Positions 1 through 37,207 of a DNA stretch of 37,207 nucleotides are shown here, piece by piece. The notes beneath the pieces were generated by a model that ran no database searches, was not told where the DNA came from, and worked only from the letters and a program-made list of their open reading frames with translations. Positions within the stretch are counted from its first letter, which is position 1. Each line of letters opens with the position of its first letter. Origin of the DNA: Leptospirillum sp. Lineage in GTDB: Bacteria; Nitrospirota; Leptospirillia; Leptospirillales; Leptospirillaceae. The position numbers and the translations under genes are program-made. The stretch spans positions 1-37,207 of the forward strand of contig DAHWBS010000010.1 of NCBI GenBank assembly GCA_027323445.1. The letters run 5' to 3'.

Positions 1-1
1 G

Positions 2-484
2 TCTTTTACGGCGATGATGCCACAGGGGAGTCTCCCTATCCCATATGCTCCGAACAACACACCTTATTCGACGATTAATCTTGGTGGTGTTGTCAATATC
101 CCCATCCTTGAGGGGGGACTTATGATGCACCAGTTGTCCCAGGCGCATTACGACCTCTCTTCTTCCATTGAATCCCGCAGGTCGATCCGAATCAAGGTCA
201 TCACGGATCTCAAAAAAGCCATTCTTGAAATTCGTGATGCCAAAGAGCGCCTGGTGGAGGCAAGAACCGAGCAAAAAAATGCCGAGAAGAACGAGATACT
301 GGTTTCCGATGCTTATCGTGTGGGCTCTGTTCATTCGGTCGATGTCATGGACGCGCAGGCGGCCTTGAGACAAGCCCGAGAATCGGTTATTCAGGCCCGT
401 TATCAATTGATGGTTGGCTATGCTGATTTTCAGTATGCCCGTGGAACTTTATCCGTGCAAAACCTGTCTATGTCCGGAAAGTAA
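2..484 (+). CDS. TolC-like outer membrane efflux protein, C-terminal part
   Basis: This is the 3' end of a gene that begins before the window; the frame is open from base 2, so the Met codons at 14 and 17 are probably internal. The visible 160 or so residues carry the repeating long amphipathic helices typical of the outer membrane efflux protein (OEP/TolC) family. They include a segment on strand-like NLGGVVNIPILEGG and a stretch rich in Ala, Arg, Gln and Glu with the family-like YRVGSVHSVDVMDAQAALRQ. Such proteins form the trimeric outer-membrane channel of tripartite efflux pumps or type I secretion. The partner periplasmic adaptor and inner-membrane pump would be expected upstream, outside the window. 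Family assignment is fairly secure; the substrate cannot be told. Confidence 0.8.
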   Translation, partial: SFTAMMPQGSLPIPYAPNNTPYSTINLGGVVNIPILEGGLMMHQLSQAHYDLSSSIESRRSIRIKVITDLKKAILEIRDAKERLVEARTEQKNAEKNEILVSDAYRVGSVHSVDVMDAQAALRQARESVIQARYQLMVGYADFQYARGTLSVQNLSMSGK

Positions 485-532
485 CAGACTCTTATCTCTC
501 CTCCAAAAAAATTCTGTTTGCTGTTTTTAACC

Positions 533-561
533 TTGACAGGTGGCGGCAGATTTTCTATCTT
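533..561 (+). promoter_or_regulatory. Probable sigma70-type promoter upstream of the TPR lipoprotein
   Basis: A perfect -35 hexamer TTGACA (533-538) is followed after 17 bases by TATCTT (556-561), a 4/6 match to the -10 consensus. Transcription would start near 568, shortly before the lipoprotein gene. Seen in sequence; activity is inferred. Confidence 0.5.
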
Positions 562-610
562 AAAATGAGACTAAGTTTCAAAATTCGTTGCTGCAGGTTT
601 TTGAGATATA

Positions 611-1198
611 TTGATCGTTGCCTACCTTCTATCTTTGGTATCTTTGGAGTGGCTTCTGAAAAAGATTGCACTTTTAATGCTGTCTGTCTCGATTTTTCTC
701 TCTGCACAGGGGTGTTCATCTGTTCAGAAAGAAGGTCCGTCAAAGCGTGCCCTGATGGAGGAGTACTCAAGAGAGATAAGATCCAATCATCTCGATTCGG
801 CTCGTTCGGCCCTTCTTGAAGGGACCAGGCTGTATCCTTCCGAAACCGTTTTTTGGAACGACCTCGCGTATCTCGATTTTCGGGAGGGCCATTATTCTTC
901 GTCTGAGAAAATGCTGAACCGTGGTCTCCGGATCGATCCTGAGAATCAGGATCTTCTGCTGAACAAGGCCCGGCTCTATCTGGCGGAAGGGAATTCTGTC
1001 GACGCAAAGAAACTTCTTTTCCGGATGTTGCCTCACCACCCATGGATTCACGGTTACAGGCTTCTTCTCGCCATTGAAGAGGTCAAGGACGGAAACAATG
1101 AGGCCGGCCGGATTCTATTTGAGGATCTAAGAGATCACCACCCGGGAGACCTCCTTATTAAAAGATATCTTGAAAAATTACAGAAAACAGGGAAATAG
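611..1198 (+). CDS. Small TPR-containing lipoprotein
   Basis: The protein has a hydrophobic signal segment (KKIALLMLSVSIFLSAQGC) ending in a Cys that would be lipidated; the lipobox is imperfect (A-Q-G-C). The mature part contains about three tetratricopeptide-like helical repeats, for example around FWNDLAYLDFREGHYSSSEK and LLLNKARLYLAEGNSVDAKK, so a scaffold role in the periplasm is likely. The start is uncertain. TTG at 611 gives the longest form but adds about 15 unneeded residues before the signal peptide. TTG at 644 is possible, and CTG at 656 has the best Shine-Dalgarno (GGAG, 646-649) and would give an ideal Lys-Lys n-region. No specific function can be assigned. Confidence 0.65.
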   Translation: MIVAYLLSLVSLEWLLKKIALLMLSVSIFLSAQGCSSVQKEGPSKRALMEEYSREIRSNHLDSARSALLEGTRLYPSETVFWNDLAYLDFREGHYSSSEKMLNRGLRIDPENQDLLLNKARLYLAEGNSVDAKKLLFRMLPHHPWIHGYRLLLAIEEVKDGNNEAGRILFEDLRDHHPGDLLIKRYLEKLQKTGK

Positions 1199-1243
1199 AA
1201 AATCCGTTCAAGGATTTGACCTCATTTGCTTGGGAGAACCTCT

Positions 1244-2350
1244 TTGTCTTTTCAGTCAGCAGGCCATTCTCGTTGGGTTCTCTGGAGCCAGTTCAAGCTC
1301 ATTGTTTTGCCTCTCATTTTTTCAATCCTGATTATTTTTGCACTGGTGAGTTCTGTTCACTTCTATCGGCTGGCATATGTTTCCGGCGTGAACTTTTCTC
1401 CATTGACCCCCAAATCCCAGCGTTCTTTTTCCTTTAATGTGCCACCGACCGCACTTCCTGATCCTTCCGGTGGTAACCTTCTTTTGAAGATCATCAAAGA
1501 GAAGGATTCCTTCGGAAGCACCCGCTACTGGCATACGGGCAAGACCGTTCTTTCTCTTCCCCTCCAGGTTTCCTCTTGCGGAATTTGTATCCGGTTAGCG
1601 CTTTGGGATCCGGGGGTTTATCGGGTAATGCTGTCTGATCCTTCTGGACATCAGGTCTTTTCCTCTTTACTGACGGTGATTGCTCCGCTGGCTCTCTATC
1701 GGGATGATGCCATTCTGGTTTTTATGACAATTTTTTTGTCCTGGGCTTCTGGCAGACTGGCCATTTCGGTCATGGGGTTGACAAGACCCCTGATATCGGT
1801 CGACATGCAGAAAAATGTTCGTCTGGGACTCTTTGCCGCAGGACTGATGGCTCTTGGACTGATTTTTATTCCCTATCCTGAGTTGAACACAGGGGCAGGA
1901 TCACGGGTCTCATCCATGTCGATGGACTCTGCCGTCCCTTCAGGCAATGGGAGTTCAACCCTTGAGTCCGAGGGGCGAAGTGGAGCTTCTCCGCTTCGAC
2001 TCGCTCCAGTGGGCCAGAATGTTTTTCCCGGTTACCTGACTATCCGGCATCATATGGATTCATGGACAGAGTTTGGACGCACACTGACTGTTTTTGAAGG
2101 GGCAACAGGTTTTATCCGGGCAAAGGACGCTTTTTTCCTTCCTCCCGATGACGGTCGGTATTTTCTGTCGCTGTGGTCGCCGTCCCATTCAGGAGGTTCT
2201 CTTGTCGACACCCATTGGGTTGTCCGATCCAATCCTGTTTCACCACCATTTCCGACAACGCTTCTGTCGGGACTCTCCCTTTTTTCTCTTTGTGGTTTCT
2301 TCTGGGGGTTTTTGCTCAGAATTTCCTCTTATGGGTCCTCCGGGAAATAG
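1244..2350 (+). CDS. Membrane protein of unknown function
   Basis: I do not recognise this protein. About 368 residues from TTG 1244, chosen because GGGAG (1232-1236) lies 7 bases upstream; a longer form could start at TTG 1226. Visible features are an N-terminal membrane segment (around LIVLPLIFSILIIFALVSSV), a periplasmic-looking domain of about 110 residues, two more hydrophobic segments near the middle (ILVFMTIFLSWASG and LGLFAAGLMALGLIFI), a second soluble domain of about 120 residues, and a last membrane segment before the C-terminus. It follows the TPR lipoprotein by 45 bases and is probably co-transcribed with it. Ser/Gly-rich low-complexity sequence separates the middle membrane segments from the second soluble domain. 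Confidence 0.65.
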   Translation: MSFQSAGHSRWVLWSQFKLIVLPLIFSILIIFALVSSVHFYRLAYVSGVNFSPLTPKSQRSFSFNVPPTALPDPSGGNLLLKIIKEKDSFGSTRYWHTGKTVLSLPLQVSSCGICIRLALWDPGVYRVMLSDPSGHQVFSSLLTVIAPLALYRDDAILVFMTIFLSWASGRLAISVMGLTRPLISVDMQKNVRLGLFAAGLMALGLIFIPYPELNTGAGSRVSSMSMDSAVPSGNGSSTLESEGRSGASPLRLAPVGQNVFPGYLTIRHHMDSWTEFGRTLTVFEGATGFIRAKDAFFLPPDDGRYFLSLWSPSHSGGSLVDTHWVVRSNPVSPPFPTTLLSGLSLFSLCGFFWGFLLRISSYGSSGK

Positions 2351-2417
2351 AAAAAGCTTTCCTCCTTGATTTCTGAGACATTTTTCTCCACAAAATGATC
2401 AAAATTATGTGCATTTC

Positions 2418-2446
2418 TTGCAGACAGGCTGTTACACCTGTAGAAT
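2418..2446 (+). promoter_or_regulatory. Candidate promoter with inverted repeat upstream of shc
   Basis: TTGCAG (2418-2423) and TAGAAT (2441-2446) are separated by 17 bases. The spacer is filled by an inverted repeat, ACAGG (2424-2428), 8 bases, CCTGT (2437-2441), which could be an operator for a regulator of hopanoid synthesis. The -10 element is good (5/6) but the -35 matches only its first three bases. Inference from pattern only. Confidence 0.35.
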
Positions 2447-2524
2447 GATCCCATTAGACAGAGAAATTCAAGCTGAAAAAGCGATGCGGTTTGATCCGAT
2501 CCGATCGCTGGAGGTTTTTGCATC

Positions 2525-4576
2525 ATGGAGAGAGTTAACTCCCCAAAGTCAGGGGACCAGTCCGTGTCGGATGAGGCAACATCGTCTCCGAAGCCGGAAA
2601 AAGACTCTGGCCACGGATTCCGGGAAAGGCTTGAAGAGGCGATAGCAAAGGCTACGAGGTCTCTTCTTGATCGGCAACATCCTGATGGGTATTGGGTAGA
2701 ACCTCTTGATGCGGATGTTACGATCCCTGCTGAATATATTATGTTTCAGTTTATCCTCGGAAGAAAAAATGACGTTCTTTTTCGCAAGCTAGCAGAGTAT
2801 ATCCTTTCCATTCAAGGTGCCGATGGTGGATGGCCTTTGTTCACCGGAGGAGCTGCTGATATCAGCGCCAGCGTCAAGGCTTATTTTGCCTTGAAGCTTC
2901 TGGGGTATTCTCCGGATCACCCTGCTCTTGCAAAAGCCCGTGCCTTGATTCTTGAAAGAGGCGGCGCCACGACGGTCAATGTTTTTACAAGGATTATCCT
3001 GGCTCTTTTTGGTCAATACGACTGGAAGGGGATTCCGGCATTGCCATGTGAAATGATTCTGTTGCCGAAATGGTTTCCTCTTTCGATCTATACGGTTTCC
3101 TACTGGTCCCGGACCGTCATTATTCCGTTGTTGATTATCTATCACTATAAGCCGGTTACCCCGATACCACCCGGACAGGGTGTGGATGAGCTCTTTCTGA
3201 AACCCATGGAGGAAGTGCATTTCGGGTATTCCTGGGATAAAAAGCTTTTTTCCTGGAAAAACCTCTTTTTCGTTCTGGATTATTTCATTCAGCACTGGAA
3301 TCGCCATCCGCCGGGGTTCTTAAGGAAAAAAGCTCTTTCCAAATCGGTTGAATGGCTTATTCCCCGAATGAAGGGAGATGGTGGGCTTGGCGCGATTTAT
3401 CCGGCGATGGCCAACAGCGTTATTGCCCTGAGACTTTCGGGCTATTCAGATGATCATCCGCTTCTGAAAAGGGCCATTTCTTCGATCGAGGACCTTGTTT
3501 TCACCCGGGACAACATGCAATCCGTTCAGCCCTGTCATTCTCCAATATGGGATACGGCACTCAGTCTGGGAGCCCTGTTTGAGGCGGGAGTTTCTCCTGA
3601 TCATCCGGCAATTTCCAGGTCGCTTGAATGGTTCCGCAGAAAAGAAGTGAAAACGGTTGGCGACTGGTCAGTGCATGTAACAGGAGTTGAGCCGGGTGGC
3701 TGGGCTTTCGAGTTTGAAAATGATTACTACCCCGATGTTGACGATACAGCTGTTATTTTGATGGATTTTGCCAAGTGGACAAACGGGTTCAAGGGATATG
3801 AGGATGTGGTCAGGCGAGCAGCCAGATGGGTCCTTGCAATGCAATGTACGGATGGTGGATGGGCCTCCTTCGACAAAGACAATGATCTTCTATTTCTGAA
3901 CAATATTCCCTTTGCAGACCATGGGGCACTTCTTGATCCATCAACGGCGGACCTTACAGGGCGTGTGCTGGAGTTTCTGGGGCTCTATGGCTATCGGCCG
4001 GATTTTCCCCCAGTTGCCAGGGCGCTTGACTACTTGCGTCGCGAACAGGAAAGCAACGGTTCATGGTATGGTCGATGGGGAGTCAACTATATTTATGGCA
4101 CATGGTCTGTGATTTCCGCCTTCCGGGCTTTGGGCGTTGATATGAAGTCATCCATGGTCCAGCGTGCAATGGGCTTTTTGCTCGATCACCAGAATGCTGA
4201 CGGTGGATGGGGCGAGAGCTGTCTTTCCTATTATAAAAAAGAAACCGCGGGTGTGGGCGAGTCGACTCCATCTCAAACCGCCTGGGCACTTATCTCGCTT
4301 GTTCATGGAGAACATGCGGACAGTCCTGCCGTCAGGAAGGGAATCGACTGGCTTCTTGAAAACATGCGGACAGACGGCAGATGGGATGAAACGCTCTATA
4401 CGGGAACGGGTTTTGCAAGGGTGTTTTATCTTCGCTACAACATGTACAGGGACTACTTCCCGTTATGGGCGCTGGCCCTTTATCAGAATGTCCATTTTGA
4501 AGGGGCTTCCCGGGTTTCCGGGAAAGTAGCCGTCTGGAGGAAGCAACCCTTTGCCCCTCTCGCCTCATTTTTCTAA
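2525..4576 (+). CDS. shc: Squalene-hopene cyclase
   Basis: Class II triterpene cyclase that turns squalene into hopene (and hopanol), the first committed step of hopanoid synthesis, at the inner face of the cytoplasmic membrane. The 683 residues are the usual length or slightly longer. The catalytic acid motif D-V-D-D lies at residues 404-407 within YPDVDDTAV. Several QW-type repeats are visible, such as QGADGGWPLF, QCTDGGWASF, QESNGSWYGRWG and QNADGGWGES. A short charged N-terminal extension of about 30 residues precedes the catalytic fold. ATG 2525 is preceded by GGAGG (2510-2514). The downstream phosphorylase gene overlaps its 3' end by 26 bases, so the two are translationally coupled, as expected for hopanoid clusters. 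Confidence 0.96.
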   Translation: MERVNSPKSGDQSVSDEATSSPKPEKDSGHGFRERLEEAIAKATRSLLDRQHPDGYWVEPLDADVTIPAEYIMFQFILGRKNDVLFRKLAEYILSIQGADGGWPLFTGGAADISASVKAYFALKLLGYSPDHPALAKARALILERGGATTVNVFTRIILALFGQYDWKGIPALPCEMILLPKWFPLSIYTVSYWSRTVIIPLLIIYHYKPVTPIPPGQGVDELFLKPMEEVHFGYSWDKKLFSWKNLFFVLDYFIQHWNRHPPGFLRKKALSKSVEWLIPRMKGDGGLGAIYPAMANSVIALRLSGYSDDHPLLKRAISSIEDLVFTRDNMQSVQPCHSPIWDTALSLGALFEAGVSPDHPAISRSLEWFRRKEVKTVGDWSVHVTGVEPGGWAFEFENDYYPDVDDTAVILMDFAKWTNGFKGYEDVVRRAARWVLAMQCTDGGWASFDKDNDLLFLNNIPFADHGALLDPSTADLTGRVLEFLGLYGYRPDFPPVARALDYLRREQESNGSWYGRWGVNYIYGTWSVISAFRALGVDMKSSMVQRAMGFLLDHQNADGGWGESCLSYYKKETAGVGESTPSQTAWALISLVHGEHADSPAVRKGIDWLLENMRTDGRWDETLYTGTGFARVFYLRYNMYRDYFPLWALALYQNVHFEGASRVSGKVAVWRKQPFAPLASFF

Positions 4577-6710
4577 TCAGGATTTCCGTTTGTCTTCCCG
4601 GCCACTTTTGATTCTGACACCACTTGAGGAAGAGGCCCGCTGCATTCTTTCCGGGTTGCTTCCTGTATTGAAAAAACAGGGTCGCCTGGTTCAGAGGGAA
4701 AGGGGAGAGGTTTTCTCCCGGGGGCTTTTCCGCTTGAGAGTCGTTGGTATGGGGCCACCCGATCAGGAGGATGCGGAGATGCTGTCTTCCCTGAACGGGG
4801 ATGATATCGTTCTTCTTGCAGGCTTTGGCGGCGGCCTCTCGATGCATGCACAAAGAGGAAGTGTCCTTTTTCTTTCGTCCATCTCCACCTTGTCGAAAGG
4901 GGATACCGAACCCCTCCCGCTTTGTTCGGTCCTGGAACTTCCCTTTTCGGCTGGTCTGGGAGAGATGTTGGGATTTCCTCTGGGAAAGGGACTTTCCATT
5001 TTGAAGATAGCCGGAAGCCCCCATGAAAAAAAAGAGCTTTTCCGATTGACAGGGTCTGATGTTTGCGACATGGAAACTGGACTCTGGGAACAGGCCATTC
5101 GCTCTCGGGGATGTCAGTTTGTTGCGGCAAGAGCCATCTCGGACGCCGTTGATGAAACGTTGCCGGAGTTTTTAGGGGATCTGGTTCAGAAAAACGGAAA
5201 ACTCTCTTTTCCCCGACTCTTGCGGTCCATTCTTTCGCCTCCAAAGCTTTTGGCATTGATCCAGGTTGGCCTTTCCCAGCGGGTCGCCAGAAAGGGGCTT
5301 GCCGATCTGGGAAAAAGAGTGGGTTGTTTCCTGCTCGAGAAATCGGGAGGGGAAAGAGGCAAAGGAGCGGTTCAATCTTTTTTGGCATTGAGTGCGTTCA
5401 TTTTCTTTCTGCTCATCGATCCTTTCACCTCTTATGCGATTCCTGTTCCTCCCCCGGCTTCTTCCTCAGGACCTCCTGGAACGGGACCTTTCCTGAATCC
5501 CGGAAACGCTGAAAGTTTCCCCCAGTTGCCGATTGGGGTTCCGTCTCCGTTTTCTTTTACCAGTCCGACGCAGAATACTGTTGTAATCCCGCTTCCGGCT
5601 ATTGGTGTCAGCTATAACACGGGAGTAACAGTCGGAACGATCATTCCGATTCTCTCAGCTCTTCCCAGTGGCCGTATTACATCAATCCTCGCACCTTCCA
5701 TCACCTATAACCCCTATCTGGGCACTCAGCTGGGCGCGCGTTATTACCGTTACTACAAGGGCAATCTTAAAAGGTGGCATTTGATCGGACTCCAGTCCAA
5801 CTCCATCTGGAATTTTTACGAGTTTCATTACAGGGACCTGTCCATGGGAGATGGGCGGTATATCCTTGATATCCGCTTAAAGGACTTCAAAAATCCGGCG
5901 GCCCGTTTTTATGGTCTGGGACCGGATTCTTCTTTTGGAAATCAGACAAACTACACCTTGTCGGAAGCATCGGCCCATGTGACGGTTGGTGCCAATCTTG
6001 ATCATCAGAAAATCCGGGCCTGGTTCATGGAGCGTCTGAGAGAGTATGGGGCTTCACCCGGAGTTATTCCAGGCATGCCTTACTCCGGGACGCTCTTTCC
6101 CTCGGTCAATGGAATTTCAAACAGTCCCGTGATTATCTCCCACAGGGTGAATCTGACCTATGACACCAGGGATAATCATCTGATTCCGTCGACAGGAACC
6201 TATGCGAGGGCTTTTGCTGAGCTTGACCAGAATGAGACGGCTGGCGAGGTGAGTGTCTTTGATCGTTTTAACGCAGAGTACAAAACCTGGATTCCCCAGG
6301 GGGATAATGACCAGAATGTTCTGGCAATCAGGGGAATGGTCAACCTGATGAATGGTCCGAATATTCCCTTCTATGCCCAGAGCATGTTGGGTGGAGCCTA
6401 CACCCTTGAAGGATTTGGTACCGGACGTTTTTATGATCTCGATGCGGCTCTTTTTAACATGGAAGAGAGAATACAGGCTTTTGACATGACGCTACTTGGG
6501 GTGACCAGCTCATGGCAGATTGCTCCGTTTCTGGGGGTCGGGGAGGTTTTTCACGATCAGAGGGAGCTCATGAACCCTTCGCTTTATGCCATCAATCCTG
6601 GTGTCGGGTTCCGGGCCCTTGTCGAGCCAAATGTGGTCGGACGTCTCGATATGGGTTATTCGACCCAGGCAGGGGTTGTGGAGTTTGTCGGGATCGGGTT
6701 CCCCTTCTGA
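4551..6710 (+). CDS. HpnG-like nucleoside phosphorylase fused to Omp85-type beta-barrel
   Basis: One uninterrupted 719-residue frame joins two unrelated modules. Residues about 17-240 resemble hopanoid-associated phosphorylase HpnG (MTA/SAH nucleosidase fold): LLILTPLEEEA near the start, a glycine-rich LLAGFGGGLS, and CDMETGLWEQA followed by ARAISDAVDE. In known pathways HpnG removes adenine from adenosylhopane to give ribosylhopane. Residues about 275-296 form a signal-like hydrophobic helix ending in S-Y-A, a possible signal peptidase site. The remainder is a bacterial surface antigen/Omp85-like barrel with NLTYDTRDNHLIPSTGTYA, a TLEGFGTGRFYDLDAA segment and a C-terminal Phe. TTG 4551 has GGAGG (4536-4540) 10 bases upstream. 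An internal start is possible (TTG 5382 after AAAGGAG 5361-5367) but its spacing is long. Families are clear; whether one polypeptide is made is not. Confidence 0.85.
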   Translation: MPLSPHFSNQDFRLSSRPLLILTPLEEEARCILSGLLPVLKKQGRLVQRERGEVFSRGLFRLRVVGMGPPDQEDAEMLSSLNGDDIVLLAGFGGGLSMHAQRGSVLFLSSISTLSKGDTEPLPLCSVLELPFSAGLGEMLGFPLGKGLSILKIAGSPHEKKELFRLTGSDVCDMETGLWEQAIRSRGCQFVAARAISDAVDETLPEFLGDLVQKNGKLSFPRLLRSILSPPKLLALIQVGLSQRVARKGLADLGKRVGCFLLEKSGGERGKGAVQSFLALSAFIFFLLIDPFTSYAIPVPPPASSSGPPGTGPFLNPGNAESFPQLPIGVPSPFSFTSPTQNTVVIPLPAIGVSYNTGVTVGTIIPILSALPSGRITSILAPSITYNPYLGTQLGARYYRYYKGNLKRWHLIGLQSNSIWNFYEFHYRDLSMGDGRYILDIRLKDFKNPAARFYGLGPDSSFGNQTNYTLSEASAHVTVGANLDHQKIRAWFMERLREYGASPGVIPGMPYSGTLFPSVNGISNSPVIISHRVNLTYDTRDNHLIPSTGTYARAFAELDQNETAGEVSVFDRFNAEYKTWIPQGDNDQNVLAIRGMVNLMNGPNIPFYAQSMLGGAYTLEGFGTGRFYDLDAALFNMEERIQAFDMTLLGVTSSWQIAPFLGVGEVFHDQRELMNPSLYAINPGVGFRALVEPNVVGRLDMGYSTQAGVVEFVGIGFPF

Positions 6711-7318
6711 AGGGCTTTTCTGAGCCGTTCTTCAGCTTCCGGATCATTTTTCTGGATGATCGCTTGCACGGTTCTCTTGTTGTTGTCGAGAAGGCTGCAT
6801 GATAAATAAGAGACGGGCGAGAGAAACAGGTCGATGGTCCCCATCAGGAGTCCGTCCGTAAAAAATGTAGGGAATGAAACATCGCTGAAGTGTCTGAACG
6901 TGAAAGCCGGTCGGGTAAAGATACAGGTTGCGAGGGATGTTGTTTTTGTTTTGCCCAGTTGGTGAACATCTCTGGCAGAATTGACCATGTATCGATTGAT
7001 TGTGTATTGATTTGCGAAAAGCTTTGCCGAATACCGGGTAATATGCCATTTTTGGTTTTGGTCGAACCAGAAAATCTCGTTTCCTTTGATGAGGTGTTTT
7101 CCAAGGGAGTATCTGGGATCTGTCCATGTGAACCCGTCTTTTTTGAGGATAGGTTCCATGCTGAGCTCGAGCTTCCGGGATGGAAAGACCGTGTCCGGAA
7201 GTTCAATCTTGGCTGTATCAAGAGCATTCTGGCTCTTCAGGGGAACTGGTGCAGTGGTACATGAGGCCATTATTAGCAAGAGACCGGGGATGGTCAGGAT
7301 CTTTTTTGGGATTGTCAT
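6656..7318 (-). CDS. Lipoprotein of unknown function
   Basis: About 220 residues from ATG at 7318. The N-terminus MTIPKKILTIPGLLLIMASC is a textbook lipoprotein signal with the lipobox I-M-A-S-C-like ending at Cys20, so the start at 7318 is preferred over the much longer open frame that runs to 7564. A TTG four codons upstream lies close behind AGAGG and is an alternative. The mature part has no motif I recognise; it contains aromatic-rich stretches and a short hydrophobic segment near the end (LFLSPVSYLSCSLLD), with a charged C-terminal tail. It is divergently placed from hpnA, and its 3' end overlaps the end of the phosphorylase-barrel gene by 55 bases. Confidence 0.7.
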   Translation of the reverse strand: MTIPKKILTIPGLLLIMASCTTAPVPLKSQNALDTAKIELPDTVFPSRKLELSMEPILKKDGFTWTDPRYSLGKHLIKGNEIFWFDQNQKWHITRYSAKLFANQYTINRYMVNSARDVHQLGKTKTTSLATCIFTRPAFTFRHFSDVSFPTFFTDGLLMGTIDLFLSPVSYLSCSLLDNNKRTVQAIIQKNDPEAEERLRKALQKGNPIPTNSTTPAWVE

Positions 7319-7455
7319 TTGGCCGGTCAAAAACCTCTTTAAAATAGTGATTGCTGGAGTTTTGTCCAATGGGAGTCGATGATGGAATATTATTCCTCCG
7401 TACTTTATCACAGGAGTTCCGTCCTGAAAAAATGTGAAATGCGGGAGGATCGGTA

Positions 7456-8496
7456 ATGGCAAGAGGTAAGAGAACAGCTCTGGTGACGGGTGCGACAGGC
7501 TTCGTCGGTTCCCATGTGGCAAGACTTCTTCTTGAGGAAGGGTATTCCATTCGATGTCTGACAAGAGATAGCAGCGATAAAAGGAATCTTCCGGAAGAAA
7601 GTGAGGCCGTATCCTGGGTAACGGGAGACCTTCTTGATCCGTTGTCTCTGGTCCGCGCTCTTGACGGGATGGATGAGCTTTATCATGTTGCGGCAGACTA
7701 TCGATTGTGGACTCCCCGCAAAGGAGAGATCATTCAAACCAATGTTGAAGGGACCCGAAATATTCTGGAAGCCTGCCGGATCTGCCGTCCGGACAGGATT
7801 GTCTATTGTTCGAGCGTTGCCGCACTGGGAACTCGTTCGGATGGAATTCCGATCGATGAGACGATGGAAGTTGACACAAAAACGCTGATCGGGGAATATA
7901 AACTGTCAAAGTATCTCTCAGAGCAACTGGTGTTGTCTTATGCAGGTGGTAATGATGGGGGAATTCCTCTTCCCATTGTTATTGTCAACCCCAGTGCTCC
8001 AATCGGGGCAGGAGATATCAAGCCGACTCCAACGGGTCGTATCGTCCGGGATTATATGCGGAAAATGATGAAGGCGTATGTACGGACAGGTCTCAATGTC
8101 ATTCACGTTCGGGATGTCGCTCGAGGTCATCTTCTGGCAGCGCAAAAGGGTGTTCCCGGGCAGAAATACATTTTGGCGAATCAGAATATGAAACTGTCTG
8201 AAATTTTTAATCTTTTGGCAGGGATAACGGGAGTTCCGGCTCCAAAAGCGGAGATGCCGAGGTCGCTTCTTTATCCCGTTGCCATGGTGTCTGAGGGGAT
8301 CTCCCTCTTGACAGGCCGTGAACCGCTTGTTCCTTTTGATGCGGCTCGAATGGCCCATAAAATGATGTTTTTTTCAGGAGACAGGTCGGTCAGGGAGCTG
8401 GGACTTGTATTGACTCCGGTTGAAAAAGCTTTTGACGATGCTGTCCTGTGGTTTTCGAAAGAGGAATATATGGGGGCCGGGACCTTTCCCGGATAA
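7456..8496 (+). CDS. hpnA: Hopanoid-associated sugar epimerase-like protein HpnA
   Basis: Extended short-chain dehydrogenase/reductase of 346 residues. The NAD(P)-binding motif TGATGFVG is at residues 11-18, the catalytic-type YKLSK motif follows an SSVAALG segment, and the C-terminal region is the variable substrate domain. It closely resembles the NAD-dependent epimerase family that accompanies hopanoid genes (HpnA), whose exact reaction is not firmly established; dihydroflavonol-4-reductase is the usual generic name. ATG 7456 is preceded by GGGAGG (7442-7447). The hopanoid neighbourhood (shc, HpnG, HpnJ, HpnI) supports the HpnA assignment. Confidence 0.85.
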   Translation: MARGKRTALVTGATGFVGSHVARLLLEEGYSIRCLTRDSSDKRNLPEESEAVSWVTGDLLDPLSLVRALDGMDELYHVAADYRLWTPRKGEIIQTNVEGTRNILEACRICRPDRIVYCSSVAALGTRSDGIPIDETMEVDTKTLIGEYKLSKYLSEQLVLSYAGGNDGGIPLPIVIVNPSAPIGAGDIKPTPTGRIVRDYMRKMMKAYVRTGLNVIHVRDVARGHLLAAQKGVPGQKYILANQNMKLSEIFNLLAGITGVPAPKAEMPRSLLYPVAMVSEGISLLTGREPLVPFDAARMAHKMMFFSGDRSVRELGLVLTPVEKAFDDAVLWFSKEEYMGAGTFPG

Positions 8497-8598
8497 GTTG
8501 GGCTGACCGGAAGAGAAACAAAAAGCTTGTCCGGGCATTTGGCGCATGGTTGTGTGTCCGATCCGGATAGGAGTTAATCTAAAAAGCAGGAGATTCTG

Positions 8599-9507
8599 AT
8601 GGATATATTTTTGCCGGAATATGCGGGAGTCTGTGTCGGTGTGAAACTTGCAATCAAGCTTGCGAACAAATCTGCTGAAGAGTCGGCCGGTCCTGTTTTT
8701 ATTCTCCATGAAATTGTTCATAACACCCATGTCGTAAAAGATCTGGCCAACCGCGGAGTGAAGTCGGTTGATGCTGTCTCCGAGGTAGACCGGGGTACAC
8801 TGATCATCAGTGCCCACGGGGTTGCCCCCGATGTCATCAAGGAAGCCCGGGATAAAAATCTCGAAGTGGTCGATACAACTTGCCCTCTTGTTTCGAAAAT
8901 CCACCGGATCGTTCGCAATCTGGCGGACAAGAACTACACGATCCTTCTTCTGGGCGAGGAGAGCCATGATGAAGTGATGGGTGTCCAGGGTTGGGCAAAA
9001 GAGCATATTCATATCTTTCACAAGCCCGAAGAAATTGATCGTCTGCCTGTTGTCAGCGGACCGGTGGCACTGGTTTCCCAGACGACACAGAGCATCAAGT
9101 ATTTTGACGAGATCCTGGCCCTCCTGACTGTTAAGTATCCCCAGCTTGAAGTGCATAATACAATCTGTGATGCCACCGAAAAGCGTCAGACCTCAGCGCT
9201 CGAGATTGCCGGCGACATGGACGTGATGATTACCGTTGGTTCGATGACAAGCGCCAATTCCCGCCGCCTTCAGGAGGTTTCTGCCGGTCTTTGTCCCAAG
9301 TCCTATCTGGTGGACAGTGCCAAGGATATCAATCCTGACTGGTTTAACGGAAGTGAACGGGTAGGCGTGACCGCTGGAGCATCTACCCCTGACTGGTTGA
9401 TTGAAGGTGTGATCGAGCGATTGGGAGAGATCTCAAGCCAGAGAGGATACCCGGTTACCGTGAATCGCAGTGAGTCGGCGGAAGAGGAGTTTATCTCCAC
9501 CCATTAA
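8599..9507 (+). CDS. ispH: 4-hydroxy-3-methylbut-2-enyl diphosphate reductase IspH
   Basis: Last enzyme of the MEP isoprenoid pathway, reducing HMBPP to IPP and DMAPP with an iron-sulfur cluster. The 302 residues are normal length. The three cluster ligands are visible as Cys12 (AGVCVGVKLAI), Cys95 (DTTCPLV) and Cys190 (NTICDATEKRQ). The substrate-binding HEIVHNTHVV and ISAHGVAP segments are also intact. ATG 8599 has AGGAG about 8 bases upstream. Placement between hpnA and hpnJ links precursor supply directly to hopanoid formation; ispH is a regular member of hopanoid clusters. Confidence 0.96.
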   Translation: MDIFLPEYAGVCVGVKLAIKLANKSAEESAGPVFILHEIVHNTHVVKDLANRGVKSVDAVSEVDRGTLIISAHGVAPDVIKEARDKNLEVVDTTCPLVSKIHRIVRNLADKNYTILLLGEESHDEVMGVQGWAKEHIHIFHKPEEIDRLPVVSGPVALVSQTTQSIKYFDEILALLTVKYPQLEVHNTICDATEKRQTSALEIAGDMDVMITVGSMTSANSRRLQEVSAGLCPKSYLVDSAKDINPDWFNGSERVGVTAGASTPDWLIEGVIERLGEISSQRGYPVTVNRSESAEEEFISTH

Positions 9508-9637
9508 TTTAGATGGCGGGATCTTTGGCTCTTGTGTCTATTAAGAATTATTGTAAAGGCAGGATATTGGCCATTCGCGTTTCTGGCATTTTTTCTCCTG
9601 TGCCATTGCGGAGGGTCCCAAAAAAGAAAGGTTTCTG

Positions 9638-11080
9638 ATGCTGAGAACATTGTTTTTAAATCCGCCTTCCTTCTCTGATTTTGATGGGGGAGCCGGGGCC
9701 CGATATCAGGCAACCAGAGAGGTTCGTTCATTCTGGTATCCTACCTGGCTGACTTATCCGGCAGGAATGATGCCCAACTCCCTTGTTCTGGATGCTCCGC
9801 CGATGGGGTGGGGAGTGAAGGAAACTCTTCGACTGGCCAAAGATTTCGATATGGTTATTTTGTATACGAGCACTCCTTCCCTGAGCAATGATATCGCGAC
9901 AGCCCAAGGTTTCAAGGCAATCAATCCTTCCATGATTGTTGGTTTCGTCGGGCCCCATCCGAGCGTATTGCCGGAGATAACCCTCAAGACCGACAATGTC
10001 ATTGATTTCGTTGTCCGGGAAGAATTTGATTATGCTATCCCCGAAATAGCATCGGGAAAGCCCTGGGATGAGGTTCTTGGAATCAATTTCCGAAAGGAAG
10101 GGAAGATCTATGCGACTCCGGATCGGGCCGTATTGGAAAACCTCGATATTTTGCCTTTTGCTTCCGAGGTCTACAAGCGGGATCTGGACATTTCCCTGTA
10201 TGAAATACCATGGATGAAGCATCCATATGTTTCTATTTATACTGGCAGGGGGTGTGGCAGCAAGTGTACGTTTTGTCTTTGGCCCCAGACTTTCTCCGGG
10301 AATGTCTACCGGACACGGTCTGTAGAAAATGTCATCTCTGAAGTTGAGTACATCGTCAAGAACTTCCCGGGGATTCAGGAGCTCTTTTTTGATGATGACA
10401 CACTCACGGAATATCGTGATCGAACAAGGGAGCTCTCGCGGGCATTAAAGCGCTTCAATCTTTCCTGGGGTTGCAACTCCAAGGCGAATGTCGATTTCGA
10501 GACGCTTAGCATCATGAAGGACTCAGGTTGTCGAGTGATGGTTGTTGGCTACGAGTCGGGAGATCAGCAAATCCTGAACAATGTCAAAAAGGGCATTCGT
10601 GTTGATCAAGCCAGAGAATTCACCCAAAATGCCCATCAGCTCGGAATGACGATCCATGGAACCTTTATTGTGGGTCTTCCTGGAGAAACTCCCGAAACGA
10701 TTGAAAAGACGATTGACTTTGCCTGTGAAATGGACATTGAGACGCTTCAGGTTTCTCTTGCCTCCCCCTATCCCGGAACACATTTCTTTGATCTGGCCAG
10801 GGAAAAGGGGTACATGAGCGAGATCGATATGGTCAACGGTGACGGAATTCAGAACTGTAACATCAGTTATCCGGAAATCAGTGCCCGAGAGATTTTCATG
10901 GCTGTGCCCAAGTTTTACCAGCGTTTTTATTATCGGCCAAGTTATATTTTTAAAGTTCTGAAAAGAGCAATGAAAGATGGCAAGGAAGCAAAAAAGATTT
11001 TTCGGGAAGCTGTTGCCTATTTCCGCTTCCTTTCGAAAAGGAAAGCAGCTCTTAAAACTCCTCCGGCCTCGGTTGCCTGA
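9638..11080 (+). CDS. hpnJ: Hopanoid-associated B12-binding-type radical SAM protein HpnJ
   Basis: Radical SAM protein of 480 residues with an N-terminal cobalamin-binding-like domain (about residues 1-160) and a radical SAM core. The cluster-binding motif is C206-x3-C210-x2-C213 in RGCGSKCTFC, followed by LFFDDDTLTE and the family-typical GLPGETPETIEKT. In Burkholderia, HpnJ is needed to convert glucosamine-linked bacteriohopanetetrol to the cyclitol ether. ATG 9638 follows AAAGG at about 8 bases. The 130-base gap after ispH could contain a promoter, though I see no strong one. The HpnI glycosyltransferase that acts before it follows downstream. Confidence 0.9.
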   Translation: MLRTLFLNPPSFSDFDGGAGARYQATREVRSFWYPTWLTYPAGMMPNSLVLDAPPMGWGVKETLRLAKDFDMVILYTSTPSLSNDIATAQGFKAINPSMIVGFVGPHPSVLPEITLKTDNVIDFVVREEFDYAIPEIASGKPWDEVLGINFRKEGKIYATPDRAVLENLDILPFASEVYKRDLDISLYEIPWMKHPYVSIYTGRGCGSKCTFCLWPQTFSGNVYRTRSVENVISEVEYIVKNFPGIQELFFDDDTLTEYRDRTRELSRALKRFNLSWGCNSKANVDFETLSIMKDSGCRVMVVGYESGDQQILNNVKKGIRVDQAREFTQNAHQLGMTIHGTFIVGLPGETPETIEKTIDFACEMDIETLQVSLASPYPGTHFFDLAREKGYMSEIDMVNGDGIQNCNISYPEISAREIFMAVPKFYQRFYYRPSYIFKVLKRAMKDGKEAKKIFREAVAYFRFLSKRKAALKTPPASVA

Positions 11081-11164
11081 TCGTCTATATACGGAACTGA
11101 TAACCGCATCTGAAACGGTTGGGCGGTGTTTGTTTTTGGTTCAGTGTCCAGCCCGGAGCCAAAA

Positions 11165-12364
11165 TTGGTTGTATTTGATTTTTCGGTAGTCCTTCTTCTT
11201 GTCGGGGGAGGAAGCCTGGTTTTCGATGGTCTGGCCTGGTGGTCAGGCCATCGTCATTTTCAGAAAAAAATTCTTCCTGACCCACCGGTCTGGCCGCCTG
11301 TTCTGATGATTAAACCGGTTGCCGGTCTGGATGTCGGTGCCCGTGAAAACTTTTTGTCCCTTATTCATCAGGATTATCCGAATTTCTCCGTTGTTTTTGT
11401 TGCAGGTTCATCCGATGATCCCATTATCCCCTTGATTGATGAATTGTGTTCTTCCTATCCGGACTCCGTTTCCCTGAAGGTTGTGGAGGGTCCAAGAGGG
11501 GCGAACCGTAAAATCAGCAATGTGTTTCTCTTGATGGAGCAGAATTCATTTTCCGATGAGCCCTATATTCTTTTAAATGATAGTGACATCAGGGTTGGTC
11601 CGGATTACCTGCGTTCAATCATGAGGGAAGCGCTGGAAGACCCAAAAACCGGTCTGGTAACATGCTTTCAGCGAGGGAATCCCACAGGTCCCGGAACGAG
11701 TCAATTAGCTTCGGTCATGTTGAATACGGAAGCTATCCCTCAAGGTCTTCTGGCAACAGCGCTGGCCCCTCTGGACTTTGCCTATGGTCCGACGATGCTG
11801 ATGCGCAGGGATGCCCTTTTCAAAATGGGTGGTTTGGGCCCAATCCGGAATCTTTTGGCAGACGATTTTCACTTGGCCCAGGGAATCATCCGGGCGGGGT
11901 TTCGTATCGTTCTGTCGAAATATATTGTTGATGCCCAGATCCCGGACCAAAGCTGGCGCTCATTTTGGGAGCAGGAGAGAAGGTGGGTCATTACTTATAG
12001 AAGCTGTCGCCCTCTTGGATATGCTTTTTCCATTCTTTTGAGGCCTTTCCCCTTTTTGTTGGGATCGGGAGTCCTTTTTGAGTCATCCGGGCATTTTTTT
12101 GTTGCTTTTTGTATCCTGTTTTTGTGGTTTTTTCATCTGTTGATCTTGGCTGATATTGCGAAAAGGTTTGTATTGCGTCCAATTTCCAAAAGACAAATAC
12201 ATCTTCTGATTCTCAGGGAAATTCTTTCGTTGGCGCTTTATTTTGCAAGCTTTGGAAACCGGATTCTCTGGCGGGGGAGACGTTTTTCAGTTCTTAAGGG
12301 TGGTCGCTTACTGGAACTGGATCAATCCGGTCGACCTCAAAACCAGATTCATCCGCTATCGTGA
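11165..12364 (+). CDS. hpnI: Hopanoid-associated glycosyltransferase HpnI
   Basis: Family 2/21-type (ceramide glucosyltransferase-like) membrane glycosyltransferase of about 399 residues. It has an N-terminal membrane segment, a GT-A domain with LLNDSDIR (metal-binding Asp cluster), ADDFHLA and a Q-x2-RW-like QERRWVITYR, and two to three C-terminal membrane helices. HpnI adds N-acetylglucosamine to bacteriohopanetetrol in the proposed cyclitol-ether route. TTG 11165 is preferred because GGAG (11155-11158) sits 6 bases upstream; GTG 11126 is a longer alternative with no clear ribosome site. It follows hpnJ by 84 bases. The deacetylase HpnK, expected between the two reactions, is not in the window. 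Confidence 0.88.
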   Translation: MVVFDFSVVLLLVGGGSLVFDGLAWWSGHRHFQKKILPDPPVWPPVLMIKPVAGLDVGARENFLSLIHQDYPNFSVVFVAGSSDDPIIPLIDELCSSYPDSVSLKVVEGPRGANRKISNVFLLMEQNSFSDEPYILLNDSDIRVGPDYLRSIMREALEDPKTGLVTCFQRGNPTGPGTSQLASVMLNTEAIPQGLLATALAPLDFAYGPTMLMRRDALFKMGGLGPIRNLLADDFHLAQGIIRAGFRIVLSKYIVDAQIPDQSWRSFWEQERRWVITYRSCRPLGYAFSILLRPFPFLLGSGVLFESSGHFFVAFCILFLWFFHLLILADIAKRFVLRPISKRQIHLLILREILSLALYFASFGNRILWRGRRFSVLKGGRLLELDQSGRPQNQIHPLS

Positions 12365-12371
12365 GGAACCC

Positions 12372-12761
12372 TTGACCGGACCGATTTCCTCTATCGGGGA
12401 ATGGACATTTTTTTCAGGATTTTTGCTGGCTCTGATTCTGGAACATTTGGGTTTCATCATCCTTTCAAAGGGGATGAGGCAATCAAGAAAGGGATCGGGA
12501 GACTCCCCTCTAGAACGCTTCAGGGGGACGATTGTCAATCCATGGGTGTGGTCAGGGGTTGCTTTGCAGGCGATCTACTACATCATGCTGCTGGGATTCC
12601 TTCAGCGCCTTCCCGTCAGCCTGGTGATTCCGATGACAGGTTTTGGCTATGTCTTGACGGCATTGATGGCCAGAATCTTTTTGAAAGAACATGTTTCCTT
12701 TCACCGATGGATCGGAATCCTGCTGATTACTTCAGGGGTTGTTTTTGTTTCCAGAAGCTAG
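12372..12761 (+). CDS. Four-helix DMT/SMR-type membrane protein
   Basis: Small membrane protein of about 129 residues with four predicted helices: FFSGFLLALILEHLGFIIL, WVWSGVALQAIYYIMLLGFL, a third through LPVSLVIPMTGFGYVLTALM, and RWIGILLITSGVVFVS at the C-terminus. The third and fourth are typical of the drug/metabolite transporter superfamily (EmrE, EamA half, ArnE/ArnF). TTG 12372 is chosen because TGAGGA (12362-12367) lies just upstream; an upstream extension would lie inside hpnI. It starts 7 bases after hpnI, so co-translation is likely. Since ArnE/ArnF-type members flip lipid-linked sugars, a role in moving hopanoid or polyprenyl-sugar lipids is an attractive but unproven guess. Confidence 0.7.
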   Translation: MTGPISSIGEWTFFSGFLLALILEHLGFIILSKGMRQSRKGSGDSPLERFRGTIVNPWVWSGVALQAIYYIMLLGFLQRLPVSLVIPMTGFGYVLTALMARIFLKEHVSFHRWIGILLITSGVVFVSRS

Positions 12762-12771
12762 GGAGATATCC

Positions 12772-13575
12772 TTGGTCCTTCTCTTTTTCAAGACACTCCT
12801 TTTCAGGTGGTACGTTTTTTTCTTTCTTTTTCTGGGTTTCTGGTTCCTTCTCAGACAGGTCGGAAAATCGGGTGCCAGTGTTCGCTTCCTTCTTTCCTTC
12901 TTCGCCAGCTATTTATGTGAATGGAGCTCCTCTCTGCCATCGGGCTGGTTCCCTTTTGGCCACTATACCTATCTGCCGACAACCCGAGGCGAAGAGATAT
13001 GGGTTGGCCATCTTCCATTGATGGATTTTCTTTCTTTTTCATTTTTGATGGTCGCAAGCCTCGGTGTTGCCTCCCGTGTCTGGGGAGAATCCATCGGAGA
13101 GGTTTTGAGCTGTCCCCTAAAACTCACTTGGCCGGTTTTTTTTCTGGCGGATATCCTGTTTTTTGGTATAGACATGGTAATCGATCCCGTTGCTCTCAGG
13201 GGAAATCGTTGGTTCCTCGGGCAAATTTACTACTACCCGGAAGGTGGCAGCTACTTTGGAGTTCCTCTTGCCAATTTTGCAGGGTGGGCCATTTTAGGTT
13301 TGATGATCTTGTTTCTTTGGCGTGGTTTGAGTTTTTTCATTCCTGTTATGAAGACAAAAAAGAAAACCTCCGAAATCTTGACAGTCATTGATCTATGGGG
13401 GGCGCCTTTTCTCTGGTTTTCGGTTTACCTCTTCAATCTGTGTGTCGCCCTTTATCTGGGGGAGTTTTTCTTGTTTCTATCGGACCTGATTGTATTTGTA
13501 AGCTTGATCTTTATAGCCTTTTTTATTAAGAAAATTGTTAGGGGACCGTTTCTGGCCCCATTTTTCAGCAAATGA
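12772..13575 (+). CDS. Carotenoid biosynthesis protein, CruF-like hydratase
   Basis: Polytopic membrane protein of about 267 residues. It carries the FPFGHYTY-like segment, a DMVIDPVALRGNRW region and YFGVPLANFAGW, all characteristic of the CruF/DUF422 carotenoid hydratase family, which adds water across the terminal double bond of acyclic carotenoid ends. TTG 12772 is preferred: GGGAG (12761-12765) is 6 bases upstream, and it starts 10 bases after the preceding small transporter gene. Its place at the end of the hopanoid genes suggests a shared membrane-lipid transcription unit. No other carotenoid genes are in the window, so the exact carotenoid cannot be inferred. Confidence 0.8.
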   Translation: MVLLFFKTLLFRWYVFFFLFLGFWFLLRQVGKSGASVRFLLSFFASYLCEWSSSLPSGWFPFGHYTYLPTTRGEEIWVGHLPLMDFLSFSFLMVASLGVASRVWGESIGEVLSCPLKLTWPVFFLADILFFGIDMVIDPVALRGNRWFLGQIYYYPEGGSYFGVPLANFAGWAILGLMILFLWRGLSFFIPVMKTKKKTSEILTVIDLWGAPFLWFSVYLFNLCVALYLGEFFLFLSDLIVFVSLIFIAFFIKKIVRGPFLAPFFSK

Positions 13576-13600
13576 GATCAGTTTTCATTGGCAGGATTTA

Positions 13601-13629
13601 TTGACCTTCTTTCAAGCCAATCCTATAAT
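13601..13629 (+). promoter_or_regulatory. Strong sigma70-type promoter giving a leaderless mRNA
   Basis: TTGACC (13601-13606, 5/6) and a perfect TATAAT (13624-13629) are separated by exactly 17 bases. The A of ATG at 13636 is 7 bases past the -10, where transcription would normally begin. No Shine-Dalgarno is present between promoter and ATG. Confidence 0.7.
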
Positions 13630-13635
13630 CTTTTC

Positions 13636-14517
13636 ATGACTGCACACAATCCAAAAGAGATTTCTCCTTCAGGAGAGAAGCATTCGATCTGTTCAGACTC
13701 TGAGGGTCTTTCGAAAGAGGGATGGGTCGTCCTGATTGTCGCTCATGGAAGCCCTGAAGAGAAGGGTAACGTTCATTTCCGGCAGACGTTTTCCGTGTTG
13801 TCAAAAATGCTTCCTTCCGAAATTGATTTGCGTCAGGGGTTCATTGAACATGCGACTCCCTCGGTTTCGGATTCTATCCGTGAGACCTCTCCCCATACTG
13901 CGGGAATTGCGATGGTTCCCTATCTTCTTTTTGACGCAGGTCATTCAAAAAGTGATGTTCCTTCCTATGTTGCCGAAGCCAGAAAGCTTTTTCCGGGCCT
14001 TCCTGTTATCCGGGAGTGGGCTTTGGGGACAGACCAGATTCTTGTGGATATTCTCCTGAATCTCCTTCCTCCGGCCGAAAAAGATAAAAAAGAGGTTCTT
14101 GTTCTTGTCGGAAGGGGAAGCCTGGACCCCAATGCAAACGCCTCCTTGTATTATCAATCCCGGCGTTTGTGGGAGCGAAGAAGGGGGGCCGAACCGCTCG
14201 TTACGTTTATTGGAGTCACGGAACCCCGGCTGGCCACAGTCATGTCAGAATTAAAGTCTGATTTTGATCGGCTGATTATTGTTCCGGTATTTTTGTTTGA
14301 GGGGGTCTTGATGGATCGGATTCGCCATCAGGCTAGTTTGTTTCAGGCGAGAACCGGATACGTCGGAGAGATCCTCATTACCCCGGCCTTTGGGGATCAT
14401 CCGCTCCTTCTCGCCCATATGGCAAAAAGAATCATCCGCCTGCTCCAGCTTGGACGTACGCCCATGCCAAGATGGCCGATCGTGAGGTCTGATGTTCCGG
14501 AGGATACTCGTTTATAG
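13636..14517 (+). CDS. CbiX/SirB-like tetrapyrrole metal chelatase
   Basis: About 293 residues with two CbiX-type halves. The first has WVVLIVAHGSPEEKGN and later VPYLLFDAGHSKSDVP; the second has LVLVGRGSLDPNANAS and IIVPVFLFEGVLMDRI. The His in VAHGS is the typical metal-binding residue. Such class II chelatases insert cobalt or iron into sirohydrochlorin. The neighbours, however, are hemE and hemN, so a role as the missing ferrochelatase or in siroheme supply is possible. ATG 13636 is chosen because a strong promoter would start transcription exactly there; about 30 unconserved residues precede the core. A longer TTG start (13588) would lie upstream of the promoter and is less likely. Metal and substrate cannot be read from sequence. 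Confidence 0.8.
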   Translation: MTAHNPKEISPSGEKHSICSDSEGLSKEGWVVLIVAHGSPEEKGNVHFRQTFSVLSKMLPSEIDLRQGFIEHATPSVSDSIRETSPHTAGIAMVPYLLFDAGHSKSDVPSYVAEARKLFPGLPVIREWALGTDQILVDILLNLLPPAEKDKKEVLVLVGRGSLDPNANASLYYQSRRLWERRRGAEPLVTFIGVTEPRLATVMSELKSDFDRLIIVPVFLFEGVLMDRIRHQASLFQARTGYVGEILITPAFGDHPLLLAHMAKRIIRLLQLGRTPMPRWPIVRSDVPEDTRL

Positions 14518-14525
14518 AAAAACGT

Positions 14526-14559
14526 CGTCAAGCTCTGCCCTTAATGGCGGAGTTTGACG
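14526..14559 (+). terminator. Hairpin just after the chelatase gene
   Basis: A 14-base-pair inverted repeat (14526-14539 with 14546-14559), including two G-U pairs and a 6-base loop, begins 8 bases after the chelatase stop. No T-tract follows, so it is either a weak/Rho-assisted terminator or part of the left end of the neighbouring insertion element. Confidence 0.4.
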
Positions 14560-15095
14560 GCGTGCCTTTGGTCCCGGTGTCTTCCCAGATATTTCGTGTC
14601 CCTGCATTTCGAGGACGAAGTCGCACCGAAGCCTGAAATTGAAACAAAAGTCGGGATCGACCTGGGGTTGTCGTCTTTGGTCACTCTCTCCACGGGGGAG
14701 AAGCTCCTCGCCCCGAACTTCTTCCGCGAGGAAGAGAAGAAGCTGGCTTTCTGGCAACGGAAAATGGCCAAAGAGAAGAAAGGCTCCAAAAACCGGAGGA
14801 ACGAATTTCTCCACAAGCTTTCGACTCGGCTGGTGAATGAGAACCAACTCATCGTCGTAGAGGATTTGTCCGTGAAAAACATGCGGAAGAACCGGCACCT
14901 GTCGAAGAGCATCACCGACGTCTCCTTGTCGGAACTTCTGAGACAGATCGACTACAAGGCCACTTGGTACGGACGGCAGATTCTGGAGTGCGAGACGACC
15001 CACGACCGGACATGAATGCGTCCAAGAAGATACTCACCGCCGGGCTGGCGGGATGTGCCTGCGGAGGGAATGTCAGACTTCCCGTTCCGGCCTAA
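14554..15095 (+). pseudogene. Decayed TnpB (IS200/IS605 OrfB) gene
   Basis: The sequence keeps recognisable pieces of the RNA-guided nuclease TnpB: YFVSLHFEDE, RuvC-I KVGIDLGLSSLV, RuvC-II VVEDLSVKNM and the conserved LSELLRQIDYKATWYGR. The N-terminal third is absent. About 20 residues seem missing between KKGSKNRR and NEFLHKLSTRLV. The zinc-ribbon is deleted between YGRQIL and ETTHDR. A one-base loss after THDR shifts the frame, breaking the third RuvC acidic residue; the old frame resumes as MNASKKILTAGLAG and ends in ACGGNVRLPVPA at 15095. No TnpA partner is seen. The product would be inactive. It lies between the chelatase and hemE. Confidence 0.8.
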
Positions 15096-15184
15096 AGCCG
15101 GGACGGGGAGCGACTCCCGGTGAACCAGGAAGCCTAGACCGCGAGGTAGGGAATTCCCTTCGTTTACGGAGGGGAGAAAGTCAA
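15096..15184 (+). mobile_element. Right end of the IS200/IS605-type element
   Basis: After the TnpB remnant the sequence has the layout of IS605-type right ends, where the guide (omega) RNA scaffold is encoded. There is a hairpin-forming AGCCGGGACGGGGAGCGACT region, then GGGAATTCCCTTCGTTTACG followed by GAGGGGAGAAAGTCAA. The last hairpin (CCCTTCG/CGGAGGG around a TTTA loop) and the terminal TCAA match the usual right-end pattern. The edge at about 15184 is approximate. Confidence 0.6.
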
Positions 15185-15242
15185 AGATGTCCTGACAATA
15201 ACGAATGGTTTGCCAAAAAGCCCGAAGACCGAGAGGAAAAAA

Positions 15243-16277
15243 ATGCGCCCTTCAGTTAAAAATGATCTTTTTTTAAAAGCCTGCCGAAGGGAAGCGACTT
15301 CCCGTCCCCCCATCTGGATCATGCGACAGGCTGGGCGTTATATGCCAGAGTATCAGGCGCTTCGAAAAAACACGACGTTTCTCAACCTCTGCAAGACGCC
15401 AGACCTTGCCGCCTCGGCAACTCTTCTCCCCGTTGATATGCTGGGCATTGATGTGGCCATTATCTTCTCGGATATTCTTGTTCCGGTCGAAGCAATGGGA
15501 CTTGAGTTGATCTTCTCCGAAAAAAAAGGTCCATCCTTTCCTTCTCCAGTTCGAACGCGTAAAGATGTCGAGTCACTTTGTTCTCCGGATCCCCTTGAAA
15601 AAACAGGTTTTGTTGCAGAAGCGATCAAGGAGTCGAATCGAAGAATCGATGGTCGGGTTCCCTTGATCGGATTTTCCGGTTCACCTTTTACTTTGGCAAC
15701 TTATATGGTTGAGGGAGAGATCTCAAAGGATTTCAGCCGGGTCAAGAGAATGATGTTTCAGGATCCCGAGACTCTGCATCTTCTTCTTGAGCGGTCGACA
15801 AAAACCGTTATCGATTATCTTGAAATGCAGATAGATGCGGGGATCCATGCCTATCAGCTTTTTGACACATGGGCTGGATCGCTGAATCCTGTTCACTACC
15901 GGGAGTTCGCTCTTCCCTATACGCAAAAGATCGTTAAAGCCCTCTCCGGGCGGGGTATCCCTTCCCTGTTGTATGTGAATGGCAGCTGTGCCCTTCTTCC
16001 GGACATGATTCACGCCGGTACGGATGTTATCTCAGTGGACTGGAGAGTCTCTCTTCCCGTGGTGAGAAGCATTATCCCTGAAGAAAAAGGGATTCAGGGA
16101 AATCTTGATCCAGTCAGCCTTCTTGGTACACCAGAAGCCTTGCAAAAGGAAGTTCACCGAATTCTCTCTGAAATGAAGGGACGAAAAGGGTATATATTTA
16201 ATCTGGGTCACGGGATTCTTCCTGAAACGCCTGTTTCAATGGCGCAGTACCTGGTAAGACTGGTTAAGGAATCCTGA
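15243..16277 (+). CDS. hemE: Uroporphyrinogen decarboxylase
   Basis: Heme-pathway enzyme that removes four carboxyl groups from uroporphyrinogen III to make coproporphyrinogen III in the cytoplasm. The 344 residues are standard length. The signature PPIWIMRQAGRYMPEY with its active-site Arg, and GFSGSPFTLATYMVEG and later FNLGHGILPETP, are all intact. ATG 15243 has GAGAGG 7 bases upstream; an in-frame TTG at 15210 would only add unconserved residues. It begins about 58 bases after the insertion-element remnant, so the element's right end now forms part of its leader. hemN follows 58 bases downstream. Confidence 0.96.
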   Translation: MRPSVKNDLFLKACRREATSRPPIWIMRQAGRYMPEYQALRKNTTFLNLCKTPDLAASATLLPVDMLGIDVAIIFSDILVPVEAMGLELIFSEKKGPSFPSPVRTRKDVESLCSPDPLEKTGFVAEAIKESNRRIDGRVPLIGFSGSPFTLATYMVEGEISKDFSRVKRMMFQDPETLHLLLERSTKTVIDYLEMQIDAGIHAYQLFDTWAGSLNPVHYREFALPYTQKIVKALSGRGIPSLLYVNGSCALLPDMIHAGTDVISVDWRVSLPVVRSIIPEEKGIQGNLDPVSLLGTPEALQKEVHRILSEMKGRKGYIFNLGHGILPETPVSMAQYLVRLVKES

Positions 16278-16335
16278 CCTAATATCCTGTCCACTTGCTT
16301 TTTGATCGAATAGCCCGATTTTGATGAGGATAAGA

Positions 16336-17736
16336 ATGACTCCGAATATGATGGCCGGCACGAATGTCAGCCGTGAGCTCCTGAAGAAGTATGATGTAGC
16401 CGGTCCGCGCTATACCAGTTATCCCACTGCCCCTGTATGGACGACAGACTTTACGGCTGAAGATTACAGGGATGCCATTAATAGAGGCCAGTCAAAAAAA
16501 TCCGATAAGCCAATGTCGCTTTATTTCCATCTGCCATTTTGTGACAGTCTCTGCTATTTCTGCGGTTGCAGTGTCATTATTTCGAGAGACCGGGGAAAGA
16601 CGGCTGATTATATCGATCTTCTGGCAACGGAGATGGCTCTCGTCGGTCCCTTGTACTCTAAAAAACGTAAAGTGATTCAACTTCATTTTGGGGGAGGATC
16701 TCCTTCCAATTTAACGCCTCCACAGAATCGTCTCCTTTTTTCCCATATCAATAAATGGTTTGATGTGGACTATTCCGACGGGGAAATTTCTGTCGAAATT
16801 GATCCCAGACATGCATCGAATGATTACCTGGCTTCCATTCGCGATCTTGGTGTCAACCGGATCAGTATGGGTGTTCAGGACTTTGACCCGAAGGTACAGG
16901 CGGCGGTCAACCGGATTCAGCCTGTAGCCTTGACGGAGGGGGTTTTCAATGAGTGCCGGAAGCTCAATTTCAACGGAATTAACATTGATCTTATCTACGG
17001 GCTGCCGTTCCAGACCGTTGAAGGCTTTGCTCAAACTCTCGACCAGGTCATTCGTATGTCGCCGGACAGAATTGCCGTTTTTAACTATGCTCATGTCCCA
17101 TGGTTAAAAAAGCACATGGTTCTGATCAAGGAGAAGGATCTGCCTTCCCCGGAGGTCAAGTTTGCCTTGATGTCGATGATTCTGGATCGATTGACAGCCG
17201 CGGGTTATGTTGTTATCGGAATGGATCATTTTGCCAAGCCTGATGATGAATTGACCCGGGCTCAAAAGGAGCATTCTCTTTATCGAAACTTTCAGGGCTA
17301 TACGACCAAGGCAGAGGCGGATCTTGTCGGAATGGGCGTTACGGCAATCAGCATGGTCGGAGATGTTTATTCCCAGAACCTGAAAAGCCTGCCGGACTAT
17401 CAGAAATCGGTCATGGCGGGAGAGCTTCCCGTTCATCGTGGATACCGGCTTTCTCTGGATGATGCGATACGCCGTCAGGTGATTACGAGAATCATGTGTG
17501 ACCTGGAGATCAATCGCCAGAACGTCCTTGATTCTTTTGGAAAAGACTTTGATCAGTATTTCGGAAAAGAGGTTGAAGACCTTGACCGGTTCCAGCAGGA
17601 TGGTCTTTTGACGATTACTCCTGAAAAAATCACCCTTACACCAACGGGGAGGATCTTTATGCGCAATATTGCGATGACTTTTGACCGCTATCTCAATGTT
17701 GCTGTAAAAGGCCCCCTTTTCTCACGGACTCTTTGA
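16336..17736 (+). CDS. hemN: Oxygen-independent coproporphyrinogen III oxidase
   Basis: Radical SAM enzyme that converts coproporphyrinogen III to protoporphyrinogen IX without oxygen. The cluster motif C69-x3-C73-x2-C76-x-C78 (CDSLCYFCGC) is complete. It is followed by QLHFGGGSPSNL, the EIDPRH segment, NRISMGVQDF and the HemN-type C-terminal domain ending around TFDRYL. The length of 466 residues fits true HemN rather than the shorter HemW proteins. ATG 16336 has GAGGA (16326-16330) 5 bases upstream; ATG 16324 is an alternative. It forms a heme block with hemE and the chelatase gene. Confidence 0.94.
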   Translation: MTPNMMAGTNVSRELLKKYDVAGPRYTSYPTAPVWTTDFTAEDYRDAINRGQSKKSDKPMSLYFHLPFCDSLCYFCGCSVIISRDRGKTADYIDLLATEMALVGPLYSKKRKVIQLHFGGGSPSNLTPPQNRLLFSHINKWFDVDYSDGEISVEIDPRHASNDYLASIRDLGVNRISMGVQDFDPKVQAAVNRIQPVALTEGVFNECRKLNFNGINIDLIYGLPFQTVEGFAQTLDQVIRMSPDRIAVFNYAHVPWLKKHMVLIKEKDLPSPEVKFALMSMILDRLTAAGYVVIGMDHFAKPDDELTRAQKEHSLYRNFQGYTTKAEADLVGMGVTAISMVGDVYSQNLKSLPDYQKSVMAGELPVHRGYRLSLDDAIRRQVITRIMCDLEINRQNVLDSFGKDFDQYFGKEVEDLDRFQQDGLLTITPEKITLTPTGRIFMRNIAMTFDRYLNVAVKGPLFSRTL

Positions 17737-17771
17737 TTTTTACAAAGTAAAGTGAAGGGGCTGCCATTTCG

Positions 17772-20102
17772 ATGCAGACCGATAACCCCCAAAATGGGTT
17801 GCTTGAGGGGTTGTCAACGACGGAGGCAGCCCACCTTCTTGAAATTTATGGTCCGAATCGTGCCGACTATATTGCCCCCCCCATTCTCACCCGCATTTTC
17901 TTTGAGTTTTGGTCCCCAGTTCCATGGATGCTTGAGATTGCTGTCATTTTGGAATTTTTTCTGGGCAGATATCTGGAAGGCTTCATTATCCTTGTTCTTC
18001 TCCTCTTTAATGCATTTCTTGGTTTCTTTGAAGAAAGTCAGTCACAGAGAACTCTTTCCTCCCTTCAGTCAAAGATTGCGATCAATGTATCCGTTTTCAG
18101 GGATCACGCATGGCATATAGAGTCCGCATCGATTCTTGTTCCGGGAGATATTGTTCGGATTACCATTGGTTCGCTTGTTCCGGCGGATGTTGTATTACTT
18201 GAGGGGCAGCTCCTTCTGGATGTTTCCCTTTTAACAGGGGAGACTGTGCCTGAAGAGGTGGGGGCAGGGGGTAACAGTTACTCCGGATCACTTGTTCGTC
18301 GCGGTGAAGCTTTGGCAAAAGTCGTCAAAACGGGTCTTCACACCCGTTTTGGAAAAACGATTCAGCTTGTCAGGACAGCCTATGTTGAAAGCTCTGAGCA
18401 AAAGGCGATATTGCAGCTTGTCAGAAATCTGACTTTGGTCAATGGAGCCATCTTTTTCTTTGTAATGATTTCCAATTACTCGATGTCATCTCATCAGGTT
18501 CTTCCTCTTCTGCTGACAATCCTTCTCGCCTCCATTCCTGTCGCGTTGCCCGCAACTTTTACCCTGGCAGCTTCTTTTGGTGCAAGGCTCCTCGCAGAAA
18601 AAGGAGTTCTTCTGACCAGACTATCCTCTTTGGAGGAGGCGGCCACTCTGGACATTTTATGTGCCGATAAAACAGGAACATTGACCAAAAATGAATTAAA
18701 GCTCATTTCTGTGATCCCTTTGGGAAAAATTCCGGAGTGCGAAGTTCTCAAAATGGCGGCCATGGCAAGCAATGATGGAGGACAAGACCCCATTGATCTT
18801 GCGATTTCCAGAGAAGCAGCGCGACTCAATATCAATCCGGACCGATCAGTCTTGAGTCAGTTTATTCCGTTTGACCCGCAGACAAAGACCTCCAGGGCGA
18901 CTTATCCTGAAAAATCCGGAGTTTCTGTAACGATTGAGAAAGGGGCGGTTCCTGCAATCCTGAAGACAAGTACATTTTCTGCGGATGCGGTGATGAAAGC
19001 GGAGAAATGGCAGTCGGAGGGATTCAGGGTTATCGCTGTTTCGAGGGGAGAGGCAGGTGTTTCATCGATTGTGGGTTTGATTGTGTTGACGGATCCACCG
19101 AGAGAGGATTCGGCAAAGTTGATCGGGGATCTCCAAACACTTGGTATCCGTACAGTTATGGTAACGGGAGATGCACCGAAGACCGCATTGCATCTGGCGA
19201 AAGCTGTTGGTATTTCAGGAGAGCTTTATCCGTTCGAATCCATTTCTGAAAAAGATTTAACAGAGTCCTACGGGGTGTATGCCGGAGTGTTGCCCGAGGA
19301 CAAGTTTCATCTGGTCAAAGCTTTTCAGAAGGCAAGGCATGTTGTGGGAATGTGTGGGGATGGAGCCAATGATGCTCCTGCTCTCAGGCAGTCACAGATG
19401 GGAATATCTGTCATGACCGCAACGGATGTTGCCAAGTCGGCGGCAGGAATTGTTTTGACTCGCCCAGGCCTTGAGGGAATCATTGAGACGGTGAAAGAAG
19501 GCAGGAAGATATTCCAGAGAATTCAGACGTATGCGCTGAATTCCATTATAAAAAAGGTTGTGACGGTATTGTTTCTTGGAATAGGCCTGCTTGTCACGCA
19601 TCATGCAATTCTGACGCCTCTTCTGATGGTTCTCGTCCTGGTCATCGGGGATTTTCTGACGATGTCGCTTAGTACTGACAATGTGAAAGGATCTCTTTAT
19701 CCCAATGTCTGGAATGTTCAAGGTCTTATGATTGCAGGGATCCTTCTGTCTTTTTTGTTTTTGATTTTCGCAACATCCATACTTCTTTTGGGTATAGATG
19801 TTTTTAATCTGGCTCCCGGAGGCATTCATTCCCTGGCGTTTCTCATTCTTGTTGTCGGAAATCAGGCAACCATTTATGCCATCAGGGAGCGAGGGCATTT
19901 CTGGAAATCTCCCCCTGGGCGATGGCTTCTTCTCTCATCTTTTCTGGATATATTGATTGCGGTGCTCCTGTCGCATTTTGGCATTCTGATGGAACCTCTC
20001 TCAAATCGTATTTTATTCGCAGTGTTTTTAGGATCGTTAGGCTATTTAATCGTTCTGGACAGTTTGAAAATTCTGATTTTTAAAAGGTTTTCAATCGGGT
20101 GA
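17772..20102 (+). CDS. P3A-type plasma-membrane H+-ATPase
   Basis: P-type ATPase of 776 residues, matching the plasma-membrane proton pump family (P3A) found in plants, fungi and some acidophilic or methanogenic prokaryotes. It has the actuator loop motif LTGET, the ion-site helix sequence SIPVALPATFTLAAS, phosphorylated Asp299 in CADKTGTLTKNE, the hinge TGDAPKTA and GDGANDAPAL. About ten membrane helices are expected, four before and six after the catalytic domain. The long regulatory C-terminal tail of eukaryotic pumps is absent. In an acidophile it could export protons to keep the cytoplasm near neutral. ATG 17772 follows AGGGG by about 13 bases. Ion specificity is inferred from family motifs. 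Confidence 0.9.
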   Translation: MQTDNPQNGLLEGLSTTEAAHLLEIYGPNRADYIAPPILTRIFFEFWSPVPWMLEIAVILEFFLGRYLEGFIILVLLLFNAFLGFFEESQSQRTLSSLQSKIAINVSVFRDHAWHIESASILVPGDIVRITIGSLVPADVVLLEGQLLLDVSLLTGETVPEEVGAGGNSYSGSLVRRGEALAKVVKTGLHTRFGKTIQLVRTAYVESSEQKAILQLVRNLTLVNGAIFFFVMISNYSMSSHQVLPLLLTILLASIPVALPATFTLAASFGARLLAEKGVLLTRLSSLEEAATLDILCADKTGTLTKNELKLISVIPLGKIPECEVLKMAAMASNDGGQDPIDLAISREAARLNINPDRSVLSQFIPFDPQTKTSRATYPEKSGVSVTIEKGAVPAILKTSTFSADAVMKAEKWQSEGFRVIAVSRGEAGVSSIVGLIVLTDPPREDSAKLIGDLQTLGIRTVMVTGDAPKTALHLAKAVGISGELYPFESISEKDLTESYGVYAGVLPEDKFHLVKAFQKARHVVGMCGDGANDAPALRQSQMGISVMTATDVAKSAAGIVLTRPGLEGIIETVKEGRKIFQRIQTYALNSIIKKVVTVLFLGIGLLVTHHAILTPLLMVLVLVIGDFLTMSLSTDNVKGSLYPNVWNVQGLMIAGILLSFLFLIFATSILLLGIDVFNLAPGGIHSLAFLILVVGNQATIYAIRERGHFWKSPPGRWLLLSSFLDILIAVLLSHFGILMEPLSNRILFAVFLGSLGYLIVLDSLKILIFKRFSIG

Positions 20103-20144
20103 TTTTGTTTTGAAGCTATTTGGGAGAAGCGGACATTACTACTT

Positions 20145-20160
20145 GGGGCTAACAAGCCCT
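20145..20160 (+). terminator. Weak hairpin after the H+-ATPase gene
   Basis: GGGCT (20146-20150) and AGCCC (20155-20159) form a short stem around AACA, extended by one G-U pair. The T-run comes about 12 bases later (CTTTTT), so termination is uncertain. Confidence 0.3.
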
Positions 20161-20188
20161 TGCCAAGAGTCTTTTTCCAAGCTAGAAT
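20160..20188 (+). promoter_or_regulatory. Promoter of tRNA-Ala
   Basis: TTGCCA (20160-20165) and TAGAAT (20183-20188) are 17 bases apart, placing the transcription start near 20195, about 30 bases before the tRNA. Confidence 0.55.
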
Positions 20189-20226
20189 GGCGAGGTCGAA
20201 AAAATGACAAATCCTTTCAACGGTTT

Positions 20227-20302
20227 GGGGCTGTGGCGCAGTTGGGAGCGCGCAAGACTGGCAGTCTTGAGGTCAGGGGTTCGATCCCCCTCAGCTCCAC
20301 CA
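20227..20302 (+). tRNA. tRNA-Ala (anticodon GGC)
   Basis: A complete 76-base cloverleaf including the encoded CCA. The acceptor stem GGGGCTG pairs with CAGCTCC and contains G3-U70, the classic alanine identity pair. The D arm has GCGC/GCGC, the anticodon stem is CAAGA/TCTTG with loop CTGGCAG (anticodon GGC, reading GCC), and the T arm is AGGGG-TTCGATC-CCCCT. Confidence 0.95.
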
Positions 20303-20344
20303 AATCCTTCGCAACACAATTCAGATTGAAAATATTAATAATCC

Positions 20345-20368
20345 CCTCATTTCATTATTCGAATGAGG
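20345..20368 (+). terminator. Hairpin downstream of tRNA-Ala
   Basis: CCTCATT (20345-20351) and AATGAGG (20362-20368) form a perfect 7-bp stem about 40 bases after the tRNA. No T-tract follows, so it may only be a processing or Rho-linked 3' structure. Confidence 0.3.
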
Positions 20369-20456
20369 ATCCCCTGTCTAGATATCCAACTCGCCTCTAT
20401 TTTTTTGCAATGCATTTAAAATGCTGAACATTTGCCTGCGCATTCCACATTCTTAG

Positions 20457-20627
20457 CCAGCAAGGCAAGCGGAGGCAAGAGGGCGTTTTAAGGAGATCCT
20501 GTCGTCTGGCTGGGGACTGTTCGTTTCCTTCCTGACCTGCAAAGCCTATCGAGCCGGAAAGCTCGTGATCAAGATTTCACCGCATTACAGCTCTCAGAGA
20601 GGAGGTCTTTGCACTTCTTCTTCCTAA
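20457..20627 (+). pseudogene. Remnant of a second TnpB-type transposase
   Basis: The frame from 20457 to the TAA at 20625-20627 reads FKEILSSGWGLFVSFL, then CKAYRAGKLVIKISPHYSSQ. This is the conserved C-terminal block of TnpB/OrfB proteins (usually xSDAGWGxF...YKAexAGkxVxxVdPryTSQxCsxCG). After SSQ the zinc-ribbon cysteines are lost, which suggests a frameshift or truncation. It is preceded by an in-frame stop (20454-20456) and lacks the rest of the gene. It differs in sequence from the remnant at 14554, so it derives from another element. It sits between the tRNA and the metK promoter. Confidence 0.6.
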
Positions 20628-20632
20628 AGATA

Positions 20633-20661
20633 TTGACATGGTAGCTCTATCGTTTTATGAT
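20633..20661 (+). promoter_or_regulatory. Consensus promoter of the metK operon
   Basis: A perfect TTGACA (20633-20638) and TATGAT (20656-20661, 5/6) are separated by exactly 17 bases. Transcription would begin near 20668, only a few bases before the putative riboswitch stem P1. Confidence 0.75.
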
Positions 20662-20671
20662 CAAAAGTGCA

Positions 20672-20725
20672 AGGTGGACTGATTTGAGGTCTGTTGCAAC
20701 CACCTAAAAAAAGTGCTAAAAGTCC
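20672..20725 (+). promoter_or_regulatory. SAM-II-like riboswitch aptamer upstream of metK
   Basis: The leader keeps the conserved order and spacing of class II SAM aptamers. P1 pairs AGGTGG (20672-20677) with CCACCT (20700-20705). The loop has TGATTT (20680-20685) and TTGCAA (20694-20699) directly before the 3' strand of P1. An A-rich joiner then leads to GCTAAA (20715-20720). A pseudoknot can form between GGTCT (20688-20692) and AGTCC (20721-20725), with one U-U mismatch. SAM-II RNAs bind S-adenosylmethionine and turn down methionine/SAM genes; this one precedes SAM synthetase. Compared with known examples, it has two extra bases (AC) after the P1 5' strand. A SAM-I-like reading was considered but fits the promoter position worse. 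Confidence 0.7.
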
Positions 20726-20749
20726 AGGTATTTACGCTTGATTAAATGT

Positions 20750-20781
20750 AAACCCTGTGCTCATGCACCGGGTTTTTTTTT
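20750..20781 (+). terminator. Intrinsic terminator in the metK leader
   Basis: AAACCCTGTGC (20750-20760) and GCACCGGGTTT (20765-20775) form an 11-position stem with one mismatch and a TCAT loop; the T-run extends to 20781. It lies before the metK start, so it can act as an attenuator. A competing stem pairs CAGG and TTTAC (20725-20735) with GTAAA and CCTG (20748-20757). It reuses the last base of the riboswitch pseudoknot, which gives a plausible SAM-controlled switch. Confidence 0.75.
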
Positions 20782-20805
20782 GGCTTGATTCTGACAGGAG
20801 ATCCA

Positions 20806-21963
20806 ATGGCGCGTGCCCCCTACCTATTCACCTCCGAGTCTGTGACGGAAGGTCATCCAGACAAGTTATGTGATCAAGTCTCTGATGGAATTTTAGATGC
20901 GATCCTTTCTCAGGATCCAATGGCGCGGGTTGCCTGTGAAACGCTCACAACGACTGGTATCGTGATCGTTGCCGGGGAAATTACTGCACGACACAATACT
21001 CAGTATGAAGATATTGTTCGTGAAACGGTGAAAGAGATCGGCTATACGGATGCCTCTTTCGGATTTGATTACAAGACTTGTTCTGTCCTGACGGCTGTTC
21101 ACTCGCAAAGCCCGGATATTTCAATGGGCGTTGATACTGGAGGTGCCGGGGATCAGGGATTGATGTTTGGAATGGCGGTCAACGAATCGGAAGAGTTGAT
21201 GCCGATGCCGATTCTTTTGGCGCACAGGCTGACACGTCAGCTTTCCAATGTCAGGAAAACGGGGGTTCTTCCGTATCTTCGTCCCGATGGAAAGGCTCAG
21301 GTTTCTCTTCGATATGATGGATTCAAGCCCGTTGGTGTTGAAACAATCGTTGTCTCGACACAGCATGCGCCTGAAGTAACGCAAGAAGAGATTCGTCGGG
21401 ATATCATTGAAAAAGTGATTCGCCCGGTGATCCCGACAAACCTTCTTGATGAAAAGACCGTGACGTTTCACATTAACCCAACCGGGCGATTCGTGACCGG
21501 TGGGCCAATGGGCGATGCGGGATTGACCGGAAGGAAGATTATTGTTGACACATATGGCGGCTGGGGTCGTCATGGGGGTGGGGCTTTTTCAGGAAAAGAC
21601 CCGACAAAAGTCGACCGCTCTGCATGTTATATGGCCCGTTATATAGCCAAAAATATTGTGGGTGCGGGGTTAGCTTCTCGCTGTGAAGTTCAACTGGCCT
21701 ATGCGATCGGCGTCGCCGATCCGGTTTCCATCCATGTGGAAACACAAGGGACCTCAACAATTCCTGATGACAGGATCGCAGAAATTGTAGCGGAAATCTT
21801 TCCTCTGACCCCAAAGGGGATCATTGAGCATCTGAAGTTACGGCGTCCTATTTACAGGAAAACGGCGTCATACGGACATTTTGGCCGGCTGGATGAAGAT
21901 TTTACATGGGAAAAGCTTGATCAGGTAGAGAATCTTCGCCGTGAAGCGGCAAGAAAGGGCTAG
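20806..21963 (+). CDS. metK: S-adenosylmethionine synthetase
   Basis: Makes S-adenosylmethionine from methionine and ATP. The 385 residues are typical. Motifs are complete: [20 protein letters not shown] near the start (ATP and Mg site), [10 protein letters not shown], and [22 protein letters not shown] 20806 has AGGAG (20796-20800) 5 bases upstream; the in-frame codon at 20785 would begin within a few bases of the terminator. It is the first gene of a long run on the same strand, behind a promoter, a SAM-II-like riboswitch and a terminator, so SAM feedback on its own synthesis is likely. ahcY follows 70 bases later. Confidence 0.97.
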
Positions 21964-21994
21964 TTGGTTCCTGATCGTAAGTTTTTAGGGATAA

Positions 21995-23290
<1,296 letters not shown>

Positions 23291-23297
23291 GGCTGTT

Positions 23298-23501
23298 ATG
23301 AAAATTTTGGTAAACGGAAAGCGCAAGGATGTCCCGGAGGGGACGTCCTTGTCTGCCTATCTTGAAATTGAAGGTCTGGATCCTCAACTGGTTTCAATGG
23401 AGTTGAATGGTCGGATTGTCGAGCGGGAAGAGTGGGCTTCTACGGGTTTAAATGAAGATGATGAGCTTGAGATCCTGTTTTTTATGGGTGGTGGCTTGTG
23501 A
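23298..23501 (+). CDS. ThiS-like sulfur carrier protein with capped C-terminus
   Basis: A 67-residue ubiquitin-fold protein. It begins MKILVNGKRKDVPEGTSLSA, continues with SMELNGRIVERE and ends EILFFMGGGL. ThiS/MoaD-type carriers receive sulfur as a thiocarboxylate on a terminal Gly-Gly after ATP-dependent adenylation by an E1-like enzyme. Here the reading frame adds a Leu after the glycines, so the tail would need trimming before activation. ATG 23298 has weak upstream GAGG. Its stop overlaps the GTG start of the CysM-like gene. No thiazole synthase (thiG) or other thiamine genes are nearby, so a role in amino-acid sulfuration is more likely than thiamine synthesis. Confidence 0.85.
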   Translation: MKILVNGKRKDVPEGTSLSAYLEIEGLDPQLVSMELNGRIVEREEWASTGLNEDDELEILFFMGGGL

Positions 23502-24436
23502 CTTCTCCGGAAGGAGATGTTATTCGAAATCCTTTGGCGTTGATCGGGAACACGCCACTGGTTCCTTTGTCAAAGGTGACCGTTGGTCTTGACCGGACCG
23601 TTTGGGTCAAGCTCGAGTCCAGAAATCTTGGTGGAAGCGTCAAGGACCGCCCGGCTCTTTTTATGATCGAGCAGGCCGAACGGGATGGTCGACTTGGAAG
23701 GTCGGGTCGCATTGTTGAGGCAACCAGTGGGAATACTGGCATAGCCCTTGCCCAGATTGCTGTTCTCAAAGGTTACGCCATTACCATCGTTATGCCTGAA
23801 GGTGTATCTGGCGAAAGAGTCTCTCATCTCAAAGCCTTGGGAGCAGAGGTTCTTTTGACACCATCAAGGGATGGCATGGTCGGAGCTATCGGGAAAGCCA
23901 CAGAAATGGAAAAGAACGAAAAAGGTCTTTTCATGCCCCGACAGTTCGAGAATCCTTCAAACCCTGAATCCCATTATCGTACGACAGGTCCTGAAATTTT
24001 TCGTCAATTGGGTCGGGTTCCGGACGGATTCGTTGCCGGAGTCGGGACAGGCGGTACGATCAGCGGTGTCGGTCGCTATTTGAGGGAGAAGAAAAGAGAT
24101 CTCAAAATATGGGCACTGGAACCTTCATCTTCCCCCGTTCTTTCAGGGGGATCTCCTGGTCCTCACCGCATACAGGGGATCGGGGCAGGTTTTGAGCCCA
24201 AAACGTTTAACCGGTCTGTTGTTGACCGGATTGAGAAAATCTCTGACCGTGAAGCGATCGATATGAGCAGACGTCTCTCCCAGGAAGAAGGGCTGATGGC
24301 GGGGATCACCTCGGGTGCCAATGTCGTTGGGGCGCTTCGATTGGCCGGAGAGTTGCCTCCGGGGTCACATGTTGTGACAATTGTGTGTGATAGTTTTGAG
24401 CGATATTTTTCAATGGAAAAGTATTTGAATCTCTAA
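23498..24436 (+). CDS. CysM-like PLP-dependent cysteine synthase
   Basis: Fold-type II PLP enzyme of 312 residues. Lys49 in GGSVKDRP would bind the cofactor, VEATSGNTGIALAQ binds substrate, and GVGTGGTISGVGRY binds phosphate. Usual family members make cysteine from O-acetylserine and sulfide. Mycobacterial CysM instead uses O-phosphoserine and the thiocarboxylated carrier CysO. The neighbouring sulfur carriers and JAMM protease suggest a CysM-type reaction here, but the substrate cannot be read from sequence. It starts at GTG 23498, overlapping the carrier gene by 4 bases. An E1-like gene follows 61 bases later. Confidence 0.88.
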   Translation: MTSPEGDVIRNPLALIGNTPLVPLSKVTVGLDRTVWVKLESRNLGGSVKDRPALFMIEQAERDGRLGRSGRIVEATSGNTGIALAQIAVLKGYAITIVMPEGVSGERVSHLKALGAEVLLTPSRDGMVGAIGKATEMEKNEKGLFMPRQFENPSNPESHYRTTGPEIFRQLGRVPDGFVAGVGTGGTISGVGRYLREKKRDLKIWALEPSSSPVLSGGSPGPHRIQGIGAGFEPKTFNRSVVDRIEKISDREAIDMSRRLSQEEGLMAGITSGANVVGALRLAGELPPGSHVVTIVCDSFERYFSMEKYLNL

Positions 24437-24497
24437 AGGCTGCAGTTCGATTCGATTGTGCTTCCAGATGGCAAATCAAGTCGGTGAGGGTATTGAG

Positions 24498-25304
24498 ATG
24501 GAAATGACAGAAGATCAGATACACCGTTACTCACGTCATATATTGCTGTCAGAGGTTGGTGGGAGTGGTCAGGTAAAGCTCTTGAACTCCAGCGTGCTGA
24601 TTGTTGGAGCCGGTGGTCTCGGGAGTCCTGTAGCTCTCTACCTTGCCGCTGCGGGAGTGGGGCATATAGGAATAGTTGATATGGATGTGGTTGACCTTTC
24701 GAACCTGCAACGTCAGGTCATTCACCATTCCAAGGATATTGGAAGGCCAAAAGTCCTTTCAGCTTCCGAAAAGATGACAGGTTTGAACCCTGATGTCGAA
24801 GTGAAGACCTATCAGGTGCTCCTGAACTCGGAAAATGCCCGGGAGATCGCTGCGCCTTATGATGTCATTATAGATGGAACAGATAATTTTTCTGCGAAGT
24901 TTCTGATCAATGACTTGGCTGTTCTCACTGGAAAACCCCTTGTCCATGGGGGGATTCTCCGATTTTCAGGTCAGGTGATGACGATTGTTCCCGGACAAAG
25001 TGCCTGCTATCGTTGCATTTTCAGGGAACCACCTCCAGCCGGAGCCATTCCAACATGTTCTGAAGCCGGTGTTCTCGGCGTTATTGCCGGAGTTGTCGGT
25101 TCGATTCAGGCCACAGAGGTTCTGAAGTTTCTTCTGGGAAAAGGAGAACTTCTGACGAACCATCTATTAACTTATGATGCCTTGACTGTTCTTATTCGAA
25201 AAGTGGGTGTCCGGAAAAACCCCCGTTGTCCCATTTGCGGTGACAATCCAACCATTACGGAGCTTCACGATTATGAGCAACCCGTCTGTGCCAATCCAGT
25301 CTGA
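24498..25304 (+). CDS. MoeB/ThiF-type E1-like adenylyltransferase (copy 1)
   Basis: Activates a sulfur-carrier C-terminus by adenylation. About 268 residues: ATP-binding GAGGLGS at 37-43, the LSNLQRQVIHH segment, DGTDNFSAKFLIND, a TCSEAGVLG segment, and zinc cysteine pairs CYRC and CPIC. There is no C-terminal rhodanese domain, so the sulfur donor is probably free sulfide or another protein. ATG 24498 follows GGTGAGGG. It is clearly homologous along its full length to the gene at 27192, suggesting a duplication with each copy serving one carrier. Its 3' end overlaps the threonine-synthase-like gene by 32 bases. Confidence 0.92.
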   Translation: MEMTEDQIHRYSRHILLSEVGGSGQVKLLNSSVLIVGAGGLGSPVALYLAAAGVGHIGIVDMDVVDLSNLQRQVIHHSKDIGRPKVLSASEKMTGLNPDVEVKTYQVLLNSENAREIAAPYDVIIDGTDNFSAKFLINDLAVLTGKPLVHGGILRFSGQVMTIVPGQSACYRCIFREPPPAGAIPTCSEAGVLGVIAGVVGSIQATEVLKFLLGKGELLTNHLLTYDALTVLIRKVGVRKNPRCPICGDNPTITELHDYEQPVCANPV

Positions 25305-26550
25305 CTCTGCTGCCCATTCAGGCGTGAAAGCGCTTAAGTGCCGTGAATGCGGCAGAAGATATGAGCTTTTAGCCATTCACGTTTGTGAATTTTGTTTTGG
25401 ACCACTGGAAGTTGAATATGACTATGACGTCATTGGCCGCAAGATCTCTCGCCAATCGATTGAAGCAGGTCCTGTTTCACTTTGGAGATACAAGGACCTG
25501 CTCCCTGTTCTTGGAGAACCAACCGCTGGTCTTCATGCCGGTATGACCCCGCTTGTTCGGGCAGAGCGACTTGGCAAAGCTCTTGGTCTTAAAAATCTTT
25601 ATGTCAAAAATGACACGGTCAATCATCCGACGCTGTCTTTCAAGGATCGGGTTGTGGCAGTCGCGACAACAAGGGCTCTGGAACTGGGCTTTACAACGAT
25701 CGCATGTGCTTCTACAGGAAATCTTGCGAATTCGGTTTCAGCCCATGCTGCCAGTTGCGGGATGGAATGTTTCGTTTTTATTCCCCATGATCTGGAAGCA
25801 GGAAAGGTTCTCGGGAACCTGATTTACAAGCCAACGGTCGTTTCCGTCAAGGGGACTTATGATGATGTGAACCGGCTGTGCAGTGAAATCGGGGCAGAGT
25901 ATCCATGGGCCTTTGTCAATATCAATATTCGCCCATACTATGCTGAAGGCTCCAAGTCATTGGCTTTTGAGACGGCGGAACAACTGGGGTGGCGCGTCCC
26001 GGATCAAGTTGTTGTCCCGATTGCGTCAGGATCTCTTTTGACAAAAATCTGGAAAGGTTTCCACGAGTTTACACGACTGGGTCTTGTAGATGAAAATCCA
26101 CTTCTGAAGGTTAATGGAGCCCAGGCATCGGGATGCTCTCCTGTGTATCAGGCGTATGTCTCTGGAAAGAACCATATTGTTCCTGTGCGTCCAAACACCA
26201 TTGCCAAGTCATTGGCAATCGGAAATCCGGCTGACGGTTTTTATGCGCTTGATGTTGTTGGCAAGTCTGGCGGGCAGGTCGAACAGGCCACTGATCCCGA
26301 GATCATCGACGGGATGAAACTTCTTGCAGAAACAGAAGGTATATTTGCAGAGACGGCAGGGGGAGTGACTGTGGCCTGTCTTAAAAAACTGGCGCAAAAA
26401 GGATCAATCCGCCCAGATGAGCTGACTGTTGCCTATATTACCGGAAACGGTCTGAAAACAATGGAAGCCCTTGCGGGTTCTTTGTCCCAGCCGGTGAGCA
26501 TTGACCCCAACTTGTCATCCTTTAGACAAATTGTCAACCCGAAATCCTAG
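25273..26550 (+). CDS. thrC: Threonine synthase-like PLP enzyme with zinc ribbon
   Basis: About 425 residues. The N-terminus has a zinc-ribbon pattern (C23-x2-C26, C38-x2-C41). The catalytic domain has the PLP lysine in LSFKDRVVAVA, ASTGNLANSVSAHA and VVPIASGSLLTKIW. Threonine synthase turns O-phosphohomoserine into threonine. Its position in a sulfur-carrier operon makes a sulfur-linked role, for example homocysteine formation from O-phosphohomoserine, worth testing, though simple threonine synthesis is the default. ATG 25273 has GGAG about 10 bases upstream and overlaps the E1-like gene by 32 bases. The MoaD-like carrier follows after 8 bases. Confidence 0.88.
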   Translation: MSNPSVPIQSDSAAHSGVKALKCRECGRRYELLAIHVCEFCFGPLEVEYDYDVIGRKISRQSIEAGPVSLWRYKDLLPVLGEPTAGLHAGMTPLVRAERLGKALGLKNLYVKNDTVNHPTLSFKDRVVAVATTRALELGFTTIACASTGNLANSVSAHAASCGMECFVFIPHDLEAGKVLGNLIYKPTVVSVKGTYDDVNRLCSEIGAEYPWAFVNINIRPYYAEGSKSLAFETAEQLGWRVPDQVVVPIASGSLLTKIWKGFHEFTRLGLVDENPLLKVNGAQASGCSPVYQAYVSGKNHIVPVRPNTIAKSLAIGNPADGFYALDVVGKSGGQVEQATDPEIIDGMKLLAETEGIFAETAGGVTVACLKKLAQKGSIRPDELTVAYITGNGLKTMEALAGSLSQPVSIDPNLSSFRQIVNPKS

Positions 26551-26558
26551 GAGGATTC

Positions 26559-26837
26559 ATGTCTGTACTGGTTCGTATACCAACTCCATTGAGGCCTCTT
26601 GCCGGTGGACAATCCGAGCTTTCGGAGGAAGGTCAATCTGTAAAGGAGATTTTGGATAATCTGATCAGTCGATTCCCGGCAATGAGAGAAAGAATGATGG
26701 ACGAATCCGGAGAACTTAGACGTTTTATCAATATTTATGTCAATGAAGAGGACATTCGATTCAGGGAGGGGGTATCAACACCGCTTTCTTCCGGCGACGA
26801 AGTGTCCATTATTCCGGCAATTGCCGGGGGGGCTTAG
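26559..26837 (+). CDS. MoaD/CysO-like sulfur carrier ending in Gly-Gly-Ala
   Basis: A 92-residue ubiquitin-fold protein. It begins MSVLVRIPTPLRPLAGG, continues VKEILDNLISRFP and INIYVNEEDIRF, and ends SIIPAIAGGA. It resembles mycobacterial CysO. The last residue is Ala rather than Gly, as reported for the Wolinella carrier HcyS-Ala, whose Ala is removed by a JAMM protease (HcyD) before activation. ATG 26559 has a strong AGGAGG 5 bases upstream. The end is encoded in a run of seven G, so a sequencing length error there would matter, although the downstream spacing is consistent with the stop being real. Confidence 0.88.
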   Translation: MSVLVRIPTPLRPLAGGQSELSEEGQSVKEILDNLISRFPAMRERMMDESGELRRFINIYVNEEDIRFREGVSTPLSSGDEVSIIPAIAGGA

Positions 26838-26841
26838 ATCA

Positions 26842-27084
26842 ATGGCTCATCTCAGAATTCACCTGACCTTTCCCGAAGACCGCGTTCGGGATCCCATTAT
26901 TTATGAGATTTCCAAAAACTTCCAGGTTGTTCCGAATATTCGGAGAGCGGATGTTTCGGATAAAACCGGATGGATGGAGCTTGAGTTGGTCGGAGACCTT
27001 TCCGAGATTGAGCTGACAATCGACTGGCTTAGGAAAAAAGGTGTTCATGTGGATCCGCTAGAGAAGAGTATCCTTGAGGGGTAA
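26842..27084 (+). CDS. NIL-domain protein
   Basis: An 80-residue protein consisting of one NIL domain: FPEDRVRDPIIYEIS and FQVVPNIRRADVSDKTG, then GWMELELVGDLSEIE and a C-terminal helix with WLRKKGVHVDP. NIL domains occur in methionine transporters (MetN) and, with or without ferredoxin domains, beside sulfur-assimilation and homocysteine-synthesis genes. It begins 4 bases after the MoaD-like carrier. The role is unknown; a ligand- or carrier-binding accessory is plausible. Confidence 0.85.
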   Translation: MAHLRIHLTFPEDRVRDPIIYEISKNFQVVPNIRRADVSDKTGWMELELVGDLSEIELTIDWLRKKGVHVDPLEKSILEG

Positions 27085-27191
27085 TCGATTCTGCGAGAAC
27101 CAGAAAGCTTTTTGATCTAAAATGATTGGTATTCGGTCCCCGCTTTTTTCATCGAGTGCCAGGATGGACAAAATTTCCAGGAGCAAAATCA

Positions 27192-28022
27192 ATGAGTCAA
27201 GGGATTGCCAAACCGGTGAAGGAAATGTCCGAAGATCAGATTACTCGCTACGGACGCCATATCATTTTAAAAGAGGTGGGTGGCGTTGGTCAGAGAACAC
27301 TGCTTGGTTCTAGTGTCCTGATTATTGGGGCGGGTGGACTGGGAAGTCCGGTTGCCCTTTATCTGGCTGCTGCCGGAGTGGGCAGGATCGGTCTGGTCGA
27401 TCTTGATACAGTCGACATGTCCAATCTTCAGCGACAGATTATCCACTCCACCGAGACCGTGGGCGTTCCGAAGGTTCTTTCGGCAAAAAAGACCATGAAT
27501 AACCTGAATCCCGATATTGAGGTTATTTGCCATCAGGAACGACTGACCGCGGAAAATGCCTTGGACCTTTTTTCCGGATATGATGTGATCGTTGATGGAT
27601 CGGATAATTTCGGAACGCGTTATGTGGTCAATGATGCGGCCTATTTTTTGAAAAAACCGCTGGTTTCAGGATCCATCCTGAGATTTGAGGGGCAGGTGAT
27701 TGCCATCAGGGGATACATGGATACCCCTTGCTATCGATGTCTTTACCCCGAGGCACCTCCTCCGGGGCTGGTTCCCTCATGTTCGGAAGCGGGAGTCCTT
27801 GGAGTCCTTGCTGGAACGATTGGAACATTGCAGGCCGCTGAGGTTGTCAAGCTTTTGCTCGGAATCGGAGAGCCACTGTCGGACCGTCTCCTGCTGTATG
27901 ATGCCCTTTCGATGGATTTTCGGAGGGTGAGGGTCCCCAAGGATCCGGGGTGCAAGCTGTGTGGTCCCAAGGCAACGATTCATTCTGTAACCGGATCCAC
28001 TGACGTGATCTGTGCCATCTAG
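27192..28022 (+). CDS. MoeB/ThiF-type E1-like adenylyltransferase (copy 2)
   Basis: About 276 residues, full-length paralog of the gene at 24498. It keeps GAGGLGSPVALYLAAAG, MSNLQRQIIHS, DGSDNFGTRYVVND, SCSEAGVLGVLAG and the zinc pairs CYRC and CKLC. It would adenylate a carrier C-terminus. ATG 27192 has CAGGAG (27178-27183) 8 bases upstream; a longer TTG-type start near 27126 lacks support. It sits between the NIL protein and the JAMM protease, so it probably serves the MoaD-like carrier, leaving copy 1 for the ThiS-like carrier. The 107 bases before it are the largest gap in this part of the operon. Confidence 0.92.
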   Translation: MSQGIAKPVKEMSEDQITRYGRHIILKEVGGVGQRTLLGSSVLIIGAGGLGSPVALYLAAAGVGRIGLVDLDTVDMSNLQRQIIHSTETVGVPKVLSAKKTMNNLNPDIEVICHQERLTAENALDLFSGYDVIVDGSDNFGTRYVVNDAAYFLKKPLVSGSILRFEGQVIAIRGYMDTPCYRCLYPEAPPPGLVPSCSEAGVLGVLAGTIGTLQAAEVVKLLLGIGEPLSDRLLLYDALSMDFRRVRVPKDPGCKLCGPKATIHSVTGSTDVICAI

Positions 28023-28036
28023 TTCAAGGTTCTGTC

Positions 28037-28465
28037 TTGACGAATGAATCTTCCGCGCCTGTTTTTTTTTCAAGGGCGCTATACCAGTCAATCGTTGATC
28101 ATGCTCATTCAGTGCATCCGGAGGAGTGCTGTGGTCTTGTGGCATCCGATCAAACAGGTACTCCGGTTCGTGTCATTCCCATGACGAACATCCTCCACTC
28201 TCCGGTCAGATATCAGATGGATCCGGTTGAGCAGTTTTCCGTTGGAAAATCCCTCAGACTTGAGGGGATGTCTCTTTGGGGGATTTATCACTCCCACCCC
28301 ATATCCGAGCCGTATCCATCTGTCGTGGATATCAATCTCGCCTATTATCCAGATGTTTTTTACCTTCTCACCTCTCCCGTCACAACACCTCCAAGCTTAA
28401 GAATATTTCAGATCAAGGACAGCAAAGTAACGGAATTTCCTCTCATACTAAAGGAGGTGGATTGA
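28037..28465 (+). CDS. JAMM/Mec+-type zinc metalloprotease
   Basis: A 142-residue JAB1/MPN-family protease. The JAMM residues are present: Glu30 in HPEECCGLV, His85 and His87 in YHSHP, and Ser95 and Asp98 in YPSVVDINL. Mycobacterial Mec+ uses this fold to release cysteine from the CysO-Cys adduct, QbsD trims a two-residue cap, and HcyD removes the C-terminal Ala of HcyS. Here two carriers have an extra C-terminal residue, so this enzyme could both uncap them and release the amino-acid product. TTG 28037 has AAGG 8 bases upstream. It overlaps the response-regulator gene by one base. Confidence 0.9.
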   Translation: MTNESSAPVFFSRALYQSIVDHAHSVHPEECCGLVASDQTGTPVRVIPMTNILHSPVRYQMDPVEQFSVGKSLRLEGMSLWGIYHSHPISEPYPSVVDINLAYYPDVFYLLTSPVTTPPSLRIFQIKDSKVTEFPLILKEVD

Positions 28466-29169
28466 TGAGTCGGCGTATTCTACTGATAGAGGATGAGGCG
28501 GATATCCGGACATTGGCCCGACATTACCTTACACAGGAGCATTATGAGGTTCTGGAGGCATCAAATGGTACTGACGGGCTTGCGATTGCAAAATCCCAGC
28601 TGCCGGACTTGATCGTTCTCGATCTGATGCTTCCGGGAATCGATGGTCTCTCCCTGAACAGAATGCTGAAAAAAGAGCCCCGGACAAACCAGATCCCTGT
28701 TATTATACTGACGGCAAAGGCGGATGAAACGGACCGGATTATTGGCCTTGAACTTGGAGCAGACGACTATCTGGTAAAGCCCTTCAACCCGAAGGAGCTG
28801 CTTGCCAGAATTCGTGCGATTCTGCGAAGGGTTCATCTTGAGCCTCAAGTCAAGGCGGATGATGTCATTCGCATCGGAAGTATTTCGGTGAATGAGTCAA
28901 GACATGAAGCTCTTGCGGAAGGTGTAACCATGCCGTTGACGGCAAAGGAGTTCTCCCTTCTGCAGACATTAATGAAAAATGCGGGCCGGGTTCTTGATCG
29001 TGCCACGCTTCTTGATCTGGTATGGGGAGATGATTATGAAGGGACAGACAGGACTGTTGATGTTCATATCAGAAGATTGAGAAAGAAAATGGGAGTATTC
29101 CAGAACAAGATTCAAACCGTCAAGCAGATTGGGTACAAATTTTCCGATGATCCAGGCGAGATCAGTTAA
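28465..29169 (+). CDS. OmpR/PhoB-family response regulator
   Basis: A 234-residue regulator: an N-terminal receiver domain with the acidic pocket at E9/D10, phosphorylated Asp53 in VLDLMLPG, and Lys in DYLVKPFNP, then a winged-helix DNA-binding domain with LTAKEFSLLQTL and DRTVDVHIRRLRKKMG. ATG 28465 follows a strong AAAGGAGG. It overlaps the JAMM gene by one base, so it belongs to the same transcription unit. The kinase follows after 2 bases. It is PhoB-like, but no phosphate genes are near. The Spy-like periplasmic protein downstream is a possible target. Confidence 0.92.
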   Translation: MSRRILLIEDEADIRTLARHYLTQEHYEVLEASNGTDGLAIAKSQLPDLIVLDLMLPGIDGLSLNRMLKKEPRTNQIPVIILTAKADETDRIIGLELGADDYLVKPFNPKELLARIRAILRRVHLEPQVKADDVIRIGSISVNESRHEALAEGVTMPLTAKEFSLLQTLMKNAGRVLDRATLLDLVWGDDYEGTDRTVDVHIRRLRKKMGVFQNKIQTVKQIGYKFSDDPGEIS

Positions 29170-29171
29170 AA

Positions 29172-30497
29172 ATGACCTTCCGGGGTGTTCTTATTACCCT
29201 GTTCTGCATCGCTTTTTCTGCAGGCTGGTTCTTCTCCAGGCTTCAGGGAACCTTTGATCGCTTCATATTGATCCTGTTTTTAGTGGTGTTTCTTTTTTTG
29301 CTGGTAACACTGATTTCCCGCAGAGTTCGCTTCCAGATCAGGACGGCATTTCAAAAGCCCCAAAAAATGCAGGAAAATACATGGTTTGACGATCTTCTTG
29401 ATGAGATTTATATCCAGGTCAGCCGGTCGCACTCTGAAAAACTTCAGAGAGAATCCGATGTGAAAGAGCTTGCTGCCCGTTCCGAGGCTGTTCTTGATCA
29501 TATGGTTGAAGGTGTTGCTGTTACTGATACAAAAGGTCATGTCCTGCTTCACAACAAGTCTTTTTGTCGATTTTTTCCGGATGAATCGAGAATTGTGGGC
29601 GAGTCTCTTGGTTTGCTGGCCAAAAAAGCGGGTATCGATGATCTCATCGAAGAGGTTCTCTCGGGAAATCGACCGGTCCATACCGAGGTCACCTACTCGG
29701 GAGGCCTGTCAAAGACATGGAGTCTTCTTGGAATAAGAACATTGGGAGACGGAGGGCCAAGGTCAGGGTATGGAATTTTCCTGTTTTATGACCTGACTGA
29801 AATGCGACGTCTTGAGAGGGTCCGCAAGGACTTTGTGGCGAATGTTTCCCATGAAATCCGGACACCTCTGACCTCCATATCAGGATTTGCTGAAGCCTTG
29901 ATCGATGGGGCTATTGATAATCCCGAAACAGCGAGAAGTTTTCTGGAAATCATTGTGAACCAGTCTCACCGCTTAAATTCGATCGTGACCGACCTTCTTC
30001 ATTTGGCAACTCTTGAGTCAGGAAAGGCCAGTTTGACGGTGAAGCCTGTGTATCTTTCTGCTCAGGTGGGCAGTATTCTGGAAGCGGTGCGTTCGCTGGC
30101 GAGAGAAAAGAATATCACTCTTGAGGTTGAGATTAATCCACCAACCCTGATGTATGAAACAGACGAAGGCAAGATGAATCTTGTTTTGTCCAACCTGTTG
30201 GATAATGCACTGAAATATACTCCGGAAGGCGGAAGGGTCCATATCGGCGCCCAGCTTCTTCAGGGACGTGTCGAAATTACCGTGGGTGATTCGGGTATCG
30301 GAATTCCCAAAGAAGATCTGAGCCGGATTTTCGAAAGGTTCTACCGGGTGGATCGTGCCCGGTCCAGGGAGATGGGCGGAACAGGTCTGGGGCTTTCTAT
30401 CGTCAAACATGTTCTTGAACTTTTGCGCGGGGATATTCGCGTGAAAAGCACTCCCGGGGAAGGATCCGTGTTCACCGTTTCACTTCCTTACAAGTAG
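29172..30497 (+). CDS. PhoR-type sensor histidine kinase
   Basis: A 441-residue kinase. Two N-terminal membrane helices (to about residue 50) with almost no periplasmic loop, then a linker, a PAS-like domain (about 95-210), HisKA with His227 in VSHEIRTPL, and an ATPase domain with NLLDNALKYTPEGG, GDSGIGIP and GGTGLGLSIVKHV. The short loop and PAS domain suggest sensing inside the membrane or cytoplasm, as in PhoR. It begins 2 bases after its cognate regulator. It phosphorylates the preceding response regulator; the signal is unknown. Confidence 0.92.
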   Translation: MTFRGVLITLFCIAFSAGWFFSRLQGTFDRFILILFLVVFLFLLVTLISRRVRFQIRTAFQKPQKMQENTWFDDLLDEIYIQVSRSHSEKLQRESDVKELAARSEAVLDHMVEGVAVTDTKGHVLLHNKSFCRFFPDESRIVGESLGLLAKKAGIDDLIEEVLSGNRPVHTEVTYSGGLSKTWSLLGIRTLGDGGPRSGYGIFLFYDLTEMRRLERVRKDFVANVSHEIRTPLTSISGFAEALIDGAIDNPETARSFLEIIVNQSHRLNSIVTDLLHLATLESGKASLTVKPVYLSAQVGSILEAVRSLAREKNITLEVEINPPTLMYETDEGKMNLVLSNLLDNALKYTPEGGRVHIGAQLLQGRVEITVGDSGIGIPKEDLSRIFERFYRVDRARSREMGGTGLGLSIVKHVLELLRGDIRVKSTPGEGSVFTVSLPYK

Positions 30498-30703
30498 AGG
30501 TTCTGGGTTCAAAAAGAGACCCTTTAACTCATTCTCCTGCCATTTTGGGAAAATCCCGTCGTTTTTTAACACCTTAGCGGCTCCCGAGAATCTCGACAAG
30601 GCTAATAGTCTGTGATAGCCTCAGAAAATAATGCAGTAAGACTGCCGGGGATCTTCAAATGAAGGTTTTGGGCAGGTAGCTTTTTGGGGGGGGTGTCTTC
30701 AAA

Positions 30704-31180
30704 ATGGAAACTTGGATGAATCGGGTGTCTGTGTTTAATGTTACTGTTTTTACCTTTTTACTTTTGTTTTTTCAGGCAGTTGTTGCAGGCGCTGAGCCAA
30801 TAAATGATGGCCCGATTGGTTTCTACTTGACGAATCAGGGAGAGCTCGGACTGACGGCTGATCAGGTCTTAAAGCTGCAAGCGATCAATGTGAAATTCCA
30901 GAAACAGAAAGCTATGGAAAAAGCCCGGATTCAGGTTATCCAAAAGGAAGGCATGCAGCTTCTCATGCAGAAAGATGTCAATACCGGTATCCTGAAAAAA
31001 GATATTGACAGGGTTTTGAAGCATAAGAAAAACATTATGGTTGCCCGAGTTCAAATGTTGGCGGATGCCCACAAAATTCTGACCGATGTGCAATTTGACA
31101 AGGTCAAAAAACTTTGGCGTCAGATGATGATGAATCATGGAGTCCATCCCATGATGGGACATCCTGCGGTAGGGCACTAG
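30704..31180 (+). CDS. Spy/CpxP-like periplasmic protein
   Basis: About 158 residues with a signal peptide (cleavage near V-A-G-A, EP) and a helical mature part: LGLTADQVLKLQAINVKFQK with long Lys/Gln-rich helices and a His/Met-rich tail (HGVHPMMGHPAVGH) that could bind metal. This fits the LTXXQ-motif family (Spy, CpxP, ZraP), periplasmic chaperones or metal sensors often controlled by envelope-stress two-component systems. The two-component pair ends 206 bases upstream. ATG 30704 is used; ATG 30716 is possible. A strong terminator follows. Confidence 0.75.
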   Translation: METWMNRVSVFNVTVFTFLLLFFQAVVAGAEPINDGPIGFYLTNQGELGLTADQVLKLQAINVKFQKQKAMEKARIQVIQKEGMQLLMQKDVNTGILKKDIDRVLKHKKNIMVARVQMLADAHKILTDVQFDKVKKLWRQMMMNHGVHPMMGHPAVGH

Positions 31181-31221
31181 AGTGTTGAAATGGCCTTGAA
31201 AAACGCTTTTCTGAATTGTAC

Positions 31222-31254
31222 GAGGGAGGGGGGATGACCTCCCTCCCTTTTTTT
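31222..31254 (+). terminator. Intrinsic terminator
   Basis: GAGGGAGG (31222-31229) pairs perfectly with CCTCCCTC (31238-31245), followed by CC and seven T. It ends the transcript of the Spy/CpxP-like gene. Confidence 0.9.
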
Positions 31255-31324
31255 GATTCGGGCATATTCCTCTTTTTCCAGAAAGCATTATCTTTGAGAT
31301 GGATATAATGGTGAGGTGTTCTCC

Positions 31325-32251
31325 ATGGTAATGGCAGGTGTTCATGTTTCCATTGCCGGTGGAATAAAGGAATCTGTTTCCAGAGCTTCCCGTCTTTCCT
31401 GTTCTTCGTTCCAGATCTTTACGCATTCTTCAAGAACCTGGGACTTTCCGGAGTTTACCGAAGAAGAAGTTGAAGAATTTCGAAGCAGGTGTCTCATGGA
31501 TCTCTCCGGAGCTCCTTTTCTGATTCATGCAAGCTACCTGATCAATGTGGCAACGCCTCGTCCGGACCTTATCCTGAAATCATCGATCACACTCAATCTG
31601 GAGTGGGAGCTTGCAAACAGGCTCGGGGCAGCGGGTCTGGTACTCCATCCGGGCTCAACCTCTGGGGAGCCCATAGGGGAAGCTCTTGGGCGAGCCTCAG
31701 AAATGATTTCATCCGTGGTCGAGAAAAAACTATCCGGAAAGACAAAGCTGCTGATCGAGAATACGGCAGGTGCAGGCCATACTCTCGGGAGAAGTCCGGA
31801 AGAGATTGGCCGTATTATGGAGCTTGTTGGCCATCCTGAAAAAATGGGTGTTTGTCTTGATTCCTGTCATCTTTTGGCAAGTGGCTACGAGATCAGAAAT
31901 GAATCTGGTTATTCTAAAACGATGGACCAGTTCCTTGCTGTTTCGCCAAAAGGAAAGGTGGATGCCTTTCATTTAAATGATGCATATGCCGCTCTCGGTT
32001 CCGCAAGAGACCGTCATACGCACATAGGCATCGGCCATATCGGCCCATGGTTTTTCTGGCGATTGCTCCATGACCAGCGCTTTTCTGATATTCCGATGGT
32101 TCTTGAGACACCCAAAAAAGAGGGAACTCCAGAGGATATCCTGAACCTTCGTGTTATCCGGAGACTTTCTGAAATGGACAATCCACCTGAAAAAAATGAT
32201 CCTGTTTTGAATAACCTTATCGATCAATTGAGGGAGTTCACCCCCAAATGA
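31325..32251 (+). CDS. nfo: Endonuclease IV (AP endonuclease)
   Basis: Base-excision repair nuclease that cuts at abasic sites. The 308 residues form the AP2Ec TIM barrel with zinc-binding segments AGVHVSIAGG, FLIHASYLINVAT, LVLHPGS, LIENTAG, CLDSCHLLASGY, FHLNDAY and HTHIGIGHIG. All are intact. ATG 31325 follows GAGG (31313-31316) by 8 bases. TATAAT at 31304-31309 is close to the gene, but no matching -35 is found. mlaE-like follows after 24 bases. Confidence 0.95.
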   Translation: MVMAGVHVSIAGGIKESVSRASRLSCSSFQIFTHSSRTWDFPEFTEEEVEEFRSRCLMDLSGAPFLIHASYLINVATPRPDLILKSSITLNLEWELANRLGAAGLVLHPGSTSGEPIGEALGRASEMISSVVEKKLSGKTKLLIENTAGAGHTLGRSPEEIGRIMELVGHPEKMGVCLDSCHLLASGYEIRNESGYSKTMDQFLAVSPKGKVDAFHLNDAYAALGSARDRHTHIGIGHIGPWFFWRLLHDQRFSDIPMVLETPKKEGTPEDILNLRVIRRLSEMDNPPEKNDPVLNNLIDQLREFTPK

Positions 32252-32275
32252 CATATATGTTTCTGGATTACTGAA

Positions 32276-33034
32276 ATGCTTTTCGAACTTGTCGAATCCA
32301 TTCAGTCATTCAGTTTGATGGTCTATCATTCGGCGCGTTATTCCCTGACGAACTTCAGAAGCAGAGAGGTACTGATCCAGATGGATCGTATCGGAGTCGG
32401 TTCTGTGCCCATTGTATTTCTGGCAAGCCTTTTTGCGGGGCTGGATATGGCATTGCAGTTCGAGGTCGTTATGGCCCCCTACGGTGCCAAAGCTCTTTTG
32501 GGAAAGGTTGTTGCAACGTCGATCGTTCGGGATATGGGACCGGTCATGGCATCGCTTGTGATGTCCGCCAGGGTGACAAGCGGAATCGCCTCAGAGGTCG
32601 GAATGATGCAGGCCACAAGTCAAATAGAGGCATTGTCTGTTATGGGTGTTGACCCCATCGACCAGATTGTGGCCCCAAGGATTCTCTCCGGGATCTTGAT
32701 GATGCCGATTCTGTCTGTTATCGGAGATTTTCTGGGAATATTCGGAGGTCTCGTGATCGCTTTTCTGGCAGCCCATATCCCTGCCCCCCTTTATTGGTCA
32801 GGGGTCAGGGAAGCCTTGACACTTCCGAACATGGTCAATGGAGCGCTCAAGCCTGTCGTTTTTGGGTTTATCCTGACATCCGTCGGATGTTTTTATGGAA
32901 TGAAGGCCGGAGGTGGTGCTGCGATGGTTGGCCGGACAACAACCAGAGCGGTTGTCGCAGCTGCCGTCTGGATCCTTGTCGCAAATTTTTTGATCAGCAA
33001 GCTTCTTCTCAACCTTTGGGGCAATGAGGGATGA
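32276..33034 (+). CDS. mlaE: MlaE-type ABC permease
   Basis: Membrane permease of 252 residues with about five to six helices. Family signature segments are present: FLASLFAGLDMALQF, ATSIVRDMGPVMASLVMSAR, QIEALSVMGVDPI and PRILSGILMMPIL. MlaE is the membrane part of MCE phospholipid transporters that keep outer-membrane lipid asymmetry. It overlaps the downstream ATPase gene by 4 bases (ATGA), typical of mla-type operons. Confidence 0.92.
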   Translation: MLFELVESIQSFSLMVYHSARYSLTNFRSREVLIQMDRIGVGSVPIVFLASLFAGLDMALQFEVVMAPYGAKALLGKVVATSIVRDMGPVMASLVMSARVTSGIASEVGMMQATSQIEALSVMGVDPIDQIVAPRILSGILMMPILSVIGDFLGIFGGLVIAFLAAHIPAPLYWSGVREALTLPNMVNGALKPVVFGFILTSVGCFYGMKAGGGAAMVGRTTTRAVVAAAVWILVANFLISKLLLNLWGNEG

Positions 33035-33753
33035 TAGTGTTCGAGAATGTTTCCCTGGGGTATTCTGACAAGGTAATTGTCAGGGATATCAATATAGAGA
33101 TCCCCGACGGAAAAACACTCGTTATACTGGGGGGAAGCGGTTCAGGGAAGTCCACTCTCCTGAAGGGTGTGTTGGGTCTGCTGCACTGTTTTTCAGGGAG
33201 GATTGTGGTGAATGGAGCCGTTGTTGACAGCTTCAGCCAGAGTGAACTGCTGTCTTATCGCCAGCGTATCGGGATGGTTTTTCAAGAGGGAGCCCTTTTT
33301 GATTCGATGACCGTTGGTGAAAATGTCGGATTCTGGTTATGGGAGCATACAGACATGACCGATTCTGAAATAGAAGAGCGCGTTCGTCTTCTTCTCAGTT
33401 TTGTCGGGCTCATTGAAACGATCAATCTTTACCCTGGAGAGCTTTCAGGGGGAATGAAGCGAAGAGTTGCGATTGCAAGGGCGATGGCTCCCCAGGATCC
33501 GTTGGTCATGCTTTATGATGAGCCGACTACTGGGCTTGATCCGTTTACATCGAAGTCCATTTGTGACCTGATCAGGCAAGTCCAGAAAGAATATGGAGCA
33601 TCAAGTCTTGTTGTAACCCATGATTTGCAGGATGCCTTTCGCGTGGGAGACTTTTTTACATTTGTAAAGGATGGATCACTGATTGTGACGGGTGACCGGG
33701 ATACTATTTCGGAGAGCTCTGACCCTTTTATTCGGACTTTTCTGGCGGTATGA
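33031..33753 (+). CDS. mlaF: MlaF-type ABC ATPase
   Basis: ATP-binding subunit of the MCE lipid transporter, 240 residues. Walker A GGSGSGKST, Q-loop VFQEGALFDSMTV, signature LSGGMKRR, Walker B VMLYDEPTTGLDP and switch His in VVTHD are intact. It starts inside the mlaE stop region, so the two are co-translated. The MCE protein follows 52 bases later. Confidence 0.94.
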   Translation: MIVFENVSLGYSDKVIVRDINIEIPDGKTLVILGGSGSGKSTLLKGVLGLLHCFSGRIVVNGAVVDSFSQSELLSYRQRIGMVFQEGALFDSMTVGENVGFWLWEHTDMTDSEIEERVRLLLSFVGLIETINLYPGELSGGMKRRVAIARAMAPQDPLVMLYDEPTTGLDPFTSKSICDLIRQVQKEYGASSLVVTHDLQDAFRVGDFFTFVKDGSLIVTGDRDTISESSDPFIRTFLAV

Positions 33754-33805
33754 AGTAGTGCATCTGTTGCGTTGTTGACTGGTTGTCAGGGGGGCAGGTC
33801 GATTT

Positions 33806-34783
33806 ATGGCCATGAAAAGAAGTGTCAATGTGAAATTTTCGGAAATGCGCGTGGGAATCATCGTCGGGGTGAGTTTTCTCCTGGGCATTCTGGCAATTGT
33901 GACTTACGGGAAGGTGCATGAGATTTTCTCAAAACAGGTTCCTCTGACGGTCCTTTTCAAGGATGTTCGGGGATTGACTGTCGGTGCGCCTGTTCGTCTT
34001 GCCGGTATCACAAGCGGGTTCGTGAAGGAAATTCATCTGGTCCGAATCAAGGGCGAGCGTTTTGTACAGGTCGGGCTCCGCCTTGACTCAACCCGTCTTC
34101 CAGACCTTTCAGAAGAAGCGACTGCCAGAATCGAGACACAAGGTCTGATGGGGATCAAATTTCTGGAGCTTATTCCGGGAGATTTGTCGAAAGGGCCTTT
34201 GAATCCGGCTATTCCCCTGATGGGTTCCGGGACGCAGACACTTCAGTCTGTTCTCGGAAAGGGAAATCATCTGGTCAAAAGTCTGAATACGCTCTCTTTT
34301 GAATTAAACCGGTTGATCGGAGGGCTGAATTCAGGAAAAGGGACCATTGGCTCACTTGTAACGAGTAAATCCCTCTATCAGGATCTTGATGATTCTGCCA
34401 AAAACCTCAATGCCATTACCCAGAGCATGAGGACTGGAAACGGTACGATCCCCCAGCTGATGAACTCCTCCCAAATGGCCCAAAAGCTCTCGAAAACCAT
34501 TGATCATCTTGACCAGCTGTTACAGGCGGCGAATGATCCAAAAGGAACTTTGGGAGAAATGTCCCATGATCCGGAATTGGCAAAATCGCTTGCCCAAAGC
34601 ATTGGCTCACTGAATCTACTTCTGGGCAATCTGGCAAAGGGAAAAGGTGTGGCAGGCGAGCTTTTAAACAGCGAACAGATGACGGTAAAAGTCAATGGTA
34701 CTCTGGATCGGGTCAATGATTTGCTCAAAGACATGAAAGAGCATCCGCACCGTTATTTTACGGTAGAAGTCCACGTATTTTGA
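33806..34783 (+). CDS. mlaD: MCE-domain (MlaD-like) protein with long helical tail
   Basis: A 325-residue substrate-binding protein. A membrane anchor lies at about 16-34, one MCE domain at about 41-125 (VRGLTVGAPVRLAGI, ARIETQGLMGIKFLELIPG), then about 180 residues of low-complexity helices with Gly/Ser turns (repeated GxGTIGxL-like pieces at LNSGKGTIGSL and RTGNGTIPQL). It is much longer than E. coli MlaD, more like MCE proteins that form needle-type tubes. ATG 33806 has GGCAGG about 8 bases upstream. MlaB and MlaC partners are not in the window. Confidence 0.85.
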   Translation: MAMKRSVNVKFSEMRVGIIVGVSFLLGILAIVTYGKVHEIFSKQVPLTVLFKDVRGLTVGAPVRLAGITSGFVKEIHLVRIKGERFVQVGLRLDSTRLPDLSEEATARIETQGLMGIKFLELIPGDLSKGPLNPAIPLMGSGTQTLQSVLGKGNHLVKSLNTLSFELNRLIGGLNSGKGTIGSLVTSKSLYQDLDDSAKNLNAITQSMRTGNGTIPQLMNSSQMAQKLSKTIDHLDQLLQAANDPKGTLGEMSHDPELAKSLAQSIGSLNLLLGNLAKGKGVAGELLNSEQMTVKVNGTLDRVNDLLKDMKEHPHRYFTVEVHVF

Positions 34784-34831
34784 TGGACGGTCAGGTGTCT
34801 TCCCTTATTATGATAAAAGATTTGACTCATC

Positions 34832-36004
34832 ATGAGATTTAGATTTTTCTTCTTCATTATGATGGCTCTCTATATCTTTTGCCAGTGGGTTGTAGGCCGT
34901 TTCCTTCTATCGCTTGGCCTGAATTCTATTCTGGTTTATTTTTACTGGATAGCCTCTGCCGTTATGGTTTCCTGGCTGAACCTGTCTTTTCGTCTCGGAT
35001 TGAAAAGGCCATTCGGTTTGTTTCCCATTTTTTTTGGACAGTTCTTTTTCTCCGTTGTTATTTCTGGTCAGATTGCTTTGGGGTTTCTTTTTCAGCTCAT
35101 GTTTTCGGTGCCTTCAGGATGCATCTCATGTCTTAAACTCGACCGGACGTGGTCTAGTGTTGTTTTAGGCCTTATGGTCATTTTTGTGGTAACGCTTTTT
35201 TACCGTTTAAAGGGACCCTTCGTCAGGAATATAACCATTGAGATCCCTGGTCTGCCGGTTGGACTGATTGGTCTTAAACTGGTTCACTTGTCCGATGTCC
35301 ATGTGGGGGGATTCCTGTTTGAGCGTGACCTCCTGAGGCTTCGCGAGATGGTTCTTGCTCTGGCTCCGGACCTTCTGCTCTTCACGGGGGACATGATTGA
35401 TCATTCACTTGAAGAAATTCCACGGTTCTCCAGAATTTTTGGAGATGTTCGGGGACGATACGGACGATTTCTCGTTATGGGAAATCATGAGCAGTGGATT
35501 GGCGGGAAAGAAGCTTTTTCTGCTTTTACGGCTGAAGGGTTTGATCTTCTGGAAAACGATAGCAGGGGTATTTCCATAAATGGTGCCAATGTCTGGATTG
35601 TCGGGTTGTCTGACCCGGCGGGAAAAGAAGCATCTCCCGAAGGCGGGCCAAATCCGGACCTCGCCTTTTCCGGTGTTTCAGAGGACAGAGAAAAACTTGT
35701 TATTGCAATGGCACATCAGCCGGATGTATGGAAGGTGCTTTCGGCCTATCCTGCCGACCTGACCCTGTCGGGACATACTCATGGCGGGCAGATCGGAATG
35801 TTTCGGAGCGGCTGGAATCTGGCAAGGATATTTCATCGTCTGGATATTGGCCTTTTCAAGAGAATCTCGAATGGTCGACTTCAACAGCTTTTTATCCATG
35901 GAGGTGTGGGATATTTTGGTGTTCCCGTTCGACTGGGGATCAGGCCGGAAGTCGTTGTCCTGACGATTGTGAGCGAGAAATCGGGGAAGCAGGCGGAAGC
36001 TTAG
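34832..36004 (+). CDS. Membrane-anchored metallophosphoesterase
   Basis: A 390-residue protein: four N-terminal membrane helices (to about 130), then a calcineurin-like phosphoesterase domain with LSDVHVG, LLFTGDMIDH, VMGNHEQW, IAMAHQP and LSGHTHGGQIG, all metal-binding motifs. Relatives include YkuE/YaeI and the LpxG family that cleaves UDP-diacylglucosamine in lipid A synthesis; which role applies is not clear. The neighbouring lipid transporter supports an envelope lipid function. Its stop overlaps the converging flavoprotein gene by 4 bases. Confidence 0.85.
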   Translation: MRFRFFFFIMMALYIFCQWVVGRFLLSLGLNSILVYFYWIASAVMVSWLNLSFRLGLKRPFGLFPIFFGQFFFSVVISGQIALGFLFQLMFSVPSGCISCLKLDRTWSSVVLGLMVIFVVTLFYRLKGPFVRNITIEIPGLPVGLIGLKLVHLSDVHVGGFLFERDLLRLREMVLALAPDLLLFTGDMIDHSLEEIPRFSRIFGDVRGRYGRFLVMGNHEQWIGGKEAFSAFTAEGFDLLENDSRGISINGANVWIVGLSDPAGKEASPEGGPNPDLAFSGVSEDREKLVIAMAHQPDVWKVLSAYPADLTLSGHTHGGQIGMFRSGWNLARIFHRLDIGLFKRISNGRLQQLFIHGGVGYFGVPVRLGIRPEVVVLTIVSEKSGKQAEA

Positions 36005-37164
36005 GCAAAGCTTCCTGCGATATATCCTGAAGACCAGGCCCACTGAAAATTATACCCGCCAAGCCAGCCTGTAACATCCACAACTTCCCCGACAAAGAAA
36101 AGACCCGGGACTTTTTTGGACTCCATGGTTTTTGAAGAAAGCTCATGAGTGGAAACTCCTCCCACGGTCACCTCTGCTTTTTTAAATCCTTCGGTCCCAG
36201 TGGGGAGAATCGAGAATGTATGCAGCTTTTTTTCAATGGTTTTGAGCTCGTTGCTGGAATATTGGTTGATGGGCTTGTCTTCTATCCATGTCCGGCAAAA
36301 GTATTGCGCGAATTTTCTGGGGAGATGGAGTGAGAGAACGGTTGAAAGCTTTGCTTTCCCCTGGGAGGCGTTCCATGATGCATCTTGTAAGTCCGGCAAA
36401 AGGTCGAGATCAATCGTGTCGCCAGGGTTCCAGTAGGATGAAATCTGGAGAATGGCTGGTCCGCTCAGTCCCCTGTGAGTAAAAAGGATGTTTTCCCTGA
36501 ACTTTATTTTCTTGCAAGATACAATGCTATCAATCGATATTCCCGCAAGATCGGGGAATCCGGATTCTGTCGTCAGCGGAACCAGACCGGGCTTGAGTTT
36601 CGTTACTTTTAATCCGAATTCTTTTGCGATCTCGTAGCCGAAGGGACTTGCTCCGGTTTCCGGAACGGAAAGTCCTCCGCTTGCGATTACAAGCGATGGT
36701 GCAGAGAACGTTCCACCACTTGTCTGGACCGTAAAGGTGTGCTCCTGATTCTTTGTCTCATAAAGGACATCTCCAACCTCTTGCCCTGTCAGAAATTCAC
36801 CTCCAGTCTCGAGACATTCTTCCCTGAGCATTTCGATGATGTCCTTCGATGTGTTTTTTAAAAATAATTGGCCAAGCTTTTTGTCATGCCAGCCGATATT
36901 GTGTTTGCGAAGGTAGCGGAGAAAATCTTGCGATGTAAATCTTGATAGGGCTGAGCGGCAAAAATGTGGATTTTCCGAAATATAGTTTTCCGGTCCAAGA
37001 TTTTGATTGGTGAAGTTGCACCTGCCTCCACCGGAGATCCGTATTTTGCCAGCCAGTGTTCTGGCATGGTCTATCAGAAGTGTCCGCCGCCCCCTTTCCC
37101 CTGCAGAGATTGCGCACATCATGCCCGCAGCGCCCGCTCCGATGATGATGACATCTTTATTCAC
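36001..37164 (-). CDS. HI0933/YhiN-family flavoprotein
   Basis: A 387-residue FAD-binding protein. The dinucleotide motif IIGAGAAGMMCA is at the N-terminus, with RISGGGRCNFTN, the SLVIASGGLSVP segment, a GFPDLAGISID region, FTHRGLSGPAILQIS and the C-terminal GLFFVGEVVDVTGWLGGYN. The family is common but its biochemical role is not established. Start is GTG 37164 with no clear ribosome site; the gene may extend slightly past the window view upstream. It converges on the phosphoesterase gene, with the two stops overlapping (36001-36004). Confidence 0.85.
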   Translation of the reverse strand: MNKDVIIIGAGAAGMMCAISAGERGRRTLLIDHARTLAGKIRISGGGRCNFTNQNLGPENYISENPHFCRSALSRFTSQDFLRYLRKHNIGWHDKKLGQLFLKNTSKDIIEMLREECLETGGEFLTGQEVGDVLYETKNQEHTFTVQTSGGTFSAPSLVIASGGLSVPETGASPFGYEIAKEFGLKVTKLKPGLVPLTTESGFPDLAGISIDSIVSCKKIKFRENILFTHRGLSGPAILQISSYWNPGDTIDLDLLPDLQDASWNASQGKAKLSTVLSLHLPRKFAQYFCRTWIEDKPINQYSSNELKTIEKKLHTFSILPTGTEGFKKAEVTVGGVSTHELSSKTMESKKVPGLFFVGEVVDVTGWLGGYNFQWAWSSGYIAGSFA

Positions 37165-37207
37165 CGGGGCGGCATCATGGATGAATAAAAGGGAGTGAAT
37201 AAATGAT

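Follow-up and report, generated by a model that had tools for sequence, protein, structure and literature searches.

An operon in the genome of Leptospirillum sp. probably assimilates sulfur under the control of SAM, through two branches that each use a protein thiocarboxylate, one leading to cysteine and the other to homocysteine. It lies in the window, the whole stretch of 37,207 nucleotides analysed here, in which gene identities were assigned by Pfam and NCBIfam profile searches; conservation, membership of the MetM family, adjacency, gene fusion, regulatory RNA and genomic complementarity were likewise computed. Eight genes between positions 23298 and 28465 share the forward strand with intergenic gaps of -32 to +113 nt, and metK (methionine adenosyltransferase, 20806..21963, +; TIGR01034, 585 bits) and ahcY (adenosylhomocysteinase, 22034..23290, +; TIGR00936, 634 bits) stand directly upstream. 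The initial annotation had described a run of two carriers, two E1-like enzymes and one protease behind metK and ahcY, and the profile searches found all eight genes in the places it had given them. Its proposal to look for the same gene order in related genomes was followed up: the order was found in every Leptospirillaceae genome examined and in most named Nitrospirota loci, Ca. Nitrospira defluvii being among the Nitrospirota that have it, and this recurrence indicates that the cluster is not due to chance.

A sigma-70-like promoter (TTGACA-17-TATGAT, 20633..20661, +; the region's best in a consensus scan, with 11/12 matches) stands just 5' of a SAM-II riboswitch aptamer (20668..20729, +), which scored 44.6 bits with Rfam RF01726 against a gathering threshold of 44. 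On the 3' side of the aptamer is an intrinsic-terminator hairpin followed by a T run (20750..20781, +; RNA fold -14.3 kcal/mol, z -3.3). The aptamer recurs at the equivalent site upstream of metK in a complete congener genome (G001) and in three further genomes (G003, G006 and G008), with scores of 44.6 to 47.3 bits; its aligned core is invariant across the genomes compared, and an alignment shows the terminator stem and T run to be kept in five genomes. Binding of SAM to the aptamer would turn on the terminator ahead of metK.

The second of two PALP enzymes, a thrC-family protein with an N-terminal zinc ribbon (25273..26550, +; PF00291, TIGR00260), is assigned to the MetM family, a well-supported reading of its sequence, and in Leptospirillum would form homocysteine from O-phosphohomoserine and a carrier thiocarboxylate. 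The MetM reaction, by the O-phospho-L-homoserine route of Streptomyces albulus, is that of Hasebe et al. 2024 (doi 10.1128/aem.01247-24), as described in PMC12172450. It is very unlikely that the cluster gene encodes an ordinary threonine synthase standing beside sulfur carriers by accident. The enzyme does exceed the TIGR00260 threonine synthase cut-off, and PMC12172450 also describes a cyanobacterial relative of MetM, from Microcystis, that acted mainly as a threonine synthase in vitro and brought no rise in methionine in vivo; a plain threonine synthase was nevertheless rejected because the same genomes encode a second, canonical ThrC. Such a ThrC was found elsewhere in nearly all relatives, besides the cluster enzyme, and in 9/9 genomes examined from cyanobacteria, Aquificota and N. 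defluvii. In the congener it sits in a hom-thrC-lysC run; it is 31.9% identical to the window MetM, and the tree sets the two apart by a 100/100 clade. Thirty-two core positions, including loops around PLP and the substrate, separate the MetM type from canonical ThrC in a fixed way. The actinobacterial reference for MetM was not the S. albulus enzyme itself but a protein of the actinomycete Nonomuraea, encoded in the order SAM riboswitch-metM-metO; it shares 54% identity with the window MetM and has the cluster residue at 26 of the 32 diagnostic positions. Strict adjacency to a carrier, and a distribution complementary to that of homocysteine synthases, also argue against a threonine synthase. 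At pLDDT 73, the AlphaFold2 prediction for MetM was of modest quality and played no part in the argument. Both hom and thrB, the genes for making O-phosphohomoserine, were found in the congener. The acceptor of the second route, which the initial annotation had left open, can be named as O-phosphohomoserine, used by the MetM-type enzyme, from the diagnostic residues, MetM-MetO adjacency, operons and census; with this substrate MetY would not be needed.

Judged by its sequence, the following gene, of the MoaD/CysO family (MoaD2, 26559..26837, +; PF02597, SAMP1/MoaD models; C-terminus AIAGG-A), is the MetO partner of the cluster MetM. A MetO-type carrier lies directly downstream of MetM or adjoins it in 77 of 79 loci, the pair is the minimal common unit in Aquificota and cyanobacteria, and the best solved relative of the carrier is M. 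tuberculosis CysO (3dwg_C). One cyanobacterial locus without a JAMM gene (L171) encodes a carrier without a tail. Operons of other Nitrospirota read hom-tusA-E1-mec-metM-metO-NIL-thrC-homoserine kinase (L182) or metM-metO-NIL-thrC-homoserine kinase-lysC (L049, L181 and L186), the homoserine kinase in the operon being a proposed one at L049 and L182. That the carriers serve molybdopterin synthesis, tRNA thiolation or protein modification, and not amino acid synthesis, appears extremely unlikely. MoaD2 matches SAMP1 and the protease scores weakly on desampylase models, as such a role would have it; on the other hand, the window operon stands with metK and ahcY under a SAM riboswitch, related operons include hom, thrC and lysC, and the complete congener genome encodes moaA-moaD-moaE-moeA in a run of their own (identified by eye), on which ground MoaD2 was rejected as a molybdopterin carrier.

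In a census of 148 genomes, MetM was found in 129; PF01053 or HcyBio enzymes were present in 17 of the 19 genomes without MetM, compared to 27 of the 129 with it. MetM is complementary to MetY/MetB-type or HcyA enzymes with a Fisher p of ~1e-8, a value that ignores shared ancestry, and the pattern is not perfect, since two genomes (G041 and G148) have no known homocysteine route. HcyBio/DUF39 (PF01837) is absent from the window's genome and from all families but one (f4). No homoserine acyltransferase was found: MetA was present in 0 of 148 genomes, and MetX (TIGR01392), searched among 21, gave no matches above 29 bits, which is informative only as a score of 29 bits or less, as controls also fell under the cut-off. 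The initial statement that no MetY-type enzyme is present is true of the window, whose cluster holds no PF01053 gene, but not of the genome, which has one elsewhere (MetY/MetB/MGL superfamily, cut by the contig end at C27); Leptospirillaceae relatives also have one each, of no assigned class. In Wolinella succinogenes, MetY of the HcyS/HcyF/HcyD/MetY system acts on O-acetylhomoserine. It is improbable that the PF01053 enzyme of Leptospirillaceae works in a similar way, drawing on the MoaD-like carrier for homocysteine synthesis much as MetY draws on HcyS, and that the ThrC-like enzyme has another function. The single PF01053 gene of the family relatives would fit such an arrangement, as would a family without MetM (f6), which has PF01053 and keeps the matching carrier, E1, JAMM and NIL genes; the Leptospirillum enzyme, however, is methionine-gamma-lyase-like and scores below every curated cut-off, including those of MetY and MetZ, the acyltransferase searches described above were negative, and PF01053 is wholly absent from 102 of the 129 MetM-bearing genomes. 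Since one PF01053 enzyme is kept, the homocysteine route may be redundant in Leptospirillaceae.

The first PALP enzyme (23498..24436, +), initially called CysM-like, is indeed a cysteine synthase of the CysK/CysM type, but its score of 369.7 bits lies above the cysK cut-off of 350.95 (TIGR01139) and far under the CysM cut-offs, so that it does not class with the O-phosphoserine-using CysM type. The ThiS-type carrier in front of it (ThiS1, 23298..23501, +; TIGR01683, 70.9 bits), for which a CysO-like role is proposed, ends in MGGG-L, a tail conserved in relatives. A carrier of this type adjoins a CysK-type synthase in 60/60 loci, with four fusions in that count, and fused genes were noted at five loci (L046, L113, L117, L128 and L147); we infer that it hands sulfur to the CysK-type enzyme for cysteine. 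CysK enzymes use free sulfide. Because of the CysK-type score and the cysE gene of the congener, the branch is only proposed to work like the CysO/CysM route. It is possible, if rather unlikely, that a carrier thiocarboxylate is used in the homocysteine branch only, the CysK-type enzyme acting on free sulfide and the ThiS-type carrier serving thiamine together with the first E1. Besides the score, the congener's cysE, thiG and thiC homologs favour this, and so does the lack of a further E1 in the portion of the congener genome that was sampled, two thirds of the whole; against it, the carrier always adjoins the synthase, with the fusions noted, was not beside thiG in the loci seen, and a third, separate ThiS is present both in the window's genome and in the congener.

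The two ThiF/MoeB-type adenylyltransferases, E1a (24498..25304, +; PF00899) and E1b (27198..28022, +; PF00899), have no rhodanese domain and form two separate orthologous clades, that of E1a extending across Nitrospirota; the closest structures to E1b are MoeB and ThiF. No other E1 turned up in the sampled part of the congener, so E1a and E1b may have additional roles in thiamine and molybdopterin synthesis. The JAMM metalloprotease (Mec+/HcyD-like, Prok-JAB; 28037..28465, +; PF14464, 72.9 bits) has an intact HxHx10D motif and is the only Prok-JAB protein in the window's genome and in the congener. From the carrier tails and this single JAMM gene in a complete genome, it is plausible that one protease serves both carriers. 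Carrier tails did not cleanly follow the presence of a neighbouring JAMM gene, MoaD2 ending exactly at Gly-Gly in many JAMM-bearing loci. For the stand-alone NIL protein (26839..27084, +; PF09383), an AlphaFold2 model (pLDDT 91) matched the NIL domain of MetN with a TM of up to 0.85, and by likeness to that methionine-sensing domain it is probably a methionine sensor.

Taken together, MetM family membership, adjacency, the census and the ThiS-CysK pairing make two parallel carrier routes, to cysteine and to homocysteine, the best-supported reading, in line with the initial suggestion. We infer the chemistry in Leptospirillum, the loading of the carriers by E1s, the protease substrates and the NIL role to be as follows. 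In the first branch, an E1 would load the ThiS-type carrier, and the carrier would pass sulfur to the CysK-type enzyme, which would convert O-acetylserine to cysteine. In the second, which is well supported, an E1 would adenylate MetO, sulfide would turn the adenylated carrier into a thiocarboxylate, and MetM would use this to displace the phosphate of O-phosphohomoserine, giving homocysteine, which would be converted to methionine and feed MetK and AhcY. The JAMM protease would trim the residues beyond Gly-Gly on the carriers and also cut cysteine and homocysteine off them, and the NIL protein would probably sense methionine.

The operon resembles MetM/MetO of S. albulus, as described in PMC12172450, in its ThrC-paralog enzyme, the enzyme's own adjacent carrier and an upstream SAM riboswitch. 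It differs in having a SAM-II switch with a terminator, not an S-box, and a C-terminal extension on the carrier; it also includes genes for E1s, for a JAMM protease and for a NIL protein, together with a cysteine branch and metK-ahcY. As in the CysO/CysM/Mec+/MoeZR system of M. tuberculosis (PMC3227635), a carrier is combined with a cysteine synthase, an E1 and a JAMM protease, carrier and protease sharing an operon as in the CysO/CysM/Mec+ route; in Leptospirillum, however, the synthase-side carrier is ThiS-type, the synthase is of the CysK type and accompanied by cysE, neither E1 has a rhodanese domain, and the CysO-like carrier pairs with MetM. HcyS/HcyF/HcyD/MetY, cited as a protein thiocarboxylate pathway in PMC5764234, shares a carrier residue after Gly-Gly, an E1, a JAMM protease and homocysteine as product, whereas Leptospirillum has the PALP-fold MetM with phosphohomoserine and no MetY in the cluster. 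A NIL-domain protein tied to homocysteine is also common to HcyA (DUF39)/NIL-ferredoxin (PMC5764234). Unlike that system, Leptospirillum has no DUF39, and its NIL protein stands alone, with no ferredoxin.

MetM-MetO is likely the main homocysteine route of the Nitrospirota, which include the iron-oxidising, bioleaching Leptospirillum and the nitrifying Nitrospira; the pair is also present in Aquificota. Because the Nitrospirota operon encodes E1s, a protease and a protein that probably senses methionine, it opens the partners so far lacking for MetM/MetO to direct testing. More tentatively, inorganic sulfur may enter both cysteine and homocysteine as a protein-bound thiocarboxylate in most Nitrospirota and in Aquificota, by means of two dedicated carriers, each E1 being specialised, a single protease for carrier maturation and for the release of cysteine and homocysteine, and a methionine-sensing NIL subunit, with one SAM-II switch over the set in Leptospirillaceae. 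Price et al. 2018 (PMC5764234) concluded that at least one further homocysteine pathway was still to be found and counted Aquifex among the organisms without a known one; were the phylum-wide reading true, it would fill that gap. In Leptospirillaceae, cysteine and methionine synthesis would be joined under one SAM switch.

The cluster genes proposed in the initial annotation were confirmed by sequence and profile matches in the window: thiS (23298-23501), cysK (23498-24436), E1a (24498-25304), the threonine-synthase-like metM (25273-26550), the carrier gene metO, or moaD (26559-26837), NIL (26839-27084), E1b (27198-28022) and JAMM (28037-28465), all on the plus strand with intergenic gaps of -32 to +113 nt. 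The CysM-like label of the first PLP enzyme calls for caution: the protein passed the CysK cut-off (369.7 vs 350.95 bits) and failed the CysM ones. The JAMM protease has an intact HxHx10D motif, and both E1 proteins (268 and 274 aa) are without a rhodanese domain at the end. The window is contig C11 of a draft genome with Leptospirillum and other Nitrospirota as its relatives. As this draft (1.5 Mb) is 73% complete, statements of gene absence rest on relatives.

This gene order, preceded by metK (20806-21963) and ahcY (22034-23290), recurs in Leptospirillaceae relatives with sufficiently long contigs. A survey of 80 named loci retrieved with the ThrC-like protein yielded 47 with at least 3 kb on both sides, and 39 of these, among them L167 from the complete chromosome of Ca. 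Nitrospira defluvii, carry thiS-cysK-E1-metM-moaD-NIL-E1-JAMM; metK-ahcY stand ahead of it in seven of the 39, one frameshift-split. In the tree, E1a and E1b form two distinct clades, each tracking species groups, so the doubling is ancient and has been retained; single-E1 versions (G017, G018, G019) branch close to the base of the E1a side. At one locus (L041, genome G008) a HEARO RNA (IS605-type element) match lies inside the operon between cysK and E1a (L041:6415-6661), and the E1a reading frame is unusually long.

Upstream, a promoter-like TTGACA-17-TATGAT (20633-20661) stands directly 5' of a SAM-II aptamer (20668-20729) scoring 44.6 bits against a gathering score of 44. The aptamer also precedes metK in four relatives; its score is near threshold in the window and in the complete congener genome, but since three other relatives score 46 to 47 bits and the aligned core is invariant, it was taken as real. 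Between aptamer and metK lies a conserved hairpin that carries a run of nine T (fold z -3.3); judging from how SAM riboswitches and terminators are known to act, high SAM should silence the whole operon. At the other end, a response regulator (PF00072 and PF00486) and a PhoR-like histidine kinase (28465-30497) begin at the last base of JAMM; as the kinase is found downstream in nearly all family relatives, it may share the operon transcript. Elsewhere in the window, inspection by eye revealed a fragment resembling a TnpB/OrfB transposase remnant (14554-15015) and a squalene-hopene-cyclase-like gene (2525-4576) followed by a hopanoid-type gene run.

The complete congener genome encodes exactly two ThrC-family proteins above cut-off. 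The canonical one (354 aa) is encoded together with homoserine dehydrogenase and aspartate kinase in one gene run, while that of the cluster (about 447 aa) has an N-terminal CxxC..CxxC zinc ribbon; thrB and cysE are found elsewhere. The two kinds share 32 to 38% identity and form separate clades. They are separated by 32 core positions at which the canonical proteins, together with Thermus ThrC (1uim), all have one residue and the cluster proteins a different one, allowing for no more than one exception; conserved loops hold many of these positions (GNAGN to ASGSL, STGNT to STGNL, NSxNPxR to NIN-RP-Y). The window enzyme shares 54% identity with a protein of the actinomycete Nonomuraea (ordinary ThrC matches reached at most 38% in the same search), which agrees with the cluster proteins at 26 of these 32 positions; an S-box SAM riboswitch lies upstream of the Nonomuraea gene and a gene for a MoaD-type carrier downstream. 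This matches the metM-metO architecture described for Streptomyces albulus, where MetM converts O-phosphohomoserine to homocysteine and metO is the adjacent carrier gene (Hasebe et al. 2024, via PMC12172450). On this likeness in residues, identity and architecture the window genes were named metM and metO. In 77 of 79 loci a carrier gene lies directly downstream of metM. MetO of S. albulus is reportedly the thiocarboxylate donor. The acceptor of the second route, previously left open, can now be named from family residues, metM-metO adjacency, distribution and context: a MetM-type enzyme with O-phosphohomoserine.

The distribution was examined in 148 Nitrospirota genomes, all but the window's own at least 92% complete. 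metM is present in 129 (in G020 as a fragment), of which only 27 have a PF01053 enzyme (MetY/MetB/MGL superfamily) and none HcyBio, whereas 14 of the 19 genomes without metM have PF01053 and three HcyBio (Fisher's exact p = 9e-9, the genomes being related to one another); MetA was found in none of the 148. The absences fall in families f4, f6, f11 and f22 and one f10 genome, and their grouping by lineage points to about four independent replacements. In two near-complete genomes, G148 and G041, the census found no MetM, PF01053, HcyBio or MetA; G041 may reflect an assembly gap. Leptospirillaceae retain a PF01053 enzyme of uncertain activity. Family f6, without metM, retains hom-tusA-E1-JAMM-metO-NIL-homoserine kinase-lysC (L050:7247-13442, e.g. 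G017) and has a PF01053 enzyme; possibly a MetY-type enzyme was swapped in for MetM within the same carrier module. The two users of O-phosphohomoserine, metM and thrC, adjoin in four operons: hom-tusA-E1-JAMM-metM-metO-NIL-thrC-proposed homoserine kinase (TIGR02535) in G152 (L182), and metM-metO-NIL-thrC-homoserine kinase-lysC in G016 (L049), G089 (L181) and G087 (L186). Cyanobacteria and Aquificota carry metM-metO alone or with NIL, each also keeping a canonical ThrC; Aquifex had been listed without any known homocysteine route (Price et al. 2018, PMC5764234).

No CysK/CysM-type protein other than the operon's CysK-type enzyme was seen in the congener. In 60 of 60 loci thiS directly precedes cysK, in four as a single fused reading frame (five with L046: L046, L113, L117, L128, L147), a Rosetta-stone link for the pair. 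Exposing the Gly-Gly end of a fused carrier would require a cleavage like that known in mycobacterial MoaX (PMC4326299). No JAMM gene was seen adjoining the operon in these five loci; G013, G029 and G030 have JAMM genes elsewhere. Wherever separate, the operon ThiS ends in MGGG plus one or more residues. A third, orphan ThiS (L060:12125-12361 on contig C42 of the window's genome; L062:9667-9951 in the congener) has 8 to 10 residues after GGG and does not adjoin thiG; it and the congener's moaA-moaD-moaE-moeA run are available for thiamine and molybdopterin. With these separate, the most likely role of the ThiS-CysK pair is to make cysteine from O-acetylserine, the carrier donating the sulfur through a presumed thiocarboxylate step, though the enzyme could use free sulfide instead.

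The operon JAMM is the sole Prok-JAB gene in both the window's genome and the congener, and each window carrier has one residue past its Gly motif (GGG-L for ThiS, GG-A for MetO), which fits a shared protease that would trim and unload both; being single, it may also have to mature the third ThiS. This extra residue resembles that of HcyS-Ala in Wolinella, a carrier that likewise has a residue after Gly-Gly. In Nitrospira, many MetO proteins have Gly-Gly as their very last residues, so the correlation of tail and protease is not strict. E1a and E1b were the only E1s in the two thirds of the congener genome that was read; as a single mycobacterial E1 serves several carriers (PMC3227635), both may act on the carriers of thiamine and molybdopterin synthesis as well. 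The best structural match of the modelled NIL protein (pLDDT 91) is to MetN, the ATPase of the methionine importer, in its C-terminal domain (TM up to 0.85), and a natural guess is that the NIL protein would sense methionine.

Taken together, this is a real, conserved, SAM-controlled operon in which a MetM/MetO homocysteine route is joined to a carrier-linked cysteine synthase, and which high SAM would switch off entirely. Its interest lies in a named acceptor and a pathway placed in a whole phylum.
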